A stretch of DNA of 64,000 bases from an uncultured Erythrobacter sp. (lineage in GTDB: Bacteria > Pseudomonadota > Alphaproteobacteria > Sphingomonadales > Sphingomonadaceae). The DNA lies in contig CANMZA010000001.1 in assembly GCA_947502305.1 (NCBI GenBank), positions 496,001-560,000 of the forward strand. The letters are read 5' to 3'. The position numbers were made by a program, and so were the translations under genes. This document shows, one piece after another, positions 1-64,000 of this stretch (the stretch's first letter is position 1; every line of letters starts with the position of its first letter). The notes below the pieces were generated by a model. It worked only from the letters and a program-made list of their open reading frames with translations, did no database searches and had not been told where the DNA came from.

Positions 1-599
1 GCAAAGGGGGCATCAAAACCTCGCTTGGCGAAGCGCGCGGCGCGTTCGTGACAGGGTATGCAATGACGGCGCTATTGGCGGTGTGTTTTTGCATTATGGG
101 CGCAGGCGTGATGCACGCAGACGGCATCGCGCCAGAGGCCAGCGCCCCCGGTTTCGCGGCGCAGATCATCGGATTATACAGCGCCGCTTTGGGCGAATGG
201 GCGGCGGCCTTGGCGGCGGTGGCGGCATTGTCGGTGATGCTGACGACATTGCTGGTCGCGCTGGATATTGGCGGGCGGCATATTGCGAGCGTTCGGCAAG
301 AGCTTGGCGGTGATCGCGGTCCGGCTGCGTTCAAGCAAACCTATCGCATGGCGATCGCGGTGCTGGTCGCTTTGACCGGCGCGGTCTTGTTCGTGTTCAC
401 CGCGAATTTCACAGTGATGCTGGATTTTGCGATCAGCGCATCTTTCGTCGGCGCGCCCATTATCGCGGCGCTCAATCACTTGGTGGTGACACGTTGCGCC
501 ATGCCCGAAGAAGCGCGGCCCAGACCCGCGATTAGGGTGCTAAACCTGATTGGTATCGCGATTATGACAGCGCTGGCCGCGGCGTTCTTTGTGCTGTGA
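1..599 (+). CDS. Nramp-family divalent metal transporter, C-terminal part (5' truncated by window)
   Basis: The frame is open from the first full codon at base 3, so only the last ~198 residues are visible. The piece starts with SLGEARGAFVTGYAMTALL and contains about four strongly hydrophobic stretches, ending in a hydrophobic helix right at the stop. The SLGE-R-gaF-TGY-tA opening, followed by a membrane segment and a GEW helix, resembles the later membrane segments of Nramp-type Mn2+/Fe2+ symporters. The DPGN and MPH signature motifs of the family would lie upstream of the window, so the substrate cannot be judged. The downstream neighbour ksgA is convergent with only a 26-bp gap. The family call rests on pattern memory of one segment; another multi-span transporter is possible. 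Confidence 0.6.
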   Translation, partial: KGGIKTSLGEARGAFVTGYAMTALLAVCFCIMGAGVMHADGIAPEASAPGFAAQIIGLYSAALGEWAAALAAVAALSVMLTTLLVALDIGGRHIASVRQELGGDRGPAAFKQTYRMAIAVLVALTGAVLFVFTANFTVMLDFAISASFVGAPIIAALNHLVVTRCAMPEEARPRPAIRVLNLIGIAIMTALAAAFFVL

Positions 600-625
600 G
601 GTGCCCTTAGATTAGCGCGTTTGCT

Positions 626-1480
626 CTAGCTCAGCACACGTGCCAATTGCACAAAATCATCCACGCTCAAAGTCTCCGCCCGGCGGGTGGGATCAATACC
701 GACCTCTGCCAGAGCATCCAACGCGCCCGGCACGCCTTTAAGACTTTGGCGTAGCATCTTGCGGCGCTGCCCAAATGCCGCCTCCGTCAAACGCTCCAGC
801 ATGGGGGCTGATACGCCGCCGGGCGCTTCACCGGGGGTTACATGGACAATCGCGCTCATCACTTTGGGCGGCGGGGTGAAGGCGCTGCGGTGGACTTTCA
901 TCGCCAATTTCGCCTGACTGCGCCACTGCGCCAGCACTGCGAGCCGGCCATAGGCGCTGCTGCCCGGTTTTGACACGATCCTGTCTGCCACTTCGCGTTG
1001 AAACATCAAGGTGAGCGAGCGCCATTGCGGCGGCCACGCGGCGGAGCCTTTGGTGCCCGACAGCCATTTCACGAACAGCGCGGTGCCGACATTATAGGGC
1101 AGGTTGGAAAGGACGTGGAACGGCGTGCGCTCTTCGTCCTGAGACATGATTTCATCATGATCCAGTTTCATCGCGTCACCGTGCATGATGGTGAGTTGAC
1201 CCGGAAACGCATCGCTCAATTCCGCCAAAGCAGGCATGCACCGCTCATCCATCTCAATCGCGGTCACGCGCGCGCCTGCCCTTAACAATGCCCTCGTCAA
1301 ACCGCCGGGACCGGGGCCGACTTCGAGGACATTTTCGCCCGCCAAATCTCCGGGAAGCGCCGCAATGCGGCTTAGCAATTGCTCATCGAGCAGGAAATTC
1401 TGCCCCAGAGCTTTCGACGCGCTGAGACCGTGCTGAGCAATCGTCTCTCTGATCGGGGGGAGGTCGGGCAGGTCAGACAT
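626..1480 (-). CDS. ksgA: 16S rRNA (adenine1518/1519-N6)-dimethyltransferase KsgA/RsmA
   Basis: This enzyme dimethylates two adjacent adenines in the 3' terminal helix of 16S rRNA during late assembly of the 30S subunit, using S-adenosylmethionine. The 284-residue protein has the family hallmarks: GQNFLLD at about 26-32, the SAM-binding EVGPGPGGLT at 53-62, an acidic residue binding the SAM ribose at E76, and the catalytic NLPY motif at 126-129. The ATG at 1480 forms the overlap ATGTCTGA with the end of pdxA, which suggests translational coupling. In-frame starts at 1498 (GTG) and 1492 (ATG) would overlap pdxA further and have no better ribosome site. It is the last gene of the lptD-surA-pdxA-ksgA cluster, a classic proteobacterial order. 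Confidence 0.96.
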   Translation of the reverse strand: MSDLPDLPPIRETIAQHGLSASKALGQNFLLDEQLLSRIAALPGDLAGENVLEVGPGPGGLTRALLRAGARVTAIEMDERCMPALAELSDAFPGQLTIMHGDAMKLDHDEIMSQDEERTPFHVLSNLPYNVGTALFVKWLSGTKGSAAWPPQWRSLTLMFQREVADRIVSKPGSSAYGRLAVLAQWRSQAKLAMKVHRSAFTPPPKVMSAIVHVTPGEAPGGVSAPMLERLTEAAFGQRRKMLRQSLKGVPGALDALAEVGIDPTRRAETLSVDDFVQLARVLS

Positions 1481-2510
1481 TTGCGCGCGCATTTGCACAA
1501 GCAGTGGCCATGCGGATTGCCGCGATCATCGCGCTGGCATCGGCGACCCCGCTCCCGGCAATATCGAAAGCGGTGCCGTGATCGGGCGATGTCCGAATAA
1601 TCGGCAGGCCCAATGTGACATTGACCCCTTCGTCAAATTCCAACGCTTTCAAGGGGATCAGCGCCTGATCATGATACATGCAAAGCGCCGCATCATAGGT
1701 TGGCCGCATACGCGGCGTGAACAAGGCATCGCCGGGCACGGGGCCGGTCACGTCCAATCCCTTTTCGCGCAATCGGGCGATCGCTGGTTCGATTATCCGC
1801 GTTTCCTCTGATCCAAATTGACCGTTCTCGCCTGAATGCGGGTTCAGCCCGGCGATGGCCAGACGCGGGCGTTCAATCCCGAAATCTCTGGCGAGAGCGG
1901 CGGCCACGATCCGCGTTTTGTGCATGATCAGATTGGCGCTGAGCATGGCGGGCACATCGGCCAAGGCGACATGCACTGTGATCGGAACGGTCCGCAGGCT
2001 GGGCCCGGCCAGCATCATTACGGCATCCTGAGCGCCAAGCCCGCAAATCTCGGCAAGAAATTCGGTTTGGCCGGGAAATTCAAATCCAACTTTGCCCAAT
2101 TGCGCTTTGCTGACCGGCGCGGTGACCAGCCCGCAGGCAGAGCCCGCCAAGACGCAGCGCGCCGCCTCGGCCAGCGAATGAAGCGCCAAAGCCGCACCGG
2201 CATCGCTGGGCTTTCCCGGGGTATAGTCGGTTTGCGGGGCGCCATTTTTGAGAACCGGTAGACCGTCGGCAAAGGCCGCCGCAGCCTGAGCCGGGTCTTG
2301 GATGACGACGACAGGGCAATCGATCCCGCAATGCTCTTCCGCCGCGGCGAGCACCTGAGCGCCGCCGACCACGAAGAATGGGGCCGTATTTGGCGCAAGG
2401 CGCAGTTGCAAATAGGCGCGCAGCACAATTTCGGGGCCGATCCCCGCCGGATCGCCTATTGATAGGGCCAAGGGTCGCGGCGAGGGATGGGCGGGGGCAC
2501 GATCAGCCAT
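1473..2510 (-). CDS. pdxA: 4-hydroxythreonine-4-phosphate dehydrogenase PdxA
   Basis: PdxA oxidises 4-phosphohydroxy-L-threonine to an amino-ketone that PdxJ condenses with deoxyxylulose phosphate, giving pyridoxine 5'-phosphate (de novo vitamin B6 synthesis). The 345-residue product has SIGDPAGIGPE near the N-terminus, a VPGDALFTP stretch and MYHDQALIP with the metal-ligand histidine, and matches the usual family length. I prefer the ATG at 2510; the codon at 2513 is TTG. Its 3' end overlaps ksgA by 8 bp and its 5' end lies 21 bp from the surA stop, so it is an internal gene of the cluster. Confidence 0.96.
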   Translation of the reverse strand: MADRAPAHPSPRPLALSIGDPAGIGPEIVLRAYLQLRLAPNTAPFFVVGGAQVLAAAEEHCGIDCPVVVIQDPAQAAAAFADGLPVLKNGAPQTDYTPGKPSDAGAALALHSLAEAARCVLAGSACGLVTAPVSKAQLGKVGFEFPGQTEFLAEICGLGAQDAVMMLAGPSLRTVPITVHVALADVPAMLSANLIMHKTRIVAAALARDFGIERPRLAIAGLNPHSGENGQFGSEETRIIEPAIARLREKGLDVTGPVPGDALFTPRMRPTYDAALCMYHDQALIPLKALEFDEGVNVTLGLPIIRTSPDHGTAFDIAGSGVADASAMIAAIRMATACANARANV

Positions 2511-2531
2511 CAAAGCGCGCGAAAATCTGCC

Positions 2532-3935
2532 TCAATTGTACTGAATATAGGCGTCATTGCGCAGGTCGCGCAGATAACGCTGCGCGCGCTTGTTGATCCG
2601 CTCTTCTTCAATTGAGCGCATGACGGAATCGAATGTCGGCGCGCTGGTGTCTTCTGGATCATCGCGGCCGCACAGCATCAAAACACGCACGCCGTCTTCT
2701 ACACCGCCAAAGGGCGGAGTGGCCTGGCCGACTTGCAAGTTCAGCAGGATATTTTGCAGCTGATCAGGCAATTGCCGCGCTTGAATTTGGTCATTGGCCA
2801 CCACTGTCGCGTTCAGCACGGTTCGCGCGCTGTCTGCATCAGAACAGCTGCGCAGAGTACCGACAAAATTAGCAAATTGTTCGATCCGGCCATTGGCTTC
2901 TTCTTCGGTGGTGCCGGGGTCGAAAGCGATTGAGATTTGTTTCAGGCTGAGCAAAGCATCGCGCGGGTCAACGCCCAGAACCTGTTGCTTATCAATCAGA
3001 TAGATAATCGTGAAACCGCCTGGAATCTCCAGTGGCCCAACCAATTGCCCGGTCGACATTTGCCGCGCCGCATCGGCCATGGCCGTCGGCAGTGTTTCCA
3101 GCCGCAAGAAGCCAGTATCGCCGCCCACAACGGCGGTGGTGGCTTCGGAGAATTGGCGGGCATAGGCGACGAAGCTGCCGCCTTGTTCCAATTGCTGCAT
3201 GATCCGCTGCATATTCTGGATCACCGCATCGCGGTTTTCGATGGTTGCGTTCATGTAAATCTCGCCAAGGCGATATTCCTCGGTCCCGCGCGATTCCTCT
3301 AGGCGGCGCAGGACTTCATTGACCTCTTCTGCCGACACATTGACGAAGGGTGTGATATTGCGGCGCAGCAGATTTTCCCACGCCAATTCGCCTTCGATCT
3401 GGCGTTTCAGCGCGTTGGGCGATGAACCGATAGAGGCGAGATATTCGTCCATCCGTTCCGGGTTTTGTCCAAAGTTTTGCGCGGCGAGCTGTTGATAGGT
3501 CTGCTCAACTTGCGCCCGGTCCACCGGCAATTCCTGTGCGCGGGCGGCTTGAATTTTGATCGTTTCATCAATCAGATTGCGCAGCACCTGCACACGCAGC
3601 CGCTGAAGCTCTTGATCCGAAACCTCTGCATCCGATGCGTTGGTGACCAAGGCGACGCGTTGATCGATATCGGTGCCGGTCACGACATAGCCATTGACCA
3701 CGGCGGTGGCGCTTCGATCATCGGGATTGTCGCTGCCGAAGATCGTGAAATTGTCTGGGATGCCAAGTGGATTGGCAGAGGTCGGCACAGCGGCCGTCGG
3801 TGTCGCTGCGGTTTGTGCCAACACCGGCGAAACGGCAAACGCCGCAGAGCCCAAAAGGCCCGCTACAAGAGCCGAGCCAAAATTCTTTGAAAATACGTTC
3901 AACGTCACGATTTTTAATCCCGATTCTTTAATCAT
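2532..3935 (-). CDS. surA: SurA-like periplasmic peptidyl-prolyl isomerase/chaperone
   Basis: SurA escorts unfolded outer-membrane proteins through the periplasm; LptD, encoded just upstream, is a classic client. The 467-residue product begins with a signal peptide (hydrophobic stretch ~20-40, likely cleavage VLA|Q). It has a SurA N-terminal chaperone region (~75-190, NGYVVTGTDI onward), one clear parvulin domain (~220-330, GDTGFL and GGFTIIYLID segments) and a more divergent C-terminal parvulin-like region. The ATG at 3935 is preferred; an upstream GTG at 3956 would add seven residues. The unusual Pro/Thr/Ala linker after the signal peptide looks lineage-specific. Position in the lptD-surA-pdxA-ksgA order supports the call. 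Confidence 0.92.
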   Translation of the reverse strand: MIKESGLKIVTLNVFSKNFGSALVAGLLGSAAFAVSPVLAQTAATPTAAVPTSANPLGIPDNFTIFGSDNPDDRSATAVVNGYVVTGTDIDQRVALVTNASDAEVSDQELQRLRVQVLRNLIDETIKIQAARAQELPVDRAQVEQTYQQLAAQNFGQNPERMDEYLASIGSSPNALKRQIEGELAWENLLRRNITPFVNVSAEEVNEVLRRLEESRGTEEYRLGEIYMNATIENRDAVIQNMQRIMQQLEQGGSFVAYARQFSEATTAVVGGDTGFLRLETLPTAMADAARQMSTGQLVGPLEIPGGFTIIYLIDKQQVLGVDPRDALLSLKQISIAFDPGTTEEEANGRIEQFANFVGTLRSCSDADSARTVLNATVVANDQIQARQLPDQLQNILLNLQVGQATPPFGGVEDGVRVLMLCGRDDPEDTSAPTFDSVMRSIEEERINKRAQRYLRDLRNDAYIQYN

Positions 3936-4102
3936 TCGAACCCGGCGCGGCCCCACCCTTGCCCGGTCTATGTCTGTTGCCGCCCCGCGTGCTTACATCT
4001 GTGTAAGCAATTGGCGCGCGAAGGCTTAACACACGCTGAGCCTGCGTTCTCGCGAGCCTTAACGCCTTTTGTGGATGCTGCCAATCGGAGTGCGCAATCT
4101 AA

Positions 4103-4180
4103 GTGGGCAGGCAAAACAGGCACTCACAGCGGGCAGGCACAGCAGGCAGGAAAAGCGGGTAGGCAAAGCGGGCTGGCAAT
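4103..4180. repeat. 13-bp imperfect tandem repeat, six units, in the lptD-surA spacer
   Basis: Six consecutive 13-base units are visible, with consensus close to GCGGGCAGGCAAA: 4103-4115, 4116-4128 (most degenerate), 4129-4141, 4142-4154, 4155-4167 and 4168-4180. The last four differ from one another at only a few positions. The 13-base period is not a multiple of three, and the block sits between the lptD stop (4207) and the surA start (3935). It is therefore transcribed as leader or spacer RNA if the operon is continuous. Function is unknown. Confidence 0.85.
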
Positions 4181-4206
4181 AGCTGCGTCCCCGTTTGATG
4201 ACGGGC

Positions 4207-6597
4207 CTAGCGGAAACCGAGATTGCGCAGCGCAAAGAACAGCTGAAAACTGTTGCCGCGTTCTGCGTCACCCGCGCTGATGAAATCGCGCCGCCATGTG
4301 GCGCCAAATTCGATGCAATCATCATTGTAAGCAATGCCCAAACGCGTGCGGATCGGTTCAAAGCCATCAGGCGCAAATAATGGATCTTCTGCAGCGCTGG
4401 TCAGGTTGAAAACGCCCGATCCAAACACCGACCAATGCCGCCCAATCGTAAAGCGTCCGGCTGCGCGAATTTCCTCGCGATCTTGCAAATCTTCGACCGT
4501 TTGGATGTTCCGGTTCAGCCGCAAATAGCCCAATTCGACGTAATTTCGCTGTGAGCCGATCGTGGCATCAATTTCATTGCGGCGAATGGCAAGGCTGTCT
4601 TTGTCGATGCGGAAACGGTGCGTGAAGGCAAGGTCATTGCGCAAGCGAACTTCGGTCCGGCCCACAAAATCAGAAACGCGCCCAGACAGGCCCGTGCCGT
4701 CGGGGAAAATTTCACGTTCTCTGGTCAAACGATAGGATTGGCCGACGGTGCTTTTGACCCGCCAGCCCGGCTTTGTCAGTTCCCAATCCACGCCCCACGT
4801 CACGCGCGTTCCGTCCTCAACCCGGTCATATCCGGGGAAACGGTTGAGCGCGAAGAGGTTGGAATCCTCCAAATCAATCGCGCGCGCATCTTCGTTGGGC
4901 ACGGCAAGGTTGCGGATCTGCGGGCTGGCAACAATTTGCACACGGGGTTTGAGCACTTGTGTGCCGCCAAACGCCTCGCCGACAAAGGGCCATTCCATAT
5001 CAATCGCCGCCGTCGCAACGCCGCGCGTCGTCCACCCTTCATTGCCGCGATAGACCTGTGTCAAAGTCGCCAAGCTGTTTTGCGTGTTGTACACATCGCC
5101 GCGAACAAGGCCGGTGACCGTGACCACTTGGCCAAGCCCCGTCAGACGCCGCATATCCCACCGCGCCCCGGCAAAGGCGCGCTGAGTGTCTTGTCCGTCA
5201 TTGCGGATCAGGCTGAGCGTGTTCGCTTGCAATTGCACTTCGCCGCCCAGCAACGGATCATCCAAAATGCGGCGATAATCGAAGGCCGGGATCGCGAGCG
5301 GAACTTGGCCCTGATCTGCGTTGATCCGCAAGGTCTGCGTCGCCCAACCCGCGAGGCTCAAATAAGAATTGTCATCAATCCGTTCCAGATTGATGGTCGA
5401 ACGCAAACGGTCATCGCGGCTGATGTCATAGCGCCGCAAGAATGTGCGGTCACTGGCCAGCCTGACGGAACCGGTGAGGCTCCATTCCGGCGAGAACAGA
5501 AATTTGCCATTGGCAAACAGATAGCCGCGCGGGTCGCTTTGCGTGGTCGGCGTCGCCCCAAAGTTGGAAACGCGGCGGCTGGAGGTCGCGTAGCCGGTGA
5601 TCTGATAGGCGCCCTTTTCGGTCAAATGCCGCCATTGTGCATTTACCATCGGCGCGGCATCGGAATAGATCGACGCTCCCAAGGTCAGATCGCGGTTTTC
5701 CGCCAACCGCCAATAATATTCGCCCGATAATTCCAGCCCGTTGACCTGATCAAACCGTACATCCGGCACCAGGAAGCCGGTTTCCGCCCCGCCATCGGTG
5801 CGGATCGCCAATCCGGGCAGCGGCAGAATGCGCGCGCCAAACAATTCCAGCACCGCGCCATCAAAACTCACGCGGGCCTCATCAGGATCATAGGTCACCC
5901 GGTCGGCGGTGATCCGCCAGCTTGGGTCCTGAGCGCAGCCATCTTCGCTCGTCACTGCGCAGGCGGTGTAGGCCGCATCGGTGAGCAATACGGTGCCATC
6001 ACCGTCTCGCTGAGCCGAACGCGCAGCGAGCCGCCCGCCTTGGCGTAAAGCGAGCAGCAATTCATCCATCGCGCCCGCTTCAAATTCGTCATTGAGCGCG
6101 AGGGTTTCGGTGAAGATTTGATTGCCGTTGGTATCGACAAAGCGAACATTGCCGCGCGCGAAAATTTCGCCTGTGTTTCGGTCCCACACCACTTCATTGG
6201 CGCGCACGGATGCCTGATCACTGCGCAAGATAACATCGCCGCGCGCGGTGACCGTGCCGGCCTCATTGTCATTGGTAACTTGATCGGCCTCGAACCGAAT
6301 TTGCTCGGCGTCCCCGGCCTCGTCCGCCTGATCTGCGGAGAGCACGCCTGCTTCGTTTGCCGGATCTGCCGCGCGAGTGGTGATCGCGATCTCGGCCGGG
6401 TCATCCGACAATTCTTGCGCGAATACCGGCGCGGCGCCGCCGATCAATGCCAGCGCCGCTGCCCCATAAGCAGCTCCGTAAGCCGCCCCAAATGCAAGTG
6501 TGCTGGTCATGCCGCGCGCAGGATTTCGGTAAAACACGCGTTTCTTCGCCCGCTCATTCGCCTGCGCCTGTTCATTGGCCCGTGATACTCCCGACAT
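4207..6597 (-). CDS. lptD: LPS-assembly outer-membrane protein LptD
   Basis: LptD forms with LptE the outer-membrane translocon that inserts lipopolysaccharide into the outer leaflet. The 796-residue product has a signal sequence (cleavage near AAPVFA|QE), then an OstA/LptA-like jellyroll (~95-180; EQIRFEADQVTNDNEAG and DTNGNQIFTETLALND). A long beta-rich barrel domain follows, ending in aromatic NLGFR at the C-terminus as in many barrels. The ATG at 6597 avoids overlap with divergent pepA. An internal ATG at 6510 would give a more typical 30-residue signal peptide and is a real alternative. The signal region holds an odd GAAYGAAYGAA tandem. It heads the cluster, with a 175-bp divergent promoter region shared with pepA. 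Confidence 0.95.
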   Translation of the reverse strand: MSGVSRANEQAQANERAKKRVFYRNPARGMTSTLAFGAAYGAAYGAAALALIGGAAPVFAQELSDDPAEIAITTRAADPANEAGVLSADQADEAGDAEQIRFEADQVTNDNEAGTVTARGDVILRSDQASVRANEVVWDRNTGEIFARGNVRFVDTNGNQIFTETLALNDEFEAGAMDELLLALRQGGRLAARSAQRDGDGTVLLTDAAYTACAVTSEDGCAQDPSWRITADRVTYDPDEARVSFDGAVLELFGARILPLPGLAIRTDGGAETGFLVPDVRFDQVNGLELSGEYYWRLAENRDLTLGASIYSDAAPMVNAQWRHLTEKGAYQITGYATSSRRVSNFGATPTTQSDPRGYLFANGKFLFSPEWSLTGSVRLASDRTFLRRYDISRDDRLRSTINLERIDDNSYLSLAGWATQTLRINADQGQVPLAIPAFDYRRILDDPLLGGEVQLQANTLSLIRNDGQDTQRAFAGARWDMRRLTGLGQVVTVTGLVRGDVYNTQNSLATLTQVYRGNEGWTTRGVATAAIDMEWPFVGEAFGGTQVLKPRVQIVASPQIRNLAVPNEDARAIDLEDSNLFALNRFPGYDRVEDGTRVTWGVDWELTKPGWRVKSTVGQSYRLTREREIFPDGTGLSGRVSDFVGRTEVRLRNDLAFTHRFRIDKDSLAIRRNEIDATIGSQRNYVELGYLRLNRNIQTVEDLQDREEIRAAGRFTIGRHWSVFGSGVFNLTSAAEDPLFAPDGFEPIRTRLGIAYNDDCIEFGATWRRDFISAGDAERGNSFQLFFALRNLGFR

Positions 6598-6772
6598 GGC
6601 TTGCCTATTGCACCGCTCGCGCCTAATCGCAATCGCCATTCCTTGGGCGCTATTCGAGCCGGGGTCAGCCGAACAATTTTGGCGGTCCTTTTGGCTGAAC
6701 ACAGCGCCCGTTTTTCCCGGTTTCTGCATGGAAGCCTCCGGCCCAATGGGTCGATGACCTATCGGAGCGAGC

Positions 6773-8233
6773 ATGAATATCCTCTTCACCGAAACTTCCC
6801 CAGCCAATGTCCGCCTCATTGCGCGGATCGTGAATCAGGGTGATGCCCTGTCTGATCTTGACGCTGCCTTAAGCGATGGCGCGCCCGCTGCGCGGTTTAA
6901 GGGCAGCGCGGGCCAAGTGTTTGAAGGGTTCGTGACCGATGCTGGCTCTTTGAAACGTGTCGCAATTGCCGGGGCGGGGGAGCCGGATTCGGGCAAGCGC
7001 CGCCTTAATGTAGAGCGCGCTGGCGCGGCTTTGATGGCGAAATATTTGCGCTCTGGCGAAACGGAAATGGTGCTCGATCTGGGCCATGCGTCTTTTTCTG
7101 GCGAAGAAGCGGCGGCGGCTTTGTTGGGATTGCGCCTGCGCAGTTGGGCCTATGATGATTACCGCACCAAATTGGCGGCGGAGAAGAAAATCACCCTGAA
7201 AACTGTCCATGTCATAGGCGCACCGGAAGGCACCGCACAGGCTTGGGAAATCGCGCAAGCCGTCGCGACCGGGGCGGAGTTCACCAAGAAGCTCATCACA
7301 TTGCCTGCGAATATTCTTTACCCAGAAAGCTTCGTTGCTCTGTGCGAAGAAGCCTTTGCCGGGACCGGCGCTGAGCTGACCGTGCTGGATGAAGAGCAAA
7401 TGGGCGAGCTTGGCATGGGCGCGCTGCTGGGCGTGGGGCAGGGTTCTGTCCGCGCCTCGCGGATGCTAGCGATTCAATGGAATGGCGGCAAGAAAGGCGA
7501 AGCACCGACCGCGTTTGTCGGCAAAGGCGTTACTTTCGACACAGGCGGCATTTCGCTGAAGCCGCCCCCCGGTATGGAAGATATGAAGTGGGATATGGGC
7601 GGCGCTGGCGCAGTGGCGGGCGGCATGTTGTCGCTGGTGAAGCGCAAGGCGAAAGCGAATGTCGTCGCGGTTATGGGGCTGGTTGAAAACATGCCCGATG
7701 GCAATGCGATCCGCCCCGGCGATGTTTTGACTACCATGAGCGGCCAAACGGTCGAAGTGCTCAACACCGATGCCGAAGGGCGTTTGGTCTTGTGCGATGC
7801 GCTGCATTGGACGCAGGACGTGTTTAAGCCATCACGGATTGTCGATTTTGCGACGCTGACCGGCGCGATGATTATTGCGCTGGGCCATGAATATGCCGGT
7901 GTGTTCAGCAATGACGATGATCTGGCCGATCAATTGATGGCAGCAGGCACGGCGACTGGCGACAAATTGTGGCGGCTGCCGATTGGGCCTGCTTATGACA
8001 AATTGATCGACAGCCCGATTGCCGACATCAAGAATGTCGGCCCGCGTCCGGCTGGATCGATCACGGCGGCGCAATTCCTGCACCGGTTCATCAAAAAAGG
8101 CACGAAATGGGCGCATTGCGATGTTGCGGGCATGGTGTTTGCGGATAAGCCGGGCCACACTTGGGACAAGGGCGCAACCGGGTATGGCGTGCGTTTGATC
8201 GACCAATTCGTTGCCGACAACGCCGAAGGGTAA
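6773..8233 (+). CDS. pepA: Leucyl aminopeptidase (M17) PepA
   Basis: This is a cytosolic two-metal aminopeptidase that removes N-terminal residues from peptides and may have the DNA-binding side role known for PepA. The 486-residue product has the M17 metal site: K251 and D256 in GKGVTFDTGG, and D333 and E335 in the signature NTDAEGRL. The C-terminal catalytic domain is complete and the N-terminal domain is slightly shorter than in E. coli. It is divergent from lptD and is followed after 27 bp by the DUF2256 gene and holC; pepA-holC adjacency is common in proteobacteria. Confidence 0.96.
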   Translation: MNILFTETSPANVRLIARIVNQGDALSDLDAALSDGAPAARFKGSAGQVFEGFVTDAGSLKRVAIAGAGEPDSGKRRLNVERAGAALMAKYLRSGETEMVLDLGHASFSGEEAAAALLGLRLRSWAYDDYRTKLAAEKKITLKTVHVIGAPEGTAQAWEIAQAVATGAEFTKKLITLPANILYPESFVALCEEAFAGTGAELTVLDEEQMGELGMGALLGVGQGSVRASRMLAIQWNGGKKGEAPTAFVGKGVTFDTGGISLKPPPGMEDMKWDMGGAGAVAGGMLSLVKRKAKANVVAVMGLVENMPDGNAIRPGDVLTTMSGQTVEVLNTDAEGRLVLCDALHWTQDVFKPSRIVDFATLTGAMIIALGHEYAGVFSNDDDLADQLMAAGTATGDKLWRLPIGPAYDKLIDSPIADIKNVGPRPAGSITAAQFLHRFIKKGTKWAHCDVAGMVFADKPGHTWDKGATGYGVRLIDQFVADNAEG

Positions 8234-8260
8234 AGATCAGAAGATCAGAGGATTGGGCGC

Positions 8261-8416
8261 ATGGCGAAAATGCGCAAGAAATCGGAGCTTCCTTCGAAGA
8301 TTTGCGAGACCTGCAATTTGCCCTTCACATGGCGCAAGAAGTGGGAACGCGATTGGGACAGCGTCCGATATTGTTCGGAGCGGTGTAAGCGAAGCAAGGG
8401 GAAGGCAGGCGCATGA
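8261..8416 (+). CDS. DUF2256 small Cys-motif protein
   Basis: This 51-residue gene begins at ATG 8261 and ends in TGA 8414-8416, overlapping the holC start as ATGA. The product is very basic and has two CxxC/CxxxC-type pairs: ICETCNLPF near the N-terminus and YCSERCKR near the C-terminus. Between them lies the conserved [12 protein letters not shown] block typical of DUF2256, suggesting a small zinc-binding fold. Its function is unknown. Translational coupling to holC suggests the two are made together. Confidence 0.9.
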
Positions 8417-8847
8417 AAGTCGATTTCTGGCAATTGTCGCGCGACCCGGTGGAAAAAACCGTTGCCCTCATCGCTCAGCGGGTGATCGGTTCCGGTGAAA
8501 AATTGCTGGTCGTCAGCGCGCATGCCGCGCAGCGAGAGGTGATTTCGCGCCAATTGTGGAAGGCAGGGCCGGAAAGTTTCCTCGCTAATGGTGAGGCATC
8601 GGCCCCCGGCGCGGCGCAGCAACCGATCCTATTGTCTGAAACGGTCGACGCTGCAAATTCTGCCAGTCATGTCATCTATGCCGACGGGGAATACCGCGAT
8701 CCGGCTGGTTTTGCGCGAGCGTTTTTGTTGTTTGATGAAGAAACAAAGCAAGCCGCGCGCGGCACATGGAAATCGCTCGACGAGGCGGAAGGTTTAGAGC
8801 GCGCTTTCTTTCGCCAAGATGGCGGCAAATGGATTAAGGTCGCCTGA
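8413..8847 (+). CDS. holC: DNA polymerase III subunit chi (HolC)
   Basis: The chi subunit links the clamp loader of DNA polymerase III to single-strand DNA-binding protein. The 144-residue product opens [16 protein letters not shown], has the [19 protein letters not shown] helix-strand pattern and ends with the [17 protein letters not shown] block, all typical of alphaproteobacterial HolC. Its length is normal. It overlaps the DUF2256 gene by 4 bp and lies about 0.2 kb downstream of pepA, its usual neighbour. No psi subunit gene is present here. Confidence 0.93.
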
Positions 8848-8875
8848 TCGCGCGATAATTTGGGGGGAGTAGAAC

Positions 8876-9382
8876 ATGCGTATTTCAGCAATCCTGACAT
8901 CTATGGTCGCGGCGGCCGCTCTATCTGGCTGCGGCGCGCAAGAAGAAGGCACGATCACCACCGAAGAAGGTCAGAGCGGCGAATACCGGATCGATTCGGA
9001 AACGGGCGAGGCCAGCATGACGGTTGAAACACCGGAGGGCGACGTCACGATGCGCACCGGCGCGGATGTGCCGGTCGATTTGCCTGCGGGCTTTACCTTG
9101 ATCGATGGGGCAGAGGTGCTGAACAACATCACCATTGATCAGGCGGGAGAAAAAGGCACGCTTATCACCTTCCAAACCAGCCAAAGCCCCGCGCAAATCA
9201 AACAGCATTACCGCGCGCAAGCAGAGGCAGCGGGGATCACGATCCAGATCGAGACAGACATTAATGGCGGCGCGATGCTGGGCGGCGAAAATGAAGCGAC
9301 CGGCACGACCTTTTCAATCACCGCTTATCCCGGCGAAGAGGGCACGACAGGACAGTTGACGATCAGCGAAGGCTTGAATTGA
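8876..9382 (+). CDS. Predicted lipoprotein of unknown function
   Basis: The 168-residue product has a signal peptide ending in the lipobox LSGC, so C19 is the likely lipidated cysteine. The mature part is acidic, with an early Thr/Glu-rich stretch ([20 protein letters not shown]), a proline-containing hydrophobic strand ([17 protein letters not shown]) and a region reading [18 protein letters not shown]. The last resembles the helix of small periplasmic domains that recur in sphingomonads. A strong ribosome site (GGGGGGAG) precedes the ATG. I do not recognise a characterised family. It sits between holC and ndk, with a stem-loop downstream. Confidence 0.75.
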
Positions 9383-9397
9383 TCCGCGAGCCCGCGT

Positions 9398-9439
9398 AGG
9401 GGCGCGCCGGAAATCATTTCAGCGTCAACCGGCGCCCCT
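9398..9439. other. GC-rich stem-loop in the lipoprotein-ndk spacer
   Basis: The arms AGGGGCGCGCCGG (9398-9410) and CCGGCGCCCCT (9429-9439) pair with a two-base bulge around an 18-base loop. No T-run follows on the plus strand, so it is more likely a processing, attenuation or mRNA-stability hairpin ahead of ndk than a full terminator. Confidence 0.4.
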
Positions 9440-9464
9440 CCCTGCTTTATCTAAGGAACTCACT

Positions 9465-9887
9465 ATGGCGGTTACCCGCACTTTTTCGATCATCAAACCT
9501 GATGCCACTCGCCGCAACCTGACCGGCGCGGTCACTGCTATGCTCGAAGGCGCTGGCCTGCGCGTTGTCGCGTCCAAGCGTATTCACATGACCAAAGAAC
9601 AAGCCGAGGGCTTCTACGCCGTGCATAGCGAGCGTCCCTTCTTTGGCGAACTCACTGAGTTCATGATGAGCGAACCTGTGGTTGTCCAAGTCCTCGAAGG
9701 CGAAGACGCCGTGACCCGCAATCGCGACATCATGGGCGCCACCAACCCAGCCGACGCCGCAGACGGCACAATCCGTAAAGAGCACGCTTTGTCGATCGGT
9801 GAAAACACCGTCCACGGCAGCGACAGCGAAGAAAATGCGAAGATCGAAATCGACTTCTTCTTCAGCGCGGACGAAATCGTCGGATAA
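9465..9887 (+). CDS. ndk: Nucleoside diphosphate kinase Ndk
   Basis: Ndk transfers the gamma-phosphate between nucleoside triphosphates and diphosphates through a phosphohistidine. The 140-residue product is the usual bacterial length. It shows the TFSIIKPDA opening, [10 protein letters not shown] and the active-site ENTVHGSDS with the phosphorylated histidine. AGGA precedes the ATG at good spacing. A bidirectional terminator closes the gene. Confidence 0.98.
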
Positions 9888-9909
9888 TTTCCGAACGCCT
9901 TGAATTTAT

Positions 9910-9941
9910 AAAAGGGTCGCCTGTCTGGGCGGCCCTTTTTG
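9910..9941. terminator. Bidirectional Rho-independent terminator between ndk and the sulfotransferase gene
   Basis: The stem GGGTCGCC (9914-9921) pairs with GGCGGCCC (9928-9935, one G-T pair) around a short loop. It is followed by TTTTT on the plus strand. On the minus strand it is followed by TTTTATA (the AAAA at 9910-9913). The convergent genes end at 9887 and 9945, so it can serve both. Confidence 0.85.
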
Positions 9942-9944
9942 TTT

Positions 9945-11159
9945 CTATGGCTGATTTTCAAAGCGGCGCAGCTGCTCTGCATGGGCGCGGTGATGGCCGT
10001 CTTTGCTGCCCGCCATTTGCGCGCGCATTGCGGTGATGGCTTGTGCCGATAAGCCAATCGCCAATTCGCCATAGACCCGGCGAATTTCGCTTTCCCAATC
10101 ATCGCCCAAAGCATCGAAATGCAAATGCGCGATGGGTCCGTCCCACTGGCTCAATGCCGCCGCCATGCGTTTTTCGCGCAGGGCGATCTTGCGCTGCCAA
10201 AACGCTGTGATCCGGGCCAAGTCGCATGTGTCCGATTGCACGGCCATTTGATTGGCGGCCAAGGACACGGCGCTTCGTAATACTGCGTCTTTGTCACGCT
10301 GCGCCACCACCAATCGGGCATCGGGAAAGATGCTGAGCAATGTGTCCAAATCCTCTGAAAAGGCGGGAACTTTCATCACACGGGGCAAGGCAGCATTCCC
10401 CCGATGCGCGGCATCGCTGCGCAGCATACGCGTAAATTCGCGGTAGATCGGCGCGGGATCGCGGGTCTCGCTAAAGGCGCTGTAGGACGGGATGTGCCAT
10501 TGCGATTCGTAAATCGAATGGTTGAGCGCCGCCGCGATCCAGGCCAGCTCCTCTTCCACTTCATTGGCGGCCATGGGGTGGATTGATAGCATCCACGGAT
10601 TGAGCGCGCCCAGCATCGCCAATTCCGCTGCGCTTTTGACCCGGCTCAACCCCAATGGCGTAGGGACCGGATGATAGGCATCGCGGTACCGGGTGTGCGA
10701 ATGCGCCGGGTCGGCGGCGAGCAATTTGTGAATGCGCGTTGTGCCGCTGCGCATATGGCCAATCACGATGATCGGCGGGGCGATGTGGGTCTGAAGAAGC
10801 TGCGGCTGAGCGTTCCAGAGCGCGCCAAAGGCCAGCCGGTTTTTTACCGCGCGTTGCAATTGGCCAAATGCCATGGCCCGGCCAAGCGGGTTGAGATCGG
10901 CTTCGCCAGTCGCGGCGCTGCACAGACGCTCAAACCGCTCGCGAAAATCGGCTACATCTTCGGCTGAACGACCGCCGCTTTCCGCCGCCGGATCGGCCCC
11001 CTTCGCCGCCATTTGCCATAATGCTTGCGCATTCAACTCAGGCTCCGGCAGCCACCCCTTGGCCCAAGCGCGGCCCAAAAGATCGCTCGCTCGCTGTGCC
11101 AATTTCCCGCGCGCAAGCGGGTGAGGGCGCAGCGGGACGGTCTTCTTAAAAAGCGGCAT
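9945..11159 (-). CDS. Sulfotransferase family protein
   Basis: The 404-residue product contains a PAPS-type P-loop, VIGHMRSGTTRIHKLLA (~132-148), followed by a large mixed region and a later DARLVVAQRDKDAVLRS segment. The latter resembles the 3'-phosphate-binding loop of sulfotransferases. The N-terminal ~110 residues are helical and not obviously catalytic. Such proteins are frequent in sphingomonads, but the acceptor cannot be read from sequence. The gene is followed at its 3' end by the shared terminator and has a 97-bp upstream gap to purN on the same strand. Confidence 0.8.
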   Translation of the reverse strand: MPLFKKTVPLRPHPLARGKLAQRASDLLGRAWAKGWLPEPELNAQALWQMAAKGADPAAESGGRSAEDVADFRERFERLCSAATGEADLNPLGRAMAFGQLQRAVKNRLAFGALWNAQPQLLQTHIAPPIIVIGHMRSGTTRIHKLLAADPAHSHTRYRDAYHPVPTPLGLSRVKSAAELAMLGALNPWMLSIHPMAANEVEEELAWIAAALNHSIYESQWHIPSYSAFSETRDPAPIYREFTRMLRSDAAHRGNAALPRVMKVPAFSEDLDTLLSIFPDARLVVAQRDKDAVLRSAVSLAANQMAVQSDTCDLARITAFWQRKIALREKRMAAALSQWDGPIAHLHFDALGDDWESEIRRVYGELAIGLSAQAITAMRAQMAGSKDGHHRAHAEQLRRFENQP

Positions 11160-11256
11160 CGTTAAAGCTGCAAACCGTGCGAGCGCGGTGTCATGTTCAT
11201 CCCGTCAACGCCGCAGTGGATGCGGCCCAGCCATACGTTTCGAGCGTTCAGTCCGC

Positions 11257-12258
11257 TCAAAACATATCCGCCGCATCAATCAGCTTAGTCAGCCGCGCGG
11301 GCGCGACGCTGCGCCAACTGCGCTCCAACCATTCGGCGATGTGATCCCAATCTGCATCCGGACGGTTCAAAATCACGCCAACCCATCCGCTCGCGCCGTA
11401 AAAAGCGGGCTTGTAATAGGTGTCCGGCTGGCTTTCGACGAGGTTCAGCAGCTCATCCATGCCGCTGGTTTTGACGAGCAAGGCAATGTGCCCGCTGCCG
11501 TGGTGGCGGTCTGAGAAATAGGCGAAATATTTGCCTGTCTTCTCGCTGCCTACGCGAAATCCGGGGGAGCCGTGGCTGGTCCGTTCATGCGTTTCGGGCA
11601 GGGCGAGGGCCAGTTCACGGACCCGCGCGAATAGGTGGCCGGGATCGGAGCCGCGCGACACATAATCGGCAATGCTGCGCGGATAGAGTTGGTGCTCTGC
11701 CAATTTAACCCGCGCGCCCAAAGTTTCAGCCGTATCATCCCGCGCAATGGCGACCCGCGCCTGCGCCAAGACTTCGCCAGCATCCAGATCGGGCGTCACC
11801 ACATGGACGCTCGCGCCCGCATGGCTGTCACCGGCCTCAATGGCGCGGGCAAAGGTGTTGAGCCCTTTATATTTCGGCAGCAGAGAAGGGTGAATGTTTA
11901 GGATACGCCCCTGCCAGCGTTGGGCAAATTCATCGGACAAAATCCGCATATATCCCGCCAGCACGAGATAGTCCGCCCCAGCTTCCTTCGCAGCCGCTTC
12001 CATGGCGGCGTCATGATTGGCGCGGCTATGGCCTTTATGCGAATGGACGAAGGTTGCGATGCCCTCCAACTGAGCCAGTTCCAGCCCGCCCGCATCGGCC
12101 ATATTGCTGGCGACGAGGACGATTTCATACGCCGCATCGGCCAGTCTGCTGGCATAAAGAATCGCGGCCATATTGGTGCCGCCGCCTGAGATAAAGACCG
12201 CAATTTTGGCCCGATTGCGCGCCGTTTGCGCCACATTGTCAGGCCCAGCGTCAGCCAT
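11257..12258 (-). CDS. purN: Phosphoribosylglycinamide formyltransferase PurN fused to an MmcQ/YjbR-like domain
   Basis: Residues ~17-200 are a complete PurN, the third enzyme of purine synthesis, which formylates GAR using 10-formyl-THF. FISGGGTNM sits at 22-30, and catalytic N121, H123 ([14 protein letters not shown]) and D159 (TPDLDAGEV) have the spacing of the E. coli triad. Residues ~210-325 are an extra domain of MmcQ/YjbR (DUF419) type, with [20 protein letters not shown], a KYFAYFS strand, [15 protein letters not shown] and [11 protein letters not shown]. PurN alone is normally ~190-220 residues, so this 333-residue protein is a fusion. The start overlaps the purM stop (ATGGCTGA), so the two are translationally coupled. 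Confidence 0.93.
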
Positions 12259-13348
12259 TGTGGACCGCTTCCCACTCCTGCGTCGCGGACCATGTCCCTT
12301 GGCTCCCGCGCACGGTGCAGCCGCGCGTCCCTTCGCGGATCACGCCGACTTCGCAGACTGTTTCACCCGCGGCTTCCAATCGTTCAGTGATCGCGGCGAC
12401 GTTTTCTTGAGCCACCGCCAACACCATGCCGACGCCGCAATTAAAAGTGCGCGCCATTTCAGCAGGCTCAATATGCCCTTGCGCTTGTAAAAACGCCATC
12501 AAGCGCGGTTGATCCCACAGATCGGCATCAATCGCGGCATGCGCGCCTTCAGGCAAAATGCGCGGCAGGTTCTCTAGCAAACCGCCCCCGGTGATATGCG
12601 CCAGGCCGTGGATTAACCCTTCGCGGATCAGCGGCAGCAGGCTGGCGACATAAATGCGCGTCGGTTCGATCAAGGCGTCGATGAGCAACCGGTCTTGGTC
12701 AAACAAAGACGGTCGATCCAATTTCCAGCCCTTATCTTCGGCTAGCCGCCGGACCAGTGAATACCCGTTGGAATGCACACCGGAGCTCGCCAGACCAATC
12801 AAGACATCGCCGGGCGCGACCGCATCACCGGTCAATTGTTGCCCGCGTTCCACCGCGCCGACGCAAAATCCGGCAAGGTCATAATCGCCATCGCCATACA
12901 TGCCCGGCATTTCCGCCGTTTCCCCGCCGATCAAAGCGCACCCGGCTTGCTTGCACCCCTCTGCGATACCGGCAACGACACGGGTCGCGACGCCGTTTTC
13001 CAATTTGCCGGTGGCGAAATAATCGAGGAAGAACAAAGGTTCCGCCCCTTGAACGATCAGATCGTTGACGCACATTGCAACCAGATCAATGCCGACCGTA
13101 TCGTGGCGATCATGTTCGATGGCGAGTTTGAGTTTTGTGCCAACCCCGTCATTGGCTGCGACCAGCAAGGGGTCTTTATATCCCGCCGCCTTGGGATCGA
13201 AGAATCCACCGAATCCGCCCAGCTCGCTGGTGGCCCCGGCGCGCGCGGTGGCCTTGGCCAGCGGGGCAATTGCTTTGATCAGCGCATTGCCCGTATCGAT
13301 AGAAACGCCCGCATCGGCATAGGTGTATGGTGAGTTTTTACGTGTCAT
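12251..13348 (-). CDS. purM: Phosphoribosylformylglycinamidine cyclo-ligase PurM
   Basis: PurM makes aminoimidazole ribonucleotide (AIR) from FGAM with ATP in purine biosynthesis. The 365-residue product begins [14 protein letters not shown] and contains [40 protein letters not shown] and the [16 protein letters not shown] segment, all hallmark blocks. It is upstream of purN in the usual purM-purN operon. Its start lies 70 bp from a divergent DUF2066 gene, an order conserved in alphaproteobacteria. Confidence 0.97.
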
Positions 13349-13418
13349 GGACGCGTGTTTAGCCTTTCACACTTGGAATTCCACTCGCCATTGGGCAAAG
13401 GACGTGAAGATTTCCCCG

Positions 13419-14720
13419 ATGACGATCGCATCACGCCCTTTTGGCCCGATTTTGAGCGCCCTTCAGCCCGCCGCAATTTCTGTGCGTTGGACATTCGCTG
13501 TGCTGCTCGCCTTGGCATTGCTTGGCGGCGGCTATGCGCTGGTTTTGGCGCAGGTGTCGGGCGACCGGGGCATCGCGCCAACCGCCTCTAGCGCGGATAT
13601 CGAAGTGCGCGGGATCGAAGTGGATGTGCGCGCCGACAATGCGATGGAGGCGCGCAGCACCGCATGGCGTCAGGCCCAGCGAGAGGCTTGGAGCCGCGCT
13701 GGCGGGCCTGCTATCGCCGATGGGCAATTGTCGGGCATGGTCACGGCAATCGTGATTCAGCGCGAGAGAATCGGCCCCAAACGTTATGTAGCAACGCTGG
13801 GCGTGTCGTTTGACCGGCAACGGGCCGGTCGATTCTTAGGCGGCAATTCACGCGCGCGCTCCTCTGCACCGATGCTGCTAATCCCGGTAACGGCCAGCGG
13901 CGGGGCCTATACGGCATTTGAGGTTCGCAATCCGTGGCAGCGGGCTTGGGCGAGCTTTAATCCGGGCACGAGCCGGATTGATTATGTCCGCCCCAGCGGC
14001 GCGGGCGGCGATTCGCTGCTGCTGAATTATGGCCAAGCAGGTCGGCGCAGCCGCGCGTGGTGGCGCACGACGCTGGATCAATATGGCGCGGCCGATGCAC
14101 TGGTTCCGATTGCGCGGCTTGAACATCAATTCCCCGGCGGCCCGATCAAGGGGACATTTACCGCGCGCTACGGCCCTGACAGTAAAGTTTTGGAGCGTTT
14201 CTCGCTGGAGGCGAATGGTCCGGGCGGTCTGGACGAAATGCTCAGCGAAGCGGTCGACCGGTTTGACCGTATTTATGAGCAAGCCTTGGCCGATGGCGCC
14301 TTGCAGCCGGATCCGACATTGCGGTTGGGCGGATCGGGTCAGGTTGACCCGGCGATTGCACGGTTGATTGAAATCGGGCGCGCAATTCGGGCGCGCGACA
14401 GCGCCGTGGCGGCAGCTGAAGCCGCAGCGAGCGCGGCTCCGGCTGCTGCGCCGGTTGCTGCTCCGACGCAGGCTCCGGCGGTTGTTCGCGCCTTTGCCGT
14501 TCAATTTGCAACGCCCGATGCGATGACATTTGACGCGACATTGTCGACGGTGCGCCAAGTGCAAGGGGTACGCGGTTTGGCCGTTACCAGCACCGCGATG
14601 GGCGGCACCTCGGTGATGAGCGTCAGCTATGGCGGCGAGATCAGCGCACTGGCGGCGGCTTTGCGTGCACGCGGCTTTACCGTGCGTGAGGGCGCAAACG
14701 CGCTCGCCATTTCGCGCTAA
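13419..14720 (+). CDS. DUF2066 family membrane-anchored protein
   Basis: The 433-residue product has an N-terminal hydrophobic segment (VRWTFAVLLALALLGGGYAL) that may be an uncleaved signal-anchor. It is followed by the recognisable DUF2066 opening, in which a VRADNAMEAR-like stretch leads into AWRQAQREAWSRA, with an RYVATLGVSFDRQRAG strand. An Ala/Pro-rich linker lies near 360-385 and a C-terminal ferredoxin-like fold near 390-433. The start at 13419 avoids overlap with purM. The gene lies between purM and hdaA, a conserved alphaproteobacterial neighbourhood. Biochemical function is unknown. Confidence 0.75.
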   Translation: MTIASRPFGPILSALQPAAISVRWTFAVLLALALLGGGYALVLAQVSGDRGIAPTASSADIEVRGIEVDVRADNAMEARSTAWRQAQREAWSRAGGPAIADGQLSGMVTAIVIQRERIGPKRYVATLGVSFDRQRAGRFLGGNSRARSSAPMLLIPVTASGGAYTAFEVRNPWQRAWASFNPGTSRIDYVRPSGAGGDSLLLNYGQAGRRSRAWWRTTLDQYGAADALVPIARLEHQFPGGPIKGTFTARYGPDSKVLERFSLEANGPGGLDEMLSEAVDRFDRIYEQALADGALQPDPTLRLGGSGQVDPAIARLIEIGRAIRARDSAVAAAEAAASAAPAAAPVAAPTQAPAVVRAFAVQFATPDAMTFDATLSTVRQVQGVRGLAVTSTAMGGTSVMSVSYGGEISALAAALRARGFTVREGANALAISR

Positions 14721-14741
14721 GCGCAGAATGATGGCTGGCTG

Positions 14742-15377
14742 ATGTCCGCTCAACACCCTGGTCAAATTGCGCTGCCGCTGCTGGCGGAGGGACGCGGTGA
14801 TCCCCGGCGGATTGTTATTGGCGATGCCAATGCGGGCGTGATTGAGGCTTTGCAATCACCCGGCAATTGGCCGTTTCACACCGCCGTTTTGACGGGCCCT
14901 GCGCGTTGCGGGAAATCCTTGCTCGGCCAGTGGGCCGCTGGCCAAGGGATTGAAGTGATCGACGGCGCGGATTTGCGGGAGGAAGCGGATATCTTTCACC
15001 GCTGGAACGCGGTTCAACATGGCGGATCACGCGCGGGGACTGCGCTCTTGCTGATCGCGGATGATACGCCGTGGGATATCACTTTGCCCGATCTCAAATC
15101 GCGGCTGGGCGGATCGCTGCAACTGGCGATTGGCGAACCGGATGACGCCATGGCGGCATCGCTGATAGAAGTACATGCAGAAGCCCGCGCGCTGACGCTG
15201 GCAGACGGAGCGGCGGAATATCTCGTCCCGCGCACTTCGCGCAGTTTTGCCGATATTGAACGGTTGGTGGCCGCAATTGATCGCATCAGCCTTGAACGCC
15301 AAGCGCCCGCCACCATGTCAGTTTGGAGAGCCGCGCTAGAAGCATTACAAGGGCCGCAGCAACAAAAACTGTTGTAG
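14742..15377 (+). CDS. hdaA: DnaA-inactivating AAA+ protein HdaA
   Basis: HdaA, with the sliding clamp, stimulates ATP hydrolysis by DnaA and prevents re-initiation of replication. The 211-residue product is a short DnaA-like AAA+ protein without the DNA-binding domain IV. It begins with a clamp-binding-like QIALPLL, then a Walker A-type GPARCGKSLL (~53-62) and a Walker B-like ALLLIADDTPWD. A sensor/lid region follows (LVPRTSRSFADIERLVAAID). It follows DUF2066 by 21 bp, the order typical of hdaA loci. Confidence 0.9.
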   Translation: MSAQHPGQIALPLLAEGRGDPRRIVIGDANAGVIEALQSPGNWPFHTAVLTGPARCGKSLLGQWAAGQGIEVIDGADLREEADIFHRWNAVQHGGSRAGTALLLIADDTPWDITLPDLKSRLGGSLQLAIGEPDDAMAASLIEVHAEARALTLADGAAEYLVPRTSRSFADIERLVAAIDRISLERQAPATMSVWRAALEALQGPQQQKLL

Positions 15378-15419
15378 GTGAGATTTGCAATTGAGCGGTT
15401 TTGGTGGGAGAATCTGAGC

Positions 15420-16142
15420 ATGTTTGAACGGCTCAAGAACTATCTGGACTCGATCCAAGCGCGCGACCCTGCGCCGCGCTCGCGGTGGGAAATCCTGCTC
15501 TATCCCGGCGTTTGGGCGCTGGGTTTTCACCGGATTGCCCATTGGTTGTTCAATGCGAAACTCTATTTCCTTGCCCGGTTCATCAATCATTTCAGCCGCT
15601 TGCTGACCGCAATTGACATCCATCCCGGCGCCAAAATCGGCAAGAATTTCTTCATCGATCACGGCTTTACAGTGATTGGGGAAACCGCGCAGATCGGCGA
15701 CAATGTGACGATCTATCAATGCGTCACACTGGGTGGTACGAACCCGACCAATGGCGTGGGCGGCAAACGTCACCCGACATTGGAAGACAACGTCATTGTT
15801 GGATCAGGCGCGCAAATCATCGGCCCCATCACAATCGGCGAACGCGGGCGTATTGGCGCGAATGCGGTGGTGATGGAGGACGTGCCGGGCGGCGCGACAA
15901 TGGTTGGGTTTAAGGCGCGATCAACGCTTCTGCCGGCAGAGGAATGGATCAAGGAATTCATCCCCTACGGCACACCGTGCGAGGATGCAGAGGGCAATAA
16001 AGTCGATTGCATCGAAAAGCTGGAAGGCGAGCTTGCAGAATTGCGCGCAGAAGTGGCCGCGATCAAGGCGGACGCAGCGGGTAAGGACGAGGCCGATCAA
16101 CCCTCATTCGATTTGTCTAAGAAGAGCGGGACCGGCGCCTGA
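15420..16142 (+). CDS. cysE: Serine O-acetyltransferase (CysE/EpsC type)
   Basis: The enzyme acetylates L-serine with acetyl-CoA, the first step of cysteine synthesis. The 240-residue product has a short helical N-terminus, like the EpsC-type shorter enzymes, then the left-handed beta-helix with IHPGAKIGKNFFIDH and the GGTNPTNGVGGKRHPTLEDN loop. GSGAQIIGPITIGERGRIGAN follows closely, and a lineage-specific Glu/Lys/Ala-rich tail of ~50 residues ends the protein. The ATG at 15420 is preceded by GGGAG at good spacing, favouring it over the longer frame start. The stop overlaps the start of the DUF2794 gene. Confidence 0.92.
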   Translation: MFERLKNYLDSIQARDPAPRSRWEILLYPGVWALGFHRIAHWLFNAKLYFLARFINHFSRLLTAIDIHPGAKIGKNFFIDHGFTVIGETAQIGDNVTIYQCVTLGGTNPTNGVGGKRHPTLEDNVIVGSGAQIIGPITIGERGRIGANAVVMEDVPGGATMVGFKARSTLLPAEEWIKEFIPYGTPCEDAEGNKVDCIEKLEGELAELRAEVAAIKADAAGKDEADQPSFDLSKKSGTGA

Positions 16143-16528
16143 TGAATGCCAAGACTGGCGGAGCATCGGGCGGCGGGCATTCCGGCCAAGTCGTCGCATT
16201 TCCGCAAAAAGCAGGCGGCAATGCGCTAGGTCAAGTCGGTTTTGAACGGGCCGAATTACAGCGCATTCTTGACCTTTATGGCCGCATGGTCGCCGCCGGA
16301 GAATGGCGCGATTATGCGATGGATTTCGACAAGCACGCCGCCACTTTCGCCGCCTTTCGCCGGACAGCGGAACGCCCCAATGCGCGGGTCGAAAAGCGGC
16401 CTTCTTTGCGCGCGAAACAAGGCATGTACACCTTGTTTGGCGAACACGGGCAAGTGCTCAAACGCGGATCAGATCTCGCCAATGTCCTAGCGCCGATGGA
16501 GCGCAAGTTGATGAAAGCGGTCGATTAA
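16142..16528 (+). CDS. DUF2794 domain protein
   Basis: The 128-residue product contains the DUF2794 core: ILDLYGRMVAAGEWRDYAM, then FRRTAE and the VEKRPSLRAKQGMYTLF strand, then VLKRGSDLANVL. The family is small, soluble, widespread in alphaproteobacteria and of unknown function. Its ATG overlaps the cysE stop (TGATG), indicating translational coupling. The stop shares the bases TTAA with the convergent membrane-protein gene, so the two genes overlap by four bases at their ends. Confidence 0.88.
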   Translation: MNAKTGGASGGGHSGQVVAFPQKAGGNALGQVGFERAELQRILDLYGRMVAAGEWRDYAMDFDKHAATFAAFRRTAERPNARVEKRPSLRAKQGMYTLFGEHGQVLKRGSDLANVLAPMERKLMKAVD

Positions 16529-17718
16529 GCCACGCTCGGTTCAATCGCAGAAGCGGCCGGCACTGTGTCCTCGGTCGCGGGCAGCCGGTCTTGGATACCC
16601 ACCGGCATTGCCCCAACCACCACCCGGCGAATGGGCTGCCAAAATGCCGAAAGGCTGAGCAATGCGGAGCCGATTACGAGAGCCGTGAGCGCAAAGTTCA
16701 ATTCCACCGCGCCAAATTCGCGGAACAGGAATGTGAGCGCAAACAGCACATAGATCAGCGCCGATACGAGCAGCGCCCGGCGATCAATCGCCAATGCCAC
16801 CAGGCCAAAGGCAATATACACGGCCACGACGCCAAACGCCGCGCCAATACCCAGATTGTCCCCTTCGGTTACGCCTAGCAGCGCGAAGATGGGATGCGCG
16901 ATCATCGGCGCGGCGAGCAGGTGCAGCCAAAACGCCACATCGCTGCGCCGGGTGATCCGTTCACGGTCAGAAATATCCCAGCGCATGGCAAAGACCCACA
17001 CGGCGAGCCCGGCGACGAAGACGAGTCCGAAGACGATGTCGAAATTGTCATCTAACACCTCCGGGCCGATAGCCGCGACAATCAAGCCAATCACAGTGGC
17101 CGCAATACCCGCCGCGCCTGCCGCGACCGTGATGGGCACCATGAACCGGCGCCAATGCACATAGGCGGCCCCCGCTGCGACCAGAGCCGCAAAGGACACC
17201 ATCAACGCGCCGACAGTTTCGCTGCCGTCGATAGCCAGCGCCATGCCGGCGCCAAACACTGCAAAAAACACGCCGCCGACAAATGCCAAGAGCAAGATGA
17301 TCGAGGGGAGCGCCATGCGCCGTTTCCGGGTGAAAAATTCGGTGAGCGGCCAAGCCGTGACGGCGACTAGCAATCCCGCAAGGCTGCTGGTTAAAACCTC
17401 CGCAAATTCGCGCGAGGCCGACCATGCTTCCATCTGAGCATCGGTCGGTTGCGGTAAACGGGAGAAGAACTCACTATAATCTTCAACCGGCGCAAGGAAC
17501 CCGGCAATCGCTTGCCCAATGGCGCCGACCGCAACGAGCAGAATGACGACGCCGATGGTCACAAAAATATCGTTGAAGCTGTTGATCAGGCGAAAATTCT
17601 CTTCCGATCCGCGCGGCAATTCGCGCACTTTGCTCATATGCGCGCGAAAGCCAGAGGCGGCCTCGGCGCTGATAGCACCAGCGGCTACGGCGGAATTGAT
17701 ATCGTCTTCGCTGTACAT
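16525..17718 (-). CDS. Multi-span membrane protein of unknown function
   Basis: The 397-residue product begins with a soluble stretch of ~45 residues (YSEDDINSAVAAGAISAEA) that resembles the helical N-terminus of DUF2157-like membrane proteins. About ten hydrophobic segments follow, with a C-terminal soluble tail containing AMPVGIQDRLP. No catalytic motif is visible. A GGAG element lies upstream of the ATG. The DUF2157 relationship is a guess from overall architecture. Confidence 0.72.
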   Translation of the reverse strand: MYSEDDINSAVAAGAISAEAASGFRAHMSKVRELPRGSEENFRLINSFNDIFVTIGVVILLVAVGAIGQAIAGFLAPVEDYSEFFSRLPQPTDAQMEAWSASREFAEVLTSSLAGLLVAVTAWPLTEFFTRKRRMALPSIILLLAFVGGVFFAVFGAGMALAIDGSETVGALMVSFAALVAAGAAYVHWRRFMVPITVAAGAAGIAATVIGLIVAAIGPEVLDDNFDIVFGLVFVAGLAVWVFAMRWDISDRERITRRSDVAFWLHLLAAPMIAHPIFALLGVTEGDNLGIGAAFGVVAVYIAFGLVALAIDRRALLVSALIYVLFALTFLFREFGAVELNFALTALVIGSALLSLSAFWQPIRRVVVGAMPVGIQDRLPATEDTVPAASAIEPSVA

Positions 17719-17846
17719 CGCGGTTTCTCCGAAGGTTTTGGCCGAAAGGTTTGGCCCGCTTCTTTTAGAATTGCCGGGACGCTATCGAAGGTGTGTTACT
17801 GTGTCAATACGGCTTGGCGGAGGGCGGCCCAAGATATGCGCCAGAT

Positions 17847-17881
17847 ACAAAACGGCCCCCGCATCGTTCAATGCGAGGGCC
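17847..17881 (-). terminator. Rho-independent terminator after the SDR gene
   Basis: On the minus strand an 11-bp near-perfect stem (17854-17864 with 17871-17881, arms GGCCCTCGCAT and ATGCGGGGGCC) has a six-base loop and is followed by GTTTTGT. It lies about 50 bases past the SDR stop at 17933. Confidence 0.75.
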
Positions 17882-17932
17882 GAATGTGTCTTTTTCAGAT
17901 CGGCGCAGCATTGCCGCGCCTCTCTCTTCGCC

Positions 17933-18862
17933 TTACCCGCGCGCGCTGCCGGGGCCGGTCCCTGTGACCTTCTGCATCGCTTTCAGGATGTTGCCCGATT
18001 GCTCGCTGCCGGATTGCGGGGCGACCAGATTGGTGAAGGAATTGATGTCGTCCCAGCGATCAGCAAAGCCTTCCACGGTGCGCTCTTCATCGGTCAGCCA
18101 CACAGCGTCGTTCATCACAGTCCATGACGAATGGAAGCCGCCTGCGCCTGCGCCGACAATTGCGTTGGTGGGCGAATCTTCGCTGACCAAATACAGCGCC
18201 GCTGGCACCACGTTTTCAGGGGCAAACAGTTTGAACGCTTCTTCTGGGAAGAGGTCTTCGGTCATCCGCGTGCCCGCAACTGGCGAGAGCGAATTGCAGC
18301 GAATATTGTATTTCGCGCCTTCAAGCTGGAGCGTCTTGGTAAGCCCTGCGAGCCCCAATTTCGCTGCGCCGTAATTGGCTTGGCCAAAATTGCCGAACAG
18401 GCCGGTGGACGATGCGGTCATCAAAACGCGGCCATAGGCTTGCTCGCGGAAGGTTTCCCAGCATGCTTTGGTTACGAAAGCGGAGCCTGTCAGGTGGACT
18501 TTGAGAACCAGCTCAAAATCTTCTGGGGTCATTTTGTGGAACGTCTTATCGCGCAAAATACCGGCATTGTTGATGAGGACATGAACGCCGCCCCATTTTT
18601 GCTTTGTATCCGCGACCATCTTTTCCATCTGGTCATATTCGGTGACGCTGCCGCCATTGGCGATGGCTTCGCCGCCCGCTTTTTCGATTTCGGCAACAAC
18701 TTCTGCTGCCGCATCCGAAGTGCCGGTGCCATCGCGTGCGCCGCCAAGGTCGTTGACGACAACTTTCGCGCCGCGCTTCGCCAGTTCAATAGCATAGGCG
18801 CGGCCAAGGCCGCCGCCGGCGCCGGTTACGATGGCGACTTTGTCTTTAAAGGAGATGCTCAT
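17933..18862 (-). CDS. SDR-family dehydrogenase (MFE-2 / 3-hydroxyacyl-CoA dehydrogenase-like)
   Basis: The 309-residue product has [12 protein letters not shown] for NAD(P) binding (from ~13), the NNAG motif in [10 protein letters not shown], a catalytic serine in MTASSTG and the YGAAK pair. The extended segment [15 protein letters not shown] and the long C-terminal part are characteristic of the dehydrogenase domain of peroxisomal-type multifunctional enzyme 2. That points to beta-oxidation of acyl-CoA chains, although many uncharacterised paralogues share this form. GAGGA precedes the ATG and a TATAAT-like element lies just upstream. Confidence 0.88.
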
Positions 18863-18882
18863 GGGTTGATCCTCTTTCGTCT

Positions 18883-18888
18883 ATTATA
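18883..18888 (-). promoter_or_regulatory. Candidate -10 element (TATAAT) for the SDR gene
   Basis: Read on the minus strand the hexamer is TATAAT, a perfect consensus -10 box, about 20 bases before the ATG at 18862. No good TTGACA-like -35 box is visible at 16-18 bases spacing, so the call is weak. If real it would give a leader of only about 14 bases. Confidence 0.3.
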
Positions 18889-19052
18889 GTCTGTTTGGTC
18901 TTTGGTCCCGCTATGTCAGGTCGGCTTTAGGGGCCTGCCTTACGGAAACGTAAACTTCTGTGGGCGCTGCCTGACACTTTCTCTGCTGCGTTGCAACAGG
19001 GGTTTCACCGGCCCCGCGCCCGGTCCGCCATGCCGTAGGGTTAGGATGCGCT

Positions 19053-19760
19053 CTAAAGTGCCTCCAGCGCTGCAATTAGAGCATCGAGCGAATCAATAAC
19101 CGCATCGCCGCCCAATTCATGCGGGGGCAGGTCGCAATAGCCATAGGCGGCCGCGATGACTGGGACGCCCGCCGCGCGCGCGGCTTTCACATCGTAAGTG
19201 CTGTCACCGACAAACGCGAACGAGCCGCCGCCGCAACGTTTTTGCGCTTCGAAAATTGGTTCAGGATGGGGCTTGGACAGGAATTTGCCATCTGCCCCTT
19301 TGCCCATCGAATCCCCGCCGATCACCGTTTCAAATGGGGCGATAAAATCCAATTGGGTCAGGATTGAGCGGGCGAATTCTTCAAACTTGTTGGTGACCAC
19401 CGCGACTTTGACGCCGCGTGATTTCAACGCCGCCACAACCTCGCGGGCATGTGGGTAGGGGGCCGAATGGACGGCGTTATGCTCGGCGTAATATTTGAGC
19501 ATGACCTTATAGAGCGCGCGGAATTCTCCGCCTTCCAATCCGCCCTCAAATCCGCCGCCGACACCTTTCTGCGCCTCGACCGCCTGCGCCAGCATCATTT
19601 TCGCCCCGCCGCCGATTAAATCCTTGCTGGTGCCTACCGGAACCGGCGCGAAACCGCCGATTTTCAGCGCATGGTTCACCGCCGCGCCAAGGTCTTGGAA
19701 TGTATCGAGAAGCGTGCCGTCGAGGTCGAAACCCACCGCATCAAAAGGAAAATCAGCCAT
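19053..19760 (-). CDS. gph: Phosphoglycolate phosphatase-like HAD hydrolase
   Basis: The 235-residue product has all HAD motifs: FDLDGTLLDT at ~9-18 (nucleophile aspartate), VVTNK (motif II), a lysine in SKPHPEP (motif III) and FVGDSTYDVKAARAAG (motif IV). The helical cap with IGGGAKMMLAQAV is of the Gph type, which removes 2-phosphoglycolate left by DNA repair. The ATG at 19760 is chosen because it starts directly at the conserved core; an in-frame ATG at 19790 would add ten residues. The gene is divergent from glmU with a 76-bp gap. Specificity among HAD phosphatases is uncertain. Confidence 0.86.
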   Translation of the reverse strand: MADFPFDAVGFDLDGTLLDTFQDLGAAVNHALKIGGFAPVPVGTSKDLIGGGAKMMLAQAVEAQKGVGGGFEGGLEGGEFRALYKVMLKYYAEHNAVHSAPYPHAREVVAALKSRGVKVAVVTNKFEEFARSILTQLDFIAPFETVIGGDSMGKGADGKFLSKPHPEPIFEAQKRCGGGSFAFVGDSTYDVKAARAAGVPVIAAAYGYCDLPPHELGGDAVIDSLDALIAALEAL

Positions 19761-19836
19761 GGCTGCATTCGGTGCGCCAAGGTTCTTCATTCTGCAAGCA
19801 TTTGCTGGCATGTGCCGGATTGATTAAAGGATCCCC

Positions 19837-21198
19837 ATGACAGATTTTGCCGCCATCATCCTTGCCGCGGGCAAGGGCACCCGCATGAAAAGCGACCTGC
19901 ACAAAGTGCTCCACCCGATTGCAGGTAAGGCGATGCTGATGCATTTGCTCGATAGTTTTGCCGAATTGCAGCCGCAGCGCACCGTCGTGGTGGTTGGCGA
20001 CCGGCGTGAACAGGTCGACGGTGCGCTGGCGGGACGCGATGTCGTCTCTGCCTTGCAAGACCCCCAGCATGGCACCGCGCATGCGGCATTGCAGGCTAAA
20101 GAAGCATTGGCCGGTTTCAGCGGCAATATCCTCGTGACCTTTGGCGATGTACCGATGGTCAGCGCGGCGACGGTGCGCAAACTGCTTGATGCCCTAGATA
20201 ATGCCAAAGTCGCCGTCCTCGGCTTTCGCCCCGATGATCCGCTTGCCTATGGCCGGGTCATTGCAGACGCAGACGGAACCGTTGCGAAAATGGTCGAGTT
20301 TAAGGATGCGAGCGAGGACGAGCGCGCGGTCAATTTGTGCAATTCGGGCCTGATTGTCGCGCATTCCGATGATATGTGGCCGCTGCTGGATGCAGTGGGT
20401 AATGACAATGCGCAGGGTGAATATTACCTGCCTGACGTCGCCACAGGGGCCATTGCCCGCGGAGACCGTGTGGTTGTGGTCGAATGCGATGCGGATGAAG
20501 TCGCCGGGATCAATTCCCGCAGCGAGCTCGCCGGTGCAGAGCAACGCTGGCAAGCCGCCCGGCGCGAGGCTGCAATGGCAGATGGTGCGACATTGAAAGC
20601 GCCAGACACCGTGTTTTTCAGCCACGACACAAAATTGGGCCGCGATGTCACAATCGATCCGCATGTGGTGTTTGGCCCCGGTGTCACCGTCGCGGATGGC
20701 GTACATATCAAAGCCTACACCCATCTGGAGGGCGCGCAGCTATCCTCCGGCGTTCAAGTCGGCCCGTTTGCCAGGTTGCGGCCCGGTGCGGTGCTGGAAG
20801 AAGACAGCTTTGTCGGCAATTTTGTCGAGATGAAGAAAGCGACCCTCGGCAAGGGCGCGAAGGCGAGCCACTTGTCCTATATTGGCGATGCCACTGTCGG
20901 GGCGAATGCGAATATCGGCGCGGGCACAATCACGTGCAATTACGATGGCTATTTCAAATATCACACCACTATCGGTGAGCGTGCCTTTATCGGATCGAAC
21001 AGCGCCTTGGTTGCCCCCGTCACCATCGGACCGGATGCCATCGTCGCCGCCGGTTCCACCGTCAGCCGCGATGTCGGCGCAGGCGAATTGCGCATGGTCC
21101 GCGCAGAGCAGATGGTGAAGCAAGGCTGGGCCGACCGTTTCCATGATACGATGAAAAAGAAAAAGGCGGCGGCCAAGGCAAGTCAGAAGCCAAAGTAA
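19837..21198 (+). CDS. glmU: Bifunctional UDP-GlcNAc pyrophosphorylase / GlcN-1-P acetyltransferase GlmU
   Basis: GlmU acetylates glucosamine-1-phosphate and then couples it to UTP, supplying UDP-GlcNAc for peptidoglycan and lipopolysaccharide. The 453-residue protein has an N-terminal nucleotidyltransferase domain (ILAAGKGTRMKSDLHKVLH, GDVPMV, QGEYYLPDV) and a C-terminal left-handed beta-helix acetyltransferase domain (GNFVEMKKATLGKGAKASH, NIGAGTITCNYDG). AAGGA precedes the ATG. Both halves look intact. Confidence 0.97.
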   Translation: MTDFAAIILAAGKGTRMKSDLHKVLHPIAGKAMLMHLLDSFAELQPQRTVVVVGDRREQVDGALAGRDVVSALQDPQHGTAHAALQAKEALAGFSGNILVTFGDVPMVSAATVRKLLDALDNAKVAVLGFRPDDPLAYGRVIADADGTVAKMVEFKDASEDERAVNLCNSGLIVAHSDDMWPLLDAVGNDNAQGEYYLPDVATGAIARGDRVVVVECDADEVAGINSRSELAGAEQRWQAARREAAMADGATLKAPDTVFFSHDTKLGRDVTIDPHVVFGPGVTVADGVHIKAYTHLEGAQLSSGVQVGPFARLRPGAVLEEDSFVGNFVEMKKATLGKGAKASHLSYIGDATVGANANIGAGTITCNYDGYFKYHTTIGERAFIGSNSALVAPVTIGPDAIVAAGSTVSRDVGAGELRMVRAEQMVKQGWADRFHDTMKKKKAAAKASQKPK

Positions 21199-21279
21199 CC
21201 CGCCCACCAGCCGCCCTCAGCAGACATCCCCGGTGGCCGCTGCATCATTCTTAAACCATACAGCGACACACAGTGCGCG

Positions 21280-22152
21280 ATGCAAAACCGTGCGCACCAG
21301 ATAAAACAGCCACCGCTTAGGCCACTGCTTGATAACGCGCCGCCCTCGCATTCGGGCGGGCGCGATGCGCTGGAATTGCTCCGCACGATCCGGTCCAATG
21401 CGGAACGCGTCAACACAGCCTCTCGAGAGCGCAGCGAATTCGTCAGTGAATTGATCGAAAGATCCCGGCGGGTCGGCGGCGAAATTGGCGAATTGCGTGA
21501 ACAATCACGCGGCGCGCAAGACAATTTGCGTGTGACCGCCGATGCCGCAGAAAAAATCATTGCCGAGGTGCAAAGCATCGCTGAACTCATGGACCAAACC
21601 ATGCAGGGCATTGCCTATCTCGATGAACAGATCGGCGCGTTTGAGGCGCGCTTTCTAGAAGTTCAATCCGTGTCTGAGACCATAATTGACGTGGCCGACC
21701 GCACCAATGTTCTGTCCATAAACGCAATGATCGAAGCCGCCCGCGCAGGCGAACATGGCAGAGGGTTTCAAGTGGTCGCCAATGAAGTGCGCGAATTGGC
21801 AGGGGCAACCGGCGATTCCGCAGAAATCATTTCATCCCGGCTCAGCAGCTTGCTGCAAGACACCGGCAAGATGTCTCAGGATTGCGCCGCGCTGCGCGAT
21901 TTGGCTGAGAGCGGCGCGCAGTCGGGCAAATCCAACCTCAATGCCCTGCGGCGCGTACACGAAAACGTCTTGGTCTCAGCCAAGCACGCCGATGTTGCGG
22001 GCGAGGTAAGCGGCGATCACATTGAAAGCTTTGCCAGCTTGCTGGATGGTATGGAGCGTTTGCGCGATGACACAGAGGCGGCGATTGAAGGATCGTCGCA
22101 GAATATTGGGCTGACGTCTGAATTGGAGAAATTGATCGCACCATCAGAATGA
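21280..22152 (+). CDS. Soluble chemoreceptor-like signalling protein (MCP signalling domain only)
   Basis: The 290-residue product has no signal peptide or membrane segment. Long heptad-rich helices flank the MCP hairpin tip, which reads [21 protein letters not shown], then [14 protein letters not shown]. The hairpin is close to, but not the same as, the canonical TNLLALNAAIEAARAG tip. There is no recognisable sensor domain, so any input must come through a partner or the ~45-residue N-terminus. No che genes are nearby, so the target kinase is unknown. The ribosome site is poor. Confidence 0.85.
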
Positions 22153-22218
22153 TTTGCCTGCATCCCGGAACAATCGCGCGCCGTAATTGCTGTTAGAGAA
22201 AGTAACAGGAGTACGGGC

Positions 22219-22929
22219 GTGATGATGATTGCTAAAAAAGCCAGCAAGTGGCCAGTCAAATGGGTGACAGCGGGCATCGCGCTTGCGGCAATCGGGGGCG
22301 CCGCTGTTTCGGCGCAATATCGCGATCGCGGCGGCGAAGAGCCAGCTTATGAAGTCGTTACATCGGACGATGAATTTGAATTGCGCAAATATGCGCCGAT
22401 GATCGTCGCCGAAGTCACACATACGGGCGATCGCCGCCGGGCCAGCGGGCAAAGTTTTCGCCGTCTTGCCGCCTATATCTTTGCGCAGGACCGGCCAGGG
22501 CGGGAGACCGGAGAGGCTGGGGCAAGCATCGCGATGACCGCTCCGGTAATTCAAGAGCGCGTCATTCAAGAAAGTGTCGATCAAAACCAGCAAATCGCTA
22601 TGACGGCGCCTGTTCTGCAGGAAGAAACAGAAGCAGGCGCATGGCGCATGCGGTTCGTCATGCCGTCGCGTTTCACAGTGGAAACTTTGCCAAAGCCGCC
22701 ATCAGACATCACTCTGACGGAAGTATCCTCGCGCCGGGTTGCGGCGGTGCGGTTTAACGGTTTTGCGAGCAATGGCGATTGGGCGGTGATGGAAGCGATG
22801 TTGCTGGAATGGATTGCGCAGCAAGAGCTGACGGTAGTCGGCGGGGCGGAATACGCATCCTATGACGCGCCGCGCGTACCGGGGCCGCTGCGGCGCAATG
22901 AAGTGATGTTTGAGGTCGCCGCCGAGTAA
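22219..22929 (+). CDS. SOUL-family haem-binding-like protein, exported
   Basis: The 236-residue product has an N-terminal hydrophobic export signal (~14-33) followed by a SOUL/HEBP domain: a PAYEVVTSDDEFELRKYAPMIVAEV opening in shorter matching blocks, the repeated IAMTAPV motifs, RMRFVMPSRFTVETLPKP, and a TSGDWAV-like segment near the end. SOUL proteins bind haem or tetrapyrroles, and the bacterial members are uncharacterised. AGGAG lies seven bases before a GTG at 22219, so I prefer the GTG over the ATG at 22222. It converges on sciP with a hairpin between. Confidence 0.86.
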   Translation: MMMIAKKASKWPVKWVTAGIALAAIGGAAVSAQYRDRGGEEPAYEVVTSDDEFELRKYAPMIVAEVTHTGDRRRASGQSFRRLAAYIFAQDRPGRETGEAGASIAMTAPVIQERVIQESVDQNQQIAMTAPVLQEETEAGAWRMRFVMPSRFTVETLPKPPSDITLTEVSSRRVAAVRFNGFASNGDWAVMEAMLLEWIAQQELTVVGGAEYASYDAPRVPGPLRRNEVMFEVAAE

Positions 22930-22956
22930 GCCGCGCTGTCGCGGGGGGCACGGGGA

Positions 22957-22989
22957 GCCGGGAGACTACAAAGCTAAGCTACTCCCGGC
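22957..22989. other. Inverted repeat between convergent SOUL and sciP genes
   Basis: A perfect 8-bp stem (GCCGGGAG at 22957-22964, CTCCCGGC at 22982-22989) encloses a 17-base loop. There is no T-run on either side, so it is a weak or Rho-assisted stop at most. Confidence 0.4.
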
Positions 22990-23008
22990 GGCGATCCTCT
23001 TCCTCAGC

Positions 23009-23275
23009 TCACACGCTTTCCAGCTGGTCCTTCGTCCGGCTATCCACTTTGCCAGAACGCGCCGCTGATCCGGCGGTGTATTCGCGTTCCCATTCTTCAA
23101 ATTCGCTGCGGCTTAGCAGATAGCGGTTGCGGGCCTCGTGAAAGCTGATCGCGCGGTCATGTACGGCGCGGACCACATCGGCCTTGCGGGTGGATGACCA
23201 ATGCACTTTGTGGCTTTTGGGCAGGCCATAGCGCTTGATTGCATCGGCGATCGAAACATCGCGGGGGTAAGCCAT
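23009..23275 (-). CDS. sciP: DUF1153 / SciP-like cell-cycle transcription regulator
   Basis: The 88-residue product contains the DUF1153 helix-turn-helix core: a KVHWSSTRKADVVRAVHD block, SFHEARNRYLLSRSEFEEWE and a basic C-terminus. In Caulobacter SciP binds CtrA and represses CtrA-activated genes in G1. The ATG at 23275 is chosen because GGAG lies six bases upstream (inside ATGGAGACGAAAATG); the outer ATG at 23287 has no ribosome site. A 177-bp spacer separates it from the glycosyltransferase gene. No obvious CtrA box (TTAA-N7-TTAA) or GANTC site was seen in that spacer. Confidence 0.82.
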   Translation of the reverse strand: MAYPRDVSIADAIKRYGLPKSHKVHWSSTRKADVVRAVHDRAISFHEARNRYLLSRSEFEEWEREYTAGSAARSGKVDSRTKDQLESV

Positions 23276-23452
23276 TTTCGTCTCCATATTGTTGGTTTCA
23301 TTCGGTTTTGCATCCCTGTTGAGACCGAATTCACGCTCGAAGACTTAATTCTGCACTACTGAATATGGTTAATTTGGCATTGACGACGCCCCCCGTGGCT
23401 TAACTGCGGTAAAGCGAAGCGAAAGTGTCGGATTGCTTTACGCCCGGCGGCG

Positions 23453-25072
23453 TCAATCGGAGAGCGGCGCGTAGATTCCGCAAGGTTTGCCATAACGCAA
23501 GGTGCAAGGGATCGCCGTTTCTTGTGGGCCTTTTGCGGCTTCAATTGGGGCAAGATCAGCGCGAACATACAGCTCAAGCATGCCCGGATAAAACGGCGTC
23601 ACCTGTGCCAGCACATAGTCATTGACCAATGCGCGGCGCACCATTTCGCGGGTTTCGCCGAGAAATTGCGGCGTGTTGAATGCATCGGTGACGATGATCG
23701 CACCGGGCCGCTGGGACAGGATGCGGGCGGTTTCTTGTGCTGGGTCGACATCCAAGGCGGTGCGTTCGTGATGGCTATTTAGATGCGGGGCAAAAGCCAT
23801 CCGAGTGGGAATGCATCTGGCAGATCGCGCGTAAAGAATGCTCGGCCCGTCAAAAATGAACAGGCACTCATCTTGCGGAACATGGCTTTCGATCCCGCTC
23901 GTCAGTGTCGAAATCGCCGCGCGGTGGGAGGAGGCGTGCTCCAACTGCTCCGCAAAAGAAGCGCAGCCAAGCGCCAGAAGCAAAGCGACGGCGCTGAAGA
24001 TTTTGCGCGAGGAATGGTGGCTGAAGAAAGTCGCCGACAAGAGGCAAATGAACGGGAGCGTCAGTCCGAAATAATGCACAAAGGGCGAGCCCAGCATGAT
24101 CAGCGAAAATGCGCCAACACCAGTGAAAGCCGCGATCATGCCAAACAGTACGCCGTCAATGCGGTCTTGCATTTTGTAAGCGGTGACCACGCTTAGCAGC
24201 GCGTAGGCAGCAAGCGGGAAGACGGCTGTGCTGAGTTTTTGAACATTGGTTTCAGCAAGCAGCGGATAAAATTCGCTGCGCAAGAATATTGAGACAAAAT
24301 TGGCGAAGAAGAAGCTCTCAAATTCGCCCTGAGAGGCGAAATAAGCGGCGAACAAAAGGGTCGGGAGCAAGCCAAGGATGGCGAAGAATGCGAGGCTCAC
24401 CGCAAATCGAACGGCACCCACTTGCAATTGCCACAGTCGCCATGCGGCCATCACCGCCAACAGGGCGCAAAATGGCAGAACAGAATATTTGATCTGCAAC
24501 GCGATCCCGCCCAGCGCCATAATGCCGCAAAGCAGCCGGAATATCTTCGCCGGATCGTCGCTTTCAAAGACGCGGCGCATCGCGATCAATTGGAATAGCA
24601 GCAGCGGGGTCAGGAATGTCTCAGATTGCCCCAAATGCATGAAGAACAAGGGAATGTTCAGCACGAACAGTATCGTCACGACCATCGCGCCAAATGGTGT
24701 GCCGATACGCGCCGCCAAATTGTGGACCATCAACGCACTGGCGGCCGTGCAGGCAATGCCGGGGATCTGATAGGCAAGCGGGGATGATCCGCCGATCCAG
24801 TGCAGCCCAGCAAACAAAGCGAAAAGGCCCGGTGGCTTACGGTCCCACAGGTCGCGATAGGGTATTTCCCCAGCCAGCCACGCTTGACCCATGACGGAAT
24901 AAAGCTGCTCGTCGGGATCGGCAGCGGGATCGCCCAGATAAGGCGAGCGGACAAGCACCACGAGCAGCACGATGAAAACCGCGGCGGCATAGGCTTTTGC
25001 CTGCTGCGTCATCGCGGGCCCGATGCCGATTATCCACGGGGCGGCTGGTTTCAGAGGATATGTGTTACCCAT
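23453..25072 (-). CDS. GT39/ArnT-like membrane glycosyltransferase (GT-C fold)
   Basis: The 539-residue product has an N-terminal membrane segment followed by DPAADPDEQLYSVMGQAWLAG. The acidic DE pair and the RDLWDRKPPGLFALF loop are characteristic of GT-C glycosyltransferases of the PMT/ArnT superfamily. About ten hydrophobic helices follow, then a C-terminal soluble region (~410-539). Such enzymes move a sugar from a polyprenyl-phosphate carrier to lipid or protein on the periplasmic face. The acceptor is unknown. Starts at 25072 and 25012 are both ATG with no clear ribosome site. Confidence 0.78.
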   Translation of the reverse strand: MGNTYPLKPAAPWIIGIGPAMTQQAKAYAAAVFIVLLVVLVRSPYLGDPAADPDEQLYSVMGQAWLAGEIPYRDLWDRKPPGLFALFAGLHWIGGSSPLAYQIPGIACTAASALMVHNLAARIGTPFGAMVVTILFVLNIPLFFMHLGQSETFLTPLLLFQLIAMRRVFESDDPAKIFRLLCGIMALGGIALQIKYSVLPFCALLAVMAAWRLWQLQVGAVRFAVSLAFFAILGLLPTLLFAAYFASQGEFESFFFANFVSIFLRSEFYPLLAETNVQKLSTAVFPLAAYALLSVVTAYKMQDRIDGVLFGMIAAFTGVGAFSLIMLGSPFVHYFGLTLPFICLLSATFFSHHSSRKIFSAVALLLALGCASFAEQLEHASSHRAAISTLTSGIESHVPQDECLFIFDGPSILYARSARCIPTRMAFAPHLNSHHERTALDVDPAQETARILSQRPGAIIVTDAFNTPQFLGETREMVRRALVNDYVLAQVTPFYPGMLELYVRADLAPIEAAKGPQETAIPCTLRYGKPCGIYAPLSD

Positions 25073-25189
25073 TGCACCGCACGTGATGAGGCGAAACCCT
25101 AAAACTTTGGTTTACAATGCGGCGAATTTCCCGATTTTCTGCGGAATACGGTGGTTAACGCGCCGCTGACCCAATGCGGCTTGCGACGC

Positions 25190-25218
25190 AAAAGGCGGCC
25201 CCGCAAAGAGCCGCCTTT
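25190..25218 (-). terminator. Hairpin terminator after the prolyl oligopeptidase gene
   Basis: The arms AAAGGCGGC (25191-25199) and GCCGCCTTT (25210-25218) form a nine-pair stem with a ten-base loop. Reading on the minus strand it ends in TTTTGCG. It lies 52 bases after the stop of the peptidase gene. Confidence 0.6.
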
Positions 25219-25269
25219 CGCAATCGGAATAGGCAAAATGTGCCGTCAGAAACGGCCTCTTACGCCGCT

Positions 25270-27417
25270 TTATTCATCCATCAATTGCTGCATCAAATAG
25301 ATATATTGCAGCGCCTGAAGTTTTGCGCGTTGTTCATTGTCAACGCCGCCGGAATGGCCGCCGGTCGTGTCTTCATAGTAATAATAGGGCTGTCCCAACT
25401 CAGCGAGGCGCGCGGCCCCTTTGCGCGCATGGGCGGGGTGGGTGCGGTCATCGGCGGTGGAGGCCCAGAGGAACGGCGTGGGGTAATCCACGCCCTCCAC
25501 CAGCATTTGGTAGGGCGAGTAACCCTCAATCCATTCGCGCTGTTCTGCGATGCGCGGATCGCCATATTCGCCGATCCATGACGCGCCGCGCCCGATCAGG
25601 TGATAGCGCAGCATGTCGAATAAGGGGATTTGCACAATCGCCGCGCCGAACAAATCGGGCCGCTGCGTAAAGGCGGTGCCGACCAGCAATCCGCCTTGGC
25701 TGCCGCCTTGAATGCCCAGATGTTCGGGGCTGGTGAAACCGCGATCGACCAAGTCTTGGCCAACGGCGATAAAGTCATCCCACGTCCGCTGCTTGTTTTC
25801 GCGGATTGCGGTTTGGTGCCAGCCGGGGCCAAATTCGCCGCCGCCGCGCAGGTTCGCGAGCACGTAAGCCCCGCCGCGCTCCATCCACATTTTGCCGGTG
25901 GAGCCGAGATAGCCGGGCAGGCGCGGGACTTGAAAGCCGCCATACCCGCTCATCAAGACCGCCGTTTCGCCGTCCATTTCCATGCCCGCAGGCTTGACGA
26001 TGAAATAAGGGATTTTGGTGCCGTCGGCGCTGGTCGCTTCGTGTTGTTCGACTTCCATTCCCGCCGCGTCAAAGCGTGCAGGCGAGGTTTTGAGCACTTG
26101 CGGATCGCCGCTACCATCGGAGTAATAGAGCGTCGTCGGCTCCAAAAATCCGGTGACGGTGAACATGATCTGGTCGGTTTCGTCAGAGCTGGCCGCGATC
26201 CCGACAGTGGCATTGCCGGGCAGGGCGACTTGCTCGCTCACCCATTCGCCGTCTTCAAAATTAAATTGCAGAACCTTGCCGACGACATTGTCGAGCATCC
26301 CCACAAATAGCGCATTGGCGGTGATCGCCCCGCCGCGCTTGGTTTGCCGATCCGCCGGGGCCCAGACGAGGGTTTTGGCCGCGCCATTTGGGTTGGCTTT
26401 CCATTCTTCGAGATTGGCGGCGATCAAACTGTCCGCCGGGAAGGTTTGCCCATCCACATCCCAATCGACATCGGTCGACATCAGCAAATGACCATCGACG
26501 ATACCGTAAGGATTGGCTTTCTTAGGCAGGTCGAGTTTTACCCATTCGCCGTCCTGCTCGACATAATATTCCCGCTCATGAAAACTGATGCCGCGATAGG
26601 CGACGCGCGCATGAACCACGTCATCGCTGTCGCGCAGCAGATAGGCGCCCGCGGAAACATCGCTGGGCTCTCCGCGGAAGATTTCCGGTGCGTCGGCAAT
26701 GTCGGTGCCGCGTGTCCAAACGCGGGTGGTGAAGGGATATTCGCTGTCGGTCAGCGTCCCGTCGCCAAAATCGCGGCCCACCATCAAGGTGTTCTCATCG
26801 ACCCAGCTGACGCCGCCTTGGCTTTTTTCGGAAAGTTCAAATCCGCCCGCAACAAATTCGCCGGTTGCGGTGTCAAATTCGCGCAAGACCGTCGCATCTT
26901 CGCCGCCATCCGATAGCGCGATCATGCACAGATTGAGAGCCGGGGGCAGACAGGTGGAGCCTTTATAGACCCATTCCTTACCCTCCGCCTCAGCCAGCGC
27001 ATCCACATCGAGTACAGTTTCCCATTCGGGCGCGTCTGTTTGATAGCTTTCTAGGGTGGTGCGGCGCAGCAGGCCTTTCGGATTTTCCTTGTCCTGCCAA
27101 AAATTATACAGGCCGTCGGGGCGGAAACTGACGAAGGGAATGCGGTCTTCGCTGTCGTAAATCGCGAGCGCTTCTGCCTTAAGCGCGTCAAAGCGCGGAT
27201 CAGCCTCCAGCACGCTCAATGTCCGGGTGTTTTCTTGATCGACCCAGGCCAGCGCTTCTTCACTGCGGGCTTCTTCCAGCCAGATAAACGGATCTTGTTC
27301 AGGGCCGGGGACGGCGACCTCTTCGCTATGCGCGTCAGCCGATGCGGATGTGGCAATACCGGCAGTCATGACTGCGCCCACCGCGCAAGAAAGTGCGAGC
27401 TTAGAGACAAGTTTCAA
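25270..27417 (-). CDS. Prolyl oligopeptidase family serine peptidase (S9A), exported
   Basis: The 715-residue product has a signal peptide (VSKLALSCAVGAVMTAGIAT, likely cleavage ASA|DA) and an N-terminal PLWLEEARSEEALAWV-like opening. A seven-bladed propeller follows. The C-terminal alpha/beta hydrolase has nucleophile serine in IQGGSQGGLLVG, an aspartate in STADDRTHPAHARK, and the catalytic histidine in TTGGHSGGVD. It cleaves after proline in short peptides, probably in the periplasm. The start codon is TTG; AGGAG lies seven bases before it. It is followed upstream on the strand by a GST gene. Confidence 0.9.
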   Translation of the reverse strand: MKLVSKLALSCAVGAVMTAGIATSASADAHSEEVAVPGPEQDPFIWLEEARSEEALAWVDQENTRTLSVLEADPRFDALKAEALAIYDSEDRIPFVSFRPDGLYNFWQDKENPKGLLRRTTLESYQTDAPEWETVLDVDALAEAEGKEWVYKGSTCLPPALNLCMIALSDGGEDATVLREFDTATGEFVAGGFELSEKSQGGVSWVDENTLMVGRDFGDGTLTDSEYPFTTRVWTRGTDIADAPEIFRGEPSDVSAGAYLLRDSDDVVHARVAYRGISFHEREYYVEQDGEWVKLDLPKKANPYGIVDGHLLMSTDVDWDVDGQTFPADSLIAANLEEWKANPNGAAKTLVWAPADRQTKRGGAITANALFVGMLDNVVGKVLQFNFEDGEWVSEQVALPGNATVGIAASSDETDQIMFTVTGFLEPTTLYYSDGSGDPQVLKTSPARFDAAGMEVEQHEATSADGTKIPYFIVKPAGMEMDGETAVLMSGYGGFQVPRLPGYLGSTGKMWMERGGAYVLANLRGGGEFGPGWHQTAIRENKQRTWDDFIAVGQDLVDRGFTSPEHLGIQGGSQGGLLVGTAFTQRPDLFGAAIVQIPLFDMLRYHLIGRGASWIGEYGDPRIAEQREWIEGYSPYQMLVEGVDYPTPFLWASTADDRTHPAHARKGAARLAELGQPYYYYEDTTGGHSGGVDNEQRAKLQALQYIYLMQQLMDE

Positions 27418-27492
27418 ATGTCCTCTCCTATAGGAATATTGCCGCCGAGTGTGACGGGGATGCGCATGCTTGTGAAGGGGGAAAGGCGCGGC

Positions 27493-28218
27493 TTAGCTGC
27501 GTTCTGGATAAATTTCGCGGCGGAACCGGTGCAGCCATTCGATCAGGGTAGGATGCGCCTCGATCATGGCCTTCATCGGGCTGGAGAATGGCACGAACAT
27601 GATATTGGCGAGCAGAGAATAGACAGCGGCATCGGTGCTGCTGATTGACGCGCCAAAGAACCATGGACCTCCGCTCAAAATTGCCGCCAATGCGCCGATA
27701 TCCTTTGCTGCTATTGTCTCGATTTCAGCGGGGGAATGCAGGCCCATGCCATGTCCCGAAAGCTGTTTTTTGACTCCGCGCCGCGCAATAGGGGCGAGCG
27801 CCATTCGGATCGGTGCGGGGATTGAGCCAAGCACGGTGCCCTTGAGGATCGGCCAGTTTTCCTCGCGGCACCACCGGTCATAGACCATCGCCCAATAGAG
27901 GTTTTCCTCGATCAATCGCTGTATCGCGATGCCAGTGCCGCGCTGCGCATCAGTCAGATGGGCGTCGGGGTCTTTGCCAAATTCGCTTTTCAGAAAGTCG
28001 ATAATGAGCGTGGAATCGCCGAGCGTGCGCCCCTGATATTCAATCCACGGCGCTTTTTTCTTCGGGCCGGGGAAGGGGGTAGAGGCGGTGATCGATTGAT
28101 GTTCGATGCCAGCCATCCGCAAGAAGCTGTCGAGTTTGAGGCAAAACGGGCTGACCGTGACCAAGCCCCCATCCGTTCCAGACACGCCCGGCAGGTGATA
28201 CGCTTTTAGCTCGCTCAT
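27493..28218 (-). CDS. Glutathione S-transferase family protein (Fax/metaxin-like)
   Basis: The 241-residue product has a thioredoxin-fold N-terminus whose VSPFCLKLDSFLRMAGIEH resembles the start of failed-axon-connection/metaxin-type GSTs. The PWIEYQGRTLGDSTLIIDFL segment matches the glutathione-binding P and S positions. A C-terminal helical domain contains a SSTDAAVYSLLANI motif. A Cys rather than Ser/Tyr lies at the likely catalytic position. AAGGGAG precedes the ATG at eight bases. The substrate is unknown. Confidence 0.85.
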   Translation of the reverse strand: MSELKAYHLPGVSGTDGGLVTVSPFCLKLDSFLRMAGIEHQSITASTPFPGPKKKAPWIEYQGRTLGDSTLIIDFLKSEFGKDPDAHLTDAQRGTGIAIQRLIEENLYWAMVYDRWCREENWPILKGTVLGSIPAPIRMALAPIARRGVKKQLSGHGMGLHSPAEIETIAAKDIGALAAILSGGPWFFGASISSTDAAVYSLLANIMFVPFSSPMKAMIEAHPTLIEWLHRFRREIYPERS

Positions 28219-28318
28219 TTCTCGTCTCCCTTACGGCTCAGCTTGGGCGGGGTCAGGCGGAACTGCAAGCGTGGGTGAGGATCGGCGCTGTCCGCGTTTA
28301 TTTGCTCCTCTCCAACGC

Positions 28319-28347
28319 AAAAGGGCGACCCATTGGGCCGCCCTTTC
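28319..28347 (-). terminator. Rho-independent terminator of the atpHAGDC operon
   Basis: On the minus strand AAAGGGCG and CGCCCTTT (28339-28346 with 28320-28327) form an eight-pair stem with an 11-base loop, followed by TTTTG. It lies 23 bases beyond the atpC stop codon at 28370. Confidence 0.82.
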
Positions 28348-28369
28348 AAATTCAAGTCTGATCAAAGCC

Positions 28370-28627
28370 TTAGGCTTCAACATGCTCCGCGAGAACGGTC
28401 AGCCCGCTTTCGCCAACTTCGGCAAAGCCGCCGCGCACTTCGATCGTCTCTGGCGCCGCGCCTTCGGTCTTATAGACCTGAACCGCGCCGTCGCGGATCG
28501 TGCTCATAAAAGGCGCATGGCCTTCCAAGACGCCAAATTCGCCTTCAGAGCCGGGGACGACGACCATATGGACGTCTTCGCTACGGACCTGCCGCGCCGG
28601 GGTTACGAGTTCAAAGTGAAGTGGCAT
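28370..28627 (-). CDS. atpC: F1 ATP synthase epsilon subunit AtpC
   Basis: The 85-residue product contains the epsilon beta-sandwich: [30 protein letters not shown] and the [19 protein letters not shown] strand. It lacks the C-terminal two-helix inhibitory domain, so it is a short alphaproteobacterial form. Epsilon couples rotation of gamma to the c-ring. It is the last gene of the operon, five bases after atpD and before a terminator. Confidence 0.95.
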
Positions 28628-28632
28628 CTGAC

Positions 28633-30096
<1,464 letters not shown>

Positions 30097-30107
30097 TTAG
30101 CCTTCGA

Positions 30108-30977
30108 TTACAGCGCTTCTGCGCCGGCAATGATTTCAATAAGTTCGGTGGTGATCGCTGCCTGACGGCGGCGGTTGTATTCGACGTTTAGGTCTTTGAT
30201 CAGATCGCCGGCATTGCGCGTCGCATTGTCCATGGCGGTCATTGAAGCGCCGTGTTCGGATGCTTCGCGTTCCAGCAGCGCGCCGAAGATTTGCGTTTTC
30301 ACATAACGTGGCAGCAATTCTTCGAGGATTTCCTCTTCGCCGGGTTCATATTCAACCACAGCGCCGCTGTCATCGGCAGCCGAAGGGGCAGGGACGGGGA
30401 TCAATTGATTGACCGTCGGGTCCTGAGCCAGTGCTGATTTGAACGTTGGAAAAATCAGATGCGCGATGTCGAACTTGCCACCTTCAAACATGGTGACGAG
30501 TTCAGCGGCAATGCTGTCTGCTTCTTCAAAACCCGGCGTTTTTACCGTGGATGTGTCGAAGCCGCCGCCAATTTGGCTGGCAAAATCGCGTTTGAGAGGC
30601 GCACGGCCTTTCTTACCGATCAGGTAAAACTCAACCGTCTTACCCGCCGCGATCAGCTCATTGGCTTTCACGCGCGCCGCTTTGACGAGGTTGGAGTTGA
30701 GGCCGCCGCAAAGCCCTTTGTCGGTGTTGACCACGACCAGCAGATGACGCTGATCTGAGCCTGTTCCGGCGAGCAATTTGGGGGCGCTGTCGCCAGACAC
30801 TTTACCCGCGAGCGACGCCATCACCGCGCCCAGACGTTCCGCATAGGGACGTCCAGCCTCAGCAGCAGCCTGCGCACGGCGCAGTTTCGCAGCGGCGACC
30901 ATTTGTTTGGCCTTGGTGATCTTCTGAGTCGATTTAACCGACCCGATCCGACCTTTAAGTTCTTTAAGTGAAGGCAT
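30108..30977 (-). CDS. atpG: F1 ATP synthase gamma subunit AtpG
   Basis: Gamma is the rotating central stalk of the enzyme. The 289-residue product starts [20 protein letters not shown], contains [14 protein letters not shown] and ends with the conserved [15 protein letters not shown] and the long C-terminal helix with [16 protein letters not shown]. The size is typical. It sits between atpA and atpD on the same strand with short spacers. Confidence 0.98.
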
Positions 30978-30992
30978 GGGCCTTACTGTCCT

Positions 30993-32534
<1,542 letters not shown>

Positions 32535-33089
32535 TTAAGCCTTCATGGCCTGGGAAAGTGAATTGAGACGAGTGCGGATCGAGGCATCAATGCGCTGCGA
32601 TCCAATGGTGACGACAAGCCCGCCCAAAAGGTCGGGATCGACATCAGCCGAAAGCATAACCGTGCGCCCTTCGCGCGCGGTCAATTTATTCTTGAGCGAG
32701 GCAATCTGATCATCGCTGAGCGGATGCGCGCTGGTGACGGTCGCGGTGACTTCGCCGCGCTGTGCTGCTGCGATGGCTTTAAACGCCGCGATCATATCGG
32801 GCAGTTTTGCCAGCCGGCGATTGCCCGCCAACACACCAAGGAAATTGGTGGTGAGATCGGACAGTTTAAGATGTTTCGCAATTCCTGCGACGGCATCTGC
32901 CTGCGCGCTGCGCGACAATTGCGGGTTGGTGGTTGCGGCGCGCAAATCATCCGATTCGGCAAGCGCAGCATGCAGTGTTTCAAGATCGGTTTCGACGGCC
33001 GAAACCGTCCCGCTCTCGCTGGCCAATTCAAAAAGGGCCGAGGCATAGCGGCCCGCTAGGCTAGCCTGAATACCGGCGGAAATATCCAC
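32535..33089 (-). CDS. atpH: F1 ATP synthase delta subunit AtpH
   Basis: Delta (OSCP-like) joins F1 to the peripheral stalk. The 184-residue product has [16 protein letters not shown] at the N-terminus and ends in the conserved [20 protein letters not shown] with RLNSL. The start is a GTG at 33089 with AAAGGGA about ten bases upstream. It is the first gene of the operon. The F0 genes are not in the window, as usual for alphaproteobacteria. Confidence 0.97.
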
Positions 33090-33444
33090 GCGCTGTGTGT
33101 CCCTTTAAAGGAATGAAGAAAATCAGTGACGCTTAAGTGCAGCAAACGGGAGTCGGATACGTGAGGGGCACCGACCCGAAAGCTGGCGCGCGCCTAGCAA
33201 TTGATTCTGCATTGCGCAAGCGGAGCGCGAAAATGGGCCCATCTTTGTCCGCAAACTGGCACGTCACAAACGCCAAAGTATCGCCGCACCGCCGCAGGGC
33301 AATAAGACATTATCTCATTTGCGCTTGCAATTGCCGCTAGGCTGAGGCATCTACTTACCGACCGGTAAATAGAGTGGTGCGATTCTTTGTGTTTACGTCC
33401 GCTTCTTTTAAAGACGCAGCAACCGGTTCAATGGGAGAATAGAT
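33090..33444. other. Divergent intergenic region between atpH and the TauD-like dioxygenase gene
   Basis: This 355-bp region holds the unassigned promoter of the atp operon (minus strand) and that of the dioxygenase gene (plus strand). I see a TetR-type palindrome at 33355-33368 and a GGGAG ribosome site just before the dioxygenase ATG. No convincing RNA gene or small protein is visible. Confidence 0.6.
33355..33368. promoter_or_regulatory. TTACCG-AC-CGGTAA inverted repeat, candidate TetR-family operator
   Basis: Two perfect 6-bp arms are separated by two bases. The ACCGACCGGT core resembles operators of TetR/AcrR-type repressors in proteobacteria. It lies 77 bases upstream of the dioxygenase start, in a plausible promoter position. 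No tetR gene lies nearby, so the regulator is unknown. Confidence 0.5.
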
Positions 33445-34272
33445 ATGCAACTCACACCAATGGCCCCTAAATGCGGGGTTGAAGTTTCCGGCGTTTCTTT
33501 GGCGTCATGCAATGATGCTGAGATGCAGGAAATCCGCATGACAATTTATGAGCATGGCGTCGCCGTGTTCCGCGATCAGGAATTCTCGCCAGAAGATCAC
33601 ATCGCCTTTGGTAAACGCTGGGGCGGGATGGATATCAACAATTACTTCCCCCAGCAGGGCGATTACGACGAAATTTCCGTGGTGAAGAAAGAGCCTACGC
33701 AGAACACCAATATTGGCGGCGCGTGGCACACGGATCATTCCTATGATCAAATCCCCGCAATGGGTTCGGTTCTGGTTGCGCGCGAATTGCCACCGACCGG
33801 CGGCGACACAATGTGGGCGCATATGGGCGCCGCCTATGATGCGCTGTCTGATGAGATGAAGGCACGGCTTGAAGGAATGGAGGCGTTTCACACCGCTGAC
33901 CACGTCTATAAAGAAGGCGGCCTATATGCTCAGACGGATATGGGCGAACATTTGCGCGGGCAGGATTTGAAAACCGGCGCGGTGCATCCTGTTGTGATCC
34001 GCCATCCGCAAACGGGTCGCAAGCTGCTTTATGTGAACACCGCTTTCACGATCAATTTCGTGGGCCAAACGCGCGAAGAGAGCCTGCCGCTGCTCAATGA
34101 ATTGTGCGACGCTGCTCTGACCGAGGACAATCAGTGCCGCTTGCAATGGAAGCCGGGCACTGTGGCGATCTGGGATAACCGCACCAGCTGGCACAATGCG
34201 ATGAATGATTATGCCGGCCACCGCCGCGAAATGCACCGGATTACGCTGAGCGGCGAGGCTTTGGCGGCGTGA
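33445..34272 (+). CDS. TauD/TfdA-family Fe(II)/2-oxoglutarate dioxygenase
   Basis: The 275-residue product has the HxD metal pair in GGAWHTDHSYD and the distal histidine and arginine in YAGHRREMHRITL. An intact DNRTSWHNAMNDY precedes them. The family hydroxylates substrates such as taurine, alkyl sulfates or phenoxyacetates with 2-oxoglutarate and O2; the actual substrate is not evident. GGGAG precedes the ATG. It stands alone between the divergent atp operon and a convergent protease gene, with a TetR-type palindrome upstream. Confidence 0.93.
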   Translation: MQLTPMAPKCGVEVSGVSLASCNDAEMQEIRMTIYEHGVAVFRDQEFSPEDHIAFGKRWGGMDINNYFPQQGDYDEISVVKKEPTQNTNIGGAWHTDHSYDQIPAMGSVLVARELPPTGGDTMWAHMGAAYDALSDEMKARLEGMEAFHTADHVYKEGGLYAQTDMGEHLRGQDLKTGAVHPVVIRHPQTGRKLLYVNTAFTINFVGQTREESLPLLNELCDAALTEDNQCRLQWKPGTVAIWDNRTSWHNAMNDYAGHRREMHRITLSGEALAA

Positions 34273-34289
34273 TTCTCTCTCACGCTTAA

Positions 34290-34304
34290 CAGGCCTTTGG
34301 CCTG
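34290..34304. other. Compact hairpin in the convergent spacer after the dioxygenase gene
   Basis: CAGGCC and GGCCTG pair around TTT in a tight stem-loop 18 bases after the dioxygenase stop. No T-run follows. The rest of the spacer to 34428 is rich in short GC inverted repeats and contains no protein I can support. Confidence 0.4.
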
Positions 34305-34428
34305 ACGCTCCGAAGAGGCGCGGCAGGGGCCGCGACGGCCGGTCGGCCTTGCGAACCGCGCGCTGCGGTCCGTTTGCTTTAAGCGGGCACCGCTTGCCCC
34401 GAGTGCGGGCGTGTGCCTGCCGGAGCTC

Positions 34429-36036
34429 TTATTCCCCGCCAATCACTCCGGCGCGTTTCGTTTCGCAGCTATAGACCAGCCGTTCATTCGGGCGATCCGG
34501 CAGCAGCGCGATCAAGGCGCTTTGCTGTTCGCCCAGCGTGATTTGCGCACCACCAACGCCGCAAGCGGGCGGATCGTAATTGCTGCGGGCGGTGCGCGCG
34601 GTTTCCATTGCCGCGCGGCGCAGCAAGTATCTGTCGGTGCGGAAAGTTCGTGTTTCGGGGGCGTAAGTGTTGACCGACACGGCCGCCTCGTCGTCAGAGA
34701 CAAGCACCCGGGTCCATTCGCCGCCCACCATGCCATATTGCGTGCGTTCATTGACGCAGCCGCTGGCCGCCCAATCAAATTCCACATCATCCGTGCGCGC
34801 GCCGGTGATCCGGCTGCGTTCTGGCACCAATGTGCAGATCAGCGTGCCTTCGCCCGATCCGCCAATTTCTGGCGAATTGGTCTCGCCGCCGCCATCTGGC
34901 GTTTCGCCCAATATCACGGCCACGCGCTCATCAATCTCGTTGAAGCCAGGGCGGGTGATCCAAACCAGCACCGCGCCGATCAAGGCCGCGCCTGCAATAC
35001 CAGCAGCGATCATCGCGCGGGTGCGCAATTGTGTCGCTTGTTCCTCATTTTTCCGCTCATTCTGGCGCAATTGCGCGGCGGCATAGCCTGCGCCAATCGT
35101 CACCAATAACAACACCATCGCGGTTGCCATCGCATTGTCACGCGCCTCAAAAATCTCGATTTGCGCCTGCATGCGTGCTTGATCGCGGGCGTCACGCAAT
35201 TCCGCCTCGCGCGCGTCCAAACGTTGCTGCGCTTCGGCTCGCTGCGCATCGAATCGCGCGCGTTCTGCGGCGTTCAAATCATCGATTGAGGTGCAGGGCA
35301 GGGCGTTGACGGCAGGTTCAACATTGTTTTCGCGCAAGAACGGCAGCAATTCGCGCAAAGAAACGGCAAAATAGAACTCCGCATCCGAACCATCAGAATC
35401 CGCACCAAACGAATTCACGCCCAGCACGCGCCCGCAACCATCCAACAGCGGCCCGCCCGAATTGCCGCGCGCAATCGGTGCAGTGTGCAAAATCGTATCA
35501 AATTGCCGGCTTGGGCGCTCTCCTGACAAGAACCCTCGGCTTTTTACAGGCGGCTGGGCGCGGAAAATATCGCGGATCTCCAACCCCTGCGCCAGATCGA
35601 CATTCATGGGGTAACCAATCGCGGAAACCTCGCCCGTATCGCGCGACGCGCCGCCTGCGATAGTCAGCGGCGGAAGGCGCAGCGAGCCTTCGGACACTTG
35701 CAACAGCGCCAGATCATTGCGCGGGCTGACGGCGACTGGTGATGCGAAAGTCCCCGATTCCCCCTCACTCGGCACAATGCCAATCCGCAATGTGTCATCC
35801 AGCAAGGCCTCGCGGATGACATGGGCGTTGGTGACGATCATATTCGGTGCGACGGCAAAGCCGCTGCCATGGGTGACAGGCACGACTTCATCGCCGCTGC
35901 TATCGATCAAAACCACACGCACCACGCCGCGCGCGGCCGCATCAATATCAGCCGGATCGGCGGAGGCCGGAGCGGAGAAGAGGGCGGCGAACAAGGCGGC
36001 CAGCACCGCGAACATTCGGACAGAATCAGAAATCAT
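34429..36036 (-). CDS. Exported trypsin-like serine protease with two central membrane segments
   Basis: The 535-residue product has a signal peptide (~8-26), then a trypsin-like domain with a complete triad: H72 in TNAHVI, D108 in PRNDLALLQV and S193 in GNSGGPLL. An Arg/Glu/Ala-rich coiled-coil stretch lies at ~253-300. Two hydrophobic segments follow (~304-322 and ~341-361), and the C-terminal region (~370-535) has no known motif. The inferred topology puts the protease and C-terminal domains in the periplasm, with a short cytoplasmic loop. This differs from DegP/DegS because no PDZ domain is visible. The ATG at 36036 opens a clean signal peptide. Confidence 0.86.
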   Translation of the reverse strand: MISDSVRMFAVLAALFAALFSAPASADPADIDAAARGVVRVVLIDSSGDEVVPVTHGSGFAVAPNMIVTNAHVIREALLDDTLRIGIVPSEGESGTFASPVAVSPRNDLALLQVSEGSLRLPPLTIAGGASRDTGEVSAIGYPMNVDLAQGLEIRDIFRAQPPVKSRGFLSGERPSRQFDTILHTAPIARGNSGGPLLDGCGRVLGVNSFGADSDGSDAEFYFAVSLRELLPFLRENNVEPAVNALPCTSIDDLNAAERARFDAQRAEAQQRLDAREAELRDARDQARMQAQIEIFEARDNAMATAMVLLLVTIGAGYAAAQLRQNERKNEEQATQLRTRAMIAAGIAGAALIGAVLVWITRPGFNEIDERVAVILGETPDGGGETNSPEIGGSGEGTLICTLVPERSRITGARTDDVEFDWAASGCVNERTQYGMVGGEWTRVLVSDDEAAVSVNTYAPETRTFRTDRYLLRRAAMETARTARSNYDPPACGVGGAQITLGEQQSALIALLPDRPNERLVYSCETKRAGVIGGE

Positions 36037-36116
36037 GCGGGCCTTATAACCGGTGATGCAAAGAAGGTATGCGATTATCTCGCGGCTTGCTTCAACGGCT
36101 CTTGTTCGGGCGCGCG

Positions 36117-36590
36117 CTAGTGCGGAGTACCGGTTTGCGGAGCCTGACCAATATATTGATCTGCGGGCAAAGGTTGCGGCGGGATCGGACGCGCGGAATA
36201 GCTACCGTCGCTTTGAACGCCGGTGGCTGGAGCATCGGGACCGCCGCCCATTTGCGCCATCGCGCTTTGCCTGACGCAATGCATCCGTGCCCGGCGAAAC
36301 CGGTTATATTGCACCCGGTTCACGCCTTGCACCGACCCTGAAACTGATGTCGCCGCAGATGCCGCGAATTCAGCCTCATTGGCGAAAATCGTCCTAAGTT
36401 CAGCGTCCAGAACGCCTGCCCCGCGCGCTTCTGTAACGATGCAAGGGCACAGTTCTGTATCGCCAAGAACAGCGCGGCATTCTGCGAAAAGCGGTTGATC
36501 GGCCCGCTCAGAAGGATGCGCCACGGCAGTTGCCGCGATTGCCCCCATCCCAAACGCTCCGAGCAATCCGGCCAGAGCCGTGCGTGTCAT
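36117..36590 (-). CDS. Small exported protein of unknown function
   Basis: The 157-residue product has a signal peptide (TRTALAGLLGAFGMGAIAAT, cleavage near AVA|HP), then a segment with the CPC motif (DTELCPCIVTEARGAG) and an RMHC near the middle. A Pro/Gln-rich, low-complexity tail (IPPQPLPADQYIGQAPQ) ends it. The cysteines could form disulfides in the periplasm. The ATG at 36590 has a strong GGAGGAGGG seven bases upstream, better than the TTG and GTG codons just before it. I do not recognise a family. Confidence 0.72.
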   Translation of the reverse strand: MTRTALAGLLGAFGMGAIAATAVAHPSERADQPLFAECRAVLGDTELCPCIVTEARGAGVLDAELRTIFANEAEFAASAATSVSGSVQGVNRVQYNRFRRARMHCVRQSAMAQMGGGPDAPATGVQSDGSYSARPIPPQPLPADQYIGQAPQTGTPH

Positions 36591-36784
36591 CACCAATCCC
36601 TCCTCCGCGCAAAATTCGCAAACCTATCGCGCTTGATCTAACACTAAGCGGGGCCGTCCCAAAATAGGGAGCCCAAATAAGGAGCCAAAATATGGCGCCG
36701 AGCATTGAGCGCAAGAATCGGGATGCATCAATGCGTGGGCCCTGCGAGAGCAGTCGCGAAGCGGCGAGAGACTAGGAATTGGAA

Positions 36785-37906
36785 ATGGCTCAAAAGACAG
36801 AGGCAATCGAACTGTTCCGCGACCCTATTATAAGTGCCGCAAATCTCACTGATGATCAGCGCTGGCAAATCGCGCTGGCAAAGGATCGCCGCTATGATGG
36901 CGCATTTGTAACCGGCGTGCATTCCACCGGCATTTATTGCCGCCCCAGCTGTCCTGCCCGCGCGCCTTACCGAAAGAATGTGCGCTTTTACGTTGGCGCG
37001 GCGGATGCCGAGGCGGCTGGTTTGCGCGCGTGCAAAAGATGTTCCCCCAACACGCAAAGCGCAGAGGAAGCCTGCGTTCTCGCCGCCATCGCGGCAATCA
37101 GAGAGCGTGTTGCAGATGGGCAGGGCGCGCTGACGCTGGATCAGTTGGCCGACTTGACGGGGTATTCGCCGACCCATTTCCAACGCCTGTTCAAACGCAC
37201 GGTCGGCCTCTCCCCTGCCGCATTCGCCCGCGCTTTAAGAGAAAGCCGCGTGCGCGGCGCATTGGAAGATGGCGTCAGCGTCACCGATGCGCTTTACCAA
37301 GCGGGATATTCTGCGCCCTCGCGCTTTTACAACGACACAAAGGACAAATTGGGCATGACGGCAAAAGATTGGGCACGCGGCGGTGAGGGGCGGTTGATCT
37401 CTTGGAGCGTGATCGAAACTTCGGTCGGCTCCATGTTGGTTGCCGCCACACAAAAGGGCGTGTGCTGCCTGTCATTCGGCGAAGGCGAAGCGGAGTTGCG
37501 CGCCCGTTTCCCGAAAGCAGAGTTGCTGCCGGCGGATGAAGAGTTTCGCGCGCTGTTCGCCCGGGTCGTTGCTGCAGTGGAGGAGCCGTCGAGCGACATG
37601 TCTGCCATCCCGATCGACGTAAAAGGCACCGCCTTTCAGCAGCGCGTCTGGACGGCTTTGCGCGAAATACCCGCGGGCGAAACGCGCAGCTATGGTGAGC
37701 TGGCCGCAGCATTGGGCAATCCCAATGCCAGCCGCGCGGTGGGCGGGGCCAATGGAGCGAATAACATTGCCGTGCTGATCCCGTGTCACCGGGTGGTGCA
37801 GGCCGATGGCAGCATTGGTGGATACGCTTACGGGCCGCAGATTAAGCGCGAATTGCTCCGGCGCGAGGGGGCCGAAATTGAGCGGGACGCTGATTTGCTC
37901 CTATAA
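36785..37906 (+). CDS. ada: Ada: methyl-phosphotriester/O6-methylguanine methyltransferase and regulator
   Basis: Ada removes methyl groups from damaged DNA by suicide transfer and switches on the adaptive response. The 373-residue product has the N-terminal zinc/methyl-acceptor site with C52, C56, C83 and C86, spaced exactly as C38, C42, C69 and C72 of E. coli Ada. An AraC-type helix-turn-helix (LADLTGYSPTHFQRLFKRTVG) follows. The C-terminal methyltransferase has active-site cysteine C334 in LIPCHRVV. The ATG at 36785 has AGGA upstream; the TTG at 36779 is less likely. No alkB is adjacent. Confidence 0.95.
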   Translation: MAQKTEAIELFRDPIISAANLTDDQRWQIALAKDRRYDGAFVTGVHSTGIYCRPSCPARAPYRKNVRFYVGAADAEAAGLRACKRCSPNTQSAEEACVLAAIAAIRERVADGQGALTLDQLADLTGYSPTHFQRLFKRTVGLSPAAFARALRESRVRGALEDGVSVTDALYQAGYSAPSRFYNDTKDKLGMTAKDWARGGEGRLISWSVIETSVGSMLVAATQKGVCCLSFGEGEAELRARFPKAELLPADEEFRALFARVVAAVEEPSSDMSAIPIDVKGTAFQQRVWTALREIPAGETRSYGELAAALGNPNASRAVGGANGANNIAVLIPCHRVVQADGSIGGYAYGPQIKRELLRREGAEIERDADLLL

Positions 37907-38005
37907 GATGGCCCAATATGAGCTGGCCTATTTGATCAATCAGTGTCGCCGCACACGCCCGCCTGCGAATACCGCCGGGAAATCTCACCGGTGAGGAGCG
38001 ACAAT

Positions 38006-38779
38006 ATGGGTATTCTGGATCAATTTCGGCTGGACGGCGAAGTGGCCGTCGTCACCGGGGCGGGCAAGGGGATTGGGCGCGCCATCACCATCGGTCTGGC
38101 GGAGGCGGGAGCCGATGTCGCCCTGGCTTCGCGTACGCAATCCGATCTGGAGGCGGTGGCGCAAGAAATTCGCGCGCTTGGCCGCCGCGCTTTGCCCTTG
38201 AAGACCGACGCGACCGATTTGCAAGCCTTAGAACACCTCGCAGCGGAAACCGTGAAGGCGCTGGGCAAGGTGACGATTTGGGTCAACAATGCGGGCGGCA
38301 TCCCCGATGGGACGCCGCGTTATCTGACGCGGACGACAGAGGAGAATTTCGACGCGCAGATCGACCTCAACTTGAAAGCGGTGTGGATGGGGGCAAGCGT
38401 TGCGGCGCGGGCGATGACGGAAGCGGGAGGCTCCATCGTCAACATCTCATCCCGCTCCGCATTCGGCCCGCAGGTTAAAAACGGCCCCTATGGTGCGGCC
38501 AAAGCTGCGGTGAACAGCCTGACGACGACTTTATCCTATGAACTTGCGCCCAAAGTGCGCGTGAACGCTGTCGCCCCCGGACCCGTGCCGACGGAAAATT
38601 TCGACGATTGCATGGGCACCGACACCGATGAAAAACGCGCAAAATTGCTCGATCACATTGGCATCCCAATGGGCCGTTATGGCGCGCCAGAGGATATCGC
38701 CGCCGCCGTCATATACATGGCATCGCCCGCCGCCAGCTGGGTGACGGGGCAATGCCTCTATGTGACCGGCGGCCGGTAA
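38006..38779 (+). CDS. SDR-family oxidoreductase
   Basis: The 257-residue classical SDR has TGAGKGIGRAI, NNAGGIPD, a serine in SIVNISSRSAF and the YGAAKAAV catalytic pair. The C-terminus is typical (SPAASWVTGQCLYVTGG). GAGGAG lies seven bases before the ATG at 38006, ruling out the longer upstream frame. The cofactor and substrate cannot be set from sequence. It sits 99 bp after ada and converges on a GST gene. Confidence 0.93.
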   Translation: MGILDQFRLDGEVAVVTGAGKGIGRAITIGLAEAGADVALASRTQSDLEAVAQEIRALGRRALPLKTDATDLQALEHLAAETVKALGKVTIWVNNAGGIPDGTPRYLTRTTEENFDAQIDLNLKAVWMGASVAARAMTEAGGSIVNISSRSAFGPQVKNGPYGAAKAAVNSLTTTLSYELAPKVRVNAVAPGPVPTENFDDCMGTDTDEKRAKLLDHIGIPMGRYGAPEDIAAAVIYMASPAASWVTGQCLYVTGGR

Positions 38780-38789
38780 CCGCGCGCAC

Positions 38790-39422
38790 TTAATCCAGTT
38801 TTGGTGGGAAGCCCGGCTCCGCCTTGGCCATCGCCGTCTGATAGGCATCGCGCGCGCCGATACGCTGCAAATAGGCTTTTAGGTTTGGCATATGGTCGAT
38901 GGTCATATTGTTGAACGCGCGGCTGGTGGTCAGTTGGAAAACCATCATGATATCCGCCGTGGTCAGCTGCGATCCGCCGAAATAGTCAGCCTCACCCAAA
39001 CGCGTCTCAATTTGCGTCCAAGCATTCGTCACCCGGTTCGCCAATGGCGGCGGCATTTCCCCGCCCAATGCACCCACTGCGATTTGCATCATGCCATTGG
39101 TCATGAATGTCGCATTGGCAAAGTGGAACCAATAGAGGTGATCAGCAAAATCAGCATGATCCGCGCCCGGTACCAAATCGCTCTCTGGTGCGTATTTCCC
39201 GACGATGTAATCGACGATTGCGCCGCTTTCCCCCAGCAGAACGTCGCCGTCCTGCAACAAAGGCGCGATTTGCATCGGATGCAGCGCCTTTAATTCCGGC
39301 GGTGCCAATCGCGTGTCAGGGTCGCGGTTGTAGAGTTTGAGATCGTATTCGAGGCCCAATTCTTCGCACAACCAGACAATGCGTTCGGATTGCGAAATGC
39401 GAAGGTGGTGAATGGTAAGCAT
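38790..39422 (-). CDS. Glutathione S-transferase
   Basis: The 210-residue product is a canonical GST: LTIHHLRISQSERIVWLCEEL with a serine at the catalytic position, the MQIAPLLQDGDVLLGESGAI glutathione-binding stretch and the C-terminal LTTADIMMVFQL helix. It starts 12 bases downstream of the FeS photolyase stop on the same strand, so the two may be co-transcribed. The substrate is unknown. Confidence 0.93.
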   Translation of the reverse strand: MLTIHHLRISQSERIVWLCEELGLEYDLKLYNRDPDTRLAPPELKALHPMQIAPLLQDGDVLLGESGAIVDYIVGKYAPESDLVPGADHADFADHLYWFHFANATFMTNGMMQIAVGALGGEMPPPLANRVTNAWTQIETRLGEADYFGGSQLTTADIMMVFQLTTSRAFNNMTIDHMPNLKAYLQRIGARDAYQTAMAKAEPGFPPKLD

Positions 39423-39434
39423 TGGGATAGGCTC

Positions 39435-41003
39435 CTAATTTTCGTTTCGCGCCCACCCTTCGCTGGCAGGCTCCAGAGAGTCGAGGAATTTGTCGGCGCT
39501 GTCCAAATAATCGTGCTGTTTCTCTTCCCCCATCCGGTCCCATGTCGCAAAGATACGGCCAATCCGGTGATTGCTTTTCAAACGGTCCCGGTGGCGGTCC
39601 ATAAAATGCCAATAGAGCGGGTTGAAAGGGCATGCGCCTTCGCCCGTTTTTTTCGATACGGAATAGGCGCAGTCTTTGCAGTAATCGGACATTTTGTTGA
39701 TGTAATTGCCGCTGGCTGCGTACGGTTTTGTCGCCAATTTTCCGCCATCGGCATAGAGGATCATCGCCGCCACATTGGGCAATTCGACCCATTCATAGGC
39801 GTCGGCATAAACGGCCAGATACCAATCTTGAACATCGCGCGGATTGATCCCGGCCAGCAGGCAAAAATTGCCCAGCACCATCAACCGTTGGATGTGATGC
39901 GCATGGGCGTTTTTATGCGTGGACCGGATGCAATCAGACAGGCACCGCATATCGGTATCCCCCGTCCAGAAAAATTCGGGCAAAGGGCGCGTCGCGGCCA
40001 ATTCATTGTCATGCGCCAGGCCGGGCATATGCATCCAGTAAAACCCGCGCACATATTCGCGCCAGCCGATGATTTGGCGGATAAATCCCTCGACCGAATT
40101 GAGCGGCGCGCGTCCATCCTCGTATGCTTTTTCCGCGCGGCGGCACAGTTCCAGCGGGTCCAGCAATCCGCAATTGATGCTGGTCGATAGCATCGAATGA
40201 AACAGATCGTCTGACCCGTGCACCATCGCGTCTTGATAGGGGCCGAAATTCTCAATCCGCGCGGCGAAAAATGCGTCGGCGGCCTCCTCTGCTTGGGCGG
40301 AGGTTACCGGCCATTCAAACGGGGTGAGCGCGCCGAAATGATCGGAAAAACGGTCCTCGACAAGCGCGATCACATCCTGCGTCATATCATCGGGCGCGAA
40401 TTTCGGGACAGACGGCGGGGAGGGCATGTCGCCGGGGGATTCGCGGTTTTCCTTGTCGTAATTCCAATCTCCGCCAGTGGGTTTGCCATCATCCTCCATC
40501 AGCAAACCGGTCTTGCGCCGCATCTCGCGGTAAAAATGCTCCATCGTCAAAGCCTTGCGCCCCTCCGCCCAATCGCGGAATTCGGCATGGGTTGCGATAA
40601 ATCGGTCGTCAGGCAGCAGCTCAATCGGGCATTCAAATTTATCGGGCCATTCCTCGATTGCTTGTTGCACGCGCCATTCGCTGGCCTCGGTCACATGGAT
40701 CGCGCGGGGGGAATGGCGTTCGATGGCGCGGGCAACTTCGCCGGTGAAGGTGCCGGAATTGCCGGTATCGTCCAGTTTTATGTAATCGACGCTCCACCCG
40801 GCATCGCGCAATTCGGCGGCAAAATGGCGCATGGCTGAGAATATCAGGACGATCTTTTGCTTGTGATGTTTGACGTAGGTTGCCTCGTCCCAAACCTCCA
40901 TCATCAAGATGACGCTATCGTCTTTTGTCCGCCCGCGCAGGCTGGATAAGGTGCGGGTCAATTGATCGCCAAGGATCGGGATTAGGATCGGGTTGTCAGG
41001 CAT
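39435..41003 (-). CDS. FeS-cluster bacterial cryptochrome/photolyase (FeS-BCP, PhrB-type)
   Basis: The 522-residue product belongs to the cryptochrome/photolyase family with a [4Fe-4S] cluster. C354, C442, C445 and C458 (YCKDCAYS and GACPF) have the same spacing as the cluster cysteines of Agrobacterium PhrB, a (6-4) photolyase. The N-terminus (PILIPILGDQL) and the INCGLLDPLELC and WREYVRGFYW blocks are typical. Light-driven repair of UV (6-4) photoproducts is likely, though some relatives are cryptochromes. A GST gene follows after 12 bases, and Ada lies about 3 kb upstream on the other strand. Confidence 0.93.
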   Translation of the reverse strand: MPDNPILIPILGDQLTRTLSSLRGRTKDDSVILMMEVWDEATYVKHHKQKIVLIFSAMRHFAAELRDAGWSVDYIKLDDTGNSGTFTGEVARAIERHSPRAIHVTEASEWRVQQAIEEWPDKFECPIELLPDDRFIATHAEFRDWAEGRKALTMEHFYREMRRKTGLLMEDDGKPTGGDWNYDKENRESPGDMPSPPSVPKFAPDDMTQDVIALVEDRFSDHFGALTPFEWPVTSAQAEEAADAFFAARIENFGPYQDAMVHGSDDLFHSMLSTSINCGLLDPLELCRRAEKAYEDGRAPLNSVEGFIRQIIGWREYVRGFYWMHMPGLAHDNELAATRPLPEFFWTGDTDMRCLSDCIRSTHKNAHAHHIQRLMVLGNFCLLAGINPRDVQDWYLAVYADAYEWVELPNVAAMILYADGGKLATKPYAASGNYINKMSDYCKDCAYSVSKKTGEGACPFNPLYWHFMDRHRDRLKSNHRIGRIFATWDRMGEEKQHDYLDSADKFLDSLEPASEGWARNEN

Positions 41004-41057
41004 TTCGGATCAATGCGCAGGGTCTAAAAAGGTGCCGGGAAAAAGGGTCCGCACAAC

Positions 41058-42563
41058 TCATTGATTGAGCGCCCTTTGCGCGGCGCTGCGATATTCAGGA
41101 TTGTTCAGCATTGACGACAGCAAGGGTTCCGCGACGCTGCGCTGCCCATCACGCGTCAGAGCCACCGCATAGGCATAGCGAAATTCTTCGACCCCCGGAT
41201 TGGCCACAAAGGCCCGGCCCAACCGGTCCAGCGCGGTATCAGATGGCTCCAGCCCTTGCTCAATGTAAGATTGGAAAGAGAGTGCGGCGGCCAACGGATG
41301 CCGCTCTGCATCGCTGGCGAGCGGTTCAAGCGTTTCGCGCAGATCATCAAAGGCCGCTGCATCGCCGGTTTCCTCCAATTTCACCAGACGCGACAGCACA
41401 ATCTCCGCCCGCAGAATCTGCGCCTGCGGTTGATCCGGGTCGAGCGCTAGGGACCGGTTCACCGCTGCCCATGCCTTTGCATCGGAATAGGGATTGGCGG
41501 TGACGATGAGCTCTCCGTTGGAAAAACCGAAGCCGCGAAACGCCGCATCGCCGCCCAATTGACTGGCGCGCGCGATGGCAAATTCGGCCGCCGCATATTC
41601 GTACCAAACCGGCGCGCTATCCGGGAATTCCTCAGTCAAATCGCTCAGCCTACGCGCGGTGCGTTCGCGTTTCTTGTCCACCAACCGTTCTATCCTGATC
41701 GCAATCAGAGCGATTTCATCCGGCGTCATGGGCCGAATTTCGACCGTTGCTTGCGGCTGCGGTGGCAAGGTGACGCGGCGCATATTGGGCGTCCTGCTGC
41801 GCATCCGTCCGCGAATATCGTCCGCCAATTGCGCCAAATCGCCCAGTTCGCTGGCGGCATCTTCCATCGTCCGCCCCGCGCTATAGGCATCCAAATACCG
41901 GTCCAATGCGCCCGAATATTGCGGATCAACCATCAGTGGATCAATCGCGACGCGGCTATAGCGGAAAAACTGGCCCCAACCGCGATCCGTGCGCGGTTTT
42001 ACGTCGGTCATAATAAGGTCAGACAGGGTCGATGCACTGACATTGCCGCGCATCGGACGCCGAATATCAGGTGCGCCAAGGATGAAGTGCCCATCCTCGC
42101 TCACATAAGTGGCAGAGAAAAAATTCGACAATCCGGTCATGATCCAGATCGGAGTCGTGCGCAGATATCCGCTGTCGATGTGATGGACGCTTTGCGCAAA
42201 TAGCAGCGAGGAATTGCGGAACACCGGTTCATAGGCGGTATTGTACTGCGAGAAGGCCGCTGAAATTTCGGGCGAGGAGACATTGCCGCCGTTCAAGCGC
42301 ATACCGAATGCGCGGGTGATCCGGTCATCATCTTTGTCGAGAAAGACATGCAGCTTTCGCCCCGACCGCGTCTGCGCAGGCAAAAGGTTATCCAAAAGCC
42401 GTTCAAACCCTTCCATGAATTGAACGAGCGTGGTCAGTTTTTCCTCATCAGATTTCGCGTGAACCACCAAATGGTCGCTTTCCGCCTTAAGCCAATCGGC
42501 GGCAGAAAGCGGAGCGTGCGACAGACAAAGGGCGAGCGACAGGAAAAAAGCGCGTGTAATCAT
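41058..42563 (-). CDS. Exported TPR protein with a degenerate peptidase-MA-like domain
   Basis: The 501-residue product has a signal peptide (FFLSLALCLSHAPLSA) and an N-terminal region shaped like the DUF1570/peptidase-MA gluzincin fold. The expected HExxH is AQSVH (123-127), and the expected WlxEGLaeYF is IWIMTGLSNFFSATY, with the glutamates replaced by T143 and N147. The zinc site therefore looks dead. Residues ~300-501 are TPR-like helical repeats. Similar exported proteins recur in sphingomonads and are uncharacterised. The fold call is inference from local pattern; the export and TPR-like parts are clearer. Confidence 0.72.
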   Translation of the reverse strand: MITRAFFLSLALCLSHAPLSAADWLKAESDHLVVHAKSDEEKLTTLVQFMEGFERLLDNLLPAQTRSGRKLHVFLDKDDDRITRAFGMRLNGGNVSSPEISAAFSQYNTAYEPVFRNSSLLFAQSVHHIDSGYLRTTPIWIMTGLSNFFSATYVSEDGHFILGAPDIRRPMRGNVSASTLSDLIMTDVKPRTDRGWGQFFRYSRVAIDPLMVDPQYSGALDRYLDAYSAGRTMEDAASELGDLAQLADDIRGRMRSRTPNMRRVTLPPQPQATVEIRPMTPDEIALIAIRIERLVDKKRERTARRLSDLTEEFPDSAPVWYEYAAAEFAIARASQLGGDAAFRGFGFSNGELIVTANPYSDAKAWAAVNRSLALDPDQPQAQILRAEIVLSRLVKLEETGDAAAFDDLRETLEPLASDAERHPLAAALSFQSYIEQGLEPSDTALDRLGRAFVANPGVEEFRYAYAVALTRDGQRSVAEPLLSSMLNNPEYRSAAQRALNQ

Positions 42564-42603
42564 CGCGCTAGACTACTCACTTCGTCCCAATTTTCAAATG
42601 CCA

Positions 42604-44796
42604 TCACACAAAGGAATAGGGATCAATATCAATCCCGACGCGCACGCCGGGCGGGAAATTCACGCTGGCGACCCAATGGCGCAGGGCGCTTTGTAAATTG
42701 GCGCTGCGCCGGGCGTTGACGAGGAAACGGTAGCGATACCGCCCGCGCAGCAATGCCATCGGGGCAGGGGCCGGTCCTAGGATGTAGAAATCATCTTGTG
42801 CAGGGCGGTTGTCGCCCAACCGGGCGGCAGCGGCGCGGGCTTCGCGTTCGTCTTCGCTGGATAGGATGATAGCGGCCCAACGTCCAAAGGGCGGCGCGCC
42901 GGCGTCTTTGCGGGCGTCCGTTTCGGCTGCATAGAATGCGTCGCGATCGCCATCTGCCAAGGCCGCGATCACAGGTGCATCCGGGTGGCGCGTTTGCAAG
43001 AGCACTTCGCCCGGTTTTGCGCCTCGGCCCGCGCGCCCTGCAACCTGCGCGACCTGTTGATAGGTGCGTTCCGCCGCGCGCAAATCGCCGCCCTCCAGCC
43101 CCAAATCGGCATCGACCACCCCGACCAGTGTGAGTTCAGGGAAATGGAACCCTTTGGTCACCAATTGCGTGCCGACGATAACGTCGATTGCCTTGGCCTC
43201 CGCCTGCGCGATAAATTCGGCGGCGCGTTCGGGGGAGCCAAGCGTGTCTGATGTGGCGACAGCAATGCGCGCCTCTGGAAACAGCGCTTTGACCTCATCG
43301 GCTATCCTTTCCACGCCGGGGCCGCAGGCGACAAGGCAATCGGCCTCTCCGCAATCGGGGCATTTTTCCGGCGGCTGCGTTTCCAGCCCGCAATGGTGGC
43401 ATGCAAGGCGGGAGGATAGGCGATGTTCGACCAGCCACGCGCTGCAATTGGGGCATTGGAACCGGTGCCCGCAATTTCTGCATAAAGTCAGCGGTGCGTA
43501 TCCCCGGCGGTTTAAGAACAGCAAAGATTGCTCTCCCGCCGCCAGTCGCGCCTTAATCCCGTCAATCAGCGGCGCAGAAAGCCATGCGCCCGCCGCCGGT
43601 TTTTCCAAGGTGAGATCGACTAGTTTGATTTCGGGCAATTGCGCACCGCCAAACCGGCTGGGCAGGACCAGTTTTGTGTAAGTCCCGCTATTCGCCATAT
43701 GCAGGCTTTCCAGCGCCGGGGTCGCACTGGCCAAGACGACGGGGATTTCTTCAAACCGGGCGCGCATAACCGACACGTCGCGGGCATTATAGCGGACGCC
43801 GTCATCTTGTTTGAAACTGATCTCATGCGCTTCGTCCACAACGATCAGACCGAGATTGGCATAGGGCAAAAACAGCGCCGAACGCGCGCCGACAATGACT
43901 TGCGCCCCGCCGCCCTCTGGCCCTTGCGCGATGGCCCGCCATGCTCTGCGCCGTTCGGTGGATTTGAGCGAGCTGTGCCATTGCACGGGCGCGGCGCCGA
44001 AACGCTGTTCAAACCGGGTGAGGAAGTTTTCAGTGAGCGCGATTTCAGGCAGCAGCACGAGCACTTGGCGGCCCATGCGGATGGCCTCTGCCACGGGTTC
44101 GAAATAGGTTTCTGTCTTGCCCGATCCTGTGACCCCGTCGAGCAGGAAGGGCGCAAATTTTCGCTCCTCCACCGCGCCAACCAATTCGCGCGCGACCCGC
44201 AATTGATCGGGTGACAAAGCGGGTTGATGATAATCGGCATTGGCGGGTGGGAAAGGGCGGTCAATCGCCACCGTCACAGGCTCAATCAACCCCGCACCAA
44301 CCATCCCGCGCAGCACCCCGTCAGAGACGCCGGAAATCTCAGCCAATTCGCGGATCGTTCCTTGCTCGCCCATCAAAGCGGCGAGCGCCTGTTTTCGTTG
44401 AGGGGTAATCCGCCCGGTTTTCTTAGGTTCGGCCTCTTCGCCGCTCAGCCGGTATTCCGTCATCGTTGCCGGGCCGCCCAATGCGCCGCCGCTGGATAAG
44501 ACCATCCGCGCCACGCTGGCCAAGGCCGCGCAATAATAATCGGCGGTCCATTCGATTAAGCGCCGCAGCGGCGCCGATAGCGGCGGAACATCGACGACCT
44601 CGCGGATCGGGCGCAATTTGCTGGCGTCAAAATCGCCGCCGGGCAATCGCCCTTCATCCCATACGATCCCTGTCACCGTGCGCGGGCCCAAGGGCGCGAT
44701 CACGACGCTGCCCGGGCGAATTTCGACCCCATCGGGCACGCTGTAATCAAGCGGACCAAGCGCAGCGTTGAGGACAAGAAGGCGGACACGGGTCAT
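42604..44796 (-). CDS. priA: Primosomal replication restart helicase PriA
   Basis: PriA reloads the replicative helicase at stalled forks. The 730-residue product has the N-terminal DNA-binding region (TRVRLLVLNAALGPLDYSVP), Walker A in GVTGSGKTETYF, DEAHEIS, and the zinc-binding cysteine cluster (CRNCGHRFQCPNCS, CHHCG, CPDCG). A C-terminal helicase lobe contains GRAGRG. The ATG at 44796 begins at the conserved N-terminus; longer in-frame starts lack homology. The gene ends 40 bp from the divergently placed peptidase-like gene upstream on the map. Confidence 0.97.
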   Translation of the reverse strand: MTRVRLLVLNAALGPLDYSVPDGVEIRPGSVVIAPLGPRTVTGIVWDEGRLPGGDFDASKLRPIREVVDVPPLSAPLRRLIEWTADYYCAALASVARMVLSSGGALGGPATMTEYRLSGEEAEPKKTGRITPQRKQALAALMGEQGTIRELAEISGVSDGVLRGMVGAGLIEPVTVAIDRPFPPANADYHQPALSPDQLRVARELVGAVEERKFAPFLLDGVTGSGKTETYFEPVAEAIRMGRQVLVLLPEIALTENFLTRFEQRFGAAPVQWHSSLKSTERRRAWRAIAQGPEGGGAQVIVGARSALFLPYANLGLIVVDEAHEISFKQDDGVRYNARDVSVMRARFEEIPVVLASATPALESLHMANSGTYTKLVLPSRFGGAQLPEIKLVDLTLEKPAAGAWLSAPLIDGIKARLAAGEQSLLFLNRRGYAPLTLCRNCGHRFQCPNCSAWLVEHRLSSRLACHHCGLETQPPEKCPDCGEADCLVACGPGVERIADEVKALFPEARIAVATSDTLGSPERAAEFIAQAEAKAIDVIVGTQLVTKGFHFPELTLVGVVDADLGLEGGDLRAAERTYQQVAQVAGRAGRGAKPGEVLLQTRHPDAPVIAALADGDRDAFYAAETDARKDAGAPPFGRWAAIILSSEDEREARAAAARLGDNRPAQDDFYILGPAPAPMALLRGRYRYRFLVNARRSANLQSALRHWVASVNFPPGVRVGIDIDPYSFV

Positions 44797-44853
44797 CGCC
44801 TCGTGACATAGAGACGCTTTGCGATAAGTACCACCAGAGGAGAGGATTTTGAT

Positions 44854-45549
44854 ATGACCGGACTGATCGCCAAACACGCAAACCGCCGCGCTTTTCTGCA
44901 AACTGGCGGGATTGGGGCGCTGGCTTTGGCCTTGGCAGGATGCGCCAGCCTGCCGGGTTTTAGCATGACCGATGCGGTGCGGCGATTGCTGTTATTGGCG
45001 AGCGAGAATGCCTTTGCCCGGTTGACCGCACCCGATGGCTATTGGGATCAACAAGTGGGCCGGCTTGGGCTCAGCAATCTGATCGGTGCGCGCGGTGATA
45101 TTTTATCGACATTGCTGACTTCGGCGCTGTTTAAAGACCGGCTCGAAGGGGCCTTTGCCGATATTGCGGTCGAAGGGTCGGCTCGGGCTGCTCCGATTGT
45201 CACCGATGCGGTGCGGGTCATTGGCCTTGCGAATGCGGTGCAATTGGTGCGCGGCGGGCCGAAAGCTGCGACACAGGCTTTGCGCGGTGAGCTGGGTGGG
45301 CGTTTGATCGAAGAAATGGTGCCAGAATTGGGGCAAGCTATCCGCATCGCCTCTGATCCCTTGGTGGCGGAACTGATTAATTCTGCGGCGGGCACCGATG
45401 TGTCCGGGATTGCGCAGAGGCTTGCGGGCAATATTGACGATGCAATCTGGACAGAGATTGGCACCGAAGAAGCCGCAATCCGCGCCAATCCTCGCAGCAC
45501 CAATGATCCCGTTTTGATCGGCGTGTTCGGTATCGGCTCAGCGCTTTAG
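44854..45549 (+). CDS. DUF4197 lipoprotein with Tat-like signal
   Basis: The 231-residue product begins with a twin-arginine-like RRAFLQ (11-16) and a lipobox ALAGC (cysteine 30), suggesting Tat export and lipid attachment. The rest is DUF4197-type alpha-helical sequence (FARLTAPDGYWDQQVGRLG, then LIEEMVPELGQAIRIASDP). The family is of unknown function. GAGGAGAGGA precedes the ATG. It is divergent from priA. Confidence 0.85.
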   Translation: MTGLIAKHANRRAFLQTGGIGALALALAGCASLPGFSMTDAVRRLLLLASENAFARLTAPDGYWDQQVGRLGLSNLIGARGDILSTLLTSALFKDRLEGAFADIAVEGSARAAPIVTDAVRVIGLANAVQLVRGGPKAATQALRGELGGRLIEEMVPELGQAIRIASDPLVAELINSAAGTDVSGIAQRLAGNIDDAIWTEIGTEEAAIRANPRSTNDPVLIGVFGIGSAL

Positions 45550-45577
45550 GGCTGATCCAAGTGCGTTCTGGCCGCGA

Positions 45578-46252
45578 TCAAAACCGCGCAGTAATTCCAA
45601 TATTGGCGATGTGATCAATCCGGTCTTCGCCGTCACGAACAGCATATTGGTTCAAATATCCCGGCGTCACCGAAATCCCTTCTGCGACAGGCAGGGACAC
45701 GCCCGCAAAATTGCGCCACACGGCGATGCCGCCGCGATTAAAGCGCGTTTCGTTCACGCCAATAAACGGCTCGGTATAAAGAACCAGGGTCGCCGCTTCG
45801 CTGATCGGTGCGCGCAGCTGAATCTGGTTGCGATACCGCAAGCCCGTTTCGCCATCCTCTTCGAAAAACCGCTGCTCAAACCGGTTGCGCGATGTGACGC
45901 TCACGCCGTTCTGTCCGCGAAACAGGACGATTGTGGCCTCTTGATAAATCCGGTGTTCGTTCACCTCCACCGGACCAATCGGATCGGTAAGAATATAAGC
46001 ATAGCCGCCGCCGATCGTGACCGCACTGCTGACCCGCTTTCCAATAAAGGAACGCAGCAACAATTGCCCCAGCCGATCCGCATCATTGGTGAACCGCTCC
46101 TGCGCCTCCGCGCGCACAAACCAATCATTATCCTCGCCCAGATCAATCACCGCGACTTGCGCGCCCCAGACATTGAAATCCTCCTGCGTCGCCGCTGCTT
46201 GAACGCTCGTCAGGGCCGCAAAAGCGGCAATAAACAGGGATAAAAAGCGCAT
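45578..46252 (-). CDS. DUF2490 outer-membrane beta-barrel-like protein
   Basis: The 224-residue product has a signal peptide (FLSLFIAAFAALTSVQA) and alternating beta-strand sequence with aromatic edges, e.g. GGGYAYILTD and SRNRFEQRFFEEDGETGLRYR, ending in IGITARF. This fits a small barrel of DUF2490 type. The role is unknown. It faces the transaldolase gene across a 190-bp divergent spacer. Confidence 0.85.
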   Translation of the reverse strand: MRFLSLFIAAFAALTSVQAAATQEDFNVWGAQVAVIDLGEDNDWFVRAEAQERFTNDADRLGQLLLRSFIGKRVSSAVTIGGGYAYILTDPIGPVEVNEHRIYQEATIVLFRGQNGVSVTSRNRFEQRFFEEDGETGLRYRNQIQLRAPISEAATLVLYTEPFIGVNETRFNRGGIAVWRNFAGVSLPVAEGISVTPGYLNQYAVRDGEDRIDHIANIGITARF

Positions 46253-46442
46253 GGTTTTCGTGATCCGTTGGCAAAAATTTTGGTTGTTCGCCGGTTAAAC
46301 CCCTAGGCGCCATGCGGGTTCCCCACCAAAAATGCTGGGCCTTTTGCATGCGCGCGTGCTGGCGTCATGCGGGGCGCTGTGCCATTTCCCGCTGCAACGA
46401 ATCAAAATCGCCCATTTGGGGCCAAACGAAAGAGCGCCGAGT

Positions 46443-47096
46443 ATGAAATTCTTCGTCGACACCGCAGAAATTGACGACATCAAAGAACTGGCCAGCACAG
46501 GCCTTCTCGATGGTGTGACGACCAACCCGTCGCTGATCCACAAATCGGGCCGCGATTTCATGGAAGTGACAAAGGAAATCTGCGGCCTCACCGATGGTCC
46601 GGTTTCTGCCGAAGTCGTCGCGCTTGATCACGAAACGATGATGAAAGAGGCCGAAGTCCTGCGCAAGATCGCGGATAATGTCTGCATCAAAGTGCCCTTG
46701 ACGGTGGATGGTTTGAAAACGTGCAAGGCGCTGACCAGCGAAGGCACTATGGTCAATGTGACGCTGTGCTTTTCTGCCAACCAGGCCTTGCTGGCGGCCA
46801 AAGCGGGCGCGACCTTTATCTCGCCATTTGTCGGGCGGCACGATGACAATGGTTTCGACGGGATGGACCTGATCGAGGATATTCGCCTGATCTATGACAA
46901 CTACCTTTATGACACCGAAATCCTGGTCGCGAGCATCCGCCACACGACCCATATTTTGGAAAGCGCGAAAATTGGCGCCGACGTCATCACTGCGCCGCCG
47001 AAAGTCATCATGGGCCTGTTCAAACATGTCCTGACCGACAAAGGGATTGAGGCATTCATGGCCGATTGGGCCAAGACCGGGCAATCGATCCTCTAA
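46443..47096 (+). CDS. fsa: Fructose-6-phosphate aldolase / short transaldolase (TalC/Fsa type)
   Basis: The 217-residue product is a short class-I transaldolase family enzyme: [18 protein letters not shown] opening, TTNPSL, the Schiff-base lysine in NVCIKVPLT and the [13 protein letters not shown] loop. It joins aldehydes to dihydroxyacetone units or moves them in the pentose pathway; which activity dominates is unclear. The ATG at 46443 starts exactly at the conserved N-terminus. cobT starts 13 bases after the stop. priA, fsa and cobT together are a recurrent alphaproteobacterial order. Confidence 0.9.
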
Positions 47097-47109
47097 GACC
47101 CGGACGCAA

Positions 47110-48954
47110 ATGGCAGAAGAAACCCCTCTCGACACGTTTAAGCATGCGCTGACCGGCGCATCGCGCGCGATTGCCCGCGATGCAGAGGTTGAGGTCGCGT
47201 GGAGCGCGGATGTGCCCGGCGCGTCCGGCAACCGTTTCCGAGTGCCATTGCCCGCGCGCGATTTGCCCGCCGATCAAGTCGCTGAGGCGCGCGGTTTTGC
47301 CGACAGTTTCTCGCTCAAACTGCGCCATCATGACGCCGGAATGCATGCAATCGGCGCGCCGCCAGAACCCGTGGCGCGCGCGTGCTATGATGCGGTTGAA
47401 CTGGTCCGGTATGAGGCGCTGGGCTCTAACAATTACGCCGGGATGCGCGATAATCTGGATGGCGCCTTGGCGGTGCGGATGGGCGGTGATCCGATCACCC
47501 GCGCGCAAAATCCAGAGGAAGTGCCCTTGCAAGGCGCGCTGGCTTTGTTGGTGCGTGAAAAGCTGACCGGACAAACGATCCCAGACAGCGCTTTGCCCGC
47601 CGTCAATATGGTGCGCGGCTGGATCGAAGACAGCGTGGGCGAGGGGATTGAAGACCTCGCCGGATCCTTGGATGATCAGGCGGCGTTTCAGAAACTCACG
47701 CTTGATATGCTGCGCGATCTGGATCTGACGCGGCCCACCGACGCACCCGACGACACGGATAGCGACGATTCCGATGAGGATGACGGCGAGCAGGACGATC
47801 AGTCGGGCGATGAGCAGCAAGAGGGCGATGCCGACCCGCAAAGCGCCGAAGTCGCCGGCGACATGGCCGAAGGCGATGGGGAGGGCGATGCGGATAGCGA
47901 ACTCAGCGCCGATGAAGATATGCAGGACGGCGAGCCGGGCGAAGAAGGCGATGCCTCCAACGCGCCCGTCCGCCCCAATCGCCCCTCGGCTGAGATTCCC
48001 GATGGCCTCGATTATGCGGCCTTTACCGAACGTTTTGACGAAGAAGTCGAAGCGCCTGAATTGTGCGATGCAGAGGAATTGGACCGGCTGCGTGCTTATC
48101 TCGATAGCCAGCTAACCGGCTTGCAAGGCGTTGTCACACGCTTGGCCAATCGGTTGCAACGGCGATTGATGGCGCAACAAAACCGCAGCTGGGATTTCGA
48201 TCAGGAAGAAGGCGTCTTGGATGCCGCGCGGCTGTCGCGGATCGTTGTCTCACCCGGCACTGCGCTGACTTATAAGGTGGAACGGGACATTGATTTTAAG
48301 GACACGATTGTCACGCTGTTGATCGACAATTCCGGCTCCATGCGCGGACGTCCGATCTCCATCGCCGCGATCAGCGCCGATATCCTTGCGCGCACGCTGG
48401 AACGGTGCGGCGTGAAGACCGAAATTCTCGGCTTTACCACCCGCGCATGGAAAGGCGGCCAATCGCGCGAAGCATGGCTGGCCGATGGCAAGCCGGAAGG
48501 GCCGGGGCGGCTCAATGATTTGCGCCACATCATCTACAAACAGGCCGATGAACCATGGCGCCGCGCGCGCCGCAATCTCGGCCTGATGATGCGCGAAGGG
48601 CTGCTGAAAGAAAACATCGATGGCGAGGCGCTTTTATGGGCGCATTCCCGCCTGATCTACCGTCCCGAAGAACGCCGCATCCTGATGGTAATTTCCGACG
48701 GCGCGCCGGTTGATGACAGCACGTTGAGCGTCAACAGTGCCGGTTATCTGGAGGCGCATTTGCGCGGCGTGATCGAGTGGATCGAAAAAGCATCGCCGGT
48801 GCAATTGGTCGCCATTGGTATCGGGCATGATGTGACGCGATATTACCGGCGCGCGGTGACGATCATGGATGTCGAACAATTGGGCGGCACGATTATGGAG
48901 CAGCTGGCGGAGTTGTTCGAGGATGAGAAGGGTGCGGGGCGCGGTCGGCGGTGA
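47110..48954 (+). CDS. cobT: Aerobic cobaltochelatase subunit CobT
   Basis: CobT, with CobS and CobN, inserts cobalt into hydrogenobyrinic acid a,c-diamide in the aerobic B12 pathway. The 614-residue product has an N-terminal helical domain with a [19 protein letters not shown] opening, a long acidic low-complexity linker (~215-295) and a C-terminal von Willebrand A domain with the MIDAS motif DNSGSM. The latter continues into the [20 protein letters not shown] block. Length is usual. CobS and CobN are not in the window. A small membrane-protein gene follows with overlap. Confidence 0.96.
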
Positions 48955-48956
48955 GC

Positions 48957-49232
48957 ATGGATGGTTTACTGATTGGGGCAGGCCTCGCGTTGGTTGCTGC
49001 CGCGATCCCCGCCATTGTTCGTCCGCACGCTTTGACAAATCAATCGCTGCGCAATCGGGACCGTAGGCTGAACGAGCTTCGTAGCGGAGCGGAAGAACGC
49101 TATTTTGAAGAGCGCCGCGAACTTGAATCCTACACGCCGCGCTATAACCCCAGCAATCAAACGATCCGCAGAATGGGCCTTATCGGGCTCGCTTTGGGAT
49201 GTGTTTCCATTTTCCAAGGAATGACCCAATGA
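48957..49232 (+). CDS. Small membrane protein of unknown function
   Basis: The 91-residue product has an N-terminal hydrophobic helix (LLIGAGLALVAAAIPAIV), a charged central region (RNRDRRLNELRSGAEERYFE) and a second hydrophobic segment near the end (MGLIGLALGCVSIF). The ATG at 48957 follows the cobT stop by two bases; a GTG at 48951 would overlap it. The stop shares ATGA with the nitroreductase start, so cobT, this gene and the nitroreductase gene form a tight operon. No family recognised. Confidence 0.75.
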   Translation: MDGLLIGAGLALVAAAIPAIVRPHALTNQSLRNRDRRLNELRSGAEERYFEERRELESYTPRYNPSNQTIRRMGLIGLALGCVSIFQGMTQ

Positions 49233-49891
49233 ACGTAACCGAAGCCGTGACCAGCCGCCGATCTGTCCGCGCTTTCACCGATCAGCCGGTTGAGCTCGAC
49301 AAAATCCGCCGCGTTATGGATACCGCCCGCTGGGCCGCGTCAGGTTGCAATTTTCAGCCTTGGGAAGCGACCATCCTGACCGGACAGACACTGGCGGATT
49401 TGCAGGCAAAAATCACCACATCGGCCCCGCAAGCCGCCGAATATGACTGGACCGCGCCGGGCACAGAGGACGCGTATAAGCAGCGCCTCAATGGCGTATC
49501 CAAAGGTATGTTCGGCGCGATGGGGATCGCCCGCGATGATGGCGAAGGGCGGATGAAAGCGATGATGCGCAACGCCACCAGTTTTGATGCGCCCGCCGTC
49601 ATGTTCGTCTATTTCCCGCGCCTGATGAAAGAACCGCAATGGTCGGATACTGGCATGTGGCTTCAAACCGTCGCTTTGCTGCTGCGCGAAGAGGGGCTCG
49701 ATAGCTGTTTTCAGGAATATATGGCGCTCTATGCCAATATTATCCGCGATCATCTGGGGCTGGATCATGAACGCTATATGCTGTTTTGCGGCATGGCGAT
49801 TGGTTACCGAGAACCGGATGCGCCGCTCAACACCTATGACCGGGAACGCGTGGCGCTGGATGATCAGGTGAAGTTTCTCGGCTGGGAATAA
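49229..49891 (+). CDS. Nitroreductase family FMN protein
   Basis: The 220-residue product starts MNVTEAVTSRRSVRAFTDQP, the FMN-binding opening of nitroreductases, and contains WAASGCNFQPWE, a catalytic-loop GMWLQTVALLLREEGLDSC and FCGMAIGYREPDAP near the end. It likely reduces quinones or nitro-compounds with NAD(P)H; the substrate is unknown. AAGGA precedes the ATG. It overlaps the upstream small membrane-protein gene by four bases. Confidence 0.93.
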   Translation: MNVTEAVTSRRSVRAFTDQPVELDKIRRVMDTARWAASGCNFQPWEATILTGQTLADLQAKITTSAPQAAEYDWTAPGTEDAYKQRLNGVSKGMFGAMGIARDDGEGRMKAMMRNATSFDAPAVMFVYFPRLMKEPQWSDTGMWLQTVALLLREEGLDSCFQEYMALYANIIRDHLGLDHERYMLFCGMAIGYREPDAPLNTYDRERVALDDQVKFLGWE

Positions 49892-50006
49892 AGCCGAGTC
49901 GCAGGGAATTTTTGCACAGGCTGGCGGCGATCAGAGGATCGGTGTCTGGCTTGCAAATCCTGCACGACCACTGAAAAATAAGCGTTTTTTGCTGGCCCAA
50001 ACCGGG

Positions 50007-50022
50007 ACAATCGCGCGATTGT
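50007..50022. promoter_or_regulatory. 16-bp perfect palindrome ahead of the CHAT-TPS operon
   Basis: ACAATCGC and GCGATTGT are perfectly self-complementary with no spacer, about 135 bases upstream of the GTG start at 50157. An overlapping GGACA/TGTCC pairing is also possible. No -10/-35 pair with good spacing was found nearby. It could be an operator, but that is only inference. Confidence 0.35.
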
Positions 50023-50156
50023 GTCCAATACATACTATTGACCAAACGCTGCTGCGAGTAGAACCATTATCGAGCAATGGGGGTCAAAAACCCTCCACAT
50101 AGGAGCGAACGGCTCCCAAGATTTTAAATCTGTCCATTAGGTAAGGGGGAACGCCT

Positions 50157-53100
50157 GTGGGACGTTTGACTGCAGCAATTTCAGCGGCTTTTGTGGTATC
50201 GGCGGTATGCCTGACATCGGCATCGGCGCAAACGCGGTCGGTCTTGATCCGCGACAGTTTCCCAATTGGGAACAGCGAAGGCATCCTGTGCCAAGTGCAG
50301 GATCGCAGCGCCTCGAACCCGGCAAAACAGAGCATTTTTGATCGCCGCTGGGCCGTTGTGTGCCGCGACAATCCGCAACCAATCGCGGAAGTGTATGCGT
50401 TCCAAAACTTCGATGGCGCGGCAAAAGACGCCGTGCGAGCCGCGCGGCGTTTCCCCGTCACATGCGCGGGCACAGACGCCGGCGCCGGACCGGTTGCGGG
50501 CTCTCGCAAACAAAGCTGCTTGATCGATGATAGCGACCTTGGCTGGAGCCAGATTACCGCCGCTTCGGGTGATCTCACCTATTATGCGGAAGGGTTCGCA
50601 GCCTATGACGATGCGACCATCCTCGCTTTGCGGTCAGTGCTGAACAATTCTGTCGCCAGCGGCACAATCGACGTGGCTTCGACTTCGGTGTCGGACCCGC
50701 TTTCGTTTGCGCGGGTACAGGCCGAAACTTTGAAGCCTGAGCAGGCGCTCGCCGAAGGATATCGCCGCAATCTGGCGGGCGAATATGCGGAAGCGGCAGC
50801 CTATTTTGAAACGCTGCAACAACGCCTTGAAGGGGATGCGGACAGCGCGATCAATCCGGGCGAATTTTACGTCAATCGCGCCTTGCAAAAGAGTAATCTG
50901 GGCGAGTTTAGCGTTGCCAATCGCTTGTTCTCCCAAGCCGCCGCCTTTGGCGGGGATGACCCGATCACGGCGCGTTTGCTGCGCAATTTTGAGGCGATCC
51001 ATTTGCTCAACCAAGGGTTTGATGGGGCGGCGATTGATCGGCTTAATCAAGAGCTTGAGGGAAGCGCTGCGGGCGCGGCGGATGTCGATGGCGGTTTGGC
51101 GATCACCTTGCCGATTTCGGAACGGCTGAACCGCGCGCAGGAAACCGGTTTTCTGTTTGGGATTGTCGATGAGCTGAGCCTGACGGTTGAAGAGCGCGCG
51201 CAGATTATTGACGCGCAGGCTTTGCAAATTCGCGGGACCGCAAAACGGATCAATGGCGATCTTGACGGTTCGCGCGCTGATTTGATTGGCGCCTATGAAC
51301 AAGCCATCGCCGTGCGTGATGGCCGGGTGACGTCAATTACGAGATTGCGCAGCCAAGTCCTTGCAGACCTTGCACTCATTGCAGAACGACGCGGCTCGTT
51401 AGGCGATGCAGAGGCGTATTTGCGCAATGGTCTGTCGCTCGTGCAGGCGCAATATCCAGAGCGCCGCGCGGTCAGCGCGTTGGAAGCGCGGCTTGCGTCA
51501 TTCCTGCTGCGCCAAGGGCGTGATGAGGAGGCGATGGCCCTATATGGCAAAGTGGTCGAACGCGCGGTTGGCAAACGCAATGCAATCACGGGTTTTGCCA
51601 ATCAATTGAACCCTTACTACCGCGAACTTGCGAGCCAAGTTGAAGGTGATCCCGCCGCAGCGGATGCGTTTTTCCGCGCGACCCAAGTTCTGATCCGGCC
51701 CGGCGTTGCCGAAACGCAAGCGATCCTTGCTCGGCGGCTGAGTGCCAATTCGGACGAGGCATCGCGCCTGTTCCGCCAATCCATCGATCTGGGCCGGGAA
51801 ATCGAACGATCCCGCATCCGTTTTGAAGCTTTGGGCGCAGGTCCGCAGAATTCTGCTGTGCGTGTCCAAATGGCCGAATTGTCGGAGCAGATCAGCGTTC
51901 TGGAACGCGCTCAGATCAGCACGCAGGTGCAGTTGAACGAATATCCGCAATATCGCGCAGTGGCGCCGTCCTCGCTCGAACTGAGCGAATTTCGTGCCGC
52001 GATGCAGCCTGGTGAAGTCTATGCCCGGATCGCGATTGTTAGCGATGACGTGTTCATGTTCTACGCCGACCGTGACAGTGCGATGGCCTATCAAGTCGAT
52101 ATGAGCGCCGATGATCTGGACGAACAGGTCGACATCATCCGCGAGACGATCTCGGCCTTCGATGGCAGCCAATATGTGACCTATCCCTTCGACATCGCAT
52201 CTGCGCGCGGGCTTTACACCAAATTGTTCGCGCCGATTGCGGACAAGATTGCCGCCGCCGATCACGTTATTTTTGAACCCGATGGCGCAATGCTGCGTTT
52301 GCCAGTGGATTTGCTGGTTGCCGATGATGCGTCGGTTGCCTTGTATGAGGCGCGGATCGCATCGCCGACGGGTGATGAATATGATTTCACTGGCGTCAAT
52401 TGGCTGGGCAAAGGGCGCATGGTTAGCACGGCGGTTTCTGCTGAGGCTTTCGTCCAATCGCGCAAAGTCGAATTGTCGAGCGCGACCCAGCAATATCTGG
52501 GGCTGGGCGAGAATGCGCCGATTGGGGACGCATATCCTGCATCCTTCGATCAGAGCAGCGCCGATTTGGCGGCGGATTGCTATTGGCCCGTCAGTCAGTG
52601 GAACGATCCGATTGATGCCGCTGAATTGTCGACCGCGGCGAATTTGATCGGCATGGGCCGGTCACAAGTCATCACCAATGCCGGTTTCAGCGATGATCAG
52701 ATCAAAGCGAAAGAGGATCTGGGCAATTACCGCGTGCTGCATTTTGCAACGCATGGTCTGGTGACACCGCCCAATCCGAATTGCCCAGCAAAACCGGCGC
52801 TGGTGACATCCTTTGGCTCCAGCGATTCCGACGGTCTGCTCAGTTTTGATGAGATTTTCGAACTGAACTTGGATGCCGATCTCGTCATCCTTTCCGCTTG
52901 TGACACTGCCGGTGCAGCCAGTGTTGCCGCGACGCGCGCCGCTGGTGTGGCCAGCGGCGGCGGGTCGGAATTGGAAGGTCTGGTCCGTGCCTTTATCGGT
53001 GCGGGCGGACGCGCCGTGATGGCCAGCCATTGGCCAGCGCCCGATGATTTTGACGCGACGGAACGGTTGATGTCGGAAATGTTCCGGCGCGGTCAGACGC

Positions 53101-53318
53101 AGACGATTGGCGCGGCTTTGTCCGGGTCACGCGAAATGCTGATGGATGATGTGCAAACCTCGCACCCGTTTTATTGGGCAGGTTTCGCAGTGATCGGCGA
53201 TGCGGCGCGGCCGCTTTTGTCGGGCGGTAATGCGCCAGATGCTGGTGCTGGCACAGGCACGGATACGGTGGCCGCCAACACCGCGGCGTATCGCAGCAAC
53301 GGATCGGCAGCAGAATAA
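50157..53318 (+). CDS. Exported CHAT-domain (caspase-like) protein with TPR-like region
   Basis: The 1,053-residue product starts at GTG with AGGGGGA upstream and carries a cleavable signal peptide (cleavage near ASA|QT, ~24). Residues ~195-480 hold TPR-like helical repeats (e.g. NLAGEYAEAAAYFETL, RRGSLGDAEAYLRNGLSL). A helical region and then the C-terminal CHAT domain follow, with the His-Cys dyad H866 (FATHG) and C915 (LSACDTAG). The GGGSELEGLVRAFIGAGGRA, ASHW and HPFYWAGFAVIGD blocks support this. CHAT domains are caspase-related cysteine proteases. The stop overlaps the tpsB start (TAATG), so the gene is coupled to a two-partner secretion system. A protease with an export signal here could process the TpsA exoprotein; that role is inferred. 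Confidence 0.9.
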   Translation: MGRLTAAISAAFVVSAVCLTSASAQTRSVLIRDSFPIGNSEGILCQVQDRSASNPAKQSIFDRRWAVVCRDNPQPIAEVYAFQNFDGAAKDAVRAARRFPVTCAGTDAGAGPVAGSRKQSCLIDDSDLGWSQITAASGDLTYYAEGFAAYDDATILALRSVLNNSVASGTIDVASTSVSDPLSFARVQAETLKPEQALAEGYRRNLAGEYAEAAAYFETLQQRLEGDADSAINPGEFYVNRALQKSNLGEFSVANRLFSQAAAFGGDDPITARLLRNFEAIHLLNQGFDGAAIDRLNQELEGSAAGAADVDGGLAITLPISERLNRAQETGFLFGIVDELSLTVEERAQIIDAQALQIRGTAKRINGDLDGSRADLIGAYEQAIAVRDGRVTSITRLRSQVLADLALIAERRGSLGDAEAYLRNGLSLVQAQYPERRAVSALEARLASFLLRQGRDEEAMALYGKVVERAVGKRNAITGFANQLNPYYRELASQVEGDPAAADAFFRATQVLIRPGVAETQAILARRLSANSDEASRLFRQSIDLGREIERSRIRFEALGAGPQNSAVRVQMAELSEQISVLERAQISTQVQLNEYPQYRAVAPSSLELSEFRAAMQPGEVYARIAIVSDDVFMFYADRDSAMAYQVDMSADDLDEQVDIIRETISAFDGSQYVTYPFDIASARGLYTKLFAPIADKIAAADHVIFEPDGAMLRLPVDLLVADDASVALYEARIASPTGDEYDFTGVNWLGKGRMVSTAVSAEAFVQSRKVELSSATQQYLGLGENAPIGDAYPASFDQSSADLAADCYWPVSQWNDPIDAAELSTAANLIGMGRSQVITNAGFSDDQIKAKEDLGNYRVLHFATHGLVTPPNPNCPAKPALVTSFGSSDSDGLLSFDEIFELNLDADLVILSACDTAGAASVAATRAAGVASGGGSELEGLVRAFIGAGGRAVMASHWPAPDDFDATERLMSEMFRRGQTQTIGAALSGSREMLMDDVQTSHPFYWAGFAVIGDAARPLLSGGNAPDAGAGTGTDTVAANTAAYRSNGSAAE

Positions 53319-55132
53319 TGGAGCGCTCTATCTTGGTTTCGAACGCAGTTTCGCCGTTTACACGATTGGCTTTGGCCGCGAGTGCGATTGGGTTGCTGAT
53401 CCCCGGCACGCTGCAGGCGCAAGCGGGCCCGCAAATCGCGCCCACGCGCGAGGAATTGCAGCGTCCCGAAATAGAAGCGGAATTGCGCGGCGATGCCAAT
53501 GCTTTGTCCGTCGCCAGCGAAGTCGAGCGCGCGCCATGCCCGCTTTCTGCGCCGCAATTTGCCGATCTGACATTCACTTTTTCTGCGGCAGAGTTTTCCG
53601 GATTGGGCGATGTCGATCCGCAATTGCTGGTCCCCAGCTGGGCCGATCTCGTGGGGCAAGAAATCCCCGTTGCGGCGATTTGCGATATACGTGACCGCGC
53701 GGCGACTGCGCTGCGGGCAAAGGGTTATCTCGCGGCGGTGCAAGTGCCGGTGCAAACCATTGGCGAAGGTACAGTAAAATTCGACGTTTTGCTGGCGCGT
53801 ATTCGCGAAGTGCAAGTGCGCGGCGATGCGGGCCGATCCGGCGGCGCGCTCAGCCAAGTGGTCAGAAAATTGCAGGGGCAGAGCGTTTTTAACGCCAATG
53901 AAGCAGAGCGTTATCTGCTGCTTGCGCGGGATATTCCGGGGCTGGATGTGCGGCTGACGCTCCAACCGCTCACCGCAGAACAAGGCGGTGAGCCCGGCGA
54001 TGTCGTCGGCGTGTTTGATGTGTCGTATCAACCGCTGATTATTGACGCCAATATCCAGAATTACGGCTCCCCGCAGATTGGCCGTTTTGGCGGCTTGGCG
54101 CGGATCCGGATCAATGGCCTGACCGGGCTGGGCGATGAAACCATGTTCAGCGTCTATTCCGCGCAGGATTTCAACGAACAAGCGGTCGCATCGGCGCATC
54201 ACGAATTTCGTGTTGGAGGAGAGGGGCTGACGCTCGGCCTCGCCGGAACCTTGGCCTTTACAGAGCCTGATATTCCCGGGCCCAATGTGTTCACGTCGGA
54301 AACCTTTATCGGCTCCGCCTATGCCCGCTATCCGCTGATCCGGTCGCAGGCGCAAAATTTGACTTTGTCGGCGGGCGGGGATTTCATTGAACAACAGGTG
54401 GAGTTTACCGGCCAAGATTTCAGCGAAGACAGTTTGCGCGTCGGTTTCGCCCGCCTCGATTATTGGGGCAGCGACGAAGACAGCATCAATGGGCGCGGTG
54501 GGTATTCCGCGCTGGAGCCGAAGGTCGCCTATCAAGCCATGCTGGAGGTGCGCCAAGGCATTGATGCTTTGGGTGCCAGCCCGTCTTGCGGCGCCGGTTT
54601 TGTTAATTGCCTGACGCCCGGCTTTATCCCGCCCAGCCGCCTTGATGCCGACCCCAGCGGGTTCTTGGTGCGCGGCGATACCAGCGTGACATATCGGCCC
54701 ACGCCGTTGCTGGGGATGACCGGACGGATGCGGTTCCAATATTCGCCGGATGCTTTGCTGGGATATGAGCAATTTTCGGGCGGCAACTTCACCATTGGGC
54801 GCGGCTATGATCCCGGCGCGATTATTGGCGATAACGGCCTCGGCGCTCAGTTTGAGGTGTTTTACGGATCGCTACTTCCCGAAACCGCGGACAGTGCGGC
54901 GGTGCAGCCTTTTGTGTTTTTCGATTTGGCCCGCGTCTCGGTGAACAATGTTCCCGGCGACAGTGACCGGCTCATTTCAACCGGCGGCGGTATGCGCGTC
55001 GCAATTGGACGCCAGGCGATCCTCGATGTGACCGTCGCGGTGCCGCTTGAGCAAACAGATTTTGCCACCAGCAAAGGCAGCGTTCGCGCGCTGATGTCGC
55101 TGACCGTGCAATTGGAGCCGTGGTTCAATTGA
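53318..55132 (+). CDS. TpsB transporter, ShlB/FhaC/HecB family
   Basis: The 604-residue product is an outer-membrane two-partner secretion transporter. It has a signal peptide (cleavage near LQA|QA, ~35), one or two POTRA domains (~120-230, AALRAKGYLAAVQVPVQTIG and IREVQVRGDAGRSGGALSQV), and a C-terminal 16-stranded barrel. The barrel begins around YGSPQIGRFGG. The conserved loop-6 motif appears as IGRGYDPG (R495 in the VRGY position). It overlaps the CHAT gene by one base and ends 14 bases before the tpsA start. Such a transporter secretes one dedicated TpsA partner. Confidence 0.93.
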   Translation: MERSILVSNAVSPFTRLALAASAIGLLIPGTLQAQAGPQIAPTREELQRPEIEAELRGDANALSVASEVERAPCPLSAPQFADLTFTFSAAEFSGLGDVDPQLLVPSWADLVGQEIPVAAICDIRDRAATALRAKGYLAAVQVPVQTIGEGTVKFDVLLARIREVQVRGDAGRSGGALSQVVRKLQGQSVFNANEAERYLLLARDIPGLDVRLTLQPLTAEQGGEPGDVVGVFDVSYQPLIIDANIQNYGSPQIGRFGGLARIRINGLTGLGDETMFSVYSAQDFNEQAVASAHHEFRVGGEGLTLGLAGTLAFTEPDIPGPNVFTSETFIGSAYARYPLIRSQAQNLTLSAGGDFIEQQVEFTGQDFSEDSLRVGFARLDYWGSDEDSINGRGGYSALEPKVAYQAMLEVRQGIDALGASPSCGAGFVNCLTPGFIPPSRLDADPSGFLVRGDTSVTYRPTPLLGMTGRMRFQYSPDALLGYEQFSGGNFTIGRGYDPGAIIGDNGLGAQFEVFYGSLLPETADSAAVQPFVFFDLARVSVNNVPGDSDRLISTGGGMRVAIGRQAILDVTVAVPLEQTDFATSKGSVRALMSLTVQLEPWFN

Positions 55133-55146
55133 ACCGGGATGAGAGA

Positions 55147-58100
55147 ATGATGATGACCCAGACCATGACCGCAACTCGCACCGCCAACAGCGCGGCTCGC
55201 TTCAATCGAATGGTCGCGCGCCGCAATTGGATGGTTGGCTCCTCGGCAATTGCTGCCGCTGCTGCGTTCACTTCGGCCGCGACCCCTGCTTTTGCGCAGG
55301 CCGCGCCGCGATCATCGATGTCCGGCGTTGTGGTCACGGGTCAGGACCGGTTTGAGGCGGCACGCGCTGGATCGCGGTCTGGCAATGGCAGCGGGATCCA
55401 AAACCGCCGAGGGCGGACGGGCGCAGGGAGAGGCGGTATCGACCGCGAGATTCCGAGCGTTGATACGGTGCCCAATGCGCCGGTGGGCGCTCTGCCGACA
55501 TTGAACGGCAATCCGGTCGCCATGCCATCGCAAACTCAGGTGAATGGCGGCGCGGTGCCATCCATTCCCACGGTGCAGCTTGATCCCAATCAGGGCAATT
55601 CTGGCGTGCCGATCATCCGCCAAAGCGCCGAGCCAGTGGAGCGCGCGATCAATGCCGCGCCGGGCGAGGCGGGGATCAATGTCCGCGCCTTTGCGCAGTT
55701 TGACGATGTTCAGATCGATTTCACGCCGGGCGTGGCGGCGGATATCGTCAATGTGCTGGACAGTACGGCCATTATCAATTGGACGACATTTGATGCGGGG
55801 GCATCAGGGTCTGAGGTGACTTTCCTCGGTACGGGCGGCAATCTTCAATTCAATTCCTCTTTGTCGGATTACACCGTGCTCAACCGGGTGCTGACGCCCG
55901 GTTTCGACAGCGCGATCCGGATCGATGGCGATATCGAATCCACGATACTTGGCGGCGCAGCGGTCGGCGGTAGCATTTGGTTTTACAGCGCGGGCGGCAT
56001 AATCGTGGGCGATACCGGCAGTTTCAATGTCGGCAGCCTGCTGCTTTCCACCAGTGAGATTGACCCGTTGGAATTCTCTGCGGGCACCTTCGATGTGGCG
56101 TTCACAGGAACTTCGGACAGCGCGTCTGCGATTCAGATTGATGGCGGCGCGACTTTGCGCGCGAACAATTCAAATTCTTACATTGCTCTGGTTGCGCCGC
56201 GGATCGTTCAAGAGGGCACCGTCACCGCGAACGGTTCGGTCGCCTATGTCGCCGCAGAACAAGCGGTGATGACGATTGAAAATGGCTTGTTCGATATCTC
56301 TGTCACAGTCGGAACAGAGGATGCCAATGGTATCGTCCATTCCGAAACTGGGTCGACCGGCGGCGCGGCATCCACTGGGATCACCGATGAACAGGCGATC
56401 TATTTCGTTGCTGTTCCGAAAAATGACGCGATTTCGATGCTGGTCGGCGGCGCGATTGGTTATGATGCGGCGGCGTCAGCATCCATCAGCAACGGTCAAA
56501 TCATCCTCACCACAGGCGACCGGGTGGAAAGGCAGACGAGTACGCAATTCATATCGGGAATGGGGTTTGTTGATGTGTCAACGAACAGGGTCGATATGTC
56601 GGTTGATGGCGGCCCGGCGGGCGATGTCACGATTGAAAATATCGAATTTACCAGTGACACAGACATCTTCTCCGAAGGGTCGATCACGCTTCAGGCTGGC
56701 GTCACCAATGCCGCCGATTTCATCACCGTCGACGATGGCAGCGTCAATGGCGCCGATCTCAATTTAACCGCTGGCGACAGCGTCAATGTCAATGTGACGG
56801 CCAATGGCCGGATTGACGTCACCGGTTCGCTCAATATCGCGGCCGATGATGGTTTGGGCAATGGCGGCAATATCAATGTCAGCGTTGATGCTGCGGGCGC
56901 GGCCAGCGCGCTTGGCGGCGGCACTTTGCAGGTCGGCGGCACGCTTTCGCTTGATACGTCGGCGGCTGGGTTGGACGATAACGGCGATATTCAAGACAAT
57001 GGCGGCACCGGCATTGGCGGCGATGGGTTTGGCGGCGATGTTACGCTCGATCTCGCTGATGGCGGCGTGTTGGATATTGGCGGCAGCCTCAACATTACGA
57101 CGGACGCCAATGGCGGCGGCGGTTTGTTGCGCCATGGCGCCTCGGCGGCTGGCGATTTTACGATGAATGTTGGGGCCGCTACGGTTAATGTCGGCGGCGA
57201 TGTGTCTGTCGACGCCATCGGGCGCAGCGCCGGTACGTTTGACCGGAGCCTGACAGCAGAAGAGGGCAGCGATTCCGTCGGCGGCAATGTCACGATCAAC
57301 CTCACCGATGGTTCGTTTAATGCGGGCCGTCTGGCCGCGAATGTTGGCGCAGAGGCGAGCCTTGGGACTGACGTTTTTGTTGTTCAATCCAATGATGCGA
57401 CGGCTGGTGATTTTACGCTCAATGTCACCGGCGGATCGCACACATTCGGTTCCATCGACGTCACCGCAGCGACAGAATCCGCGCGCTCGCGCGACGGCAG
57501 CGGCGATAGCGACGGCATACCCGGCGGTGCCAATCGCGGCCTGACGGCAATTTCGGTCTCCAACGCAGGCACGTTGTTGTCGGTTACCGGCGATGTGTTT
57601 GTGTTCGCCGACACGCTTGGCGATACGAGCGCCTCGCGCAGGGATGTGGCGAGCGTCTCTGTACTAGGGGCCAATGCTGGCAATGGCGGCGGCTTTGTTA
57701 TCGGCGGCGATTTGATAATTGTCGCCCCCACAGAAGGCGGCGGCATTGGCGAGCTGACGCTGGGCGGTAATGTCGATATCTTTACTGATGACGGCTTGCT
57801 TTCCACCGGCGGTTTGGATGTCGATATCCGCGCTTTCCGCAATGGATTTTTCTCCGCTTTTGACGCGCAGGGCACCGATTTTGTCGGCGGCAATCTCACC
57901 ATAACTGCGACGAATGGCGGAACGCTCGAATTCAACGGGACCAGCGACCTGAACGCCAATGCCACAGGGGGCGCGACGGAAAATGATCCCGGAGCCGGCA
58001 TTGGCCGCGGCGGTACAATCACGATTTTGGCCGATGACGGCACGATCAATTTCGGCGGGGATTTGACTCTGCGTGCCAATGGTTTTGCGTTCGCCGGTGT

Positions 58101-61100
58101 GAATGATGCCGGGGCCGCGGGCCAAGGGATCGGCGGCACAGTCGACATCACTGTTCAAGGTGACACCGGCAATTTGATCTTTGCTGATGTTGATGCGGGC
58201 ACAGATGGCTCGTTTGAATTTGATGGAGAGGTCGTCAACACCTTCTTCATCGGTGCGGGCAGCAGCGGGGTCGGGGGACAAACCACCTTCAACGTGCTCG
58301 GCGGCAGTTTGAGCGCAGCCGATATCACCGTATCATCGGATGGCGAAGGCGGCCCGGGCGGCGAATTGCCCGACGGCACGGTCGGCGCGAACGGTTTGCT
58401 GACCACTGGTGACGGCGGCGCGGGAACCGGGGGCGAGGTTACTTTCAACATTGATGGCGGTGATGCCTCTGTCGACAATCTGACGGTGACGGCCAGCGGG
58501 CTTGGCGGGGATGGTGCATTTGGTAGCGGGACTAACGGTACCAATGCAGGTTCTGGCGGCGCGGCGGTTGGCGGGACGGCCACCCTCAATGCGCTGTCTG
58601 GTGATTTGACGGTCACTGACACATTGTCGGTCGAGGCGACAGGCAACAGGCTGCGTTCTTCGGGCCGCGTCTCTGGCGGCGATGGCGGCAATGGCTTTGG
58701 TTCGGCGGGCGGCGATGCCGGCTCTTCAGTGGGCGGCAATGCGGTGTTTAACCTTACCGGCACAGCCAATGTCACGGCCAATGATGTGATTGTTTCCACC
58801 CAAGCCTTTGGCGGTGAAGGCGGCGATTCCTTTGCAAACTTCAGCGGCGATCCCGATCAGGGCGGCGGTGATGGCGGCGATGCGGTCGGCGGCGATGCGG
58901 TGTTTAATGACACGGCAGGCAATATCAGTTTTGGCACTTTGACGGTGAATTCCAGCGGTGTCGGCGGCGTTGGCGGCGGCAGTTTCGGCAACACCACCGG
59001 CGATGCGCTTGGCGAAGGCGGCGCGGGCGGCAATGGCACTGGCGGTACGGCGCTGATCTCGCTCAACCAAGACGATGCCGATTCCAAAAATTATAGCGTT
59101 ATTTCCCAGGGGCAGGGCGGCAATGGCGGCCAAGGCGCGACCGGCGGCGCCGGCGGTTTTGGGGTTGGCGGAATTGCCGAATTGGCGATCAACAATGTTT
59201 CGGTCGTATTTGACCAATTGGCGATTGATGCCGCCGCCTTGGGCGGTGATGGCGGCTTTATCGACGGGCAAGTGGTCGCGGCAGGCGCGGCTGGCGGCGA
59301 TAGTGAGGGCGGCGAAGCGCGTTTGGTAATCACTGGCGCAGACGCTGATTTTCAGGTTGCGTCATCGGCCAGCCTTAGCGCCGGAGCGACCGGCGGGGTG
59401 GGCCGCGAAGGCTCCTTTAGCTTTGATGATCAACGCGACGCCGGCAATGGCGGGGCAGGCGGCAATGCAACCGGCGGATCAGCCTCGATCATCGTCAGCG
59501 ACAACGCCCAAATTTCAATCATCGCTGATGCTTTCACTTTCAACGCGGATTCGTCCGGCGGCGCGGGCGGCGACGGCGGCGACAATTTCGGTAGCTTTAC
59601 GGGCCGGCCTGGCACCACCAATGCCCCAATCACGTCTGTGTCTGGCGATGGCGGCGCGGGCGGTACGGGAACGGCTGGCGCTGTTGGTGTAATCGCGACT
59701 TCGGGCGCGGATGTGACGATAGCCGGTGGTTCTGGCCCACTCACCTTGTCGGCGATTGGGTCCGGCGGGAATGGGGGCGAAGGCGGCCTTGCCAGTTCAA
59801 GAGGAACCCAGGCCGGTAATGGCGGCGCAGGCGGCGCTGGCATTGGCGGATCGCCATTCCTGCGCGTCGACGGCGCAACCATTACGACCGACGATATCAC
59901 ATTTATCGCGCAAGGCGGCGGCGCTACTGCAGGCGATGGCGGCGACAATGACGTTGGCGGACCGTCCGGTGCGGGCGCGAATGGCGGGATCGGTGTGGGC
60001 GGTACGCCGCTGATCGAATTGACCGGCGGAATTGATGGCGAAATCAGCCTCGGCGACGTCACGATTTTGGCGAACGGAACCGGCGGGGAAGGCACGCGGA
60101 GTGCAGCCGATGGCATTGGCGGCGGCGGTCAGGTGACGATCCGCGATACTTCCGTCGATCCCACGGGGACAAACGTATTCGACATATTCGGTGATCTAAC
60201 CATCGATGCGACGGGCGATGTCGCCTCGGATAGCGGCGTGATCACGATCGCGTCGAACGGCACCGCTATTTTCGTTGATGGCGCTGTCACTGCGGACGTT
60301 ACGGGCCAGATGGACTTAATTTTTGCAGGTGACGCTCGCATCGAGATATTTGGCGATACGACACTAACCGCGACGAGCGGCATCAATATCATCCGCCCGG
60401 TTGCGGTCCCGGACAACACTGTGATCCGTACCGACGGCGCGTTTACCGCGCTTGTCACTGCGGGCGATTTTGACGCATCCGCCGATGCAGAAATTCGGTC
60501 GGAACGGTTCGTCTCGATAACCGCCGAAAATGTAAATCACGGCGCTATTACAAGTGAGCGTTCCACCAGCATTACCGCGACGAATGGCGACATAACCAGC
60601 AATCGCCTCATTTTCGCATCTGCTGTTAATGACGCGATCATCTTGACCGCCACGGGCGACGTGACCTTTGGGATATTGAACAACGTTGATGGCGATCCCG
60701 CGACGCGCGATGGCAATATTAATATCAATGCAGGCGGAAGCATCATTGGCGGCAGCGCGACCTCTGGCCAAACCATCAATTTGAACGCGCCCGGACTGGT
60801 CAGGGTCAGTACGGTGGACACATCTGCCACCAATATTGGCACAGTGACGATCAATGGCGGGATGATTGATCTTGGCACGCTCAACGCACGCTTTATCTCC
60901 AACCTCACCAGTGACACGGGCGATCTTGCGATCGACACAATAACCGGCCTCACTGATGTTAATTTGGATTCAGCAGCCAACATTATCATCGGCACCGCCG
61001 ATACCAGCGGATTTTCTGCTGACGCCTTAGCCGGGAATATATTCATTGGATCGCTAACCACGACGGGGGCGACTTCCTTTGTGCGGCTGACTGCTGGCGG

Positions 61101-64000
61101 CGATATCAGTTACAATTCGATTGATGCCTCGAGCCTCGCTAATTTGGTCGGCGATACAATCACAGGCGGTGATCTTGTTGCCGCTGCGGGTGTCGATTTA
61201 ACGGCAGGCAGCATCGACATTGGTGATACCCGCTCAACCGGCGGTTTTGTTCTGCTTACCTCTACGCTTGGCGATATTGTAGCCGGCGCGGTTACGTCTG
61301 ATAATTTGGGTGCAACGGTGGATTCCGCCGGATCAGCGATCGTGGGTGACATCACCACCAACAGCAACGCACGGGTGAATTCTGTCGGTGATGCGATTGT
61401 CGGCGATGTCGATGCCAATGGTTCCGCTGTCATCAACGCTGGCGGCAATCTTACCGCAGGTGACTTGTTCTCTGGGACAAACAGCCCGGGCATGACCCTT
61501 ACAGTCGCAGGCGATGCGGACATCGCCAGTGCGACGGCCAATGGCTTGCTGAATGTTAACGTCGATGGCGCGCTGAGCGGCGGCGACTTTGTTGGCCAAG
61601 GCCCGTTCAGTTTGGTCACAATCAACGCGGCGTCGGTGGATATTGCGTCTGCGCAATCGCTCAATCAAACGCTGAACATAACAACCAGCGGGGCGGCGAT
61701 CATTGGCAACGCTGTGTCCGGCGTGAACACCACGATCAATGGCGCGTCGGTCACATTGGATAGCGGCGATGTCGGGCAAGACTTGCGAGTCACGTCGAGC
61801 GTTGGCGATATCACCGGACTGGGATCAATCACGGTTGGCAGAGCCGCAAACTTCAATTCTGCTGCTGATATTGCAATCGGCACGCTGGAGGCGAGCACTA
61901 TCGCTCTGACCGCTGCGGGCGATTTGCGTTTCAACGGGCTGATCTCTCCCAATGCGATCACGCTCAGCGCCATCAATGGCACAATCGGCGCGACCACACC
62001 GGGTGAAGGCGATATCGACAGCGGCGGGGCCGTCGATCTGACGGCGGAAGCAATCGATCTGGGCGATATTGACAGCGACGGTTCGATCACCGCCGATGCA
62101 AGTGCGGGCGATGCCAGTTTTGGCGCGCTGACGGCGGGCACATTCATCACTATCGACGCCAAAGGCAGCCCAAGCGTCGAAAGCGTCACCAGCGGCGGCA
62201 ACGTCACGCTGACGGGTGCCTCAATCGCCCTGGATGGCGGCGATATTGGCGGCGATTTGGTTCTGGATGCACAAGACGGCGACATCACGCTGGCGTTTGA
62301 CGGGACGCAGCAATTGCTTGTCGCAGGCAATGCAAGTTTCGACGCCACTGGCGATATGAGTGTGACGCATACGAACAATGATGCGGGCACTGTGTCGATT
62401 GATGTTGGTGCGCCATTCCGGATTGATGTCGGCGGTGCGTTCAATTCTGCGCCCGGTTCAATCGTCAGTTCCGGCAGCGAATTGGTGATCACGACCGGCG
62501 GCGATCTTACCGCAGATGATTTGCGCGCGGAGGCGGCGATTGATTTGGGCGCTGGCGGCAATGTCTTGCTCAACAATGCGGTCGCCACTGGTCCGCAAGG
62601 CATCAGCAATCTGCGCGGTATCACGATCCGTGCTGGCCTGTTCGATCTGGGATCCGGTCTGACGGTGTTCGACAACATCGCCAGCGCGACGATCACCGGC
62701 GATGTCAGCTCTTATGCCGATATCAATGTCACCGCTGGCGGCAATGCTGTCTTTGCGGCGGGATCGGTCACGGCGGCGGACAATTCGCTGACGGTGAACA
62801 CCGGCGATGATATTATCGTAGAGGCAGGGGCGCTGTTGTCCTCTGCAAACAATCCGACCGATGCGATTGACCCGCTCAATCCGTTTGAAGGCGGCCCAAA
62901 TCTGACATTGAATGCGGGCGGCGAACAAAACCTGCTGTCGCTCCCTGCAACGCCGATTGCCTCATTGGTGATGGACGGCACTTTGGATGCCAATGATGGC
63001 GCGATTATCCTGCTGGGTAACGCGATTCAGGGGCTGGATAGCACTCTCATCGCAGGCTCCATCAGCGCCGATATCGTTGATGCGCCGCCGGGGGATATGG
63101 GCCTCAGCGATGATGACGGCTTGCTCAGTAAACCTTGCGTTGAGGGGATCATCTGCCTTGGCGACATGACGGCGACGGGCCGGATCGCAATTGGTCAAAA
63201 TTCAAACAATGATGTCATCCAATTGTTCGTCCAACAGGCAACCATAAGCGCGACCGATATTCTGATCACCACGCGCAATGATATTGTCATGGGCACCAAT
63301 GGGATCGACACCCAATTGAACGCGACGGGCACATTCAGCGCCACCAGCAACACCGGCAATGTCGATCTGCGTGATGCCTCAATCGCGGCGGATCAAATCT
63401 TGATCGACGCCGCGGGCAGCGTGCTGGGCACAGGCGTCCTGACCAGCGCGAATGATATCGGGATCACGGTTGGCGATTCCATCATTGTGGGCGGCATTGT
63501 GACCGATGGTGAGTTAACTCAAATTGCCGATGTGGGCGGCCCGGCAGAAGGGTTCTATTCCGTCGATGGCGATTTCATTGCGGGCATCTATTCGCAGGGG
63601 TCCGCCGATATCGATCTGTTCGCGGGCGGCATTATCGACATTGGCCAAGCAGATTCGCCCGACAACATCACATTGAGCGCGCTTGATGTGTTCCTCGGCC
63701 TTGCCAGCGTGCCGGGCGAGATATCCATCGATGGCGGATCTATTGGGTTCGACTCGCTTGATGCGGGCAGCGCAATTTCGCTGTCTGGCGGCGGCGTGTT
63801 TGGCGGCGATTTGTTCTCTGGCAATATTTCTGTCGATGGTGATCAGATTGATATTGGCGATGTTGACGCCGCCGATACGGCCTCGATCAGCGGCACGTCG
63901 ATCGCGGTGCGCAATGTTATCGCGACCGATATTGATTTGAGCAGCGGTTCGGACATTTTGTTCGACAGCCTGACATCGACAAATGCGATCAACCTCAACG
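55147..64000 (+). CDS. Giant TpsA-like filamentous exoprotein (3' truncated by window)
   Basis: A continuous frame from the triple ATG at 55147 (GAGAG upstream) has no stop to the end of the window, giving at least 2,951 codons. Residues ~1-50 form a long signal region with a basic n-region of ~28 residues (cleavage near AFA|QA), resembling extended signal regions of type V proteins. A TPS-like domain follows (~175-305): INWTTFD, LNRVLTPGF, then IIVGDTGSFNVGSLLLST where the usual NPNG reads SAGG. Residues ~520-1,040 are beta-strand repeats. Residues ~1,040-1,660 are Gly-rich modules (GGxGG). From ~1,660 on, GDI/Asp-rich beta-helix repeats continue to the edge. It is probably secreted by the adjacent TpsB to the cell surface; the function is unknown. 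Confidence 0.93.
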   Translation, partial: MMMTQTMTATRTANSAARFNRMVARRNWMVGSSAIAAAAAFTSAATPAFAQAAPRSSMSGVVVTGQDRFEAARAGSRSGNGSGIQNRRGRTGAGRGGIDREIPSVDTVPNAPVGALPTLNGNPVAMPSQTQVNGGAVPSIPTVQLDPNQGNSGVPIIRQSAEPVERAINAAPGEAGINVRAFAQFDDVQIDFTPGVAADIVNVLDSTAIINWTTFDAGASGSEVTFLGTGGNLQFNSSLSDYTVLNRVLTPGFDSAIRIDGDIESTILGGAAVGGSIWFYSAGGIIVGDTGSFNVGSLLLSTSEIDPLEFSAGTFDVAFTGTSDSASAIQIDGGATLRANNSNSYIALVAPRIVQEGTVTANGSVAYVAAEQAVMTIENGLFDISVTVGTEDANGIVHSETGSTGGAASTGITDEQAIYFVAVPKNDAISMLVGGAIGYDAAASASISNGQIILTTGDRVERQTSTQFISGMGFVDVSTNRVDMSVDGGPAGDVTIENIEFTSDTDIFSEGSITLQAGVTNAADFITVDDGSVNGADLNLTAGDSVNVNVTANGRIDVTGSLNIAADDGLGNGGNINVSVDAAGAASALGGGTLQVGGTLSLDTSAAGLDDNGDIQDNGGTGIGGDGFGGDVTLDLADGGVLDIGGSLNITTDANGGGGLLRHGASAAGDFTMNVGAATVNVGGDVSVDAIGRSAGTFDRSLTAEEGSDSVGGNVTINLTDGSFNAGRLAANVGAEASLGTDVFVVQSNDATAGDFTLNVTGGSHTFGSIDVTAATESARSRDGSGDSDGIPGGANRGLTAISVSNAGTLLSVTGDVFVFADTLGDTSASRRDVASVSVLGANAGNGGGFVIGGDLIIVAPTEGGGIGELTLGGNVDIFTDDGLLSTGGLDVDIRAFRNGFFSAFDAQGTDFVGGNLTITATNGGTLEFNGTSDLNANATGGATENDPGAGIGRGGTITILADDGTINFGGDLTLRANGFAFAGVNDAGAAGQGIGGTVDITVQGDTGNLIFADVDAGTDGSFEFDGEVVNTFFIGAGSSGVGGQTTFNVLGGSLSAADITVSSDGEGGPGGELPDGTVGANGLLTTGDGGAGTGGEVTFNIDGGDASVDNLTVTASGLGGDGAFGSGTNGTNAGSGGAAVGGTATLNALSGDLTVTDTLSVEATGNRLRSSGRVSGGDGGNGFGSAGGDAGSSVGGNAVFNLTGTANVTANDVIVSTQAFGGEGGDSFANFSGDPDQGGGDGGDAVGGDAVFNDTAGNISFGTLTVNSSGVGGVGGGSFGNTTGDALGEGGAGGNGTGGTALISLNQDDADSKNYSVISQGQGGNGGQGATGGAGGFGVGGIAELAINNVSVVFDQLAIDAAALGGDGGFIDGQVVAAGAAGGDSEGGEARLVITGADADFQVASSASLSAGATGGVGREGSFSFDDQRDAGNGGAGGNATGGSASIIVSDNAQISIIADAFTFNADSSGGAGGDGGDNFGSFTGRPGTTNAPITSVSGDGGAGGTGTAGAVGVIATSGADVTIAGGSGPLTLSAIGSGGNGGEGGLASSRGTQAGNGGAGGAGIGGSPFLRVDGATITTDDITFIAQGGGATAGDGGDNDVGGPSGAGANGGIGVGGTPLIELTGGIDGEISLGDVTILANGTGGEGTRSAADGIGGGGQVTIRDTSVDPTGTNVFDIFGDLTIDATGDVASDSGVITIASNGTAIFVDGAVTADVTGQMDLIFAGDARIEIFGDTTLTATSGINIIRPVAVPDNTVIRTDGAFTALVTAGDFDASADAEIRSERFVSITAENVNHGAITSERSTSITATNGDITSNRLIFASAVNDAIILTATGDVTFGILNNVDGDPATRDGNININAGGSIIGGSATSGQTINLNAPGLVRVSTVDTSATNIGTVTINGGMIDLGTLNARFISNLTSDTGDLAIDTITGLTDVNLDSAANIIIGTADTSGFSADALAGNIFIGSLTTTGATSFVRLTAGGDISYNSIDASSLANLVGDTITGGDLVAAAGVDLTAGSIDIGDTRSTGGFVLLTSTLGDIVAGAVTSDNLGATVDSAGSAIVGDITTNSNARVNSVGDAIVGDVDANGSAVINAGGNLTAGDLFSGTNSPGMTLTVAGDADIASATANGLLNVNVDGALSGGDFVGQGPFSLVTINAASVDIASAQSLNQTLNITTSGAAIIGNAVSGVNTTINGASVTLDSGDVGQDLRVTSSVGDITGLGSITVGRAANFNSAADIAIGTLEASTIALTAAGDLRFNGLISPNAITLSAINGTIGATTPGEGDIDSGGAVDLTAEAIDLGDIDSDGSITADASAGDASFGALTAGTFITIDAKGSPSVESVTSGGNVTLTGASIALDGGDIGGDLVLDAQDGDITLAFDGTQQLLVAGNASFDATGDMSVTHTNNDAGTVSIDVGAPFRIDVGGAFNSAPGSIVSSGSELVITTGGDLTADDLRAEAAIDLGAGGNVLLNNAVATGPQGISNLRGITIRAGLFDLGSGLTVFDNIASATITGDVSSYADINVTAGGNAVFAAGSVTAADNSLTVNTGDDIIVEAGALLSSANNPTDAIDPLNPFEGGPNLTLNAGGEQNLLSLPATPIASLVMDGTLDANDGAIILLGNAIQGLDSTLIAGSISADIVDAPPGDMGLSDDDGLLSKPCVEGIICLGDMTATGRIAIGQNSNNDVIQLFVQQATISATDILITTRNDIVMGTNGIDTQLNATGTFSATSNTGNVDLRDASIAADQILIDAAGSVLGTGVLTSANDIGITVGDSIIVGGIVTDGELTQIADVGGPAEGFYSVDGDFIAGIYSQGSADIDLFAGGIIDIGQADSPDNITLSALDVFLGLASVPGEISIDGGSIGFDSLDAGSAISLSGGGVFGGDLFSGNISVDGDQIDIGDVDAADTASISGTSIAVRNVIATDIDLSSGSDILFDSLTSTNAINLN

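Follow-up and report, generated by a model that had tools for sequence, protein, structure and literature searches.

The window analysed here, a stretch of 64,000 nucleotides from an uncultured Erythrobacter sp., carries a gene for an apparently exported CHAT (caspase-like) protein directly followed by the two genes of a two-partner secretion (TPS) system, which raises the question of whether the three genes belong together and, if so, on what the CHAT protein acts.

The CHAT gene and the TPS pair of the window

The CHAT gene occupies positions 50157 to 53318 of the plus strand, on which all features of the window described below are located. It starts with GTG and encodes a protein of 1053 residues that the open reading frame, PF12770 and a structure model together depict as an exported TPR-CHAT cysteine-protease-like protein; its closest named relatives are from Erythrobacter (82 percent identity), and a promoter scan 5' of the gene found none. 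By profile search, the CHAT domain covers residues 682 to 1015 (52200-53201; PF12770, 3.8e-48, 164.8 bits against a curated cut-off of 24). It contains the motifs HFATH866G and LSAC915DT, whose predicted catalytic residues His866 (codon 52752-52754) and Cys915 (codon 52899-52901) are unchanged in all 66 aligned relatives, in agreement with the preliminary description of this locus, which had reported an intact dyad at these two residues. That description had also credited the protein with a signal peptide, and the N-terminus, MGRLTAAISAAFVVSAVCLTSASA followed by QT, was indeed judged by inspection to be of the Sec type (residues 1-24, 50157-50228; predicted cleavage between ASA and QT), while a simple rule recognised a signal-peptide-like start in 76 of 81 linked CHAT relatives. 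The following beta domain (50229-50600; alignment and model, pLDDT 90.6) matches no Pfam family and bears four cysteines (Cys45, 69, 103 and 121) that are near-invariant in the 66-relative alignment, in which Cys808 and Cys876 of the CHAT domain are invariant. As conserved cysteines fit an oxidising compartment and signal-peptide-like starts recur among the relatives, the CHAT protein is very probably extracytoplasmic, as originally proposed.

The structure model, built from the alignment of 66 relatives (mean pLDDT 82.8, pTM 0.76), shows an N-domain of beta structure, followed by an alpha solenoid and, at the C-terminus, the CHAT domain. The solenoid (about residues 148 to 615; 50601-52001) bears out the TPR-like helices claimed earlier, although their trace in the sequence itself is weak (TPR_12, 9e-4, under the curated cut-off). 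A sequence search of the PDB retrieved TPR proteins, for the most part kinesin light chains, whose TPRs residues 399 to 475 resemble; no structure of a CHAT protein was among them. In the model, His866 and Cys915 are each positioned at a strand, an arrangement known from clan CD folds. A structural comparison of its caspase-like fold gave matches to Csx29 (Z 26.9, rmsd 8.8 A over 498 residues), to separase (Z about 23) and to gingipain R (Z about 17). The first Foldseek match was DdvA (PDB 8rot; E 8.8e-11), which its PDB title calls a transmembrane anti-sigma factor, so that the earlier remark that CHAT domains are usually described as cytosolic holds only in part. For the N-domain, only weak matches to PsbP/MOG1-like folds were obtained (Foldseek E 0.005, best Z 5.5), too weak for an interpretation of its fold.

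The CHAT stop codon TAA ends at 53318, which is also the first base of the ATG of tpsB (53318-55132), encoding an outer-membrane TPS transporter of 604 residues with a ShlB barrel domain (PF03865, 8.3e-11) and a POTRA domain (POTRA_2, PF08479, 1.9e-5). The last base of the tpsB stop codon is 55132, while the ATG of tpsA begins at 55147, so that the one-base overlap and the gap of 14 bases that had been described are both found; an alternative in-frame GTG for tpsA at 55120 would overlap tpsB if used. The tpsA open reading frame (55147-64000), for a giant FHA-like exoprotein, is cut by the window end and extends about 3.35 kb beyond it to a stop at window-equivalent position 67353, the whole comprising 4077 residues counted from the GTG. 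Its TPS secretion domain (residues 205-376 of the ATG form, 55759-56274; PF05860, 1.7e-9) was found by scanning the first 400 residues and was missed in a whole-length scan. The window thus contains both elements of a TPS (type Vb) system, a TpsB with POTRA and barrel and an adjoining TpsA with an N-terminal TPS domain.

Association of CHAT and TPS genes across genomes

Conservation of this gene neighbourhood in sphingomonads had been suggested as a check on the link, and a search of 148 genomes of the order yielded 87 CHAT and 99 TpsB matches. Forty-two of the 87 CHAT matches lay no more than 14 kb from a tpsB, all 42 on the same strand, against about 1.2 expected by chance in these genomes. 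A same-strand TpsB was likewise present in 71 of 80 named loci collected by CHAT similarity alone (all Sphingomonadales by title, except two titled only Proteobacteria or Alphaproteobacteria), while in the other 9 the view is cut short by the end of the contig or by the length of tpsA; as the scan was seeded with linked CHATs, it shows TPS linkage for this CHAT subfamily and not for CHATs at large. Three gene orders were encountered among 81 cassettes, namely CHAT-X-tpsB-tpsA (36), tpsB-tpsA-CHAT (32) and CHAT-tpsB-tpsA (13), with the same partners kept in all three. The CHAT and TpsB distance matrices correlated with r 0.947 in a mirror-tree comparison not corrected for species history (permutation maximum 0.378), and paralogous cassettes within one genome retain their own CHAT and TpsB partners, a fidelity that species history alone does not explain. 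Chance adjacency is thus rejected on the grounds of distance, of strand and of tree agreement. We therefore regard functional coupling of CHAT with TPS as almost certain, and the best explanation of a pairing retained in about a hundred related operons examined is that the CHAT gene is a third core member of the TPS cassette.

The genome of the window itself contains five CHAT genes and four TpsB matches. Three of the CHAT genes are located in complete TPS cassettes: cassette A (tpsB-tpsA-CHAT), cassette B (tpsB-tpsA-CHAT, then a CHASE2-cyclase gene and a gene for 254 residues) and cassette C, that of the window (CHAT-tpsB-tpsA). The two CHAT proteins encoded outside TPS cassettes (961 residues, L016 9692-12577; 1448 residues, L017 6493-10839) are both missing the N-terminal domain. 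The fourth TpsB (L018 7272-13971; G000:C1 about 1949000-1956000) has no obvious TpsA; its neighbours are a protein with a FecR domain and another that resembles CHASE2 and c-di-GMP phosphodiesterase (EAL) proteins. CHASE2 genes also adjoin CHAT-free TpsBs in several relatives. A protein of about 255 residues, which bears a signal peptide, is fixed beside the CHASE2-cyclase in many cassettes (e.g. L013 16240-17004), sometimes in two copies. It had no significant Pfam match, and its homology to cyanobacterial DUF928 was unsupported in a comparison limited to two DUF928 sequences (hhalign probability 0.2 percent).

Relatives had been guessed to exist in sphingomonads and cyanobacteria, and the distribution proved wider, including another alphaproteobacterial family and other Pseudomonadota. 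In the former, a cassette (L213) holds TpsB, TpsA (PF05860, 1.6e-20) and a CHAT 31 percent identical to that of the window over its full length; in the latter, the CHATs of two loci (L218, L219) are shorter and are accompanied by TPS genes and by a CHASE2-cyclase or CHASE2-kinase. TpsA, CHAT, DUF928 and CHASE2 genes adjoin on plasmid pANACY.04 of Anabaena cylindrica, and the arrangement on a Nostoc plasmid is similar. As a Pseudosulfitobacter CHAT is devoid of TPS linkage, the link characterises certain CHAT groups. Three loci (L067, L074, L077) hold, beside TpsA and TpsB, a second and shorter type of CHAT (764-821 residues, HLATHA motif). The gene order in L074 is CHAT-TpsA-TpsB, and the C-termini of the TpsAs at these loci do not resemble those that go with the long type. 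Two apparent oddities were discarded: the truncated CHAT of one genome (G093, L055), where the missing part is masked with N, and a TpsA-CHAT fusion in L212, where the long open reading frame 5' of CHAT proved to be an artefact in another frame and CHAT itself starts with what resembles a lipoprotein signal (LGGC).

The C-terminal tail of the linked TpsA proteins

The CHAT-linked TpsAs, 1456 to 4077 residues in length, have in common a C-terminal motif, D-P-V-[TSA]-[GS]-x-G-[ND], which starts 17 to 47 residues from the end and is placed after a Pro-rich or acidic linker. Examples are IDDPVTGAGNEDLW in the window TpsA, NDPISGSGNPALI in cassette A and DDPVASGGDSSLY in cassette B; linker and tail of the window TpsA read TDPLIDDPVTGAGNEDLWVSDEEECEEDDSCS-COOH, with the motif at genome position C1:563273-563296, outside the window. 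After removal of near-duplicates, 48 of 53 linked TpsAs had the motif within their C-terminal 90 residues, as did none of 19 TpsA-like proteins beside CHAT-free TpsBs, which are complete proteins, largely of other TpsA families (Fisher p 3.6e-13, related sequences being treated as independent). The exceptions include diverged forms (L048, L051, L091) and one protein without such a tail (L075). Because the expression was written after viewing the linked tails, the linked count is descriptive only, and the unlinked set and a genome scan serve as the tests. Its chance expectation in the tails was 0.46, and the strict form occurred elsewhere once in 148,551 residues. Of the four matches that the DNA form of the pattern gave in the whole genome, two correspond to the tails of the cassette B and cassette C TpsAs and two to short spurious frames; the motif codons of cassette A fall outside this DNA pattern. 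At the C-terminus of a protein, the pattern was found in this genome only in cassette TpsAs, and it was also seen in the L213 cassette (TDPVVTGTGSEEIW).

The motif is, as judged from these counts, a conserved CHAT-associated C-terminal feature and the obvious first candidate for a cleavage or docking site. The main confound is descent: the linked TpsAs may form one lineage that inherited the tail from a common ancestor, and the role of the motif could then lie in TpsB plugging or folding and not with CHAT.

The window TpsA (L014, open reading frame ending at 19354) ends, after the tail motif, with a Cys pair, CEEDDSC. This resembles the C-terminal disulfide anchor loop of HMW1 and HxuA that is held in TpsB (PMC5422565), from which the CHAT-linked motif is separate. 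The pair was dismissed as a CHAT-specific feature, being present in 10 of 53 linked and 5 of 19 unlinked proteins. Cyanobacterial TpsAs beside CHAT (L087 4297-8241, L089 2250-7295) have a different, TGRGGLPPSP-like C-terminal motif.

Function of the CHAT protein and known systems

The pairing suggests an enzyme that trims or releases the surface protein TpsA. As the best explanation, to which we attach an even chance, we propose a dedicated periplasmic cysteine protease encoded in the operon and acting on the TpsA tail; that the tail is the CHAT substrate we consider equally balanced. CHAT would be exported by Sec and would fold in the periplasm, its conserved cysteines being oxidised to disulfides. 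As is established for TPS systems, TpsB conducts TpsA across the outer membrane, N-terminal TPS domain first. Its C-terminal linker and tail, last in transit, would remain periplasmic, where CHAT would recognise and cut TpsA at or near the conserved motif. The cut would release or mature the adhesin, much as LapG does with the periplasmic tail of CdrA, and in cassettes carrying a CHASE2-cyclase this enzyme would tie cleavage to a second messenger.

The frequent presence of CHASE2-cyclase genes in the cassette, together with the regulatory nature of DdvA, makes a signalling role the strongest rival, albeit one that we hold to be unlikely. The periplasmic TPR-CHAT would then sense TPS status (TpsA engaged in TpsB, or its tail bound) and would cleave or bind the CHASE2 sensor domain, altering cyclase or kinase activity, with TpsA as the signal and not the substrate. 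This would suit a CHASE2-cyclase gene inside or directly 3' of many cassettes (between CHAT and TpsB in 35 of 71 scored, on the 3' side in 5), the CHASE2-cyclase or -kinase accompanying CHAT and TPS in other Pseudomonadota, the CHASE2 genes of cyanobacteria and the transmembrane anti-sigma factor DdvA as top Foldseek match. However, 31 of the 71 cassettes have no adjoining CHASE2 gene (7 of CHAT>TpsB and 24 of TpsB>..>CHAT order), and the CHAT with its dyad is retained in cassette A and the window cassette, neither of which has one. CHAT could instead be a periplasmic chaperone-protease that keeps the long TpsA secretion-competent and degrades stalled chains, the tail motif serving TpsB. A TPR solenoid such as the modelled one could bind extended peptides and the linked TpsAs are giant, but TpsA-like proteins of up to 3086 residues (the 19 controls) exist without CHAT and the tail motif tracks the CHAT link, and we rate such quality control as improbable.

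The clan CD C-terminal-signal peptidases PorU and GPI8 have a caspase-like fold that acts on a C-terminal signal, and CHAT might be a new C-terminal-signal peptidase or transamidase which recognises the tail motif of TpsA, removes the tail and attaches or releases the exoprotein at the surface. We think this quite improbable. PorU and GPI8 belong to different families and have different partners. If it were true, a periplasmic caspase-like fold would do the job of a sortase or PorU, in some cassettes under CHASE2-cyclase control. Least of all do we expect a secreted effector, in which CHAT at the surface would cleave proteins of prey or host, the TPS pair being its targeting partner. CHAT is apparently exported and the enzyme apparently intact, and caspase-like domains are known in polymorphic toxin systems, mostly as internal processing domains (PMC3482391). 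Against this very remote reading, the profile search found no TPS secretion domain in CHAT, the cassettes have no fixed immunity-like gene, and CHAT is conserved over its full length, its C-terminus not being variable.

Among known CHAT proteins, Csx29, the TPR-CHAT of Craspase (type III-E CRISPR), shares with the window protein a TPR solenoid and a CHAT domain with a His-Cys dyad. It is CRISPR-associated and RNA-activated, whereas the window CHAT has a signal peptide, a four-cysteine N-domain and TPS partner genes; no association with Cas7-11 was seen in the mapped cassettes, where the neighbours are TPS genes. DdvA resembles the window CHAT in fold and is described as a transmembrane protein; the profile search found no anti-sigma domain in the window CHAT, and its cassette has no sigma factor gene. 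CHAT genes have been noted near ECF54 sigma factors (PMC8999054). A literature search that reached few subscription journals or preprints found no paper that links two-partner secretion, (filamentous) hemagglutinin or CHASE2 to the CHAT domain, and several cassette genes are annotated merely as "hypothetical protein" or "CHAT domain-containing protein". The parts are of known kinds, and a protease gene fixed as the third member of a TPS operon appears to be undescribed.

TPS systems are described as two-gene machines with maturation proteases encoded elsewhere, the genes of which appear, according to a TPS review, to be absent from TPS operons (PMC5422565); CHAT would add a third core component. 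Cleavage of the tail, if true, would provide a natural substrate for an extracytoplasmic CHAT enzyme, and adhesin release in sphingomonads, perhaps also in cyanobacteria, would become directly testable. The maturation proposed here has a parallel in Bordetella, where the giant TPS adhesin FhaB is matured by the protease SphB1 (PMC5422565), although SphB1 is a subtilisin autotransporter with its gene outside the fha locus, in contrast to the CHAT gene within the TPS operon. In Pseudomonas aeruginosa, the periplasmic cysteine protease LapG cuts the C-terminal, periplasm-retained tail of the TPS adhesin CdrA under the control of c-di-GMP (PMC5422565, PMC4694147). Profile searches found its family (PF06035) neither in this genome nor in the CHAT protein: LapG is a BTLCP (PF06035) whose gene lies away from the TPS genes, whereas CHAT is a clan CD protein encoded inside the operon.
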